A DNA stretch of 40,654 bases from Methanobacteriota archaeon (lineage in GTDB: Archaea > Halobacteriota > Methanosarcinia > Methanosarcinales > Methanosarcinaceae): positions 3,552 to 44,205 of the forward strand of contig JAENYU010000030.1 of assembly GCA_016841625.1 (NCBI GenBank), written 5' to 3'. Below the pieces are notes generated by a model that saw only the letters and a program-made list of their open reading frames with translations, searched no databases and had not been told where the DNA came from. A program made the position numbers and the translations under genes. Shown here in pieces: positions 1 to 40,654 of this stretch. How positions within the stretch are numbered: position 1 is the stretch's first letter; every line of letters starts with the position of its first letter.

Positions 1-64
1 AAATCCCATTGTCCCCAAATCCCATTGTCCCCAAATCCCATTGTCCCCAAATCCCATTGTCCTC
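1..64. repeat. 16-bp tandem repeat, four copies, cut by window edge
   Basis: Four head-to-tail copies of the 16-bp unit AAATCCCATTGTCCCC begin at positions 1, 17, 33 and 49. The last copy differs only near its end. The array probably continues to the left of the window. It lies downstream of the 2-epimerase gene. No spacers are present, so it is not a CRISPR array. Confidence 0.9.
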
Positions 65-219
65 CATTTATTATCCCAGTTGTTTTGTTCTCCCCCAAAT
101 TCTTTATCTGCTCTCCCGCCAACTTTTGAACAAATTTCAATATGGCTGGGGGAGCTTTTTACCTCAAATTTTAGTGCAGGCACGTAGGTTGTTATGGAAT
201 ATTCTTAAACCTTCTCCAT

Positions 220-1284
220 TTATTGAGTGTCAATAATAGAAACAATCTTTTCACTTGCATTTCCATTTCCAAATCTATCTTCGTGGGTCTTCAATGAAGG
301 ATGAAAGCCATTTACCATTTCAATTATCTTGTCTTTATTTGCTCCAACCAGAACATTCCACCCATCCTCAACCGTTTCACCCCATTCGGTATTTTCTCTC
401 AACGTGATGCATGGAATTTTCAGGATATATGCCTCTTTTTGAATGCCACCAGAATCCGTGAGTATCATTTTTGCATGGTTCATCAGTTTTATGAAATCAA
501 GAAAACCAAGTGGTTTTACCAGTTCAACCGATGACTTCAGCTTATCATACATCCCATATTCTTTTAAGAATTTTTCAGTTCTCGGATGTATCGGGAATAC
601 AACAGTTTCTTTTAATTCGGAAAAAGCGTCAACAATGTTTTTGAGATTCTCTTTGTTGTCTGTGTTACTTGCCCTGTGAATTGTGGTTAAGAAATAGCCT
701 TTGCTTTTTAAACCAAGGTCATCCAGAATATTTGATTTAGTTTCTGCAATCTTTTTATTGTGCAACAGGGAATCTGCCATCACATCTCCTGTTAGATGCA
801 CATTATCAGTAATTCCTTCATTTCTTAAATTGCTAACAGCGTTCTTAGTCGGGCAGAAAAGGAGGTCTGAGCAGTGGTCTGTCAGAATCCTGTTTATTTC
901 TTCAGGCATTGATTTGTCAAAACTTCTTAACCCTGATTCGACATGGGCATTTTTTATGTGGAGTTTGGAGGCTGCAAGCGCTCCAGCAAGCGTTGAATTC
1001 GTATCCCCATAAGTCAATACAAGATCGGGTTCTTCTTTGATAAGGACCTCTTCTATCTTCTTCAACATCTCTCCGGTTTGAAAGCCGTGTGAACCCGAAC
1101 CGACCCCCAGAAAATAATCCGGTTCAGGGATGTTTAGTTCACTGAAAAAAACATTGTTCATCTGATAGTCATAGTGCTGGCCCGTATGAATCAATATCTC
1201 ATCATGTTTTTTTCTCAACTCTTTTGATACCACAGATGCCTTTACGAATTGAGGTCTCACACCTACTATGCTAGCGATCTTCAT
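220..1284 (-). CDS. wecB: UDP-N-acetylglucosamine 2-epimerase (non-hydrolysing)
   Basis: The enzyme interconverts UDP-GlcNAc and UDP-ManNAc in the cytoplasm, the first step towards ManNAc-type sugars of surface glycans. The protein has 354 residues, a normal family length. It shows the N-terminal MKIASIVGVRPQFVKAS strand-loop, HTGQHYDYQM, the GDTNSTLAGA loop with the following HVESGLRS, and the UDP-binding TDSGGIQKEA motif of the GT-B fold. The ATG is preceded by AAGGAATTATC, a usable ribosome site. It is the last gene of the minus-strand polysaccharide cluster, 9 bp after the DUF354 gene, so co-transcription is likely. ManNAc supply for the glycan made here is inferred from context. Confidence 0.93.
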   Translation of the reverse strand: MKIASIVGVRPQFVKASVVSKELRKKHDEILIHTGQHYDYQMNNVFFSELNIPEPDYFLGVGSGSHGFQTGEMLKKIEEVLIKEEPDLVLTYGDTNSTLAGALAASKLHIKNAHVESGLRSFDKSMPEEINRILTDHCSDLLFCPTKNAVSNLRNEGITDNVHLTGDVMADSLLHNKKIAETKSNILDDLGLKSKGYFLTTIHRASNTDNKENLKNIVDAFSELKETVVFPIHPRTEKFLKEYGMYDKLKSSVELVKPLGFLDFIKLMNHAKMILTDSGGIQKEAYILKIPCITLRENTEWGETVEDGWNVLVGANKDKIIEMVNGFHPSLKTHEDRFGNGNASEKIVSIIDTQ

Positions 1285-1293
1285 GATAATTCC

Positions 1294-2376
1294 TTATCTA
1301 AAGTTATATTGGAAATCCGGATTTTCTTTCATTTCCTTAAAGCTATCAGGATAACTTTCAATGAACCATGTCATGAATGCTGTGACATCTATTTTGTCTT
1401 TCAATAACCTTTCTCTTTTCAGATTCCATTCTTCTTTACACTCTGGTTTATTTATAAGTTCAACTGCTTTTTTTAAAGCTTCTCCCGAGTCACTATAATT
1501 GAAAATTAGATTATACTTTTGCTCAAGTTCTATAAAATTTGACATATCGTTGTTTCCTACAAAAGAATTGCAGCGTATTGCGGGGACCCCTAACACTGCA
1601 GCTTCAGTCGTCATGGTCTGACTATCCCCCACCAGCATTTGTGCATAGTATAGTAAATCATGAAGTTTCTCGGGAGAGACCGAAACCCTGTATTTTTCCA
1701 GTTCCGGGTCCAGTTTTTCCTCCGAAGTGATTAACACATGCCCGTATTTTTCAAGTTCTTTTACAAACTCTATTTTGTTTTGTATGCCCTGATGGCCGAT
1801 ATCATGGTCCGCACTCCATGAAACAAATCTGAAAATTATAAAAGCATCATCCCTGGTTAAACCCATCTCATCTAGTACTGCCTGCTTTGGGTGAAAGTAA
1901 TTGGGATGGAGGTAAGCTAATTCCTTGTAGCCATCAAATAAGACCTGTTTTGTCCCGAGTTCTTTTTTGAATGAAGATGTAGTGCAAATAACGGTCGCAA
2001 AGGGATTTGTAAGAAGATGTTCAATTTTCCCTTTTTCAGAATCCTCAAAAATAATAGAGGGTTTTCCAATCAATTTCCCAATATGGGTACTATAGGCATT
2101 GCCTGAGCCACCGACCAGGATATCCGGTTTAAAAGATTTTGCTATTTTATATACCCGGTTTTCAATTTCGATCAGTTCAACTCCTTTAGAAAATAATCCT
2201 GATTTTGCAGACCCAACAACTTCATAGTCAAAACCATAAGCATCCAGCAAATTCAAAGAAACATCCTTATCAATTGCTGTAATCTTGCATTCATGCCCTT
2301 TTTTCTCTAAATCCCTGATTACATTCTTAAATAAATGAACTTGAGCAGGGTGACCTGTATTGAAAAGTATCCTCAT
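1294..2376 (-). CDS. DUF354 family GT-B-fold protein (probable glycosyltransferase)
   Basis: The 360-residue protein opens with MRILFNTGHPAQVHLFKN, the hallmark of the DUF354 family. This is a GT-B-fold group related to MurG and WecB, found in archaeal and bacterial surface-polysaccharide loci. A sugar-nucleotide binding region is suggested by MLVGDSQTMTTEAAVLGVPAIR near residues 250-275, which parallels the TDSGG motif of the neighbouring epimerase. The start codon overlaps the stop of the upstream deacetylase-like gene (ATGA) and is preceded by GGTGAGG, so translation is coupled. The donor and acceptor sugars are unknown. A glycosyltransferase or sugar-processing role is inferred from fold and context. 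Confidence 0.82.
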   Translation of the reverse strand: MRILFNTGHPAQVHLFKNVIRDLEKKGHECKITAIDKDVSLNLLDAYGFDYEVVGSAKSGLFSKGVELIEIENRVYKIAKSFKPDILVGGSGNAYSTHIGKLIGKPSIIFEDSEKGKIEHLLTNPFATVICTTSSFKKELGTKQVLFDGYKELAYLHPNYFHPKQAVLDEMGLTRDDAFIIFRFVSWSADHDIGHQGIQNKIEFVKELEKYGHVLITSEEKLDPELEKYRVSVSPEKLHDLLYYAQMLVGDSQTMTTEAAVLGVPAIRCNSFVGNNDMSNFIELEQKYNLIFNYSDSGEALKKAVELINKPECKEEWNLKRERLLKDKIDVTAFMTWFIESYPDSFKEMKENPDFQYNFR

Positions 2377-3149
2377 TTCCTCACCACCAGCAAAACCTTC
2401 TTCCCCGAATTAAATACAAGATCCTCTAACCAGAAAATGCCCCAATGAATAGTATTTGAAGTCCATCGGCTCGGATGCAGTGAAATATAAAAGTTACTGA
2501 TTTCATTTCTCTCGATCAACCTTATAAGCTCATCAGTCGTATTGGCAGAGACCTGCTCATTTTTATAGGGTATAAAATCTCGCAGGTTGTTCTTTGAGTT
2601 CCACCCCCTTCCCGTGTCAGTAAAATAATTGAGGTTTTTCCCTGCAGATAAATAGGCCTCTCCAAGAAGTCCAAAGTCCCTGAAATCATAGTATCTCCAG
2701 AGATCACGGTTATCGTATTTTGATAACACGGAACCATGCATACAGATTGTTTTTAGGCTGCAAATGCTCCTGAATTTATCCAAATCATCTTCAAATAATT
2801 TGATGGCTTTTTCACGGTTGCCCTTTGCAGTGCTTAAAACCTCATAATGATATCCCACCTCATGCCCCATTTTTTCGATTTCCTGTATGATCTCAGGGAC
2901 AAAAACATTATTGCGGGTTCTGAAGTAATAAGTTGCCTGTATCCCCAGTTCCTTTTCTATACGTGCGGTGTCTAACGCTGTCTCGGCCCGTCCGTCGACA
3001 TCATGACGCATCAGGACGAAACGCTCTGGACGCTTATTGCCTGAAATCACGTATTCTCTCATGGTGAGGGTTGTATAGTTTTCCGTGATTGTAGAACAGA
3101 GTTGATGGAATTTATCAAGTGTAAAATCAAGATTGTGAAAATTTAACAT
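2373..3149 (-). CDS. polysaccharide deacetylase-like protein, homologous to N-half of the 566-aa fusion
   Basis: The protein has 258 residues from the chosen ATG. That ATG has GGGGGA about 8 bases upstream, and its N-terminus (MLNFHNLDFTLDKFHQLC) aligns directly with that of the fusion at 5698-7398. A TTG five codons further upstream is possible but lies inside the ribosome site. Shared motifs are LMRHDVD near residue 48, MGHEVGYHYE near 95, an internal MHG, FRDFGLLGEAYLSAG and a late SLHPSRW. The RHDVD and HxxxH-like histidines resemble NodB/CE4 metal ligands, so a metal-dependent deacetylase of a glycan is likely. It is coupled to the DUF354 gene by a 4-bp overlap. Its substrate cannot be told from sequence. 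Confidence 0.82.
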   Translation of the reverse strand: MLNFHNLDFTLDKFHQLCSTITENYTTLTMREYVISGNKRPERFVLMRHDVDGRAETALDTARIEKELGIQATYYFRTRNNVFVPEIIQEIEKMGHEVGYHYEVLSTAKGNREKAIKLFEDDLDKFRSICSLKTICMHGSVLSKYDNRDLWRYYDFRDFGLLGEAYLSAGKNLNYFTDTGRGWNSKNNLRDFIPYKNEQVSANTTDELIRLIERNEISNFYISLHPSRWTSNTIHWGIFWLEDLVFNSGKKVLLVVRK

Positions 3150-3181
3150 TACAGATTCCCCCAATTTACCCCAATTTACCT

Positions 3182-3345
3182 ATTAACGTTACATAGTGCC
3201 TCAATCAAGACTTCAACCACCCATTAACAAGACTGCAACCACCCATTAACGTTACATAGTGCCCCAATTAATCTTAGAGATTAACTTGATTAACGTTACA
3301 TAGTGCCCCTATTGATCTTAGAGGTTAACTCGATTAACGTTACAG
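3182..3345. repeat. imperfect direct repeats between aminotransferase and deacetylase genes
   Basis: The 19-bp unit ATTAACGTTACATAGTGCC occurs exactly at 3182-3200, 3245-3263 and 3289-3307. A fourth truncated copy (ATTAACGTTACAG) at 3333-3345 runs into the aminotransferase stop codon. The last two copies share a longer left flank containing CTTAGAGRTTAACTYGATT. The array fills the leader of the deacetylase-like gene, on the strand opposite to the way it is written here. Confidence 0.85.
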
Positions 3346-4554
3346 ATTAGTCCAATGATTTAGTATTTCAACGATCTTATCCAGATCTTTTTTATTCATG
3401 TTTGGATGAGTAGGAGCGGTTAAGGTTTTATTTGTCATCTGCTCAGCTATCGGGAAATCTGAAGATTTTTCATTGAACAGGTGTGGAAGTGAGTCTGGCA
3501 GATATGGAGTTACTTCTATCCCTGAATTTATAAATGAATTTATGAGTTTATTTCGATTTTCCCTGCTTATATTTTCAAAGTAGATTGGAAAACGAGAATA
3601 TGTCGGTTTCATCTGTTTGGATACTTCTGGAAAAAACAAACCTTCCCGATCTAAATTTTTCATCAGGTAGCTGGCATTGTTAATCCTGGCATTGTTATAG
3701 GCATCTAACTTTGCCAGTTGCTTCACCCCCAGACCAGCCTGGAACTCTGTATACTTATACATCAAATCCTCGACCCCAGAATATGAGATTGAGTTTGTCT
3801 CTCCCAGATTTTTATTCCCCATTAGACTATACATTAATGAATAAAAAACATTAACATTGCAAAGTGAATATCCAAACATATATGCAAAGGTTTTAATTTG
3901 ATGCATTGAACCATATTGTTTAAAAGTATCATTGATTGCAGATATCTTTTTTGAGAGCTTCCTGTCATCGGTACAAACAATGCCACCATGAATCGTAGTG
4001 ATTGGTTTTCCCATATTCAAACTGAATAACCCTGCATCTCCGTAAGTACCGACTTTCTTTCGTTTATATTCAGCCCCCATTGACTGGCAGGCATCTTCAA
4101 TTACCATGGCCCCGTGGTCATGGGAGATTTCCGTGATCTTATCTATAGAACAGGGATAACCGAACATGTGGGTTGCAATGACAACCCTGGTTTTACTTGA
4201 TATTTCTTTATTAAGGTTGTCAGGATCCATGTTATATGTGTAAGGCTCGATGTCAACTAATTTGAGTTTAAGCCCCATCGTAATAACAAGGCGTAGAACG
4301 TCCATACAGGTGTAGGCAGGAACAATAACTTCATCACCTTTTTTTAAACCATACGCCTTCATTATGGTATACAAACCGGAAAAACCGGAACATGTAAGGT
4401 TCACTTGCTTGCAGTTCAGATAATTAGAGATTTCATCTCGAAATTTTGCGTAAGCAGTTGAATTATTCCTGGAGTATGCAGATGTCTTTAAATACGCAGA
4501 CGTAGCCTTCAATATTTCTTGTGGATAAATGGGCGCCTGGGAAATTGGAATCAT
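3340..4554 (-). CDS. DegT/DnrJ/EryC1/StrS family sugar aminotransferase
   Basis: This PLP-dependent transaminase probably installs an amino group on a nucleotide-linked keto-sugar destined for the surface glycan. The protein has 404 residues, usual for the family. Visible landmarks are the N-terminal TCSGFSGLY cofactor loop, GDEVIVPAYTCMD near 73-85, the PLP-contacting VIEDACQS (151-158), and the Schiff-base lysine K183 in FSLNMGKPITTIHGG. The ATG has AGGAG about 8 bases upstream. It is separated from the FemAB gene by about 120 bp and from the downstream deacetylase by the repeat array. No dehydratase or 4-keto-sugar enzyme lies in the window, so the exact sugar is unknown. Confidence 0.88.
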   Translation of the reverse strand: MIPISQAPIYPQEILKATSAYLKTSAYSRNNSTAYAKFRDEISNYLNCKQVNLTCSGFSGLYTIMKAYGLKKGDEVIVPAYTCMDVLRLVITMGLKLKLVDIEPYTYNMDPDNLNKEISSKTRVVIATHMFGYPCSIDKITEISHDHGAMVIEDACQSMGAEYKRKKVGTYGDAGLFSLNMGKPITTIHGGIVCTDDRKLSKKISAINDTFKQYGSMHQIKTFAYMFGYSLCNVNVFYSLMYSLMGNKNLGETNSISYSGVEDLMYKYTEFQAGLGVKQLAKLDAYNNARINNASYLMKNLDREGLFFPEVSKQMKPTYSRFPIYFENISRENRNKLINSFINSGIEVTPYLPDSLPHLFNEKSSDFPIAEQMTNKTLTAPTHPNMNKKDLDKIVEILNHWTNL

Positions 4555-4676
4555 TAGATAACTCCTAAACTGTCCTGTCCAATATCAATTACAATAACTT
4601 ACTAATTTGTCCAAAGTCTGCTTTTTAAACCATTCACAGCTTTCATCATCTGCAGACAGACGATTTTTGTAATTTT

Positions 4677-5708
4677 TCAGGGTATGTCTCTCCTGATGTT
4701 GGGACCTATTTTTGCTGTCAATGATAAGGGCAATCTACTCCAGACCTTTGCATATTTTCTATATTCTTCCTGGGGTGGTCTCAGGATCATAGACTGTGGA
4801 TAATAAGAATAATCCAGTGGAAATTCAGTGCAACCCCAGCGAGCTTTAAATACCTGGTTGCCGGAATTAACCAAACTTCTACCAAAATCAACCCATGACA
4901 GATCATTTTCAGATGCGTATTCCACACAATTCCAGTACATAAAATCATTAGGCGCATATTGGAAAAACTCCGACAGAGCTGCACCCCATGCGGTGGTCAA
5001 AACATCTTTGAATGTTAGGAGATAGAAAGAAGCTATTGTAAGGCCGTCTAAACTTGCTCTGGAGGTATAAACATTGTTCGGAAATTGCTTAAGTATGTTC
5101 CTGAAAAATTCAAGATCATGAACCGGAGTACCCAGCCGTTTCATGCTCCAGGAATATATTTCATAGAATTTGGAGACTCCTTCCAAACTTGCCTCCATTT
5201 CATATTTCAAATCACTTTTTATTCCTTTTCTTATTCTGTTTCTAACATTTCTGTTCATCTTGTTCCAGACATTCTCATGTCCTTCCGAAACATCTAATAG
5301 GAAAGTAGAGAAGTTTTTCGTACAACTGATACTTCCATGACTATTAGTTTTGAAACTCCGAAACTCGCAATAATCCACTCCCAGATTATCTCCGATATCA
5401 ATTGCTTCATCAATTAATGCTTTCTCAACAGAATCATCAACAGCACAAACTCCACCGTAAGGGGCAAACGGAACGGATACAAGACGTCTTCTAAAAAACA
5501 GATTATTCATATAAAAAATAGGAAAAATACCAGCTACATTTCCTACCTCATCTTCAGCAAACAAATAATAAGGTTTATGGTGGTAGGTTTCCTGGACGAC
5601 ATTTTTCCACCCTATTTGATGATAAAAGGTAGTAAGATCGTTTTCCATTACAAATTCTCCCCACCTTTTTTCGTCTTTCGGTTTCAATTGCTTAATCTCA
5701 ATTTCCAT
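4677..5708 (-). CDS. FemAB-type (GNAT-fold) acyltransferase, exosortase/EPS-locus type
   Basis: The 343-residue protein matches the FemAB/peptidoglycan-bridge GNAT superfamily. It has a start region MEIEIKQLKPKDEKRWGEF, a central MNRNVRNRIRKGIKS (RNxxRKA-like) segment, then ASFYLLTFKDVLTTAWGAAL and WVDFGRSLVNSGNQVFKARWGC. The C-terminal LPLSLTAKIGPNIRR resembles the end of the exosortase-associated FemAB subfamily, so the protein looks complete. Archaea lack murein, so the acceptor is presumably a glycan amino sugar or lipid-linked intermediate (inference). It overlaps the upstream deacetylase fusion by 11 bp and has AAGGGA before its ATG, arguing for one mRNA. Confidence 0.85.
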   Translation of the reverse strand: MEIEIKQLKPKDEKRWGEFVMENDLTTFYHQIGWKNVVQETYHHKPYYLFAEDEVGNVAGIFPIFYMNNLFFRRRLVSVPFAPYGGVCAVDDSVEKALIDEAIDIGDNLGVDYCEFRSFKTNSHGSISCTKNFSTFLLDVSEGHENVWNKMNRNVRNRIRKGIKSDLKYEMEASLEGVSKFYEIYSWSMKRLGTPVHDLEFFRNILKQFPNNVYTSRASLDGLTIASFYLLTFKDVLTTAWGAALSEFFQYAPNDFMYWNCVEYASENDLSWVDFGRSLVNSGNQVFKARWGCTEFPLDYSYYPQSMILRPPQEEYRKYAKVWSRLPLSLTAKIGPNIRRDIP

Positions 5709-7398
5709 AATAATTCCCTTGCAGATCTCTTAAAGGAATTTTCTCGAAATCTTCTAAATTTTTTAATACGTGGCGAATTCTTTTTTCAACTATTTTTCCT
5801 TTCAGAATCCAGTATAAAGGTCTCCCATTTCCAACAGATGGAAATTTTTCGTTCGAAATATCAATGGGATGAAAATAAAAAATCGTGTGGCCTCTGTATA
5901 AACTCTGCTTCAGCCCTTTGAATATAAAATGAGAACCGAGGAATCTCAGCATTGGTCCTCCTGAAGTAGGGATCTTAATTCCCATATTATAATAAGCCCA
6001 GGGAAATTCAATAAAATTCCTGCTTTCGGTAGGTTCCAGGCACCCTTCGGCTGGATAATAGGGAACAGAGGATACACCTTTCAGAGAAGAATCTGATTTA
6101 TTATACAGCGAATTTACGGACACTGATGAATCGTACTTGAATCCGATTTTTTCAAGTGAGTCAAGCATCCACCCAGTTACCATTGCATTTGGTGCCCGGT
6201 ACCCAATTACTTCCTGGCCGGAGATCCTTTCAAGCGTTTTCTTTGCCTCTAAGGTGCTTGCCTCAAATTCTTCAACGCTCATAAGAGTTTTTTTTGTTTT
6301 TGGGTCGACACTGCATGTATGATGCGCTCCATGACATGCAATTTCATGCCCTTTATCTGAAATTAATTCAATAAGTCCGGGATAATGTTCTGCAATATCG
6401 GCAACAACAAAAAATGTAGCAGTTATGTTAAATTCATCCAGAATATCCAGTATTTTTCTTGTAGGTTCGCTCAAATAGTCATATCTATCATTCCATTTTT
6501 CAAAAAATTCATTTACATCTTTGTAAACCGAAAAGGCAGAACCAGAAACCGAGGGGATATGATACCAGTCTTCAATGTCGACTGTAATCGACAAAGTATT
6601 ATTTCTTATCCCCCGCATACGATGGCTCTCACTGTTACGTTTCATCAAAATCTTCTTCCCGATATTGACTGTCAGATCCGCTGAATAATATAAGCCCCAT
6701 CCAGCAATACTTGAAGACCATCTTTCCGGATGCGTTAAAACATAAAAATTATTATATTCACTTTTATTTATCAACTCTATAAGATCCTCAGTCGTATTCG
6801 CAAAGACCTGTTCATTTTTTCCGGGAATATAATCCCTTAAATTGCTCCCAATGCTCCACGTTCTTCCGGTATCGGATAAGTAGTTTAGATCGTCTCCTGC
6901 GGAGAGGTAAGCTTCCCCGATTATTCCGAAGTCCCTGAAATCGTATTTATTCCAGAGGTCGAGGTTATTGTATTTTGACAGGGGTCTCCCGTGCATTGAG
7001 ATTGTTCTTACCTCGCAAATCTTTCTGAAATTGTCCAGATGAGATCGGAACAGTTCAATGGCTTTTTCGGGGTCTCCGTTGGCCTCACTCAGGGTCTCGT
7101 AATGATAGCCGATTTCATGACCCATGTCCTTGATCTGGCATATGATATGAGGCTTGAACACGTTTTTGGTCGCCCTGAAATAGTATGTTGCCCTTATGCC
7201 GAATTCATGTTCAATTTTTGCGGCTGTAAGGGAGTTCTCTGGCATCCTGTCTACATCATGGCGCATTAATATGAAACGTTCTGGATGCTTGTGATTCAGG
7301 TATTCGTTCATCGTTACTGTGGGGTAGGCACTGGATATTGCCTCACAGAGTTGGCGAAATTTATGGGTTGTGAAATCGCGATCTTCAATGGTCAGCAT
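5698..7398 (-). CDS. two-domain polysaccharide deacetylase (deacetylase-like domain fused to XrtA-type NodB domain)
   Basis: The 566-residue protein has two related parts. Residues 1-255 match the separate 258-aa protein of this cluster: RHDVD (46-50), MGHEIGYHYE (92-101), SMHG (134-137), LTHPERW (221-227). Residues about 268-560 are a NodB-type domain of the exosortase-associated class: ITVDIEDWYH (271-280), ATFFVVADIAEHYPGL, the metal-binding CHGAHH (355-360), then GYRAPNA. Only one annotated function is safe: glycan N- or O-deacetylation. The start has GGTGGTGATC four bases before the ATG, a near-perfect anti-16S match, so this is probably the first strongly translated gene of the operon. 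The FemAB start overlaps its end. No signal peptide is visible, so action on cytoplasmic intermediates is likely. Confidence 0.88.
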   Translation of the reverse strand: MLTIEDRDFTTHKFRQLCEAISSAYPTVTMNEYLNHKHPERFILMRHDVDRMPENSLTAAKIEHEFGIRATYYFRATKNVFKPHIICQIKDMGHEIGYHYETLSEANGDPEKAIELFRSHLDNFRKICEVRTISMHGRPLSKYNNLDLWNKYDFRDFGIIGEAYLSAGDDLNYLSDTGRTWSIGSNLRDYIPGKNEQVFANTTEDLIELINKSEYNNFYVLTHPERWSSSIAGWGLYYSADLTVNIGKKILMKRNSESHRMRGIRNNTLSITVDIEDWYHIPSVSGSAFSVYKDVNEFFEKWNDRYDYLSEPTRKILDILDEFNITATFFVVADIAEHYPGLIELISDKGHEIACHGAHHTCSVDPKTKKTLMSVEEFEASTLEAKKTLERISGQEVIGYRAPNAMVTGWMLDSLEKIGFKYDSSVSVNSLYNKSDSSLKGVSSVPYYPAEGCLEPTESRNFIEFPWAYYNMGIKIPTSGGPMLRFLGSHFIFKGLKQSLYRGHTIFYFHPIDISNEKFPSVGNGRPLYWILKGKIVEKRIRHVLKNLEDFEKIPLRDLQGNYYGN

Positions 7399-7696
7399 TA
7401 GAGATCACCACCGTGAGTTGTTGTGGTGGTTCGAAGCTATTTGACTCCGCCCAGTACATGATGTTTACAATATTTATTTTCGGGAATATCTGTTCACGCT
7501 CCCTATTTTTTTTGAAGCTCTTACAGTTCCATCTATCGGGCATCCATTCATCAGACGTTGTCTTGATTGTCGGTCCCTTCTTATCGGTGCACCACTGCTG
7601 CCTGCCCTGGCCTACAAGCCAACTGGAAGTTACACTGCTTGGAGACTCTGTAGCTGCAACCGGCTGTCGCACATGTACTTGAGTTCTTCTAATCAT
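7385..7696 (-). CDS. unrecognised 103-aa reading frame, doubtful
   Basis: I do not recognise this frame. It encodes 103 residues rich in Lys, Arg, Ser and Trp, with a WMPDRWNCKSFKK segment near the middle and no membrane segment. Its ATG has only a weak GAGAG ribosome site. Its last codons run over the strong ribosome site and start of the deacetylase fusion (14-bp overlap), which could mean coupling or simply that the frame is spurious. It may be a decayed gene fragment in the leader of the polysaccharide operon. Confidence 0.25.
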   Translation of the reverse strand: MIRRTQVHVRQPVAATESPSSVTSSWLVGQGRQQWCTDKKGPTIKTTSDEWMPDRWNCKSFKKNREREQIFPKINIVNIMYWAESNSFEPPQQLTVVISNADH

Positions 7697-8634
7697 TTCT
7701 CTCGTGGGTCAATTTACAACGATCATGCGGCTACATGCTGTTTTGCGAGTAGTGCAACTGTCCCGTGGCAATCTTCCATTAAAAGAAAGTGTCACCATAA
7801 TCCCCTGTGAAGCTTTTTCGGTTAATTCCTGTCCCCCACCCCAATGCCAGGGACTTCGCCTATAACAGTATTAGCAGTATTGAGCAGTATTAGAAGTATT
7901 AAGCACTGGAAAATTTTCATTTTCAGGAAGATAAGTCCGGAGATAATTTCCAATTTGCAGATAATAAATTCTAATATTTATTCCGCAAGTTCTAGCTGAA
8001 AATATATCTGGTCACTCATCTTGTTATCAAAGTTATATGGCTATTTTCAAAATACTATTCATAAAAATAAATAATTTTGGAAACAATGTTCCTTAAAAAT
8101 GTTGTCAAAAACTATAAATATCAAAAAGCGAAGGCAACTATTCAGCCGATCCAAAAAAAGGTCTATTGCCGTCTTTTAAAAAAATCGAAGAATGGTATAA
8201 GTTTAAGTCCGTTATCTTAAATGGAGGCTATGGCGTGCTTTTTTGCTTTCACTTGAATGATTATGTATGTACATATGATTCTCATAATCAATATCATTCA
8301 GCGGATTTTGTTCGTGCTGAATAGCACATGTGATAAAGACAAAACTCCTGATAATTATGATAGATCCCTAAAAAATAAAGGAACAAGAGGCTTTGTAAAA
8401 ATCCTTTATTGCAAACAATTTAAAAAAATAAAGCTCAAATTAAGCACTTTTTACGCTTTTGTCACATAAATATGAGGGCATTTATATTATTCAGATCTTA
8501 TACAAACACCGCAAACACATATATTAAGTTTATGGGGGAAAGTCTGAAATCGCTTCTATCTTTGAACTTACTGCTTTAATGATGGAAGTAAAGGAGTATC
8601 CCGGGCCTCCCCTGGCAAACACACTGATGTATAA
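7697..8634. other. gene-poor AT-rich intergenic region
   Basis: No convincing gene is seen. The stretch is strongly AT-rich with many stops in all frames. Around 7867-7905 there are short direct repeats of the type AGCAGTATT/AGAAGTATT. Several TATA-like tracts occur, but none can be tied to a start. It probably contains the promoter of the polysaccharide operon and decayed sequence. Confidence 0.5.
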
Positions 8635-8883
8635 TTACATAAGTTGCAAAGTTTTAAAGACGACAGTCGCAAATAAAGAATATAATAGCGGATAAATTCC
8701 TATATTTACTGAAGTTTCCAGGGTTTTTCCCCATATTTTCGATACAGATAGAATTTGCCTGAAAGAAAGGAGAAAGATCAAACCTATCATCGGCATTAAT
8801 CCGTATTCTGGCAACCCCGAAGAAGTTGTCATTGAAATTGTATCGTATGGAATAACCGCATTTGACACTATACTTGCAAACAT
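8635..8883 (-). CDS. small predicted membrane protein, two hydrophobic segments
   Basis: The 82-residue protein has an N-terminal stretch of about 25 residues, then two hydrophobic segments: GLMPMIGLIFLLSF near 27-40 and NIGIYPLLYSLFATVVF near 60-76. They are separated by a polar loop RQILSVSKIWGKTLETS. The ATG at 8883 is preceded by AGGGGGGAATTATA, giving a plausible ribosome site 7-8 bases away. It stands alone in a gene-poor region between the secreted Asp/Gly-repeat protein and the polysaccharide operon. I do not know the family. The hydrophobic pattern and ribosome site argue for a real gene, and two transmembrane helices with a short cytoplasmic or external loop are predicted by eye. 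Confidence 0.5.
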   Translation of the reverse strand: MFASIVSNAVIPYDTISMTTSSGLPEYGLMPMIGLIFLLSFRQILSVSKIWGKTLETSVNIGIYPLLYSLFATVVFKTLQLM

Positions 8884-9045
8884 TATAATTCCCCCCTGGC
8901 AGTTGCCAAACTCATGTGATTTCTATCAGATCCGACCTGGAATCTGGTGTAAATCCGGATGTTTATAGGAATAAGTAATAAGATTTGCAAAACAATCCTA
9001 TAAATAACTTCCCGCACTTTCCTGTCTGGATAAGGGAACGTTTTT

Positions 9046-9087
9046 GGCAAACAAATGCCACTAAAGTGGCTGTGGAATTTGTTTACC
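9046..9087. other. two-part inverted repeat (possible structured RNA or cruciform)
   Basis: The inner stem GCCAC-TAAA-GTGGC spans 9057-9070. The outer arms AAACAAAT (9049-9056) and ATTTGTTT (9077-9084) pair perfectly, with GG/CC at the base (9046-9047 with 9086-9087). Six unpaired bases (9071-9076) form a one-sided bulge. There is no adjacent T-run on either strand, so a simple terminator is unlikely. Confidence 0.55.
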
Positions 9088-9496
9088 TTCCCATTCGGAT
9101 ATGAAGGAACAGCTGAGGAGATTGGGATTTTTAGTACTAATTCCGGAGTCAGGCTTAATCATATTTTGCTCTACGTAACACTGTGAACATCAAGACTGTA
9201 GTCCTTTATTTTGATGCAGTTTGATACGACTCTATAAAAAAGCCAGCCCCAATAAATAATTCATTCGACTTCCCCACATCCAAATGATTTACAAAATATA
9301 TTGGACATGTAATCTATAAAATTTTTTCTCTTTTTGAACTGTTATGAATCAAAGGGTAAAAGTTTCAAGTTTTCCTAAAAAGTTTCTGAAAATAACCTGC
9401 GTAAATTATGCCGGAAAAAAGTTGCCTGCAATAAGTGCAGGCTCTTGATTCAGGGAAAGGGACGTTTTTAGCTAATCTTTTTCGGACTGCTTTTTA

Positions 9497-9519
9497 CTTC
9501 CTGCCACGTGGGCAGGAAG
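9497..9519 (-). terminator. hairpin downstream of the secreted repeat protein
   Basis: A perfect inverted repeat CTTCCTGCC / GGCAGGAAG with a 5-base loop lies 18 bases beyond the stop of the gene ending at 9538. It can fold in the mRNA of that minus-strand gene. It lacks a following T-run on the minus strand, so it may stabilise a 3' end rather than terminate transcription. Confidence 0.45.
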
Positions 9520-9537
9520 CGCCTCTTTTGCATTCTT

Positions 9538-10803
9538 TCACTCCTTCCGGAGTTTGGAATACCTGGAGAATATGGACCCGCAAAGTGCCAGAAGAAGGGC
9601 GAACATTGAAGCCAGGAAATACAGAATCAACCTGTCAAACTCGCTGTCATCTCCCTCGTTTTTCCGCTCTTCATTAGCCAGGGCTTTTATAGATAAGCCC
9701 GGATTCGAAGCCATCCGGGTTTCCGGCGGGAGTGAAAAAGATTCTGTTGTCTCTTTCTTCCTTATTGGCAGAGTACCACGGTCAGCGCTACTCCTTCTCT
9801 TTAAGGGTTTATCACCGTCATCTGCGTTGTATTCTCCATCATCAATGGATTCGCTCCCCTCGTCTACGGTGCTATCATCACTGGTACCTTCGTTTCCCTC
9901 ATCGTCCCCGGTTTCATCGTTTCCCTCATCATCCCCTGAGTTGTCATCTCCTCCATCGTCCCCTGAGTTGTCATCTCCTCCATCGTTCCCTGAGTTGTCA
10001 TCTCCTCCATCGTCCCCTGAGTTGTCATCTCCTCCATCGTCCCCGGTTTCATCGTCTCCCTCATCATCCCCTGAGTTGTCATCTCCTCCATCGTCTCCAT
10101 TATCAGATCCGCCGTTTTCGGAACCTTCTTTCTCTATATAAAAACTGTTTTTGGATTCCGTGCAGTTGCATCCACAGCACCATGAGTCGCTACAGTTGTT
10201 GAAGATGATATCTTCGCCACAGATAAGGGAAGTCATGCAACTGCTCTCATTGCAGCATGAGATCGAGTTCTCATTGGACTTGCACATGAATGGAAGGATG
10301 TATTCACCGAAGGAGGGAGACTCACTGTTTGTGTCATTCTGGTATACAAATACGTAGTAGTATCCTTCTGGGATGTTTGAAGGCAGATATGCCGTTCCGC
10401 GTGCTATAGGAGAAAGGGAATTGTCAGGATTTCCGTTAAGCTTGAGGACGATATCTTCTCCAAACTGTTCCTGGCTGGAATTATACACTCTTGCCGTGTA
10501 TTCGTATTGTCTTACGTCTTCTTTTCCGTCTCTATCTCCGAGTTTCACGTTAATTTGAATTATCGGGTATTCAACTGATTCTAGGGAAATATAAGGGGGA
10601 GTAAAAACCATATGGTCTACATACGTTGATGAAAACACGGGAACTTCCTTTAATGCCATTCCCATAAGGGGGGGTTCTTCAGCTCCCTTATCCATGTCGT
10701 TCTTACCATCATCTCCGACTGATTTCCAGTTATTTGCGACCACACAATTAGCTGAAGACAGTATCACCAGTAGCACAATGAGTCCAGAAATTATTCTTTT
10801 CAT
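9538..10803 (-). CDS. secreted, membrane-anchored Cys-cluster protein with Asp/Gly repeat stalk
   Basis: This protein of unknown function has 421 residues from the preferred ATG, which has GAGAGGG about 5 bases upstream. A second ATG five codons upstream is less likely because it precedes the signal peptide by MREGY. Layout: signal peptide 1-24 (MKRIISGLIVLLVILSSANC), an extracellular beta-rich domain to about 170, and a cysteine cluster of ten Cys between residues about 174 and 214. Then come an acidic low-complexity stalk of 9-residue GDDGGDDNS units (about 234-325), a basic linker, and a C-terminal membrane helix (about 391-412) followed by RYSKLRKE. It is probably a surface protein anchored by its tail. 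Asp-rich repeats could bind cations (inference). No lipobox or recognised archaeosortase tripartite motif is seen. Confidence 0.78.
   Translation of the reverse strand: MKRIISGLIVLLVILSSANCVVANNWKSVGDDGKNDMDKGAEEPPLMGMALKEVPVFSSTYVDHMVFTPPYISLESVEYPIIQINVKLGDRDGKEDVRQYEYTARVYNSSQEQFGEDIVLKLNGNPDNSLSPIARGTAYLPSNIPEGYYYVFVYQNDTNSESPSFGEYILPFMCKSNENSISCCNESSCMTSLICGEDIIFNNCSDSWCCGCNCTESKNSFYIEKEGSENGGSDNGDDGGDDNSGDDEGDDETGDDGGDDNSGDDGGDDNSGNDGGDDNSGDDGGDDNSGDDEGNDETGDDEGNEGTSDDSTVDEGSESIDDGEYNADDGDKPLKRRSSADRGTLPIRKKETTESFSLPPETRMASNPGLSIKALANEERKNEGDDSEFDRLILYFLASMFALLLALCGSIFSRYSKLRKE
9885..10104 (-). repeat. 27-bp coding minisatellite (GDDGGDDNS units)
   Basis: Tandem units of 27 bp, seen on the plus strand as variations on TCATCTCCTCCATCGTCCCC plus TGAGTTG, encode the acidic stalk of the secreted protein. 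Because 27 is a multiple of three, copy-number change would alter length without breaking the frame. Minor variants (GDDEGDDET, GNDGGDDNS) show the array is not newly amplified. Confidence 0.85.
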
Positions 10804-11454
10804 GTAACCCTCTCTCATTCCTGATATGTTTTCAGAGCCATCCGTTCCGTATGGATTTTCGGATCTCTCCTGTAGACTCTTAATTTTTAGACTGCCCCAG
10901 CTATCCCCCCATATACTTCAAAATTTGTTTTACGGTGTTTTCGGCTATCTCCCCTGCGATCTCTCGTAACTTTTTGGGACTTTAGCCACTTACCTTTTAA
11001 ACACTTACTTTTTCCACATACTTTTCCAAATAGTTGGCCCACCTTAGAATATAGCTCCACGTCGGGAATGTCTCTTCAGTAAGAGTTAAAAATCTTTGAC
11101 TATATATTTTTTCCTATATTGTTAGATGTTCGTGTGTTTTTTTATAATGTAAATCAATAAATTTTAGTTTTTTCCCTTTTTATAATATTTTTCTTAAAAT
11201 TTTCAGCTTTTATTGGAGAAATTTACTTATATATTTTAAGAGAGTTTGATTTGATTTTGAAAAATGATGCGCCGGATGATGTCGTTTTTTGATGTGTACT
11301 ATTTCCTTCCGGGAATTTGTGAAATTATACATAAATTATAAATTAAATTTTAAAAATAGATGTTAATTTTCTTTAAATGTTACCCCACATTTCCGGGATT
11401 TCATTTAATTTTTTGAAGCAACTGAGAGAATTTGCCCTGACTATCAGGGTCATT
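10804..11454. other. AT-rich intergenic region
   Basis: No gene is seen. The stretch from about 11090 to 11380 is extremely AT-rich with long T-runs, probably combining the promoter of the secreted repeat protein on its left with the downstream region of the radical SAM gene on its right. Confidence 0.5.
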
Positions 11455-12531
11455 TCAAAGAGGAATCAATTCGACAACCATCCCATCTTCAAGAGGGTAC
11501 CTTTCGATGACAGAAAGCCTGGCTCTGGCTTTGAATGCCTGCAACTTCTCCTTCATTTCTTCTTTGAGTTCCTCCAGAACCCACCAGGCAATCTCGATGC
11601 TATCTTCTTTTGTTTCAAAAAGTTCTCCGGGGACTTCGAGTTCTTGCAGGACCTTTTCCGCAATTTCCCGGTCCATCCGGGCTTCTCCTTCAATGACCCC
11701 GTACATGAGAGTCCCGTCTTCAGTAACCTCATCGAATTCCCTTGCAGTGTTCTTTGCAATCCTCTGGAGCCTTTTGCGGAGCTGGACGGCATCCTTGTAG
11801 GTTGAAGAGCAGAAATGTGCATTTTTGCAGGTGGAAAGGGCGGTTTTTGCATGATCCAGGGAACCTGCTACGGCGTTGGATGTGTCCGATTCCAGGGAAA
11901 AACCGCGACCCAGGAGGGCTTCGGAGTTATTTTCAGAAAATTCAAGTTCGTTCAGGTTCAGGAAAATCCCTTTTTTCTCCGCAAAAACAGCAACATTTTC
12001 AGCCCCTTCGAGGGCAGGAATCTCAATTCCCGCTAAAATCTCCAGGTCCTTTGCGTTTTGCACAGCTTCGGAGTAGGGGCTTTTCTCCAATTTATCCCAG
12101 ATTGCCTGTGGCGGATGGAAGCGGATCTCGTCCAGGCCCACTTTTGCGAGTTTTTCAAGGGTTTCCCGGTCAGGAGCCTGGGAGGTATAAAGGTGGATAT
12201 GGTGCTCTTTTCCAAAGCTGAATTTAAGAAGGCTGATATAGTGCAGGACCCGATCGATTTTCAGGAGAGGTTCTCCTCCGGTGATTCCTGTCCCTAAAGC
12301 GTCCATGAGCTTTGCTTCTTCCAGTAAGTTGGCATCGCTTTTTACGAGCCTTTCATTTGCGAAGACAACGTCCTTTCCCCGCCTCTCGTCCGAAAGAGGA
12401 CAGTAAAAGCAGCTTTTCGGGCAAAGGCCGGTAACGAAGAGCACCATCTTCGCGCCCTGCTGGCAGAGCTTGCAGCCTTCGGAGAGGTAATTGTAAAAGG
12501 AGCCTGTTTCGTCTTCAGTGAACTTTTCCAT
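11455..12531 (-). CDS. radical SAM protein, pyruvate formate-lyase-activase-related (COG2108 type)
   Basis: The 358-residue protein carries the radical SAM cluster motif CPKSCFYC (C37, C41, C44) and the SAM-binding GGEPL (85-89). An extra N-terminal C20-x2-C23 pair precedes them. A C-terminal region contains CKNAHFCSS and a Lys/Glu-rich helical tail. It matches the archaeal group of uncharacterised radical SAM proteins related to PFL-activating enzymes. The substrate is not known. The additional Cys pairs could hold a structural metal or a second cluster (inference). A TATA-like element at about 12556-12565 lies only some 26-34 bases upstream of the ATG, so the leader is very short. It is divergent from a ferredoxin gene 164 bp away, a possible electron donor. 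Confidence 0.85.
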   Translation of the reverse strand: MEKFTEDETGSFYNYLSEGCKLCQQGAKMVLFVTGLCPKSCFYCPLSDERRGKDVVFANERLVKSDANLLEEAKLMDALGTGITGGEPLLKIDRVLHYISLLKFSFGKEHHIHLYTSQAPDRETLEKLAKVGLDEIRFHPPQAIWDKLEKSPYSEAVQNAKDLEILAGIEIPALEGAENVAVFAEKKGIFLNLNELEFSENNSEALLGRGFSLESDTSNAVAGSLDHAKTALSTCKNAHFCSSTYKDAVQLRKRLQRIAKNTAREFDEVTEDGTLMYGVIEGEARMDREIAEKVLQELEVPGELFETKEDSIEIAWWVLEELKEEMKEKLQAFKARARLSVIERYPLEDGMVVELIPL

Positions 12532-12555
12532 GCCTGAGCCTGCATATTCTTATGT

Positions 12556-12565
12556 TGTATATAAG
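12556..12565 (-). promoter_or_regulatory. TATA box for the radical SAM gene
   Basis: Read on the minus strand the element is CTTATATAC, placed 26-34 bases before the ATG at 12531. At the usual archaeal TATA-to-start distance the transcript would have a leader of only a few bases, which agrees with the lack of a good ribosome site. Confidence 0.5.
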
Positions 12566-12575
12566 GCTTGTTTAT

Positions 12576-12605
12576 GCAACACTGTTTTTTCTGTAGCACT
12601 GTTTT
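12576..12605. promoter_or_regulatory. direct repeat between divergent promoters
   Basis: Two near-identical 13-mers, GCAACACTGTTTT (12576-12588) and GTAGCACTGTTTT (12593-12605), are spaced 17 bp apart between the two divergent TATA elements. The placement suits an operator, but no regulator is identified. Confidence 0.35.
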
Positions 12606-12662
12606 ATCATTCCTCAAAAAAGGGACTGTGGGATATGAGGATTTTGCGGACGGAATCAGAAA

Positions 12663-12674
12663 CTAATATATGCA
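12663..12674 (+). promoter_or_regulatory. TATA box for the ferredoxin gene
   Basis: CTAATATATGC with upstream purines (CAGAAA) lies about 25-30 bases before the ferredoxin ATG, and no Shine-Dalgarno sequence is present. This arrangement predicts a leaderless or nearly leaderless mRNA. Confidence 0.45.
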
Positions 12675-12695
12675 TCAGGCTACAATGCTTCCCTG

Positions 12696-12881
12696 ATGTC
12701 CGAAAAAAATGGTTATGTAGTTGTCTTCGGCTGTAAAAGGTGTGGAAAATGTAAGGACGTCTGCCCTGTGGGTGCCATATACGAGGAAAACGAACTGGCG
12801 AAAATCGACCAGGTAAAATGCACTCGGTGCATGATATGCATTGATGAGTGCACGAACAAATCAATTATTTATATGGAATGA
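12696..12881 (+). CDS. 2[4Fe-4S] ferredoxin
   Basis: This small electron carrier has 61 residues. Two complete cluster motifs are visible: CKRCGKCKDVCP (C13, C16, C19, C23) and CTRCMICIDEC (C42, C45, C48, C52), the classic CxxCxxCxxxC pairs of a clostridial-type ferredoxin. The start is taken at the ATG because a TATA box stands at leaderless distance and no earlier in-frame start fits. It is transcribed away from the radical SAM gene, which needs a one-electron donor. A functional link is inferred only from this layout. It could equally serve other oxidoreductases. Confidence 0.88.
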   Translation: MSEKNGYVVVFGCKRCGKCKDVCPVGAIYEENELAKIDQVKCTRCMICIDECTNKSIIYME

Positions 12882-12905
12882 TGTCAACAATCTGCATTAA
12901 ATGAG

Positions 12906-13664
12906 GTGATTCTCCTGATAAACATCCCGACTCCGGGCAAAGTAATCGACATCACGGTTCCTATCTCTCCTTCTACCAGGGTCTTTCCCGGGGATCCGGA
13001 GCCTTCAATAGAAAGCGTCTGCACTCTCGAAGCAGATGCTTGTGCAGTTTCAAAGCTCTCTTTCGGGAGTCATACAGGCACCCATGTTGATGCCCCTTCT
13101 CACATTCTTAAAGACGGAAAACCGGTTGACAACCTGAAACTCGAAAGTCTGATGGGCAGGGCAGTTATTCTGGACTTTTCTTCAAAAACAGGGGCTCTTT
13201 CTGAAGATATCCTTGAATCCGCTTTTAGGAATGCAAGCAGTCCTGAAGGGATTACGGTCCTCCTCCTGAAGACAAAAAGCCCGGGATTCCAGACAGGACC
13301 CGGGTCGGACCTGAATAATGCCAATTTCCGGAAGGCTGCAGGTTCGGGAAACAGAAATGAAGGGGAAAACGGAGAGTTCGAAGAGTTCGAAGAGTCAGTT
13401 TATCTAGAAGAAAGTGCCGCAGCCTGGATAGTCGATAAGGGGTTTACAACTGTCGGAATAGACAGCTTCTCCGTGGACAGCCTCGCTTCCGAAAAGCTTC
13501 CGGCTCATCACATACTGCTTTCAAACCGCGTAAATATCGTGGAATGCCTGGACCTGAGTCCCGTGAAAGCCGGGAACTACTTTTTCGTCTGCCTGCCCCT
13601 GAAAATTGTGGGGTGTGACGGGGCTCCCGCACGGGCAGTGCTTATTTCCGATTCCGGGCTTTAA
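12906..13664 (+). CDS. cyclase family protein (kynurenine formamidase-like metal hydrolase)
   Basis: The protein belongs to the metal-dependent cyclase/formamidase family. It shows VIDITVPISPSTRVFPGDP at the N-terminus and the signature HTGTHVDAPSHI (residues 56-67) that binds Zn or Mn. A later GIDSFSVDS and a C-terminal LSNRVNIVECLDLSPVKAG are also typical. The physiological substrate in methanogens is unknown. An acidic insertion (NEGENGEFEEFEES) sits near residue 155-168. The start is uncertain: the GTG given here overlaps the ribosome site GAGGTGAT (12903-12910), and ATA at 12918 stands at the normal 7-base spacing. The true protein probably begins at 12915-12918 or lower. It is 24 bp downstream of the ferredoxin and may be co-transcribed. 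Confidence 0.85.
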   Translation: MILLINIPTPGKVIDITVPISPSTRVFPGDPEPSIESVCTLEADACAVSKLSFGSHTGTHVDAPSHILKDGKPVDNLKLESLMGRAVILDFSSKTGALSEDILESAFRNASSPEGITVLLLKTKSPGFQTGPGSDLNNANFRKAAGSGNRNEGENGEFEEFEESVYLEESAAAWIVDKGFTTVGIDSFSVDSLASEKLPAHHILLSNRVNIVECLDLSPVKAGNYFFVCLPLKIVGCDGAPARAVLISDSGL

Positions 13665-13734
13665 TTTTCGGCTGTATTTGTTCTTATATGCCAGAAGTCC
13701 GGAAACTTTGAAAACTTCAAGGCGAGCGGCCTGT

Positions 13735-14334
13735 TCAGAAGTGAGACAGTGTGTACTTCACATTGTTCCTGGAAACCAGCTCAAAAACAAAATCTCCTGA
13801 AACCGGGTATTCGATTACCGCTCCCGTTTCTTCGGGGGACGGGACTGTTTCATTATCTCCCTGGCCCACAACGAACTGCCACTTCCCCTCTTCATCCAGT
13901 GTCCCTCTCAAAAAACGGATTATTTCCCCTTCCAGCAGTACTCTTTGCTTTACCCCGTTTTTGTACTGGTATATGAGGGTATTATTCTCAACGACCCATT
14001 CCGAATCGCTCAGGTTCCCGGAGCAGTCAGGGTCAGGGTCAACCCCAAAACTCAGGTACCTGACCTGGTCCGGGAGGGAAAGAGTAAGAACGCACATGCT
14101 CCCTTCGGGGCCGTATCTGTCTTCAAGGGCCCGGGCATGCCCATTCTGGATCGAGCGGAGGGAAAGGGTTGCGTCTCCTATCTGGGCTTCGATTTCCGCT
14201 TCATCAAGCACCTGGGAGGCATTTTCCCAGGCCTGGGCAATGAGTAGCAGGACTGCGGCAAGGAGTCCCAGATATACTACCAGTTTCAGGGGGATGGTGT
14301 CTGCGGCCCTGGTGTCGGAGAGAAGAGACTTCAT
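13735..14334 (-). CDS. predicted membrane-anchored extracytoplasmic protein
   Basis: The 199-residue protein begins MKSLLSDTRAADTIPLK, followed by one hydrophobic helix, LVVYLGLLAAVLLLIAQAW (about 18-36). The rest is a soluble beta-rich domain that would lie outside the cell. The length and layout, with a short charged N-terminus, one helix and a globular tail, resemble archaeal pilin-like or anchored proteins found in pairs with type IV pilus genes, but no pilus gene is nearby. A start 24 codons upstream exists but adds a positively charged segment with no ribosome site. The internal ATG is preferred because it places the helix at the N-terminus. It is convergent with the cyclase gene. Function is unknown. 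Confidence 0.6.
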   Translation of the reverse strand: MKSLLSDTRAADTIPLKLVVYLGLLAAVLLLIAQAWENASQVLDEAEIEAQIGDATLSLRSIQNGHARALEDRYGPEGSMCVLTLSLPDQVRYLSFGVDPDPDCSGNLSDSEWVVENNTLIYQYKNGVKQRVLLEGEIIRFLRGTLDEEGKWQFVVGQGDNETVPSPEETGAVIEYPVSGDFVFELVSRNNVKYTLSHF

Positions 14335-14516
14335 ATCCAGAAGAATATCCCGGATTTCATAAAAAATTTTAGTTTTCTGGAAACATAAATACGATTTAAC
14401 GGTCAAAAAGTAAAAGGGGTTTAAAGGATAAAGGAAATCTTAAGAGATGTAAGAAAGCTTAAGAGATGTAAGAAATAAATGAAGGCTTAAAATAACCTGA
14501 ATACGGAGGGCTTGGA

Positions 14517-14945
14517 ATAGGCGAGGAATGCGACGAAAACCTGCTTTGTATCCCTTTTTCGGATGAGCAGCTCAAGGACCTCAAGAGTTATGCGTCCCTG
14601 AACGATATGGAAGTTGAAGAATTCTTAAAAAATGTTTGTCTGACATTTTGTCTCCAGCAGATGGAATATTTGCATGGTCAGCGGCCTGAAGCCGGAGGCG
14701 CGTCCGAGTCGGAAGAAAAACCGAAGGCTGAGCCCAGGGAAGCTAAGCTCAAGGATAAGAAGCCAACTTCAAAGGAACTGCTGGACGGACCGCTGGCTCT
14801 TGACCAGCAGTGTATTATGGACCTCTATGAAATCAAGAGGGAGGTCCAGCATGCCTCGAACAACCAGATCATCATGATCGCCCTGAAACTGGGCCTGAAC
14901 CAGCTCAGTGTGGCTCTTGGAATGAGGCAAAAACTCCAGAAATGA
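14517..14945 (+). CDS. ribbon-helix-helix-like small protein, probable AUA start
   Basis: The only canonical start in this frame, ATG 14607, has no ribosome site and would begin in the middle of a fold. The frame stays open upstream to a stop at 14493. A strong GGAGGG (14505-14510) stands six bases before ATA at 14517. From there the product has 142 residues. Residues 9-43 (LLCIPFSDEQLKDLKSYA, then NDMEVEEFLKNVCLTFC) look like the strand-helix-helix of a MetJ/Arc-type DNA-binding domain. Next is a charged linker (about 55-85, EEKPKAEPREAKLKDKK) and a C-terminal helical region ending MRQKLQK. A transcription-regulator role is inferred from the fold only. No partner toxin gene is adjacent. Confidence 0.6.
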   Translation: MGEECDENLLCIPFSDEQLKDLKSYASLNDMEVEEFLKNVCLTFCLQQMEYLHGQRPEAGGASESEEKPKAEPREAKLKDKKPTSKELLDGPLALDQQCIMDLYEIKREVQHASNNQIIMIALKLGLNQLSVALGMRQKLQK

Positions 14946-15018
14946 AAATAAGTCCCGGGAGGTCCGGGTCCCATTCCGGGTCCATAGAAAGAATTTTGGG
15001 GCTGGTGCAGCGGGTTTT

Positions 15019-15573
15019 TCAGGCCTGGCTGTCCAGCCATTCCAGGAACTTATCAATTGCCCGGCGACGGTGGGATACCTTGTTTTTCTCAGCGTCCCCG
15101 AGTTCCCCGAAAGTCTTGCCCTGGTACTCGAAAATCGGGTCGTAGCCGAAACCACCGGTCCCACGTTCTTCGTAAGCGATCTTTCCTTCCACCACTCCGG
15201 GGAATACCAGAGGTTCTTTTCCGGGTTCAGAGTATCCGATTACGGTTTTGAAGTAGGCTGTCCGGTCTACTTCCCCTTCCATTAGCCTGAGAACTTTAGG
15301 GTTCCCGAGATTATCCTCCACATAGCGGGAGTAGGGTCCCGGAAAGCCGTTTAAGGCTTTTATGAAAATTCCCGAGTCGTCTACCATTGCCGGTATGTTC
15401 AGTTTATTTGCGACATGCTGCGCTCCGTAGGCGGCGATAGGTTCCAGTTCATCTTCCTGGAACTCAGGATAGCCGTTTTTATTCTGGATAACTTCGATTC
15501 CCCGGGAAGCGAGGATGTCCCGGACCTCGACAAACTTGCCTTTATTTCCCGTAACAAAGACGATTTTACGCAT
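15019..15573 (-). CDS. rdgB: XTP/dITP pyrophosphatase (Ham1/RdgB family)
   Basis: The enzyme hydrolyses dITP, XTP and other non-canonical purine triphosphates to monophosphates, keeping them out of nucleic acids. From the ATG with GAGGG upstream the protein has 184 residues, normal for the family. Motifs are the N-terminal VTGNKGKFVEVRDIL phosphate-binding loop, VDDSGIFIKALNGFPGPYSRYV, GFGYDPIFEYQGKTFGEL and the C-terminal KNKVSHRRRAIDKF. A start nine codons upstream also exists but lies inside the Kae1-Bud32 gene. The chosen start overlaps that gene by 8 bp, so the two are co-translated. The same pairing is common in archaea. Confidence 0.93.
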   Translation of the reverse strand: MRKIVFVTGNKGKFVEVRDILASRGIEVIQNKNGYPEFQEDELEPIAAYGAQHVANKLNIPAMVDDSGIFIKALNGFPGPYSRYVEDNLGNPKVLRLMEGEVDRTAYFKTVIGYSEPGKEPLVFPGVVEGKIAYEERGTGGFGYDPIFEYQGKTFGELGDAEKNKVSHRRRAIDKFLEWLDSQA

Positions 15574-17209
15574 AGCGAGCCCTCTTTTTGATCTCTTCAA
15601 CTCGCTTCAGTACATCCGCCGCTTCTATAAAAGTACTTCCATATCCTTTTTTGAAAGCTTCTTTCAGGGCTTCAGAGTCCCGGTGCGTACTCTCAAAAGT
15701 CTGGAAGAGCACATGGACGTCCACGCCCCTGGCTTCCAGGGATTTTTCAAAGTAGGCTAGCCCGAAGTCCAGGAGGTAGAGCCGGCTGACGGCGAGCAGG
15801 AGGTTCGAGGTTGTCAGGTCCCCATGTACTATCCCCGCGCTGTGCAGCTTCCCTACGAGTTCTCCCACCTTTTCGGAGACCTCGGGAGTGATCAGGTACT
15901 TTATGGGAGCTCCCTCGATATACTGCATTTTGAGCTTGAAATCCTCAACATCATAGATGATGGGCGTGGGAACCCCTGCACGCCGGGCTTCTGACATAAG
16001 GCGGGCTTCGGTCCGGTTCCTTTCTTTCCGGATCCTTCCATCTATTTCCTTCAACCGATAAGCTTTCGGAACCCGTTCCTTGACAAGCACCTTCTCTCCT
16101 CCCGGCCCCTCTTCGAGATAAACAACAGCTTCGGCCCCGCTTTCCAGCAGTTCTCCGGGAGGGAAACTGAGGAGAAACTCAGGAGAAATTTCAAGGGCTT
16201 TTTTCATTTCTTCTTCCCGGACCCAGTTCACTTCCATATCGTCGGTCCTGAAACCGGGGTCAACGCGAGACTCTTCCAGAGAAAGTAAGTTCCCGGAATT
16301 ATACATAAGGAGTCCGGTATAGGCTATCATGGTCCCGTTGTCTCCCATGAAGCGCTTTTCAGGAACGTAGAAATTTGCACCCCTGGCTTCGCACATGCCG
16401 TTCAACATCTCCCTGAGCCTCCCGTTAGCTCCTACCCCTCCAGCCAGCAGCACCTCATTTTTCCCGGTGTGGGCAAGGGCGCGTTCGGCGACTTCCACTA
16501 CCATGGCAAAGGCTGTTTCCTGGTAGGAATAGCAGACATCCTCAAGACTTGCCTTTTTCAGGGCCTCGCTGGAAGCCGTGGACAGACCTGAAAATGAGAG
16601 GTCCATTCCCTTGACCACGTAAGGGAGAGGGATGTAGTTTTTTGCATCCTTTGCATACATTTCGATCTTCGGCCCCCCTGGATGAGGGAGGCCTGCTCCC
16701 CGGGCAAACTTGTCCAGGGCGTTTCCAAGCCCGATGTCCAGGGTTTCCCCGAAGACCCGGTACCTCCCTGCCATGTGGGAGAGCACCTGGGAATTTGCCC
16801 CGCTCACGTAGACGACCACAGGGTCCTTTGCAGGAGTCCTCCAGATCCCGATCTCAATGTGGGCGATGCAGTGGTTGACCCCTATCAGGGGGACCCCAAG
16901 GGAAAGGGATAGCATCCTGGCTGCCGTCGCTACGGTCCGGAGGCAGGGTCCGAGCCCCGGGCCCCGGGAAAAGGCTATCCCGTCAATATCGGAAGGATCG
17001 ACTTCTTTTTCCCTAGCTTCCGCAAGAAGTCTTTTGATCACGCTTGCTGCGTACTTTGCATGGTGCTGGGCGGCTTCCCGGGGATGGATCCCGCCGGTTT
17101 CGGGTTTGTAAGTCTCCGTGACTTCGGCAATGATCTCGGTCTCGGTCACGATTGCGGCGCTGAGGTTCCAGGCAGTGCCTTCGATTCCAAGAATGAATGT
17201 TTTTGTCAA
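15566..17209 (-). CDS. Kae1-Bud32 fusion (tRNA t6A threonylcarbamoyltransferase / KEOPS kinase)
   Basis: This bifunctional KEOPS subunit transfers the threonylcarbamoyl group to A37 of ANN-decoding tRNAs. Residues 1-325 are Kae1 (ASKHA fold): metal-binding H113 and H117 in NHCIAHIEIG, SGANSQVL (136-143), GGVGANGRL near 257-265 and FMGDNGTMIAYTG. Residues about 345-547 are Bud32, a small RIO-type kinase/ATPase with catalytic HGDLTTSN (462-469) and DFG (481-483). The total of 547 residues fits the archaeal fused form. The start is TTG, with GGAGAG about nine bases upstream. It is the first gene after the S27ae terminator and has its own TATA box at 17279-17288. Confidence 0.95.
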   Translation of the reverse strand: MTKTFILGIEGTAWNLSAAIVTETEIIAEVTETYKPETGGIHPREAAQHHAKYAASVIKRLLAEAREKEVDPSDIDGIAFSRGPGLGPCLRTVATAARMLSLSLGVPLIGVNHCIAHIEIGIWRTPAKDPVVVYVSGANSQVLSHMAGRYRVFGETLDIGLGNALDKFARGAGLPHPGGPKIEMYAKDAKNYIPLPYVVKGMDLSFSGLSTASSEALKKASLEDVCYSYQETAFAMVVEVAERALAHTGKNEVLLAGGVGANGRLREMLNGMCEARGANFYVPEKRFMGDNGTMIAYTGLLMYNSGNLLSLEESRVDPGFRTDDMEVNWVREEEMKKALEISPEFLLSFPPGELLESGAEAVVYLEEGPGGEKVLVKERVPKAYRLKEIDGRIRKERNRTEARLMSEARRAGVPTPIIYDVEDFKLKMQYIEGAPIKYLITPEVSEKVGELVGKLHSAGIVHGDLTTSNLLLAVSRLYLLDFGLAYFEKSLEARGVDVHVLFQTFESTHRDSEALKEAFKKGYGSTFIEAADVLKRVEEIKKRARYA

Positions 17210-17278
17210 GGCGTTCCGCTCTCCTTAATATGTTCTTCTCTGCTGGCTGTCACTTTTTTCGATAATGAAGGGGCAGGG

Positions 17279-17288
17279 ATTATATAGT
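17279..17288 (-). promoter_or_regulatory. TATA box for the Kae1-Bud32/rdgB operon
   Basis: On the minus strand the sequence is AAACTATATAAT, about 70-78 bases before the TTG start. It predicts a leader of roughly 45-50 bases. It lies downstream of the S27ae terminator, so Kae1-Bud32 is likely transcribed independently. Confidence 0.45.
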
Positions 17289-17505
17289 TTTGCCTTTCGG
17301 GATAATTGCCTCTCTGAATAAAATAGAGCAGGACAATGAGTAAAACCGGAATGATGAGCGTATATTCCCTGCCGTATTGTTTCCAGGAGACGGAGGGGAA
17401 TGCGCCGAATTAAAGATCGAGACTCATTCTTCAGGATACGACACAGGCAAAACGCCTGAGTCCCAAAAAATCCATTTTTGAGAATCGAGTGAAAAAATTA
17501 AACTG

Positions 17506-17544
17506 AAAAATAGTAAAAAAAGAAACCACAGAAAATCTGTGGTT
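17506..17544 (-). terminator. terminator after S27ae
   Basis: On the minus strand a hairpin with 9-bp arms AACCACAGA and TCTGTGGTT and a 3-base loop (17524-17544) is followed directly by a T-rich tract (TCTTTTTTTACTATTTTT). It lies 40 bases past the S27ae stop codon and closes the long information-processing operon. Confidence 0.75.
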
Positions 17545-17583
17545 CGGGTTAGGAAATAAGTTTGATGGAATTCGTGAAACGAA

Positions 17584-17733
17584 TTATTTCTTGAATTCGG
17601 TGTAGCCGCACTTTCCGCAGGCAAGGCGGTTCTTGTGTTCGGCAAGGAATACACCGGGTCCGCACCTGGGACAGAACTGTTTGACTCTCTTTACGGAATC
17701 CCCTTCTACCTTGTAGTAATCTTGGACTGCCAT
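17584..17733 (-). CDS. rps27ae: 30S ribosomal protein S27ae
   Basis: This small zinc ribosomal protein of the 30S subunit has 49 residues, beginning [19 protein letters not shown]. Its four zinc cysteines lie in CPRCG (C21, C24) and CGKCGY (C39, C42), the standard S27ae zinc ribbon, and the C-terminus is YTEFKK. The ATG has GAGGTGTGAG just upstream. It follows S24e by 11 bp, the same order as in other archaea, and the operon ends after it with a hairpin and T-tract. Confidence 0.95.
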
Positions 17734-17744
17734 TTGCTCACACC

Positions 17745-18068
17745 TCACTCTTCGGCTGCGGCCTCTTCTTCACCTTCGGCTTTTTCTTCTGCCGGGGCCG
17801 GGTTCCTTTTCAGGATGTATTCGTGTTCGATCTCTTTCATGCGCGCTTCGTCTGCGTAGAGCTTGGCGTAGCCTCTGGCTTCCTGCATTCCGTATTCAGT
17901 GTCGACTTTCTGGATGATCAGAAGTTCGAGAGGAGCGTTGAGCATTGCTGCGAGCTTATTCCTGATGTCGCTTCTGGAAGGAGTAGGACCTTCATATTTC
18001 ACGGTGAAATCCAGTTCCCTTCTGTTTAAAAGTACGTTGTTTTTATCTTCAAGAATCTTTATGTCCAT
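17745..18068 (-). CDS. rps24e: 30S ribosomal protein S24e
   Basis: The protein has 107 residues and begins [19 protein letters not shown], typical of archaeal S24e. [17 protein letters not shown] and [19 protein letters not shown] follow. The tail is a Glu/Ala-rich acidic stretch. The start at 18068 is preferred over a start ten codons upstream because CGGAGA stands 8 bases before it. It overlaps the dephospho-CoA kinase gene by 20 bp, and S27ae follows. Confidence 0.95.
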
Positions 18069-18636
18069 CCAATATTCTCCGTATATTGTGTAATTCACTG
18101 TCCTGCTCCTGGCTGATGAGCTTCTCGAACAGGATCCTTATTTCTTCCTTTTTCTTTTCCGTGACCTCTACGAAAACGACCCCTTCGTCGGGCTGACCGT
18201 AGAGAACCACAGAGCCCATGGGGGCCATAAGGATCACGGGAAGAGTTGCCAGGTCTTCTTCTCCCCGGACAAATATCCGGAGAGGTTTTTCGGATGTGAG
18301 TGCCTCTGAAATGGAGTTGATCAACTCGTCGGTGATGATACCGGCCGGGTTGTCCACCGCAACTTCGATGTAATCCCCGTCCTTGTTCCGGGACGAGACG
18401 TCTTCCGAGACAGGCTTTCTTTTTGTCCGGTTATCCACTATGCAGATGTCCGGAACAATCCCGGCTTCGAGCAGGTGGAAGGTAGTAACATCTCCTACGG
18501 ATATAAGTTTTGTGGGATTCTCAAGCTTCCCTGCAAACTTTTCGATGGTATCCCTGCCCGAACCCCTGTAAAGTTTACCTAGAGGTTTTTTCATGAGTGG
18601 GCGAAGTTCCTTTGGAAGTTCGATGTGAACACTCAA
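18049..18636 (-). CDS. GTP-dependent dephospho-CoA kinase
   Basis: The enzyme catalyses the last step of coenzyme A synthesis in archaea with GTP as phosphate donor (DUF359 family, unrelated to bacterial CoaE). The protein has 195 residues. Typical segments are [35 protein letters not shown], the conserved VDNRTKRKP and [20 protein letters not shown] followed by [10 protein letters not shown]. The start is TTG, with GAAGGTG seven bases upstream. It sits one base after Spt4 and overlaps S24e, a linkage seen across euryarchaea. Confidence 0.93.
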
Positions 18637-18637
18637 A

Positions 18638-18823
18638 TCAGCGCACCTTCAATGCAAATTTATCCGGGATATCGACCCCGAGCTTTTTAGCGATTTCCGA
18701 GCGTTCAGGATCCAGGATAATCACAAGTCCGTTCCATTCTTCTGCGAGATCAGATGTCCCACAAATGGGGCAGGAATTTCCTTCCAGAATCCTCAAGCAG
18801 TGCCGACATGCTTTTTCTGCCAT
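18638..18823 (-). CDS. spt4: transcription elongation factor Spt4 (RNA polymerase subunit E'')
   Basis: This zinc-ribbon partner of Spt5 supports processive transcription elongation. The protein has 61 residues from MAEKACRHC. Zinc ligands are CRHC and CPIC. The central SDLAEEWNGLVIILDPERSE and C-terminal GVDIPDKFALKVR match archaeal Spt4. A TTG three codons upstream is possible, but the ATG fits family N-termini and has GAGGAT about nine bases ahead. It is in its usual place directly after Rpo7. Confidence 0.94.
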   Translation of the reverse strand: MAEKACRHCLRILEGNSCPICGTSDLAEEWNGLVIILDPERSEIAKKLGVDIPDKFALKVR

Positions 18824-18866
18824 GGCAATCAAATCCTCTTATTTTTCTGCCTGAGTTATTTCCTCT

Positions 18867-19454
18867 TCAGGCAGTTTCTTCTGCTGGTGCAGCTTCCGTT
18901 TGCTGCTTCTTTCTGCGAGCTTCTTCAAGCCACTGCAGTTTCCCAAGCGCGGTCTGGCGCATGGTTAGCCCGATCTTGCTTTCCTTTGGTTCTCTTTCGT
19001 TGATACTTACTGCAACGATCCGGCTCCTTACATGGTCGCCCTCGGCAATGGACTTGCCTCCACCTTTGGTGACAAGCCTTGCGTTTTTGGCATCATATGA
19101 AATAAAATCATCAGTGATCTGGCTGACGTGGAGCAGGCCGTCCATGGGCCCGATACCTACGAAGACCCCGAAACCGACAGCTTCCACAACTTCTCCTTCA
19201 ATGATTTCCTGAAGTTCGGGGACAAACATGATTGCTTCAAACGTCACGTCGTAGTAGACCGCCCCGTCTCCAACAAGGATATGCCCTTCACCTATCTCGT
19301 CGATCTTGCATACTGCGACAAGGGCGCCAAGTTTCTTATCAACCTGCCCCTCAAGTTTTTCCCTTAACGCGTTTTTTACGGTAGGAACCACATCTTCCCC
19401 GAGCAGAGTGGGAGGTATGCGGACCGTATCAACGAGTCTCATCATTTTATACAT
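18867..19454 (-). CDS. rpo7: DNA-directed RNA polymerase subunit Rpo7 (E')
   Basis: This stalk subunit of archaeal RNA polymerase pairs with Rpo4 and binds emerging RNA. The protein has 195 residues. The N-terminal tip domain (MYKMMRLVDTVRIPPTLLGE) is followed by an S1-type OB domain from about residue 80 (GEVVEAVGFGVFVGIGPMDGLLHVSQI). The C-terminus is a Glu/Ala-rich tail. GGTGAT stands six bases before the ATG, a strong ribosome site. It leads Spt4 and follows the PIN-domain gene by 60 bp. Confidence 0.95.
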   Translation of the reverse strand: MYKMMRLVDTVRIPPTLLGEDVVPTVKNALREKLEGQVDKKLGALVAVCKIDEIGEGHILVGDGAVYYDVTFEAIMFVPELQEIIEGEVVEAVGFGVFVGIGPMDGLLHVSQITDDFISYDAKNARLVTKGGGKSIAEGDHVRSRIVAVSINEREPKESKIGLTMRQTALGKLQWLEEARRKKQQTEAAPAEETA

Positions 19455-19514
19455 CTATATATCACCCGTAAACACAATCTTTGAAACGCAGACACCGAAA
19501 ACCCCGGTGGATTT

Positions 19515-19880
19515 TCAGGCCAGTTCCAGCCTGTTTTTCTGGCGCAGGGTCGCCACTGTGATCCCTTTTGCAGTCAGCCTACGCTTCAATCCGATATCAT
19601 TGGTCAGGACAGCAGCTCCCATTTCTCCGGCGAGCTCGAGGATCACGTCATCCGCAGGTCCTCTGGCATCTATCCGCTTGCACCTGTCTGCCATGGACTT
19701 TGCGATCTTTGCAGCCGTCCTGTCCGATCCTTTTTCCCGCCTTATGAGCTTTTCAATTTCAAATATAACTGCTTCCGGAACGAGGTATTCGTCAAACCCC
19801 AGCCTTCCCAGTTCTTCAAAGATATCAACTCCGAACTGGACAGGGATCATCAGCCCATTAGTATCGATTATGACTTTCAA
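19515..19880 (-). CDS. PIN-domain nuclease, archaeal Fcf1/Utp24-like
   Basis: The 121-residue PIN domain starts [20 protein letters not shown], with the first catalytic Asp in IDTN. Further acidic residues appear in [27 protein letters not shown] and [12 protein letters not shown], giving the four-acid PIN active site. Its fixed position between aIF2-gamma and Rpo7 is typical of the archaeal rRNA-processing-type PIN protein, not of VapC toxins, and no antitoxin gene is adjacent. The TTG start shares the four bases TTGA with the stop of aIF2-gamma, so translation is coupled. The RNA substrate is inferred from the eukaryotic relatives. Confidence 0.88.
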
Positions 19881-21103
19881 CTATTGATAACACCTACTCC
19901 GATAAGCCGCCAGCGGGAATCGACTCTCCTGCTGATTGCGACCCTTGCCCCAAGCGCGGCACAGATCGGGCGCTTGAGCAGCACCTCGGCTTCGTTTTTC
20001 CGGGCGCTGGTGACGACTCCTACGGTCGTGGCAGTCCCGATATTGAGCATAAGGGGTTCACTGGTCTTGATTTCGTTGATTTTTTCTTCCCTTGAAACTC
20101 CCACGACCCTCTCCAGCAGGTGCAGTTCCATGGTGAACTTGTGCCGGGTCTCAGGAAGGGTGCCGGGCACACCTGCGATCTGTCCTGTAAGAGAGTCCCC
20201 TTTGGTAAGGGTCGGGTCCAGCAAGGTTCCCACTGCAAGCAGCCCACCCGGAGTTGCTTCTTCAACCCTTGTAGGCCCTGCATGGATGGAGGAGACTTTT
20301 GTCATAATGGGAACCCATTTCGTGCTGCCTTCGGTGGTGATTTTGAGCCCGGGCCTGATTTCAAGCTCGTCTCCGGCTTTCAGTACCCCTTCAGTCAGGG
20401 TGCCTCCAATGACCCCACCGCGGATCTCTTCTACGGTGATCCCGGGCTTGTTGATGTCAAATGACCTGGCAATCAGCATGTGGGCAGGCAGGCCCATCTT
20501 GTGGACAGGAGTCGGGATCCCGGTTTCCAGGGCCTCGATCAGGACATCGACGTTGGTGTTCTGCTGGGCTGAGATTGGGACGACGGGGGCATTTTCGGCG
20601 ACCGTGCCCTTGACAAATTCCTTAATCTGGTGGTAATGTTCGATCAACCGTTCCCTTGAGACCAGGTCGATCTTGTTTTGCACGATCACTATGTTTCCCA
20701 TCCCCATGATGTCCAGGGCCATGAGGTGTTCCTTTGTCTGGGGTTGGGGGCAGTCTTCGTTTGCGGCAATTACCAGTACCGCTCCGTCCATGATCGCAGC
20801 CCCTGAAAGCATGGTTGCCATCAGGGTCTCGTGCCCGGGAGCATCCACAAAGGACACGGTCCTGTGATCCTCCGTTTGTTCTCCACAGTTCGGGCAGGTC
20901 TTCTCCACCGTATAACCCTGCGGAGTCGGGCAGTTCGGGCATTTCATGAACACGGAATCCGCATACCCGAGCCTGATGGAAATACCTCTCTTTACTTCTT
21001 CACTATGCGTATCCGTCCACACGCCTGATAAGGCTTTGACAAGTGTGGTTTTTCCGTGATCGACATGACCTACCATGCCGATATTTACACAGGGCTGACT
21101 CAA
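19877..21103 (-). CDS. eif2g: translation initiation factor aIF2 subunit gamma
   Basis: This GTPase core of aIF2 delivers initiator Met-tRNA to the 30S subunit. The protein has 408 residues. Motifs are the P-loop GHVDHGKTT (12-20), switch region with [11 protein letters not shown], a zinc knuckle CPNC / CPNCGEQ (about 55-75), DAPGHE, and NKIDL. Beta-barrel domains II and III follow, ending [12 protein letters not shown]. The start is TTG, with GGAGG ten bases upstream. It is the first gene of the information-processing operon. A TATA box at 21149-21158 gives a leader of about 20-25 bases. Confidence 0.96.
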
Positions 21104-21510
21104 GTTATAATTTCCTCCAGTTGAATGACGATAATCCGATATAGGGCAGATATAATAGTTCGAAATCTTTTTTCAGAAATTCGTTTTTGGAAATTTCCTG
21201 TCTGAAATCCTTTCTCTGAAATTTCCTTCACTGAGATTTCTTTTCCGAAACCTCTTTCGTAAGCGGGATTTGAAGTTGTTTTCCCGGATTTTTTTTATTC
21301 TCCGATCCGATGATTCCATCTTAAAGTAGACCCTCTCTTCAGGTCCGGTCCCCCGGAAAGGTTTCGGACCTTTGCGATCGGAATTCCGGGCAAACTTTGA
21401 GAGTAAATTTTTGATTGTGATATGAATCTTGCAGATTCAGGGGATCTTTTTAAAGTTTACGGTGTCCCTGCACAATTCATATCTACTAATGCCGGAAAGC
21501 CTTAATAAAC
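21104..21510. other. intergenic region between aIF2-gamma and PurP
   Basis: No gene is seen. The left end holds the aIF2-gamma promoter, with minus-strand TATA CTATTATATC at 21149-21158. Between about 21170 and 21260 there are several near-copies of TCTGAAATTTCCT, a degenerate direct-repeat tract. The right side is the downstream region of purP. Confidence 0.5.
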
Positions 21511-22674
21511 TTATGTGACGATCATGTCTAGTTTCTCGAGCTCTAGAGCGCGCCTGATCTCAAAGGCAAGCCGTCTTCCCGTGCTCATGGGCTTTCTCCA
21601 GAGGGAGTTGCCGTAGGAATGCCCGACTGACATATGCACGTTGGTCCCGCCGCCGACCCTGGGCGCGACATCATAGATATAGAAGTTCAGGTCCTTGTCC
21701 ACGCAGGTCTGGAGGCAGAAGGGGCCTATAATTCCCGGTTTATAGTGTTCCTGGGTAGCTTTTACGAATTTTTCCCCCATCTCGAAGACCTGCTCCAGGA
21801 GGGATTCCCTGAGAGTAGCGGAGTTGTGCCCGCAGACCGTGTATTCCGGGGTTAGCTGGTGCTCGGCCAGGCCCATCTGCTGGGGAGCAGGGAGACGGAC
21901 GTGCCCGTCAAGGCTGGTTTCAAAGCGCCAGTCAATCCCAAGGAGTTCCAGTTTGCTCATTTTTGGCTCGATCGGGGAGTAAAACATATCCAGATTGAAG
22001 ACAGGGCCAATGATATAGCGTTCTATCCTGGCGCTTTCAAGGGCTTCCCTGGTAATTACCCCCTGTTTTATGAGAGCTTCAGCCTTTTCCTGATATTCTT
22101 TGAAGCTTGAAGCCGTAAAAAAGCCCCTTTCCAGTTTCTTTACTGCGTGGGGAAGCTTGACCATGACCAGCTCATCGATATCTTCCGGGTTTTCGATTTT
22201 TTCCGGGAAAGGAAGCCCTGCCTTTTCCAGGATCCAGTAGTAGCTCTGCTGCTCGCTGCGCTCCTCACTGCGAAGCAGATTCCGGCTTCCTACAAGAGGG
22301 ACCCTGAAATTCTCTTCGATCTCGTCGATGCTGCAGTAGGAGGTGAAAGAACGGTTCGGGACAAAGAGCACACGGTTGTCAACCAGTTTCTGCTGGTTTT
22401 CAGGCAGGAGGATTTCATTGAACTTATTGAAAATAACGGCTTCGTCCACAATGCCCCTGGTGATTTTCCCGTAGGGGTCTCTCTGGGCTTTGAAGTACTC
22501 AGTGTAGGTCTTCTCCCTGCCTGCCTGGCAGACGGCGAAGGTCTTGAAGTCCTCTTCGGCGGCTCCGTCACAGATGTCAAGGCCTGAGTGGGAGGCAATG
22601 GTTCCTACCTTGACCTGATCGGCGTATGCATAATAGTCTTCAACAATTTCCTTAATTTCTTTCCTGTCAATCAT
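21511..22674 (-). CDS. purP: PurP-family ligase (formate-dependent FAICAR synthetase family)
   Basis: The enzyme family converts AICAR, formate and ATP to FAICAR in archaeal purine synthesis (ATP-grasp fold). The protein has 387 residues, slightly longer than the commonest PurP size. Typical segments are VGTIASHSGLDICDGA at the N-terminus, the LVGSRNLLRSEER region, VMVKLPHAVKKLERGFF, GPVFNLDMFYSP, and the C-terminal YDVAPRVGGGTNVHMSVGHS. GAGGGA lies eight bases before the ATG. Archaea may carry several PurP paralogues with uncertain roles, so this could be the paralogue rather than the main enzyme. It stands alone. Confidence 0.85.
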   Translation of the reverse strand: MIDRKEIKEIVEDYYAYADQVKVGTIASHSGLDICDGAAEEDFKTFAVCQAGREKTYTEYFKAQRDPYGKITRGIVDEAVIFNKFNEILLPENQQKLVDNRVLFVPNRSFTSYCSIDEIEENFRVPLVGSRNLLRSEERSEQQSYYWILEKAGLPFPEKIENPEDIDELVMVKLPHAVKKLERGFFTASSFKEYQEKAEALIKQGVITREALESARIERYIIGPVFNLDMFYSPIEPKMSKLELLGIDWRFETSLDGHVRLPAPQQMGLAEHQLTPEYTVCGHNSATLRESLLEQVFEMGEKFVKATQEHYKPGIIGPFCLQTCVDKDLNFYIYDVAPRVGGGTNVHMSVGHSYGNSLWRKPMSTGRRLAFEIRRALELEKLDMIVT

Positions 22675-23116
22675 ATATAGTGTCCCTCGGTTTTTCCGGA
22701 ATAGGGGAGATGATTCGTGTTATGAAACTCTCGTATGAACGGTTATCTAATCCTGGATTATTCGGTAATCAAATCACGGATGATCGGTAATCAAATCATG
22801 GACGATTCGGGGATCAAACCACGGGTGGTCAGGCGACCGGTGATCATGTGGTTGTGGCCGAACGGCCGGTAATAGGGAATTTCATTCTGGAATTTGCCGG
22901 CAACTCTCAAAGTTTGCCGAATTGTTCGTATCCACGAATATCCTGCATCATTCAGGGCATGAATTTTTCATTAACGGTTTTACCCATTAAAACCCTTTCT
23001 AATAACAGTAATCATTTATAACTTGGGGGCCAGGTGAATTTTGCGTTTCTTCGTCCTTTTTACTTTTTTTGCCTGCCGCCTACGGCTTTTCAAAAAAGGG
23101 TTTTCAGAGGGCTTTT
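22675..23116. other. intergenic region with 22-bp repeats
   Basis: No gene is seen. Three copies of a 22-bp unit (CGGTAATCAAATCACGGATG plus AT) occur at 22763-22784, 22785-22806 and, more diverged, 22808-22829. They lie about 90-155 bases upstream of the PurP start. Confidence 0.6.
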
Positions 23117-23995
23117 TCAAATAATTCCCAGAAACAGGGGTGTTATAAACGTTTCAATTACCGCGGCAACGAAAAGGAGGGGCACGATCCAGCGGAAGTA
23201 AAACCTTATCCCGTCCTTGAATTCCTTTTTTATTTCCGTGGGTCTGCCCAGGAGAGCTGCCAGGACCTGGTGGCCCAGGCGAAGCCCGATTCCCGCTGCC
23301 AGAAAGACCATGGGCAGTTCAATGATCCCGTGGGGGACGAGAGCCAGGAGGATAAAAAGCATGCCCTGTTCTTCAGCCACCATTTGGGAGAGTACGCCTA
23401 CCACATAACCGTTGAAGGCTACGAAAAGGACAGGAAGTATTCCCAGGAGGAGCCCCATGACAAGGAAGAGCAGGCTTACGAAGGCATTGTTCAGAAAGAT
23501 GATCAGCATGATCAGGAGGGGTTGTAAGCCCAGAATTCCTCCGAACTGGGCTGCGAATTCCTCCATGACCCTCTCGGATATTTCAGGGAAGCTTGCAGAA
23601 TAGGCATACCCTGCAAAAGCGGATGCAAAAAACACGAAGGTAATGATCAGGACGTAAGGTCCGATAAAATTGACGTAGTTGAAAAAGCCTTTCCTGCCGG
23701 AGAGATCCCTTTCGGGCGTACCGGTTCCGGAACCAGGGCTGGAACTGAAGTCGGAACTGAATCCGGAACCAGTGGTGGAACCTGCGGTAGAGCCGGTGTA
23801 GAAACCTGCTTCCTCTTCGGAAGCGGAGGATACAGTCTTTTCCAATTCTACGTTCCCTTCCTCTGCCCCCCGGTCTACCCTTATCTCTCTTTCCGACTCC
23901 TCTGCGGGAACTTCTGGTTTTTCTTCCTTTTCCGTATTATCCTGCGGACCAGCATCCGCATCTGGATTGTACTCTTCCCCTCTCCCCATATTCAT
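23117..23995 (-). CDS. SpoIIM-family (DUF95) membrane protein
   Basis: The protein has a disordered acidic and Gly/Ser/Thr-rich N-terminal half (about residues 1-110). A multi-helix membrane domain follows, containing YVNFIGPYVLIITFVFFASAFAGY, LLIMLIIFLNNAFVSLLFLVMGLLLG, LALVPHGIIELP and a C-terminal WIVPLLFVAAVIETFITP. The FLNNAFVSL and PHGIIELP segments are the signature of the stage II sporulation protein M family. Archaea do not sporulate in this way, so the role is unknown. The start at the ATG with GGGAGGG about 11 bases upstream is preferred. An in-frame start 33 codons upstream would include repeat-encoded residues. It follows the DUF63 gene on the same strand. Confidence 0.82.
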   Translation of the reverse strand: MNMGRGEEYNPDADAGPQDNTEKEEKPEVPAEESEREIRVDRGAEEGNVELEKTVSSASEEEAGFYTGSTAGSTTGSGFSSDFSSSPGSGTGTPERDLSGRKGFFNYVNFIGPYVLIITFVFFASAFAGYAYSASFPEISERVMEEFAAQFGGILGLQPLLIMLIIFLNNAFVSLLFLVMGLLLGILPVLFVAFNGYVVGVLSQMVAEEQGMLFILLALVPHGIIELPMVFLAAGIGLRLGHQVLAALLGRPTEIKKEFKDGIRFYFRWIVPLLFVAAVIETFITPLFLGII

Positions 23996-24025
23996 ACCCA
24001 AAAAAACCCTCCCTCTGGTATAATT

Positions 24026-24126
24026 TGCTTGCATTTCCATGATCTGCTTGCATTTCCATGCACTGCAAAACTCTATTTTTCTACTTTTCTTCAACTTTTC
24101 TTCAACTTTTCTTCAACTTTTCTTTC
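24026..24126. repeat. two repeat types in the leader of the SpoIIM-family gene
   Basis: A 16-bp direct repeat TGCTTGCATTTCCATG lies at 24026-24041 and 24045-24060. An 11-bp unit ACTTTTCTTCA is repeated four times without gaps at 24083-24126. In the minus-strand transcript the second tract is purine-rich (GAAGAAAAGTT units) and would be part of a leader or spacer between the DUF63 and SpoIIM genes. Confidence 0.85.
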
Positions 24127-24144
24127 TACTCTATTATATTCCTT

Positions 24145-25002
24145 TCAGATACCCAGCATCATCCGGAGCGTGTTCCGGGTGGCCGGGGAAAGGCCCAGTA
24201 TCAGGATCACCATTTTGATGAGCATCTTCAGGTTCAGAGACTCTTCGTCGTTTTCAAACTGGGTATCAAGCACATAGAGTACCCCTATAAAGATAATAAG
24301 TTTCAATGGATACATAACCAATGCGGTGCCCGTAAGTTCGATGAGATAGTAAGGCAGTACATGTTTCTCAAAGTACCCCAGTTTATCCACCCCTATGTAA
24401 GTGGAAGAAGCGTCCATCAGGTGGACCTGGAGGATGGAAAGGTTCAGGGGATTGGTGAAGATTTCGGATTTGAAATAGCTGGCAAACCTGTAAAAGATGT
24501 AAGTCAGTCCCGTTCCAGCCACGAGCACGAAGATGGGCACGTAAGCAGCCACCACATCTTCTAGATACAGGAGAATGGCCAGGTTTATGAAAAACCAGAT
24601 GAGCCCTAAACCTGCAAAAGCGGAGTAGAAGTCCCGCACAAGCCCTGCCTTCTGCAGCCTGATGGTCAGCCAGAGGCAGAATACGGTTACTGCAAAGACC
24701 AGGAAGTAGATGTTAGGAGTTATGAGCAGGTAGCTGAAAGGCGGGTTTATGATTCCTGCAGGGGAATCTTCCAGCACGCGAAGGGATGAGCCTGCAAGCA
24801 CGAAGGGGATGACCGAAAGGATAAATCGGGAGTTTACCTTCACATTCAGTTTTTCCAGAAGCCTGAAGACCCCAAATATACAGATCCCCAGCACTATCGC
24901 CCAGGTGAAGGTGTTGACCGGGTTATATCCCGCGTCAGTCCGGATGGGGTTGAGGTAATAGGTGTTTATAAACTGCGAAATTGTATCAAAAAGGGAGCTC
25001 AT
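24145..25002 (-). CDS. DUF63 family multi-spanning membrane protein
   Basis: The 285-residue protein is highly hydrophobic, with about seven or eight predicted helices. It matches the euryarchaeal DUF63 family by the N-terminal YYLNPIRTDAGYNPVNTFTW, then HLMDASSTYIGVD and the C-terminal LKLIIFIGVLYVLD followed by ILGLSPATRNTLRMMLGI. The D and H in HLMDASST and the N-terminal DAGYNPVNT are the most conserved polar residues inside membrane-facing sequence, which hints at a catalytic or transport role (inference). Function is not established. It precedes the SpoIIM-like gene on the same strand. Confidence 0.85.
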   Translation of the reverse strand: MSSLFDTISQFINTYYLNPIRTDAGYNPVNTFTWAIVLGICIFGVFRLLEKLNVKVNSRFILSVIPFVLAGSSLRVLEDSPAGIINPPFSYLLITPNIYFLVFAVTVFCLWLTIRLQKAGLVRDFYSAFAGLGLIWFFINLAILLYLEDVVAAYVPIFVLVAGTGLTYIFYRFASYFKSEIFTNPLNLSILQVHLMDASSTYIGVDKLGYFEKHVLPYYLIELTGTALVMYPLKLIIFIGVLYVLDTQFENDEESLNLKMLIKMVILILGLSPATRNTLRMMLGI

Positions 25003-25568
25003 TATATCACTCTTTCAAAGCGGCAATATCCGATACTATTCAATGTGGGAATATCCAATATTTAGTCTCATTTGAAGCGTCTTATATATGATACCGTTCA
25101 AAATGGCAATATCCTAATATAACTGAATACTTACTGTTGTACAAACTCAGAACTTATATATTGAATTGAGGATTTGGGGTGACACAGGACTGCCTGTAGC
25201 CGTCCATTAAAATTCAGTCGTTCTTGTGTCCTTCAAGTATGTTTGATCCTTGAATGCACATACGAAATACATAATTATACTTTTATATTTTATATGTATA
25301 AATTATACAGCTATTTAATGTTTTATTTAACACTTATATGTAATCTCCAGTAAATGGATAATCTGTCAACTAAATTGCTATGGCACTTAAGTTAATGAAT
25401 CAAATTCACACATGTTATGATATACCGGACATTATGAATACGTTGAAAAACTTATGGATTGTCGGCCCGGATTTGAACTGAAAATATCCCTTGAAAGGTT
25501 TCAGCATCAGGGTTGCACATTATATCTCATCACATATACCTTTATCACGATTAAAAATTAGCACGGGT
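25003..25568. other. intergenic region with repeats and a tRNA-3'-end-like fragment
   Basis: No gene is seen. GCAATATCC-type phrases recur (near 25022, 25048, 25106) beside ATTCAA/GTTCAA words. At 25465-25490 the minus strand reads like the T-loop and 3' end of a tRNA (GTTCAAATCCGGGCCGAC) but the stem is imperfect. TATA-like tracts at about 25280-25310 and 25538-25545 are candidate promoters for the glycerol-1-phosphate dehydrogenase gene. Confidence 0.45.
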
Positions 25569-26639
25569 GTGAAATTGACCGAAAGCAAAAACAGCGTGAA
25601 ATGGATGCAGCTTCCCAGGGATGTGTTGGTAGGGCATGGTGTCCTGGACCAGGTTGGAGACGTTTGCAGGGACCTGAAGCTGAAAGGAAATGCGCTGATC
25701 GTAACCGGCAGTACCACCCGGGAAGTGGCGGGCAAGAGGGTCCGGGACTGCCTGGAAGCGGCGGGCAGCAGTGTGGAAATGGTCCTGACAAGCAAAGCCA
25801 CCATTGAGGAAGTCGAGCAGGTAATGGAAAGAGCCCTCGAGACCGATTCTAGCTACCTTCTTGGAGTCGGGAGCGGGAGGGCGATTGACATTGCAAAACT
25901 TGCCTCTACACGGCTGGAACTCCCTTTCTTCAGCGTGCCGACTTCTGCTTCCCATGACGGAATCGTTTCGTCCAGGGCGTCTATCATCGATAACGGGAAA
26001 AAGGCATCGGTGCAGGCGCAAGCCCCTATGGCCGTCGTTGCGGACACCGAGATCATCTCGGCTGCCCCCTTCCGTTTCCTTGCGGCTGGCTGCGGGGATA
26101 TAATCTCCAACTATACGGCTGTGCTGGACTGGGAACTTGCCAGCAGGCTCAGGAACGAATACTTCGGGGAATATGCGGCAGCCCTTTCCCGCATGGCGGC
26201 GCGGGTAATCATAGAATCCGCCGACTCCATCAAGCCTGATCATGAAAATTCAGCCCGGCTCGTGGTCAAGGCCCTGGTCTCGAACGGGGTTGCCATGAGC
26301 ATCTCAGGCTCTTCCAGACCGGCTTCGGGTTCCGAACATATGTTCAGCCACGCCCTTGACCAGCTTGCCCCAAAACCGGCTCTTCATGGGGAACAGTGTG
26401 GGGTAGGGACAATCATGATGATGTACCTGCACGGCGGGGACTGGCAGCAGATCAGGGGGGCCCTGAAGAAAATCGGGGCTCCTACCACCGCAAAAGAGCT
26501 GGGCATAGAAGATAAATATATAATTGAAGCCCTGTTACATGCACACAGCATCCGCCCTGAACGCTACACCATCCTGGGGGGTGGGTTAACCCCCTCTGCA
26601 GCCAGGAAAGTTGCGAAGATAACAGGGGTTATAGATTGA
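25569..26639 (+). CDS. egsA: NAD(P)-dependent glycerol-1-phosphate dehydrogenase
   Basis: The enzyme reduces dihydroxyacetone phosphate to sn-glycerol-1-phosphate, which sets the stereochemistry of archaeal membrane lipids. From GTG at 25569 the protein has 356 residues, normal for the family. An upstream start 26 codons earlier adds a segment absent from relatives. Motifs are [26 protein letters not shown] (nucleotide binding), [17 protein letters not shown], and the Zn-site histidines in [12 protein letters not shown] and [13 protein letters not shown]. No ribosome site precedes the GTG, but a TATA-like ACATATACC about 27 bases upstream suggests a leaderless message. The gene is monocistronic. 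Confidence 0.94.
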
Positions 26640-26730
26640 AAGAAGTTAAGGCCCAAAATACCATAAATTTAAAGAAGTTAAGGGTACAAAGGTTATAAAT
26701 TGTAAGAAGTCAAGACCTTAAGAAGTTGAA
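26627..26730. repeat. degenerate repeats after the G1P dehydrogenase gene
   Basis: Four imperfect copies of a 22-25-bp phrase of the type GGTTATARATTGWAAGAAGTTAAG occur at about 26627, 26671, 26691 and 26714. The first begins inside the last codons of the dehydrogenase gene. Confidence 0.6.
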
Positions 26731-27073
26731 CCCCTGAACTTTAAATTGGGGAAGCCTGAAATAAATAATAAGAGATAAGTTGCCATTTCCAGATAAATTC
26801 AGGTCCCGCAATCAGAAATGATTTAAAAGATTTAATTAAGATTTATCTGAGTGTATTTCAAGGCCAATTGAATTCATAGCAGCTTTACAGGGCAATTAGC
26901 TGTTCGGATAACCATGATCAGGGTAATAAATAATCTGATCAATTAATAAGCAATCCTGATAATAATCTGGGTAACACTTAATTCCGATAATTACGGGTAA
27001 CACCCAATTCCAATAATTAATCACCAGAAGAAAACGGGATACAGGCCCGAAAATAATCGAGAGGAGATAAATA
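26731..27073. other. intergenic region with a 26-bp tandem repeat
   Basis: No gene is seen. A 26-bp unit beginning GGGTAACAC and containing AATTCC(G)ATAATTA is repeated twice head-to-tail at 26969-26994 and 26995-27020, just upstream of the UPF0179 gene. Confidence 0.6.
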
Positions 27074-27523
27074 ATGACTGAAAGCGATATCAAAATAACA
27101 CTCATCGGATCACGGCTTGCAAGGGATGGGCTGGAATTCATATTCAAAGGTGAGATGCCGGAGTGCAATAGATGCCGGGTGAAAAATACCTGCCTGAACC
27201 TTGAGCGCGGGCGCAGGTACAGGGTTGAAAAAATCAGGAACAACGAAATCCACGAATGTTTCCTGCATGACAGCGGTGTGCTGGCGGTAGATGTTATCCG
27301 AGCTCCGATTGAAGCTACCGTAGAGTCCAGAAAAGCAGTTGACGGGGCAAAGATTATGTATGAGTCCCCAAAGTGCGGCAAGAAGGACTGCAGCGAGTAC
27401 GAAACCTGCCATCCGGAAGGGCTCATGAGAGGGGACAAGTGCAAGATTGTCGAGGTAATGGAAAGCCTTGATTCGGCTTGCGATGCCGGTTATTCCCTGA
27501 AAAAGGTAAAGCTGGCCTGGTAA
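27074..27523 (+). CDS. UPF0179 family protein
   Basis: The 149-residue protein matches the archaeal UPF0179 family along its whole length: ITLIGSRLARDGLEFIF at the N-terminus, a first cysteine group CNRCRVKNTCLNL, a single Cys in HECFLHD, and a second group CGKKDCSEYETCHPEG, with C-terminal GDKCKIVEV. The conserved cysteines suggest a zinc or iron-sulfur site (inference). The function is unknown. GAGGAG lies 7-8 bases before the ATG. The DUF2150 gene follows 63 bp downstream on the same strand. Confidence 0.9.
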   Translation: MTESDIKITLIGSRLARDGLEFIFKGEMPECNRCRVKNTCLNLERGRRYRVEKIRNNEIHECFLHDSGVLAVDVIRAPIEATVESRKAVDGAKIMYESPKCGKKDCSEYETCHPEGLMRGDKCKIVEVMESLDSACDAGYSLKKVKLAW

Positions 27524-27586
27524 TATTAACAACATCTTTTAGTAATAGTAACGTTGATTATTAATTAGTAAAAAAGGTTAGAAGCG

Positions 27587-28228
27587 GTGTTACATGTGTC
27601 TGAAAAGGAAATGAACCAGACCCCCTACGAATTTTATACCCAAAAGCGCTGGGAAAACTGGCTCGCCCGGGCAAAAGAGAGCGGATTTGAGATAAAGGAA
27701 TCGGAAGACGAGTCCGGGAAGGAAAGCGCTGTATTCGTGAATATGGTTGATGATGTCATCCTTGCTTGTCTCAAGGTAACCGCACGTTTCGAGCACGGAA
27801 TGCTCTCAGCAGAAAACTCCCTGAACATTCTAGTGGAGATCAGGGACCTCGTGCTTAATGAGGTTGAGCCTATTTCCGATGATATTGACCTTATGATCGA
27901 TTCGGTTCAGACATCTCTCATGGGGGCGCTAGCAGCCTTCGAATGCTATGTCGTGGGCGACTATGAAGAAGGTACTGGCGTTGAGGATCTTATAAAAGCA
28001 GCCATCGTTGCCGAAGAAGATGATGATCTTGAGATGGCCCTTGATTATACAGCCCAGTGCGGAGCTTTCGTGCTCAAAGGAGAAAACCTGCCCGATGAAA
28101 TGATGGCCGAGCTTCCCTACGGCATAGTAGCAGAATGGCTCGACGGGATCGACTCCATAGCTGCCGCAATGGTTGGAAGTGACAGTTACAAAGAATTCGA
28201 CGAAGATGATGAGGACACGGCCCTCTGA
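27587..28228 (+). CDS. DUF2150 family protein
   Basis: The 213-residue acidic protein is predicted to be mostly helical. It matches the methanogen DUF2150 family by YTQKRWENWLARAKESGF, NMVDDVILACLKVTARF and the central GALAAFECYVVGDY. The C-terminus is a string of Asp/Glu. There is no signal peptide, membrane helix or catalytic motif. The start is uncertain among GTG 27587, GTG 27596 and ATG 27611. A short AAAAGG before the ATG makes the third possible. It may share an operon with UPF0179. A T-run follows its stop at 28232-28240. Confidence 0.82.
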   Translation: MLHVSEKEMNQTPYEFYTQKRWENWLARAKESGFEIKESEDESGKESAVFVNMVDDVILACLKVTARFEHGMLSAENSLNILVEIRDLVLNEVEPISDDIDLMIDSVQTSLMGALAAFECYVVGDYEEGTGVEDLIKAAIVAEEDDDLEMALDYTAQCGAFVLKGENLPDEMMAELPYGIVAEWLDGIDSIAAAMVGSDSYKEFDEDDEDTAL

Positions 28229-28229
28229 A

Positions 28230-28254
28230 GCTTTTTTTATAATTCCCTTTTTAC
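28230..28254 (+). terminator. T-run after the DUF2150 gene
   Basis: The stop codon is followed at once by CTTTTTTTATAATTCCCTTTTT, two T-runs without a hairpin, the usual archaeal intrinsic terminator form. Confidence 0.45.
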
Positions 28255-28403
28255 GGAAAGCGGGGCTTTAAGGATGCATAAGCTCTGCATATATTTTTTG
28301 CCGGCTTGATCCTACAGCTACAGCTTTCCTTGCCTGTTTTTCAGGACACTTTCCTAATTTCCAGGGGTACTTCTCCCAATTTTCAGGATATTACCGGGCA
28401 CTT

Positions 28404-29567
28404 TTACTTACCCTCAGTAACTTTCTCATACGCCCGGATGGTTTCCTCTGCAATATTTTTCCAGTTATACCTTTTCTTGAGAAGGGAGTATCCTTTCTCG
28501 CCCATTTTATTGCTTTCGAGCCCCTCAAGCACGTAATTGAGACACCAGGCAATGGATTTCGGGTTTTTGTAGGCAACGACCCCTGTACTGAAGTTATCCA
28601 CAAGTGCTACTGCCTCACTCGCAACGACGGGTTTCTTCGCATCCCAGGCTTCGAGCACAACGATTCCGAAGGGTTCGTTCCTGCTCGGGACACAGACAAG
28701 GTCACAGGCATTATACCAGTCCCTCACCGTGCTATCCGGAGCATATCCAAGGAAGTGACAGGAGTCATTGATCCCGAGTTCGTGTGCCCTGTTTTCACAC
28801 TTGGAGCGCATATCCCCTTCTCCTATGAGCACGAAACCGGCGTCCCTCTTTTTCAGGACCCTGGCTGCAGCTTCCACGAGTATGTCCGGTCCTTTCTGGT
28901 AGCTCATCCTGCCCGTGAACAGCACCACAGGGAGGAAGGGGTGGATTCCGTAATTCTGTTTAACCTTTCCCCTGTCAACATCTTTCCCGATCTTTCCTAC
29001 GTAGATGCCGTTCGGGATTTCCGAGATTTTGTAATCGGGAATTTTGTAGATATGCTGGATTTCTTTTCTCAGTATTGTCGAGGTCGCGATTACTTCAGCG
29101 CATTCATATCCCCCGAGCCATTCCCTGTGTGAGATTTCTTTTGCCTCCCACCAGCCCCCATGACGATTTCCGTTGCGTCCCCATTCCGTGCTGTGGAAAG
29201 TGAGCACGAAGGGAATCTCGAACTGGGCCTTGATCCTGCAAAGAACATTGACCGGGTGCCAATCGTGACCGTGCAGGATGTCAAAATCCCCTGCCCCTTC
29301 CCGCACTTCCAGGAACCTGCAGTACATAGCGTCGCACATCCGGTCCATCTGTTCTATGATACTTCCGCACTGGTCGCAGGCTACCCTGTGATAATGAACC
29401 CCCTTGATATCTTCATCATTGTTTTCATGGCCACGGGTGAATAAATGAACCTCGTGCCCCGCTCCTGCGATCGCTTCTGAAAGTTCGGAGACATGGGGTG
29501 CAATTCCCCCGACTCTTATTGAATATAAACTTTCCCACGTAAACATTCCGATTTGAAGCTTTTTCAT
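28404..29567 (-). CDS. GT4 family glycosyltransferase
   Basis: The 387-residue enzyme is of the GT-B retaining type related to bacterial/archaeal starch or glycogen synthases and sucrose-type GT4 enzymes. Motifs are GGIAPHVSELSEAIAGAGHEV (donor loop, N-terminal domain), HGHDWHPVN, FTGRMSYQKGPDILVEAA, and the C-terminal donor-binding region NEPFGIVVLEAWDAKKPVVAS with the E-x7-E pair. The ATG has GGAAGAG upstream. It lies downstream of GalT-like and GT3 glycogen synthase genes on the same strand, though nearly 500 bp apart. An alpha-glucan role is inferred from this neighbourhood. Confidence 0.88.
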   Translation of the reverse strand: MKKLQIGMFTWESLYSIRVGGIAPHVSELSEAIAGAGHEVHLFTRGHENNDEDIKGVHYHRVACDQCGSIIEQMDRMCDAMYCRFLEVREGAGDFDILHGHDWHPVNVLCRIKAQFEIPFVLTFHSTEWGRNGNRHGGWWEAKEISHREWLGGYECAEVIATSTILRKEIQHIYKIPDYKISEIPNGIYVGKIGKDVDRGKVKQNYGIHPFLPVVLFTGRMSYQKGPDILVEAAARVLKKRDAGFVLIGEGDMRSKCENRAHELGINDSCHFLGYAPDSTVRDWYNACDLVCVPSRNEPFGIVVLEAWDAKKPVVASEAVALVDNFSTGVVAYKNPKSIAWCLNYVLEGLESNKMGEKGYSLLKKRYNWKNIAEETIRAYEKVTEGK

Positions 29568-30055
29568 CTCATACTCTTCCGATTGTCAAATCCGGTTAGT
29601 AGTTTTTTTGTTTAATATTGAATTTGCTTAGCTTTGAATTTACTCAGCTTTGAATTCCATTCGAGAGAGTCTTTCTCTGCAGCATCCGATTTTATCTGGT
29701 AGTGTGAGCCGAAATGGATGCCAGTTAGGGTAGTCCTATTCGAAAAACGCTGATAATGTGCACGCTGGCTTCACAGCAAATGTGCAAGCCATAAACCCCT
29801 AATAAACCCTCAACTTCATTTCCTTTTGATTGTAGATAAATATATCTACAAAATTTTTTAATATGTTTATTGAAGGGGAATAACTTACAGACTTTTTTCA
29901 TTTGTCCCCTCTTTTCGATCTCCACTTTTCCTCTACCCTTTTTTCTTTCCTATTGTCCTGCCTTTTCCGGATCTTTCCTACCATATTCTCCTGGAATCTG
30001 ACTAATCTTTTTTTGTCCTGTTTTATTCTCTATTAATTCTCTATCTACCAGGAGT
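29568..30055. other. intergenic region upstream of the GT4 gene
   Basis: No gene is seen. Near 29630-29655 the phrase TTAGCTTTGAATTT / TCAGCTTTGAATTC is repeated. The part from about 29930 to 30045 is pyrimidine-rich with T-runs and probably ends the GalT-like transcript. Confidence 0.5.
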
Positions 30056-31072
30056 TCACTCTTCTGGAGACCTGTCTCCTCTCAGGTAGGAGGCTGCCCT
30101 CTCCGGGGATACGGTGTTGATATAAATCCCGGTGTTCAGCTCGAAACCGGCAACAAGGGAGATTCTTGGGAGAAGCCGCAGGTTCAGGTGATATTCCGGG
30201 GCATCGAAGAGCTGGTAAAACATATAATTGTAGGCCGGGTTCCTGAGAACCTTTCCATAGGAGTCGAGGACGTATCCGACCATTTCCCCGAGCCCCGAGA
30301 GAATTTCCTTGCTGCAGTCTCCCAGATAGCTTACATGCTTTTTCGGGAGGATCCAGACTTCAAAAGGACTTTTTGAACAGTAGGGAGCAAAAGCCATGCA
30401 CTCGCTGTTTTCGCGGATAAGGCGTGAAGATTCCTTTTCTTTTTCGAGGAGGGCGCAGTAGGGACATTTATCTTCTTTTCCTATTGTCTGCAATTCCGTT
30501 TCCAGGAGAGGCGGGAGTAGAGGCAGGGCCAGCAGCTGGCTGTGAGGATGGTCAAGGGATGCCCCTGCAGCTTCGCCTGAATTTTTGAAAAGGGAGACAT
30601 AGCGGATGTTCTCATGGGCACGGTAGTGACAGATCCGGTCCCTGTAGACCTGCATGAGCTCTGAAAGCTCGGGGGCTGAAAAATCGCCCAGTTTCTTCCC
30701 GTGCACAGGGGACTCCACAATCACCTCGTGAAAACCAAAACCCGGTTTTGCATTCTCTCCTGCTCCTGAAAGTTCTGAAAAGGCGGGGATTGGAGAAAGG
30801 GCAGGGTAGAGATTTTGGAAACATCGAAAGTCCCAGTTGATGACTCTTTTTTCTTTAGTGTCCGCAAAAATTCTCCCCTCTTTATAGACCGCTCCTGCAG
30901 GGGGGGTTTTTTCCTCGGAACCCGCGCAAAAAACACAGTTTTCAGGTTTGGATCTTTGTCCCATTTTCTCCATATCTCCGGCTTCATCTGTAAAGTCAGA
31001 AGGTCTTTTACCCCTCTCCTCGGCGATAATGCAGTATTCGGGTAGGAAGTAATGTTTTCTGATTTCTGACAT
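30056..31072 (-). CDS. galT: GalT-family nucleotidyltransferase (galactose-1-phosphate uridylyltransferase-like)
   Basis: This HIT-superfamily enzyme swaps a nucleotidyl group between a sugar-1-phosphate and UDP/ADP-glucose through a covalent histidine intermediate. The protein has 338 residues. Visible features are a CxxC zinc pair (C46, C49), the active-site LDHPHSQ (H175-P-H177), a second CxxC (C203, C206) and a C-terminal YHLNLRLLPRIS segment. Its place between glycogen synthase and a GT4 enzyme suggests it feeds or recycles glucose-1-phosphate rather than serving a galactose pathway (inference). An ADP-glucose phosphorylase-like activity is an alternative. GAGG lies ten bases before the ATG. 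Confidence 0.87.
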   Translation of the reverse strand: MSEIRKHYFLPEYCIIAEERGKRPSDFTDEAGDMEKMGQRSKPENCVFCAGSEEKTPPAGAVYKEGRIFADTKEKRVINWDFRCFQNLYPALSPIPAFSELSGAGENAKPGFGFHEVIVESPVHGKKLGDFSAPELSELMQVYRDRICHYRAHENIRYVSLFKNSGEAAGASLDHPHSQLLALPLLPPLLETELQTIGKEDKCPYCALLEKEKESSRLIRENSECMAFAPYCSKSPFEVWILPKKHVSYLGDCSKEILSGLGEMVGYVLDSYGKVLRNPAYNYMFYQLFDAPEYHLNLRLLPRISLVAGFELNTGIYINTVSPERAASYLRGDRSPEE

Positions 31073-31162
31073 TTCTGGAAATTCCTCGCGGTAGTTTTTT
31101 TAGTTTTTTTCGGTTTTATTCGGCCTTTTGAAGCTTTTTTTCATCTATTTTTAGCCTTTTTC

Positions 31163-31204
31163 CGAGCATAACTTCTAACGAGCATAACTTCTAACGAACA
31201 TTAC
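31163..31204. repeat. 16-bp tandem repeat upstream of the GalT-like gene
   Basis: CGAGCATAACTTCTAA is repeated twice exactly (31163-31178, 31179-31194), followed by a partial copy CGAACATTAC. It separates the glycogen synthase stop from the GalT-like leader. Confidence 0.75.
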
Positions 31205-31221
31205 TTTTTCCTGGTCCCGCT

Positions 31222-33084
31222 TCATTTTTCCCTGCAGAACTGCGCCCCACTTATCAGTTCGTAGTAGTGTTCAGTTGGCTTTTCCCAGCCCATATCCTTT
31301 GCAAGGAGGAAGGCTTCCCTGCAGAGCAGTTTATATTTCACCCTGTCATCCACGAAGTTGCGGATAAAATAACTCGCTGCAAGGGCGTAGTCCAGGACCG
31401 CCTCATAGTAGGAAAGGTCTATGTTATCGACCACTATTACCCCACCCAGGCCCTCTATCAGAGACTCATTGGTCTTCACGGCGTCGCTGAAGCCGCAGAC
31501 CCGGCTGACCACGCTTGGGGTCGCCTCTCTCCCGGCTTCCAGGCCCGTGAGGAGGAAGGGGTCGTAGCGGGAGGGAAAGATTCCTGCACAGCAGCCTGCC
31601 ATGAAATCCTCAACTTCCATGCAGAGCCCTCCGTCATCGGCTGAGATAATCTGGGGGTATAGGACCGCTGCCACCGAGCGCTTTCCCTGCACCAGCCCGG
31701 AGCAAGAAAGTTCCCTTTCCTCAATCATTTGCTGGATCTTGAGCTCGTTTCCCATGAGGATTTCTTTTGAAATGTGAATCGGGAAACCCTCAGGAAGGTT
31801 TGTTTTCGGGCCTTCGGCCGTGACAAGGAAACAGATAACCTTTATTCCTTCCTCCATATGCCCTTCCAGGATACTGTTTTTTATGATGTGTTCCAGGGCC
31901 AGAAGGGAATCAAGCAGGTCAGGGTAACCCTTATTCTCGATCTCGACGCGGGATATGGTGAAAATAGGGATGAACTTTTCCGGTTCTATCCGTTCGCCTA
32001 CGTAGTGCCTGTACAGCTTTTCGGAGAGGAAGTTCTGGATTTCCCCAAGGCAGCGCTCTTTCCTGTCCCAGTCGATTTTATCGGTATCGATACTGATCCC
32101 GTTCCGGACAACGATCCCTTCTATCCCGTAAAAGAGCTTTGCTTCCTGCCGTGTGGACTCCCCAACCGAAGTAACCGTATCGGCATATGCCGCAAGGACT
32201 TCCAGGGCAGCGAGGTTTTCGGGGACTCCCGGGGACCAGGTACTGTCGTTCCCCCTGATCTTTTGAATCGAGTTGTGCCCGGCGGTCCTTCCGGGAAGGG
32301 TTGCATGCAGGGTGGCTATGGTACTGACCGGAATTCCCAGCTTCTTCAGCCGGGCGGGTGCGTAAAAGGTCCCGAACTCGTGGCAGTGCAGGGACACCCG
32401 GGGGCAGGGAAGGGCATGTTCAATGGAGACAGCTTTCCAGGCTTCCAATCTTTTTTCTTCTTCTCCTTCTTCCTCTTCTGCCCCTTCCTTTCCTGTTTTA
32501 GTCCCCGGGATTACCAGGGTTCGGACAAGCTCGGAAATCGCATAAGAGAGGTTAAGGTAATGGGTATATTCGGCTCCGTTTCCCATACTTTCATACTTCA
32601 TGGAATCCAGGCCGATAAGTTCAAATGCCTCGGCTTTGACCTTATTTTCGAGTGTCATCTCCTGCTTTTTGTGTATCTTTCGGATTCTTCCGAAGTTGTC
32701 GGTTTGAAACTGCAGGTAAGCAAGCTTTGTTTTTCCTACCTGTTTTTCCCCCGTAAAAACTTTGATTCCTGCATTTTCAAGGGTCTTGAGGCTTTCCAGG
32801 AGCTTTCCGTCAATGCTGAGGCTTTTAAGCCCCCCCATATCCGTGATCCTGTTAAGCCCCCTGTTCCAGTCCGCACCCCGATGTCCGTAATAGGGACCTG
32901 CAATCAGGATCTGAGATTTTTCCTCTTCTTTCAATGCCCCGGAATCAAAAAGGGATGCAAGAGTATGCGCTTCTGCGTTTATGACATTCCAGATCCCGCC
33001 CATTTTATTTGATTTCGGGCCTGCTTCTTCCCCGGCAATTATTACGAAATTGTTCCCCAAACCTGAATCCCCCAGGTTTTTCAA
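31222..33084 (-). CDS. GT3-type glycogen synthase
   Basis: The protein elongates alpha-1,4-glucan from a sugar nucleotide. Its 620 residues match the eukaryote-like GT3 family and not bacterial GlgA. An N-terminal KMGGIWNVINAEA loop corresponds to the VGGIYTV donor loop. Next come CHEFGTFYAPARLKKLGIPVSTIATLHAT, TSVGESTRQEAKLFYG and VRNGISIDTDK. The C-terminal GIFPSRYDPFLLTGLEAG takes the place of the GYS FPSYYEPWGYTPAE motif. The start is TTG with only a weak ribosome site, but the sequence before the GGI loop is needed for the first strand. It heads the minus-strand glucan genes. Confidence 0.88.
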   Translation of the reverse strand: MKNLGDSGLGNNFVIIAGEEAGPKSNKMGGIWNVINAEAHTLASLFDSGALKEEEKSQILIAGPYYGHRGADWNRGLNRITDMGGLKSLSIDGKLLESLKTLENAGIKVFTGEKQVGKTKLAYLQFQTDNFGRIRKIHKKQEMTLENKVKAEAFELIGLDSMKYESMGNGAEYTHYLNLSYAISELVRTLVIPGTKTGKEGAEEEEGEEEKRLEAWKAVSIEHALPCPRVSLHCHEFGTFYAPARLKKLGIPVSTIATLHATLPGRTAGHNSIQKIRGNDSTWSPGVPENLAALEVLAAYADTVTSVGESTRQEAKLFYGIEGIVVRNGISIDTDKIDWDRKERCLGEIQNFLSEKLYRHYVGERIEPEKFIPIFTISRVEIENKGYPDLLDSLLALEHIIKNSILEGHMEEGIKVICFLVTAEGPKTNLPEGFPIHISKEILMGNELKIQQMIEERELSCSGLVQGKRSVAAVLYPQIISADDGGLCMEVEDFMAGCCAGIFPSRYDPFLLTGLEAGREATPSVVSRVCGFSDAVKTNESLIEGLGGVIVVDNIDLSYYEAVLDYALAASYFIRNFVDDRVKYKLLCREAFLLAKDMGWEKPTEHYYELISGAQFCREK

Positions 33085-33296
33085 TTTTAAGATTTTAATT
33101 TCCCTCTTTTAATTTATCTTCGGATATAAAAATGTATCCTCAAAATAGAAAGTATCAGCAAAAAAGCTGTTAATCACATGTAAAAAGGTTGGTAAACACA
33201 TGTATACAACCCAACCCCCCCATATTTTTTATTTTGTCCTGATCTTTTTCAATGTCCTTAGCCCGGGCAAAAGGCTCTGGAATCTTTCCACGTTTT

Positions 33297-34109
33297 TCAT
33301 TTCAGGCCTTCGCAAGTTTCGATTTTTGCTTTTTTATAACAGTTCTCAACAAGGTTTAATGTGGCTTCAAGTTCTGTCACTTCAAACTCAAAAAGCCGCG
33401 CAAATTCCCGGACACAGGCTTCGAAGTTCTTCTCGTAGGGAAGGCCGGTGTTTACCTTTGCAAGCCTTTTGTATCCGGCATAATCAAAGACGAATTTTGA
33501 CATCTCTATGTCGTCAGGGTTCTGGCTCAGGCCTGCGGACCTTATCATCTCCCTCCAGTTTGCGGCCCACATGGGGGTAAGGAAGAAAGTGCCGACTCCC
33601 TTGCAGCTTTTCAGGACTTCAAGGTACTGCTTCCTGCCTCCAAGCACGGCTCCGATGCAGTCATCCACTATCTCCCCGTCCTCTTCTTTCAGGATACTGA
33701 CAGGACAGTCGAGCGCCTCGAAGTCTGTCTCGATTTTTCCGAGCACGTTCCCGCAGAGCCCGTAAAAAAGGAGGATGCCGTCCGAGCAGGAGACCACACT
33801 CTCAACCTTCGAATAAACGGTGTTCTTCAGGTTTTCGGGAATTGCATGCAGGGCAAGCTCGAGCATGTACACGATCAGGGTGAACCTGTCAGGACTGGAA
33901 TCGTTTTTCCCTTCACGGGAAGATTTTTCAGGGATTTCTTCAAAGGGGAGCAGCCTATGAGGAATCCCCATATCCGCCAACTTTGCCCTGAGCCCTTCAC
34001 AGTCCTCGTTTTCAACAACTATCACTTCTTCGAGTTCAGGGTCGTTTTCTATGAGGTGCACTATTTCATCTTCGAACATCCTGCACCCTATAATGGTCAT
34101 AACCGACAT
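33297..34109 (-). CDS. DUF1638 domain protein
   Basis: The 270-residue soluble protein matches the DUF1638 family found in methanogens, often near corrinoid methyltransferase genes. Recognisable parts are MTIIGCRMFEDEIVHLIEND, LLFYGLCGNVLG, CPVSILKEEDGEIVDDCIGAVLGG and TFFLTPMWAANWREM. A C-terminal helical part ends near ENCYKKAKIE. A conserved glycine-cysteine (YGLCGN) and acidic cluster could be ligand-binding (inference). Function is unknown. AAGTGAT lies six bases before the ATG. No methyltransferase gene is in this window. It is on the same strand as the glycogen synthase, 212 bp ahead. Confidence 0.85.
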   Translation of the reverse strand: MSVMTIIGCRMFEDEIVHLIENDPELEEVIVVENEDCEGLRAKLADMGIPHRLLPFEEIPEKSSREGKNDSSPDRFTLIVYMLELALHAIPENLKNTVYSKVESVVSCSDGILLFYGLCGNVLGKIETDFEALDCPVSILKEEDGEIVDDCIGAVLGGRKQYLEVLKSCKGVGTFFLTPMWAANWREMIRSAGLSQNPDDIEMSKFVFDYAGYKRLAKVNTGLPYEKNFEACVREFARLFEFEVTELEATLNLVENCYKKAKIETCEGLK

Positions 34110-34728
34110 GAAGAATCACTTCCATTTTTTCCGGGAAACCTGCCTGGAAAGGCAAATAAGTCCAGAATCCGCAGCAAATACGCCTCAAATAAATAGCAAA
34201 TCCATAGAGAATTTGTCGCAAATCCATGGAATTTTTCATACGAATATCGGCAATATTTTCCCGGGGTAATCTGGAACTTTTGATAATTATAGGACCTATG
34301 CAGATGTATGGGGTTTATTGAATAAATAATATATTATCGGATTTTTATTCAAAAAAGAAAATTACTTGGCAAAAAAGAGAAGGTCTTTTAGGGAGGGGCA
34401 ATTCACAGATGATTATCATATATGAAAAGTATTAAGTACCATAACATACTAAAATATTAACAAGTGTCTGGTTCAGGTAGGAGACTTTCCTGAGTCAGTT
34501 TAATTGAGAAGAGTCAGTTTATTGGAGAATAATCTGGCTGAGTGGGGAAAATTTGAAGGTATGAATTTTGTCTGTCAGTACGTACTGTGTAGCTGGCTGC
34601 ATCAAAATAGGCAAGATAAACTGAATATAACGAAGTTTCTGAAGATCGTTATCTCAGTACAGGCTGTCCGGCACTGGGGAGTGCTTTTCCGGGAGCGTCT
34701 GTTGAATTAAAGGAGTGGGGTATGGTGT
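34110..34728. other. intergenic region between divergent genes
   Basis: No convincing gene is seen. The left part is the promoter region of the DUF1638 gene, with ATAAATAG-like tracts near 34190. An open frame at 34504-34710 lacks a ribosome site and family features. AGGAG at 34711-34715 and GGGG at 34717-34720 serve the next gene. Confidence 0.5.
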
Positions 34729-35094
34729 ATGTTAGATTATCTGCGGAAGGAAGAGCTCGCGTCATTTTTGTATGATGTACGCTACGTTATTTTATTTTAT
34801 GTCCTTGGGGACTGGCTGACTACGTTGTACGCCCTTGAATACGGCTTTGAAGGAAACATCCTGCCTGCCATTGTAATAGAAAAATACGGGATTTTCTATA
34901 TCCTGCTTCTCAAATTCCTGTTCATGGTTTTGTTGTTCAGGTCTTACCTGGTAATCAGGAATTTTCCCTGGCTCTGGAATTTTACCCGGAAAACGGTTGC
35001 AGGGATAGGTTTAGTTGTTTCGGTGGAAAACTTTATGGTTATTCTCCTGGGCACCCGATTCTTCCATAACCTATTCAGTTTTTTCCAACTTTGA
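34729..35094 (+). CDS. small membrane protein, paralogue 1 (DUF5658-like)
   Basis: The 121-residue protein has three or four helices. It contains VILFYVLGDWLTTLYALEYG, an aspartate followed by a T-T motif inside the first helix. Then come GNILPAIVIEKYGIFYILLLKFLF, a third segment, and VVSVENFMVILLG near the end. It aligns along its length with the 118-aa protein at 36407-36763 (LGDW/IGDW, LPAIVIEKYGIF/LPALMLEHYGIF, ENFMVI/NNIMVV). The D-x-x-T-T and N-x-L-P-A pattern recalls DUF5658-type proteins of unknown function. It is convergent with the ABC ATPase, with two bases between the stop codons. Confidence 0.75.
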   Translation: MLDYLRKEELASFLYDVRYVILFYVLGDWLTTLYALEYGFEGNILPAIVIEKYGIFYILLLKFLFMVLLFRSYLVIRNFPWLWNFTRKTVAGIGLVVSVENFMVILLGTRFFHNLFSFFQL

Positions 35095-35096
35095 AA

Positions 35097-36047
35097 TCAG
35101 CTCCAGGCCTGATAGTACCCCTCTTTTTCCAGGACCTTTACGGGAAGGGAGAAAAGTTCCGAGAGGTTGGAGTCGGTCAGGATTTCTTCTTTTTTGCCGT
35201 CCCTGAAGACCTGTCCGTCCCTGATAAGGATCACACGGCTGATTTCGGGAATGACGTCCTGGAGGTCATGGGTAACGAGGACAATGCTCTTTCCCGAGTG
35301 GGCAATTTTCCGGACAGTCTCGCGGAAGGTGTGGAGGGCTTTTAAATCCAGGCTGTTTGCGGGTTCGTCCAGGATAAGGACCTGCGGGTCGTGGACAAGC
35401 GCCCTTGCGATCAGCACCCTCCTGGCTTCACCCGTGGATATTTCGCTCATCAGCCTGTCTGCCAGCCGGGCAACCCCAAGGAAGTCGAGAACTTCCCTTG
35501 CCCTGGCTTCCATCTCCGGAGTGACCCTGTGGTTGTAATAGATCCCTATGCTACTGAAAAATCCCGAAAGCACGACTTCCAGCACCCTGATAGGGCGGCA
35601 GCAGGTCTGCTGGAGGTCTCCCGAGACGATTCCAAGCATCTTCCTGAGCTCAAAAACGTGCCAGGTATTCCTGCCCATAATTTTCAGGGCAGTGTCCTCT
35701 ACCCCAGCCAGGGGGTGGTATTCCTTTGTGAAAGTCTTGATAAGGGAGGATTTGCCAGAGCCGTTTGGCCCTATGATCGCCACATGCTCACCCAACTCCA
35801 CCGAGAGGGATACCGAGTCCAGGATCTTTTTCCCTCCCCGGACAACCGTGACATTCCTGAGTTCCAGAAGGAGCTCGGCGTTCAGACAAGGTTCGGCGCT
35901 CAGACGAGGTTCGGCGCTCAGACGAGGTTCGGCGCTCAGACGAGGTTCGGCATTCAGACGAGGTTCGGGGTTTTCCCCTGGGTTTCTGAAGCTTACCGCC
36001 GGGTTTTTAGAAGTTTTCCGGGGATTTTCGGATCCGTTTTCAGTCAT
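35097..36047 (-). CDS. orphan ABC ATPase, ModF/PhrA-like, with hexapeptide-repeat N-terminus
   Basis: This single ABC ATP-binding domain has Walker A GPNGSGKS (93-100 counting from the chosen ATG), signature ISTGEARR (about 203-210), Walker B VLILDEPANSLD and a switch histidine in LVTHD. The ISTGE signature and overall form resemble the ModF/PhrA group (COG1119) rather than classical importer ATPases. No permease or binding protein is adjacent. An N-terminal extension of about 55 residues, Asn/Pro-rich, ends in five RLSAEP hexapeptides. The start ATG at 36047 avoids three extra residues. Its role could be transport with a distant partner, or a soluble non-transport ABC function. Confidence 0.85.
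   Translation of the reverse strand: MTENGSENPRKTSKNPAVSFRNPGENPEPRLNAEPRLSAEPRLSAEPRLSAEPCLNAELLLELRNVTVVRGGKKILDSVSLSVELGEHVAIIGPNGSGKSSLIKTFTKEYHPLAGVEDTALKIMGRNTWHVFELRKMLGIVSGDLQQTCCRPIRVLEVVLSGFFSSIGIYYNHRVTPEMEARAREVLDFLGVARLADRLMSEISTGEARRVLIARALVHDPQVLILDEPANSLDLKALHTFRETVRKIAHSGKSIVLVTHDLQDVIPEISRVILIRDGQVFRDGKKEEILTDSNLSELFSLPVKVLEKEGYYQAWS
35877..35970. repeat. 18-bp coding tandem repeat in the ABC ATPase gene
   Basis: GTTCGGCGCTCAGACGAG is repeated at 35891-35908, 35909-35926 and 35927-35944, with a variant at 35945-35962 and partial copies on both sides. It encodes the RLSAEP hexapeptides. Changes in copy number keep the frame. Confidence 0.9.
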
Positions 36048-36406
36048 TGATACCAACCTTTTTGAAAAATTGGGACATTTTTTGTCTTCCTTTTCTCATT
36101 CCTGCTAATTTTGCGCTTTTTTTGTTTCTTCCCATTTTGCGCTTTTTCGTCTCGTTCCTATTTTGCCCTTTTCAAGTTGCTTTTTACCATTTTTTGATTG
36201 CTACTTACCCACTTTCTCCCGTTGGAACTTTTCCTCTTATACTTTTCTAAAAGGGCCTGAAATATTTCAGGAAAACTTGCAAATTCATGGAAATGTTTCA
36301 ATTAAGGAAAATTTTTATTCAATATTTTTGTTTCCGGCAAGTATATAATCTGCTAAAATAAAATCATATTAAGCTTAAAACGGAGAATTTATCCGGGGGG
36401 AGTCCG
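36048..36406. other. divergent promoter region with T-rich repeats
   Basis: No gene is seen. Three loose copies of ATTTTGCGCTTTTT occur between about 36105 and 36172 in the leader of the ABC ATPase gene (minus strand). The right side up to 36402 is the AT-rich promoter of paralogue 2 and ends in the ribosome site GGGGGGAG. Confidence 0.5.
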
Positions 36407-36763
36407 TTGAAATTTAACTATTCGAGAGTTTCATTCTATTCTTTCGTACACGAGATCAGATTTATCATTGTTTTCTACATAATAGGGGATTGGGCTTCCA
36501 CCTGGTATGCCCTGCCCTACGGTGAAGAATTCAACCCGCTTCCTGCGCTAATGCTGGAACACTACGGGATTTTTTCACTCCTGCTCCTGAAAATAGTCTT
36601 GATCCTTGGCCTTTTCCTTATCTTTCCCTTAATCAAGTTATTTCCCGCCAAATGGGTCTTCACCAAGCACGCTATCGAATTTTTAGGGATCATGGCCACC
36701 TTAAACAATATTATGGTCGTCTGGTATGGGAACAGTCTCATCCAGGCCATGGGCTGGGTTTGA
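36407..36763 (+). CDS. small membrane protein, paralogue 2 (DUF5658-like)
   Basis: The 118-residue protein begins at TTG, with GGGGGGAG four to five bases upstream. Helices: IIVFYIIGDWASTWYALPYG, LPALMLEHYGIFSLLLLKIVLI, LFLIFPLIKLF and EFLGIMATLNNIMVVWYG. It is a full-length paralogue of the protein at 34729-35094, though clearly diverged. The shared aspartate in helix one (IGDW) and the NPLPA/NILPA loop are the best candidate functional residues. Function is unknown. The pair brackets the orphan ABC ATPase, on the opposite strand. Confidence 0.72.
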   Translation: MKFNYSRVSFYSFVHEIRFIIVFYIIGDWASTWYALPYGEEFNPLPALMLEHYGIFSLLLLKIVLILGLFLIFPLIKLFPAKWVFTKHAIEFLGIMATLNNIMVVWYGNSLIQAMGWV

Positions 36764-36911
36764 AATAGCTACCAGAAACAACGTAAAAAAGGCTCTTTGA
36801 AGAAAGGGGCCGTGTCCTCCGGGAAGCTTCACCTCAAGCGCCCTGGGCCCGGATAAGGGCAGAGAGTTCCGGAGTACTTCCTCTTGAAAACAAAAAAGAA
36901 GGGGGACTTTT

Positions 36912-38711
36912 TCAAATCCCCAGAGCTGCCCTGAACAGCACGATCAGCCCGAAGAAGAGGTTAAGCACCACAAGCCCTCCCAGCACGAGCGCACCAGTCT
37001 TTATCATGCCTGAGTTTTTCTCGAAGAAGGAGAGGCTGCCCTGCAGGGAATCCAGGGAGGCGTTCACCTTTGAGATGGCTTCTTTGGATTCCTCCAGGTT
37101 TTCTTTCAGGGTTGAAATGACCTCTTTTGACCCCTCCAGGTTTTCTTTCAGAGTTGAGATGGCTACTTTTGACCCTTCAAGGTTTGCGTTCAGGGTGTCA
37201 AGTACCGCATCGATCCTGGGCTGTTCTTCGGTGTGCAGGTGTTCAAGCACGCCGTTAACTTCCTCAAGGGTCTGCGGGATTATCCCAGGTTCATCTTCCC
37301 ACCTGTAGTTCAGGAGCTCGAAACTGCGGTCAATTTTGGAGAGTTGACGTTCGTAAAAAGTGGTCTGGGCTTTAAGGAACTCGTAATTTTTCTGGAACCC
37401 GTCAAATTTCGTGTTCATACTTGCCGAGATCCTTGCAGCCTGGGGCTGCCTGATCCCCACCGAAGCATTCACGTTCCCGGCAAGCGAGAATTTCAGGCTC
37501 TCCAGGATTTCCGGTTTAATTCCTGCAAAAGTGGGTTCTACAACTGCATTTCTCAGTTCCGGCTCTCCTTCTAAAGCCGGTATTTCCACATCTTTTGCAA
37601 TTACTTTTCCAGCGATTCCTTTTCCTGCCTCGCTGCTCGCAAGTTTCATTGACGCGGTTTCTTTCAGGAGCTTTGCAGCATTTACGATTTCATCCGGGCT
37701 TTTTCCTGAAAGTTCCGAAACCTTTGAACTGCCTATGATGTCCGGAAACTTTTCAGTGTCTTTAACGATTCCCGGGATTTCCACGGTTCCCGGTTTTTCC
37801 GTGATTTCAGGAATTGTCTCGATTTCAGGAATTGTCTCGATTTCAGGGATTCCCTCGATTTCAGGGATTCCCTCAATTCCCGGAATTTGCAGACCTGCCC
37901 CCATCAGTTTTATCCCGCTGCTACTGATATCAAATTTATTTTCAGGGATTTTTTCCATTGCCCCGGCGAACTGGAGGGCAAGTTTTTCTTTCCTGCCCAG
38001 CAGGCCTTCGTAGTACTTTTTGTCAAGTTCCAGCTTCCCGAGTTTGTCTTTTATGCTGGGGGAGAGCTCGATATCCAGGAGTGGCACTTTCTTTTTCGTG
38101 ACAAAGAGCTTTTTTACCTCCTGCAGGACTTCTTCGCTGACCTCCAGGTTGTCGTCCATGGAGTCCAGGATGTCCTCGATCTTGGGCTGCTCCAGGGTAT
38201 TGAAGCGTTCGAGCACCTCTTTTGCGCAGTAGATGCCTTCGGTCAGCACCCCCGGTTCCTGGTAGAGAATCCCCGTAATTTCGCTGTTGACTGCCGTAAG
38301 CCTTGCCAGCAGCTGGAAGGTCTCAAACGTGTTCGACCAATCCGTTAGCATGTCCCAGAAGTCGAAGTCGACCTTTTCCGGGTTGTCCACCCCAAACTCT
38401 TTGAGTTTGGCTTCGATCTTTTCCTTTTCTTCCCTGAGGTCGGCCAGCCTCTCCTTTTCCTCATCCCAGAGCTCGTCCTCGTCCCGCGGGCTCATCCTCT
38501 TGATCGTTATCAGTTCCTCGGTCTCTTCCAGAAGCAAGGAAAGCTGCTCGCCAAGCGCCTCGATAGTCGAGCCGATAACCGCAATAGCCGTTCCCGCCTG
38601 TTCCGCGGCTTTTCCCATATCTTCTGCAGCATTCCCTCCCTGGTAGGCTGCCTTTCCTATATTATAAAGGCCGCAGGTCGCGACCCCTAATGCAACGTCT
38701 TTCCATCCCAT
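36912..38711 (-). CDS. 599-aa coiled-coil protein with internal duplication and C-terminal membrane anchor
   Basis: I do not recognise a named family. The layout is visible. Residues 1-60 form a Gly/Ala-rich amphipathic start (GWKDVALGVATCGLYNIGKAA). Helical, charged coiled-coil sequence runs from about 60 to 250. An IPEIEx hexapeptide repeat spans about 277-303. A linker follows, then a second helical block from about 440 to 560 with LKENLEGSKE-type heptads. One membrane helix lies at about 572-594 (KTGALVLGGLVVLNLFFGLIVLF). Residues 129-201 and 451-523 align without gaps at an offset of 322 (EPG 152/474, EQP 174/496), showing a duplicated module. No signal peptide is seen, so most of the protein is probably cytoplasmic and tail-anchored. 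Confidence 0.75.
   Translation of the reverse strand: MGWKDVALGVATCGLYNIGKAAYQGGNAAEDMGKAAEQAGTAIAVIGSTIEALGEQLSLLLEETEELITIKRMSPRDEDELWDEEKERLADLREEKEKIEAKLKEFGVDNPEKVDFDFWDMLTDWSNTFETFQLLARLTAVNSEITGILYQEPGVLTEGIYCAKEVLERFNTLEQPKIEDILDSMDDNLEVSEEVLQEVKKLFVTKKKVPLLDIELSPSIKDKLGKLELDKKYYEGLLGRKEKLALQFAGAMEKIPENKFDISSSGIKLMGAGLQIPGIEGIPEIEGIPEIETIPEIETIPEITEKPGTVEIPGIVKDTEKFPDIIGSSKVSELSGKSPDEIVNAAKLLKETASMKLASSEAGKGIAGKVIAKDVEIPALEGEPELRNAVVEPTFAGIKPEILESLKFSLAGNVNASVGIRQPQAARISASMNTKFDGFQKNYEFLKAQTTFYERQLSKIDRSFELLNYRWEDEPGIIPQTLEEVNGVLEHLHTEEQPRIDAVLDTLNANLEGSKVAISTLKENLEGSKEVISTLKENLEESKEAISKVNASLDSLQGSLSFFEKNSGMIKTGALVLGGLVVLNLFFGLIVLFRAALGI
37800..37880. repeat. 18-bp coding repeat (IPEIEx)
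   Basis: Near-copies of GATTTCAGGAATTGTCTC and GATTTCAGGGATTCCCTC follow each other with an 18-bp period inside the 599-aa coiled-coil gene. They encode the proline-containing hexapeptides that separate the two helical blocks. Confidence 0.8.
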
Positions 38712-39140
38712 TTTTACCTTCTCCTCTCTATTTTTCCTCTTAACTTTTCCTCGTCGTTTATTCCCTGGCTTTCCTTTTTGGCGAGTTTAACTCTGTCATG
38801 CTCACAAATTCAATTTTTTTAATTATGAACTATTGTACTCTGACTCAATTATAAATTATTTTGTATTTTTTTAAAAGAGACGAGCAGGGAAGGCAGAAAG
38901 AGAAGATTAGAAAAGATTAGAGAAAATTGATGCCTGTGGCTTCTGTCAGTGGGTTGTGTCTGTGGATTCTGCAGTGGATTCTGTTGTGGGTTCTGTCAGT
39001 GGGTTCTGTCTGTGGATTCTGCTGTGGGTTGTGAAGGGGGCGTGCAGGTATTTAGGTCCGATGATTGTGATTCTGCAAGTGGTGCCGTTAAATAAAACGT
39101 TGAATAAAGTATATTTAACATCTTAAATAATTACTAAAAC
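38712..39140. other. intergenic region with a 50-bp period repeat
   Basis: No gene is seen. A 32-bp phrase beginning TTCTGTCAGTGGGTT and ending TGTGGATTCTGC occurs at 38941-38972 and again at 38991-39022 with one mismatch, a 50-bp period. The DNA between and beyond is made of shorter copies of the same GTGGATTCTG/GTGGGTTCTG words. A TATA-like AAGTATATTTAAC lies at about 39107-39119. Confidence 0.75.
39107..39119 (+). promoter_or_regulatory. TATA box for the DNA alkylation repair gene
   Basis: AAGTATATTTAAC lies about 25-32 bases before the GTG start, which has no ribosome site. This spacing predicts a leaderless mRNA. Confidence 0.4.
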
Positions 39141-39851
39141 GTGACCGGCAATATTATCAGCAGTATCAAAGGGGATTTAGTGCAAAACGTGGACGAAAAA
39201 ACGAAAAACAATTATCAGCGTTTTTTTAAGGAAGAGGTGAAATGCTACGGAGTGAAGAGTTCCATTGTGGGAAAGCTTGCAAAGAACTATTTTGCAGAAA
39301 TCGAACAGAAAGAAAAAAGAGAGATCTTTTCTCTGTGTGAAGAGCTTCTGAAGTCGGACTACTGCGAAGAGGCTTTTATCGCATTTCAGTGGGCGTACCG
39401 GGTAAGAAAGGATTATGATGAGGGGGATTTGCAGGTTTTTGAAAGCTGGATTGAAAACTACGTCAACAACTGGGCGAAATGCGATACCCTCTGCAACCAT
39501 GCCGTAGGCTCTCTTATCGATCAGTTCCCCGGCTGTATCGAGCGGCTCAAAACCTGGACAAAGTCGGAGAACAGGTGGCTCAGGCGCGCTGCTGCCGTGA
39601 CCCTGGTTCTGCCTGCCCGGAGAGGCAGGTTCCTGGAAGACATTTTTGAGATCTCCGACAGCCTGCTACAGGACGAGGACGACCTGGTCCGGAAGGGCTA
39701 CGGCTGGATGCTCAAAGAGGCGAGCAAAGCCCACAGGCAGGAAGTCTTTGAATACGTGATGAAAAACAAGAAAGAGATGCCCCGGACATCACTCAGGTAC
39801 GCGATTGAGAAACTTCCCGGGGACATGAGGGCTAAGGCGATGGAAAAATAA
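39141..39851 (+). CDS. DNA alkylation repair protein (AlkD-like, HEAT-repeat)
   Basis: The 236-residue protein matches the AlkD/AlkC-type DNA glycosylase family, which removes bulky or positively charged alkylated bases from DNA. Seen are the N-terminal FKEEVKCYGVKSSIVGKLAK and the conserved YVNNWAKCDTLCNHAVGSL, which matches the family NWDxCD motif with the catalytic-site Asp. ENRWLRRAAAVTLVLPARRG and DDLVRKGYGWMLKEASK follow, all in alpha-helical HEAT-like repeats. The start is a GTG without ribosome site but with a TATA element at leaderless distance. It is monocistronic. It is not known from sequence alone which lesion it prefers. Confidence 0.9.
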   Translation: MTGNIISSIKGDLVQNVDEKTKNNYQRFFKEEVKCYGVKSSIVGKLAKNYFAEIEQKEKREIFSLCEELLKSDYCEEAFIAFQWAYRVRKDYDEGDLQVFESWIENYVNNWAKCDTLCNHAVGSLIDQFPGCIERLKTWTKSENRWLRRAAAVTLVLPARRGRFLEDIFEISDSLLQDEDDLVRKGYGWMLKEASKAHRQEVFEYVMKNKKEMPRTSLRYAIEKLPGDMRAKAMEK

Positions 39852-40654
39852 GAGAAACGAGTTTGAATGCAGGAACTTCACTGGAGCTTTCTGAGCTTTT
39901 TAAGCTTTTTAAGCTTTCCCTGCCGGTTCTGAAGCTTGCTCTAAAATGACGAAGAAAAAGAAAAGAAAAGAAAAGAAAAGAAAAGAAAAACGAAAGCGAT
40001 ACCATCAAGAAAAAGGGGGCCACGACAACAGAAGGATGGCAGATGAAGGGAGGTTGGAATTGCCCAATGCAATACCCCCATACCACTTTGGACTCCTTAA
40101 TCTCCCCCCATATTCTTATTTCACCGGTACATCCGGTTTGCTTGCGCTATTCTCTCTCCCAATTAAAAGAATGTTTTCACAAGTATTTTTCCTTATTTAT
40201 TAAACATTGTTACGGGATTGATACTCAGGAGGTTTTGATGATAATTTTGTGGCATTTTATATTCTTTGCGTTTGTGGGGAAGTGTATGATGTCAGATGTT
40301 GGCTTTTTGTTTCTTTGGAAGCGTGTGATATTTTGAGATAGTGGGAATGGAGAAATGAGTGAGTGTGAAAGGCACCTGAAAATGGCTTCAGGCTTCCTGC
40401 GAGCAGAGAGTTTCAAGTTATAATTATTGCTACTGCGTACCGGTTGAAATTTTAGGACACGAAAATTCATCTGAATGTTGAATTTTGTTTAAATGTGAAC
40501 GCTGAGGCAAAGAGGTGTCTGAAGTTAATGCGATTTTGAGATTAACGAGATAGTTGAAGTGAACTACCCCCACCTGCTTTCTGATGAAAGCGAGGAAGAG
40601 GCTTCCTGCTTCACATTCCGGAGCAACCTCCACGAATCCACAGGCTCTTCCCCG
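39852..40654. other. low-complexity intergenic region to the window end
   Basis: No gene is seen. Right after the repair gene come three AAGCTTTTT-type repeats (39896-39917) and a pentanucleotide tract of AAAAG units at 39951-39990. The rest is AT-rich with many stops. A frame at 39946-40203 is opened by the tract itself and is not supported. Confidence 0.55.

Follow-up and report, generated by a model that had tools for sequence, protein, structure and literature searches.

The window (the whole stretch of DNA analysed, 40,654 nucleotides long) comes from a 3.76 Mb genome of a member of the Methanosarcinaceae and carried a gene for a predicted tail-anchored protein with two copies of one module (Table 1). 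The gene stood alone, with a divergent DNA-alkylation-repair gene upstream and a convergent gene for a small membrane protein downstream. Two small membrane-protein genes, at 34729-35094 and 36407-36763 on the forward strand, lay either side of an ABC ATPase gene (35097-36056); the product of the former matched DUF5658 below threshold, that of the latter had no Pfam match, and BLAST placed both in one cluster. An 18-bp tandem repeat of 5.2 copies (35875-35968) lay within the ABC ATPase ORF, at the N-terminal end, and encoded hexapeptides of the EPRLSA type; its period equalled that of the IPEIEx hinge repeat of the family gene. A 13-bp repeat of 7.7 copies (38934-39030) lay between the family gene and the DNA-alkylation-repair gene.

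Table 1. Features of the family gene, with positions in the window and residues of the encoded protein
Feature	Residues	Positions	Strand	Basis
Whole gene, tail-anchored two-module protein of 599 aa	1-599	36912..38711	-	ORF, ATG start; homologues in 45/185 genomes of the order; dN/dS
Conserved Gly/Ala-rich N-terminal segment	1-73	38493..38711	-	Alignment of 12; predicted as one long helix (3-70), pLDDT 31-54
First module copy (EPG...EQP...LD..DDNLE)	152-201	38109..38258	-	Self-alignment and module profiles; pLDDT 38-49
Strand and long helix of predicted helical head	204-210, 218-254	37950..38102	-	AlphaFold2 models; pLDDT 70-84 for 211-250
Linker, predicted disordered, not conserved	257-415	37467..37943	-	pLDDT 24-38 from residue 261; dN/dS 0.27-0.36; unalignable across genera
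18-bp tandem repeat encoding IPEIEx hinge, 6.9 copies		37765..37888	-	Tandem Repeats Finder
Long helix of C-terminal half, modelled against helix 218-254	424-468	37308..37442	-	AlphaFold2, pLDDT 69-80 only for 441-470; present in second model
Second module copy	474-523	37143..37292	-	Self-alignment and module profiles
42-bp tandem repeat (14 residues, two heptads), 3 copies, lengthening stalk; overlaps end of second module		37070..37196	-	Tandem Repeats Finder; stalk lengths
C-terminal membrane helix, followed by six residues	575-593	36933..36989	-	Kyte-Doolittle (KD) mean 2.72; conserved segment in alignment

Distribution of the family

The closest relatives in named records were a Euryarchaeota MAG and a Methanosarcinaceae MAG, followed at greater distance by Methanosarcina sp. 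KYL-1, Methanolobus, Methanococcoides and Methanohalophilus. In a profile search at order level, 45 of 185 genomes had a homologue. At family level, a protein search of 100 genomes matched 45, of which 42 were counted as members; the three left out (G010, G042 and G084) had weak matches only, which in two cases fell on the hinge repeat. Distribution in the phylum sample was patchy (38 of 392 genomes, with fragments only in G062 and G263), and members from other families (G266, G433, G121, G262 and G362) shared the same plan. Since the gene occurred in only 1 of 22 Methanosarcina genomes of the family-level search (genus g8, assigned through a contig shared with a named record), it is dispensable.

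One complete locus per genome was found in the searches made, and one genome (G061) had a possible second tail remnant in addition to its complete gene. Some copies were damaged: the frame at locus L070 lacked the tail, and the genes at L106 and L108 were reduced to pieces. At L106 (9194-9536), a 63-aa ORF with the N-terminal motif overlapped a 53-aa ORF with the membrane tail by 11 bases, the middle being absent.

As the original prediction had it, the family was unrecognised: no Pfam family reached its cut-off in 12 members, nor did any NCBIfam family in nine. PADLOC and PHROGs, neither of which supplies cut-offs, were searched with five members each, and matches across all four libraries were sub-threshold or at the level of coiled coils. 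We found no paper describing the family among titles and abstract openings, in a literature search of partial coverage. It is a coherent family with strict motifs that is absent by name from the curated libraries used, and its genera Methanolobus, Methanococcoides and Methanohalophilus include sequenced strains.

Module duplication, linker, stalk and membrane tail

The protein had been proposed to contain a duplicated module, with residues 129-201 aligning to 451-523 at a constant offset of 322 and without gaps. Among offsets of at least 30, the best ungapped self-diagonal was indeed 322, pairing residues 152-243 with 474-565 (BLOSUM62 score 101, runner-up 48). The gapped alignment of residues 61-270 with 391-565 scored 103, a value reached by none of 2000 shuffles of 391-565 (maximum 71, Gumbel p 2e-7). 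The duplication was therefore statistically supported, with a narrower extent than proposed: the ungapped alignment of 129-201 with 451-523 scored 73 (19/73 identities), of which the part from 152 to 201 alone contributed 93 and that from 129 to 151 contributed -20. In the window protein the module begins near residue 152. When 11 members were compared singly (300 shuffles each), the match between N- and C-terminal halves ranged from p 4e-13 in a distant relative (L104) to p 6e-3 in L064, for which one shuffle scored 60 against an observed 59. Profiles of 14 first and 13 second copies aligned in hhalign with a probability of 98.8 (E 8.8e-17, 52 columns). PG and QP were invariant in both copies, within a broader signature EPG(V/I)...EQP(R/K)(I)(E/D)...LD...DNL. 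The offset of 322 was not constant in the family, with module spacing of 221-373 in relatives, and dN/dS among three sequences (the window protein and two congeners) was 0.02-0.08 for the first module and 0.11-0.26 for the second.

A search with the single module, as originally suggested, matched 39 of 392 phylum genomes (profile A4), 36 of them with at least two matches and three with one borderline match, and found no single-module relative. Two of the borderline matches were set aside by eye as helicase-like (G404) and as resembling a large membrane protein (G186); the third (G348) covered 18 residues at E 0.00996. With no protein of a single module detected, the duplication appears to go back to the family's ancestor.

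The IPEIEx repeat hinge that had been noted between the modules did not hold up as conserved: this 18-bp minisatellite is specific to the genus and lies in a fast-evolving linker that is predicted to be disordered, and within the family it was limited to the window's genus among 22 aligned genes. IPEIEx-like stretches also turned up in unrelated short frames. In three pairwise comparisons of the window protein and two congeners, dN/dS was 0.27-0.36 for the linker, 0.08-0.20 for residues 1-260 and 0.10-0.16 for residues 416-599, which indicates stronger constraint on the N- and C-terminal ends than on the linker.

The heptads predicted ahead of the membrane helix were upheld by the two-heptad repeat and by a stalk whose length varied in repeat units. 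Stalk lengths, counted between the second EPG and the span, fell into groups of 72-77, 87, 99-102, 106-110, 130 and 139-143 residues (several rows of the underlying table are one gene fetched twice), and complete members had one to three EQP copies in the C-terminal half. Extra length came from 14-residue repeats in the window protein and elsewhere from EQP units 22, 29 or 33 residues apart, giving steps between species of about 14, 22, 29 and 33 residues. These steps fit combinations of 7 and 11, the repeat lengths usual in coiled coils, as do many other numbers.

The C-terminal membrane helix was borne out in 12 of 12 members tested, at the extreme C-terminus (KD 2.47-3.04, with two to seven residues after the span). 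Hydropathy indicated no other span in the same members, the best N-terminal window reaching at most 1.43 and the best internal one at most 1.17. On hydropathy only, the head would be placed in the cytoplasm. The N-terminal segment, too weakly hydrophobic to span a membrane, carried six residues invariant in 12 aligned members (T12, G14, Y16, G19, K20 and Y23; T.G.Y..GK..Y). Its profile (A7) matched 43 of 392 genomes, of which 36 were the same genes and six were borderline (E 0.003-0.007). In G263, this profile identified a gene in which the N-terminal motif and the tail were kept and nothing else.

Predicted structure and comparison with known systems

Structure prediction was another check put forward at the outset. 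AlphaFold2 was run twice, once on the window protein and once on a shorter relative from Methanohalophilus; the two models agreed on the order of elements, but overall confidence was low (mean pLDDT 48, pTM 0.26-0.28). The best-modelled residues, in window numbering, were 81-110, 131-150, 211-250 and 441-470 (pLDDT about 70-85); the first module had pLDDT 38-49 and the second 44-65, and values were lower at the N-terminus, in the linker and over most of the tail. Short strands were modelled after the first module (204-210) and before the second (469-475). The models suggest that the two halves may meet, folding back into one composite helical head, which at a mean pLDDT of 48 stays a suggestion. 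With a model of such low confidence, Foldseek gave no significant match among solved structures (best E 2.3), and a comparison with the FES F-BAR fold gave Z 8.2 with an rmsd of 49.4 over 155 aligned residues. Sequence and fold searches of solved structures together yielded nothing above chance, an absence of matches that is not evidence for a new fold.

Tail-anchored membrane proteins include GET/TRC clients and proteins of SNARE-type layout. The family shares with tail-anchored proteins in general a single C-terminal span, no N-terminal span and a coiled-coil-like stalk before the span; none of the tail-anchored families already known was matched by the window protein in Pfam or NCBIfam. Matches to SMC-type (TIGR02168) and ASRP (NF045487) proteins covered residues 431-561 only, at 17.6-17.7 bits against cut-offs of 567 and 300, and the family protein differs from both in having a membrane span. 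Stalk repeats matched DUF948, DUF1664, apolipoprotein-type, SesA and C1orf109-like Pfam families weakly (best E 0.00034-0.012), all below the gathering score and with no common EPG/EQP signature shown: DUF948 reached 13.9-16.3 bits against 37.2 in L056, L064 and L067, and SesA 20.7 against 26.3 in the stalk repeats of L053 (548-604), not in an N-terminal domain. The best NCBIfam match of the set was to the MG_279/MG_280 two-TM family (TIGR04527) in L104 (residues 368-470, E 1.7e-5); its score of 24.6 bits fell short of the 125 required, and the match was confined to a helical stretch. Lamassu LmuB of PADLOC had no full-length match, aligning only with residues 442-570 of the window protein (E 1.1e-5) and with L104 (E 0.00044), and was not matched in L103, L105 or L107. 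In layout only, paramyxovirus fusion glycoprotein F0 has a Gly/Ala-rich N-terminal segment, heptad repeats and a C-terminal span in common with the family. Profile resemblance to F0 was E 0.19-0.8 over whole sequences, with a chance-level i-E of 3.5 for the best single stretch, and a class I viral fusion protein was dropped as a compositional likeness.

Gene neighbourhood, probable transfer and possible function

In Methanolobus (g5, named from its database records), clpB was the 3' neighbour of the family gene in 9/9 loci. Of seven genomes of this genus without the gene, six had the two flanking genes separated by 80-370 bases, with nothing of the family gene between them, and one (G075) had about 2.5 kb of other sequence at the site; in G095 the flanking regulator gave a weak internal match (E 0.001), taken as chance. 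The gene tree (FastTree, supports 0.99-1.0 for the groups named here) mixed genera. Methanococcoides genes fell into two distinct clusters, the first shared with Methanohalophilus and the second including a MAG labelled Methanohalophilus; G266, of another family, sat beside genus g4 of this family; and G433, of this order, joined G262 and G362, which do not belong to the order, with the long-branched G121 standing separately. Sideways transfer would be the simplest account of both tree and patchiness, with old paralogues and losses as an alternative that the possible second tail remnant in G061 keeps in play. The best reading is that the gene is an accessory, sideways-spread trait outside the core functions of the cell. 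In the loci compared, no neighbouring gene recurred across genera as a partner, and phage (50,697 records), plasmid (72,556 records) and viral-contig collections gave no match.

To judge from its sequence, the protein resembles a structural tether more than it does an enzyme. We postulate, at somewhat under even odds (roughly 0.45), that it is a methanogen tail-anchored membrane scaffold or tether, accessory and sideways-spread. The single hydrophobic C-terminal helix would anchor it in the membrane; the halves would fold back on each other so that helices 218-254 and 424-468 and the short strands make one head, from which the variable linker would loop out; the repeat-built stalk would keep this head a fixed distance away from the membrane; and the head and N-terminal segment may attach to a partner, to a further copy of the protein or to the surface of a membrane. 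The anatomy was supported; fold and function we infer. A tether or scaffold, as first suggested, is favoured by that anatomy (the membrane anchor, variable-length stalk and conserved motifs), by the lack of any enzyme family at cut-off and by the lack of a cross-genus partner, though the last counts against the role as well; the idea is reasonable. Also against it are the low confidence of both models, the lack of a significant match among solved structures and the dispensability of the gene; coiled-coil proteins may be sensors or effectors as well, and the second module was less constrained than the first. To our knowledge few archaeal cytoplasmic membrane scaffolds have been described, so a confirmed one would be useful. 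A more elaborate form, which we consider unlikely, is a membrane-bridging machine with the C-terminal span in one membrane patch and the strictly conserved N-terminal Gly/Ala segment inserted in another, the paired modules acting as a clamp and the stalk evolving by whole repeat units. If true, methanogens such as Methanolobus, Methanococcoides and Methanohalophilus would share, through sideways spread, an accessory device for tethering or remodelling.

Other roles were weighed against a tether or scaffold. The strict conservation of PG and QP in both copies suggests a binding surface and not a mere rod, as might be expected if the protein were a membrane receptor or took part in signalling, its two modules binding either a ligand or one another; such a role is improbable, with no output domain matched and no recurrent signalling gene adjoining the family gene. 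A membrane-active effector, for instance a stand-alone antiviral or growth-arrest protein whose N-terminal Gly/Ala segment would insert on triggering while the rest senses, would suit an accessory, patchy gene with mixed genera in its tree, clean gain or loss and fragmentary or truncated copies. CRISPR arrays were nearby in 2 of 18 loci scanned, one with a cas1-like gene, and type I restriction genes lay near another locus (both gene types by eye). We nevertheless hold this role to be doubtful: the PADLOC matches of the window protein (LmuB) were limited to coiled-coil stretches, the remaining neighbourhoods were housekeeping-like by eye, the phage, plasmid and viral collections gave no match, and the N-terminal part is under purifying selection. 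A membrane-linked stress protein, working as a partner or adaptor of ClpB or heat-shock proteins and holding these or their clients at the membrane, would draw on the constant clpB neighbour in Methanolobus and on Hsp20- and GroEL/GroES-like genes (by eye) close by in several of those loci. It seems very unlikely, however, as clpB is convergent with the family gene and not co-transcribed, the link is absent from other genera, and clpB is still in place in 7/7 Methanolobus genomes without the family gene. Presence and absence at one locus among close relatives would make function testable by comparison of natural strains or by gene removal.

Further neighbours recurred or stood out at single loci. 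A DNA-alkylation-repair-like gene adjoined the family gene in the window's genus (39141-39851) and, by eye, in the distant G262 (L105:10231-11223), in differing orientations. By eye, the family gene lay upstream of an aconitase/isopropylmalate-type gene in G266 and G433. In G121, a CRISPR array with 28 repeats shown (L104:5532-7562) lay some 1 kb upstream of the family gene.
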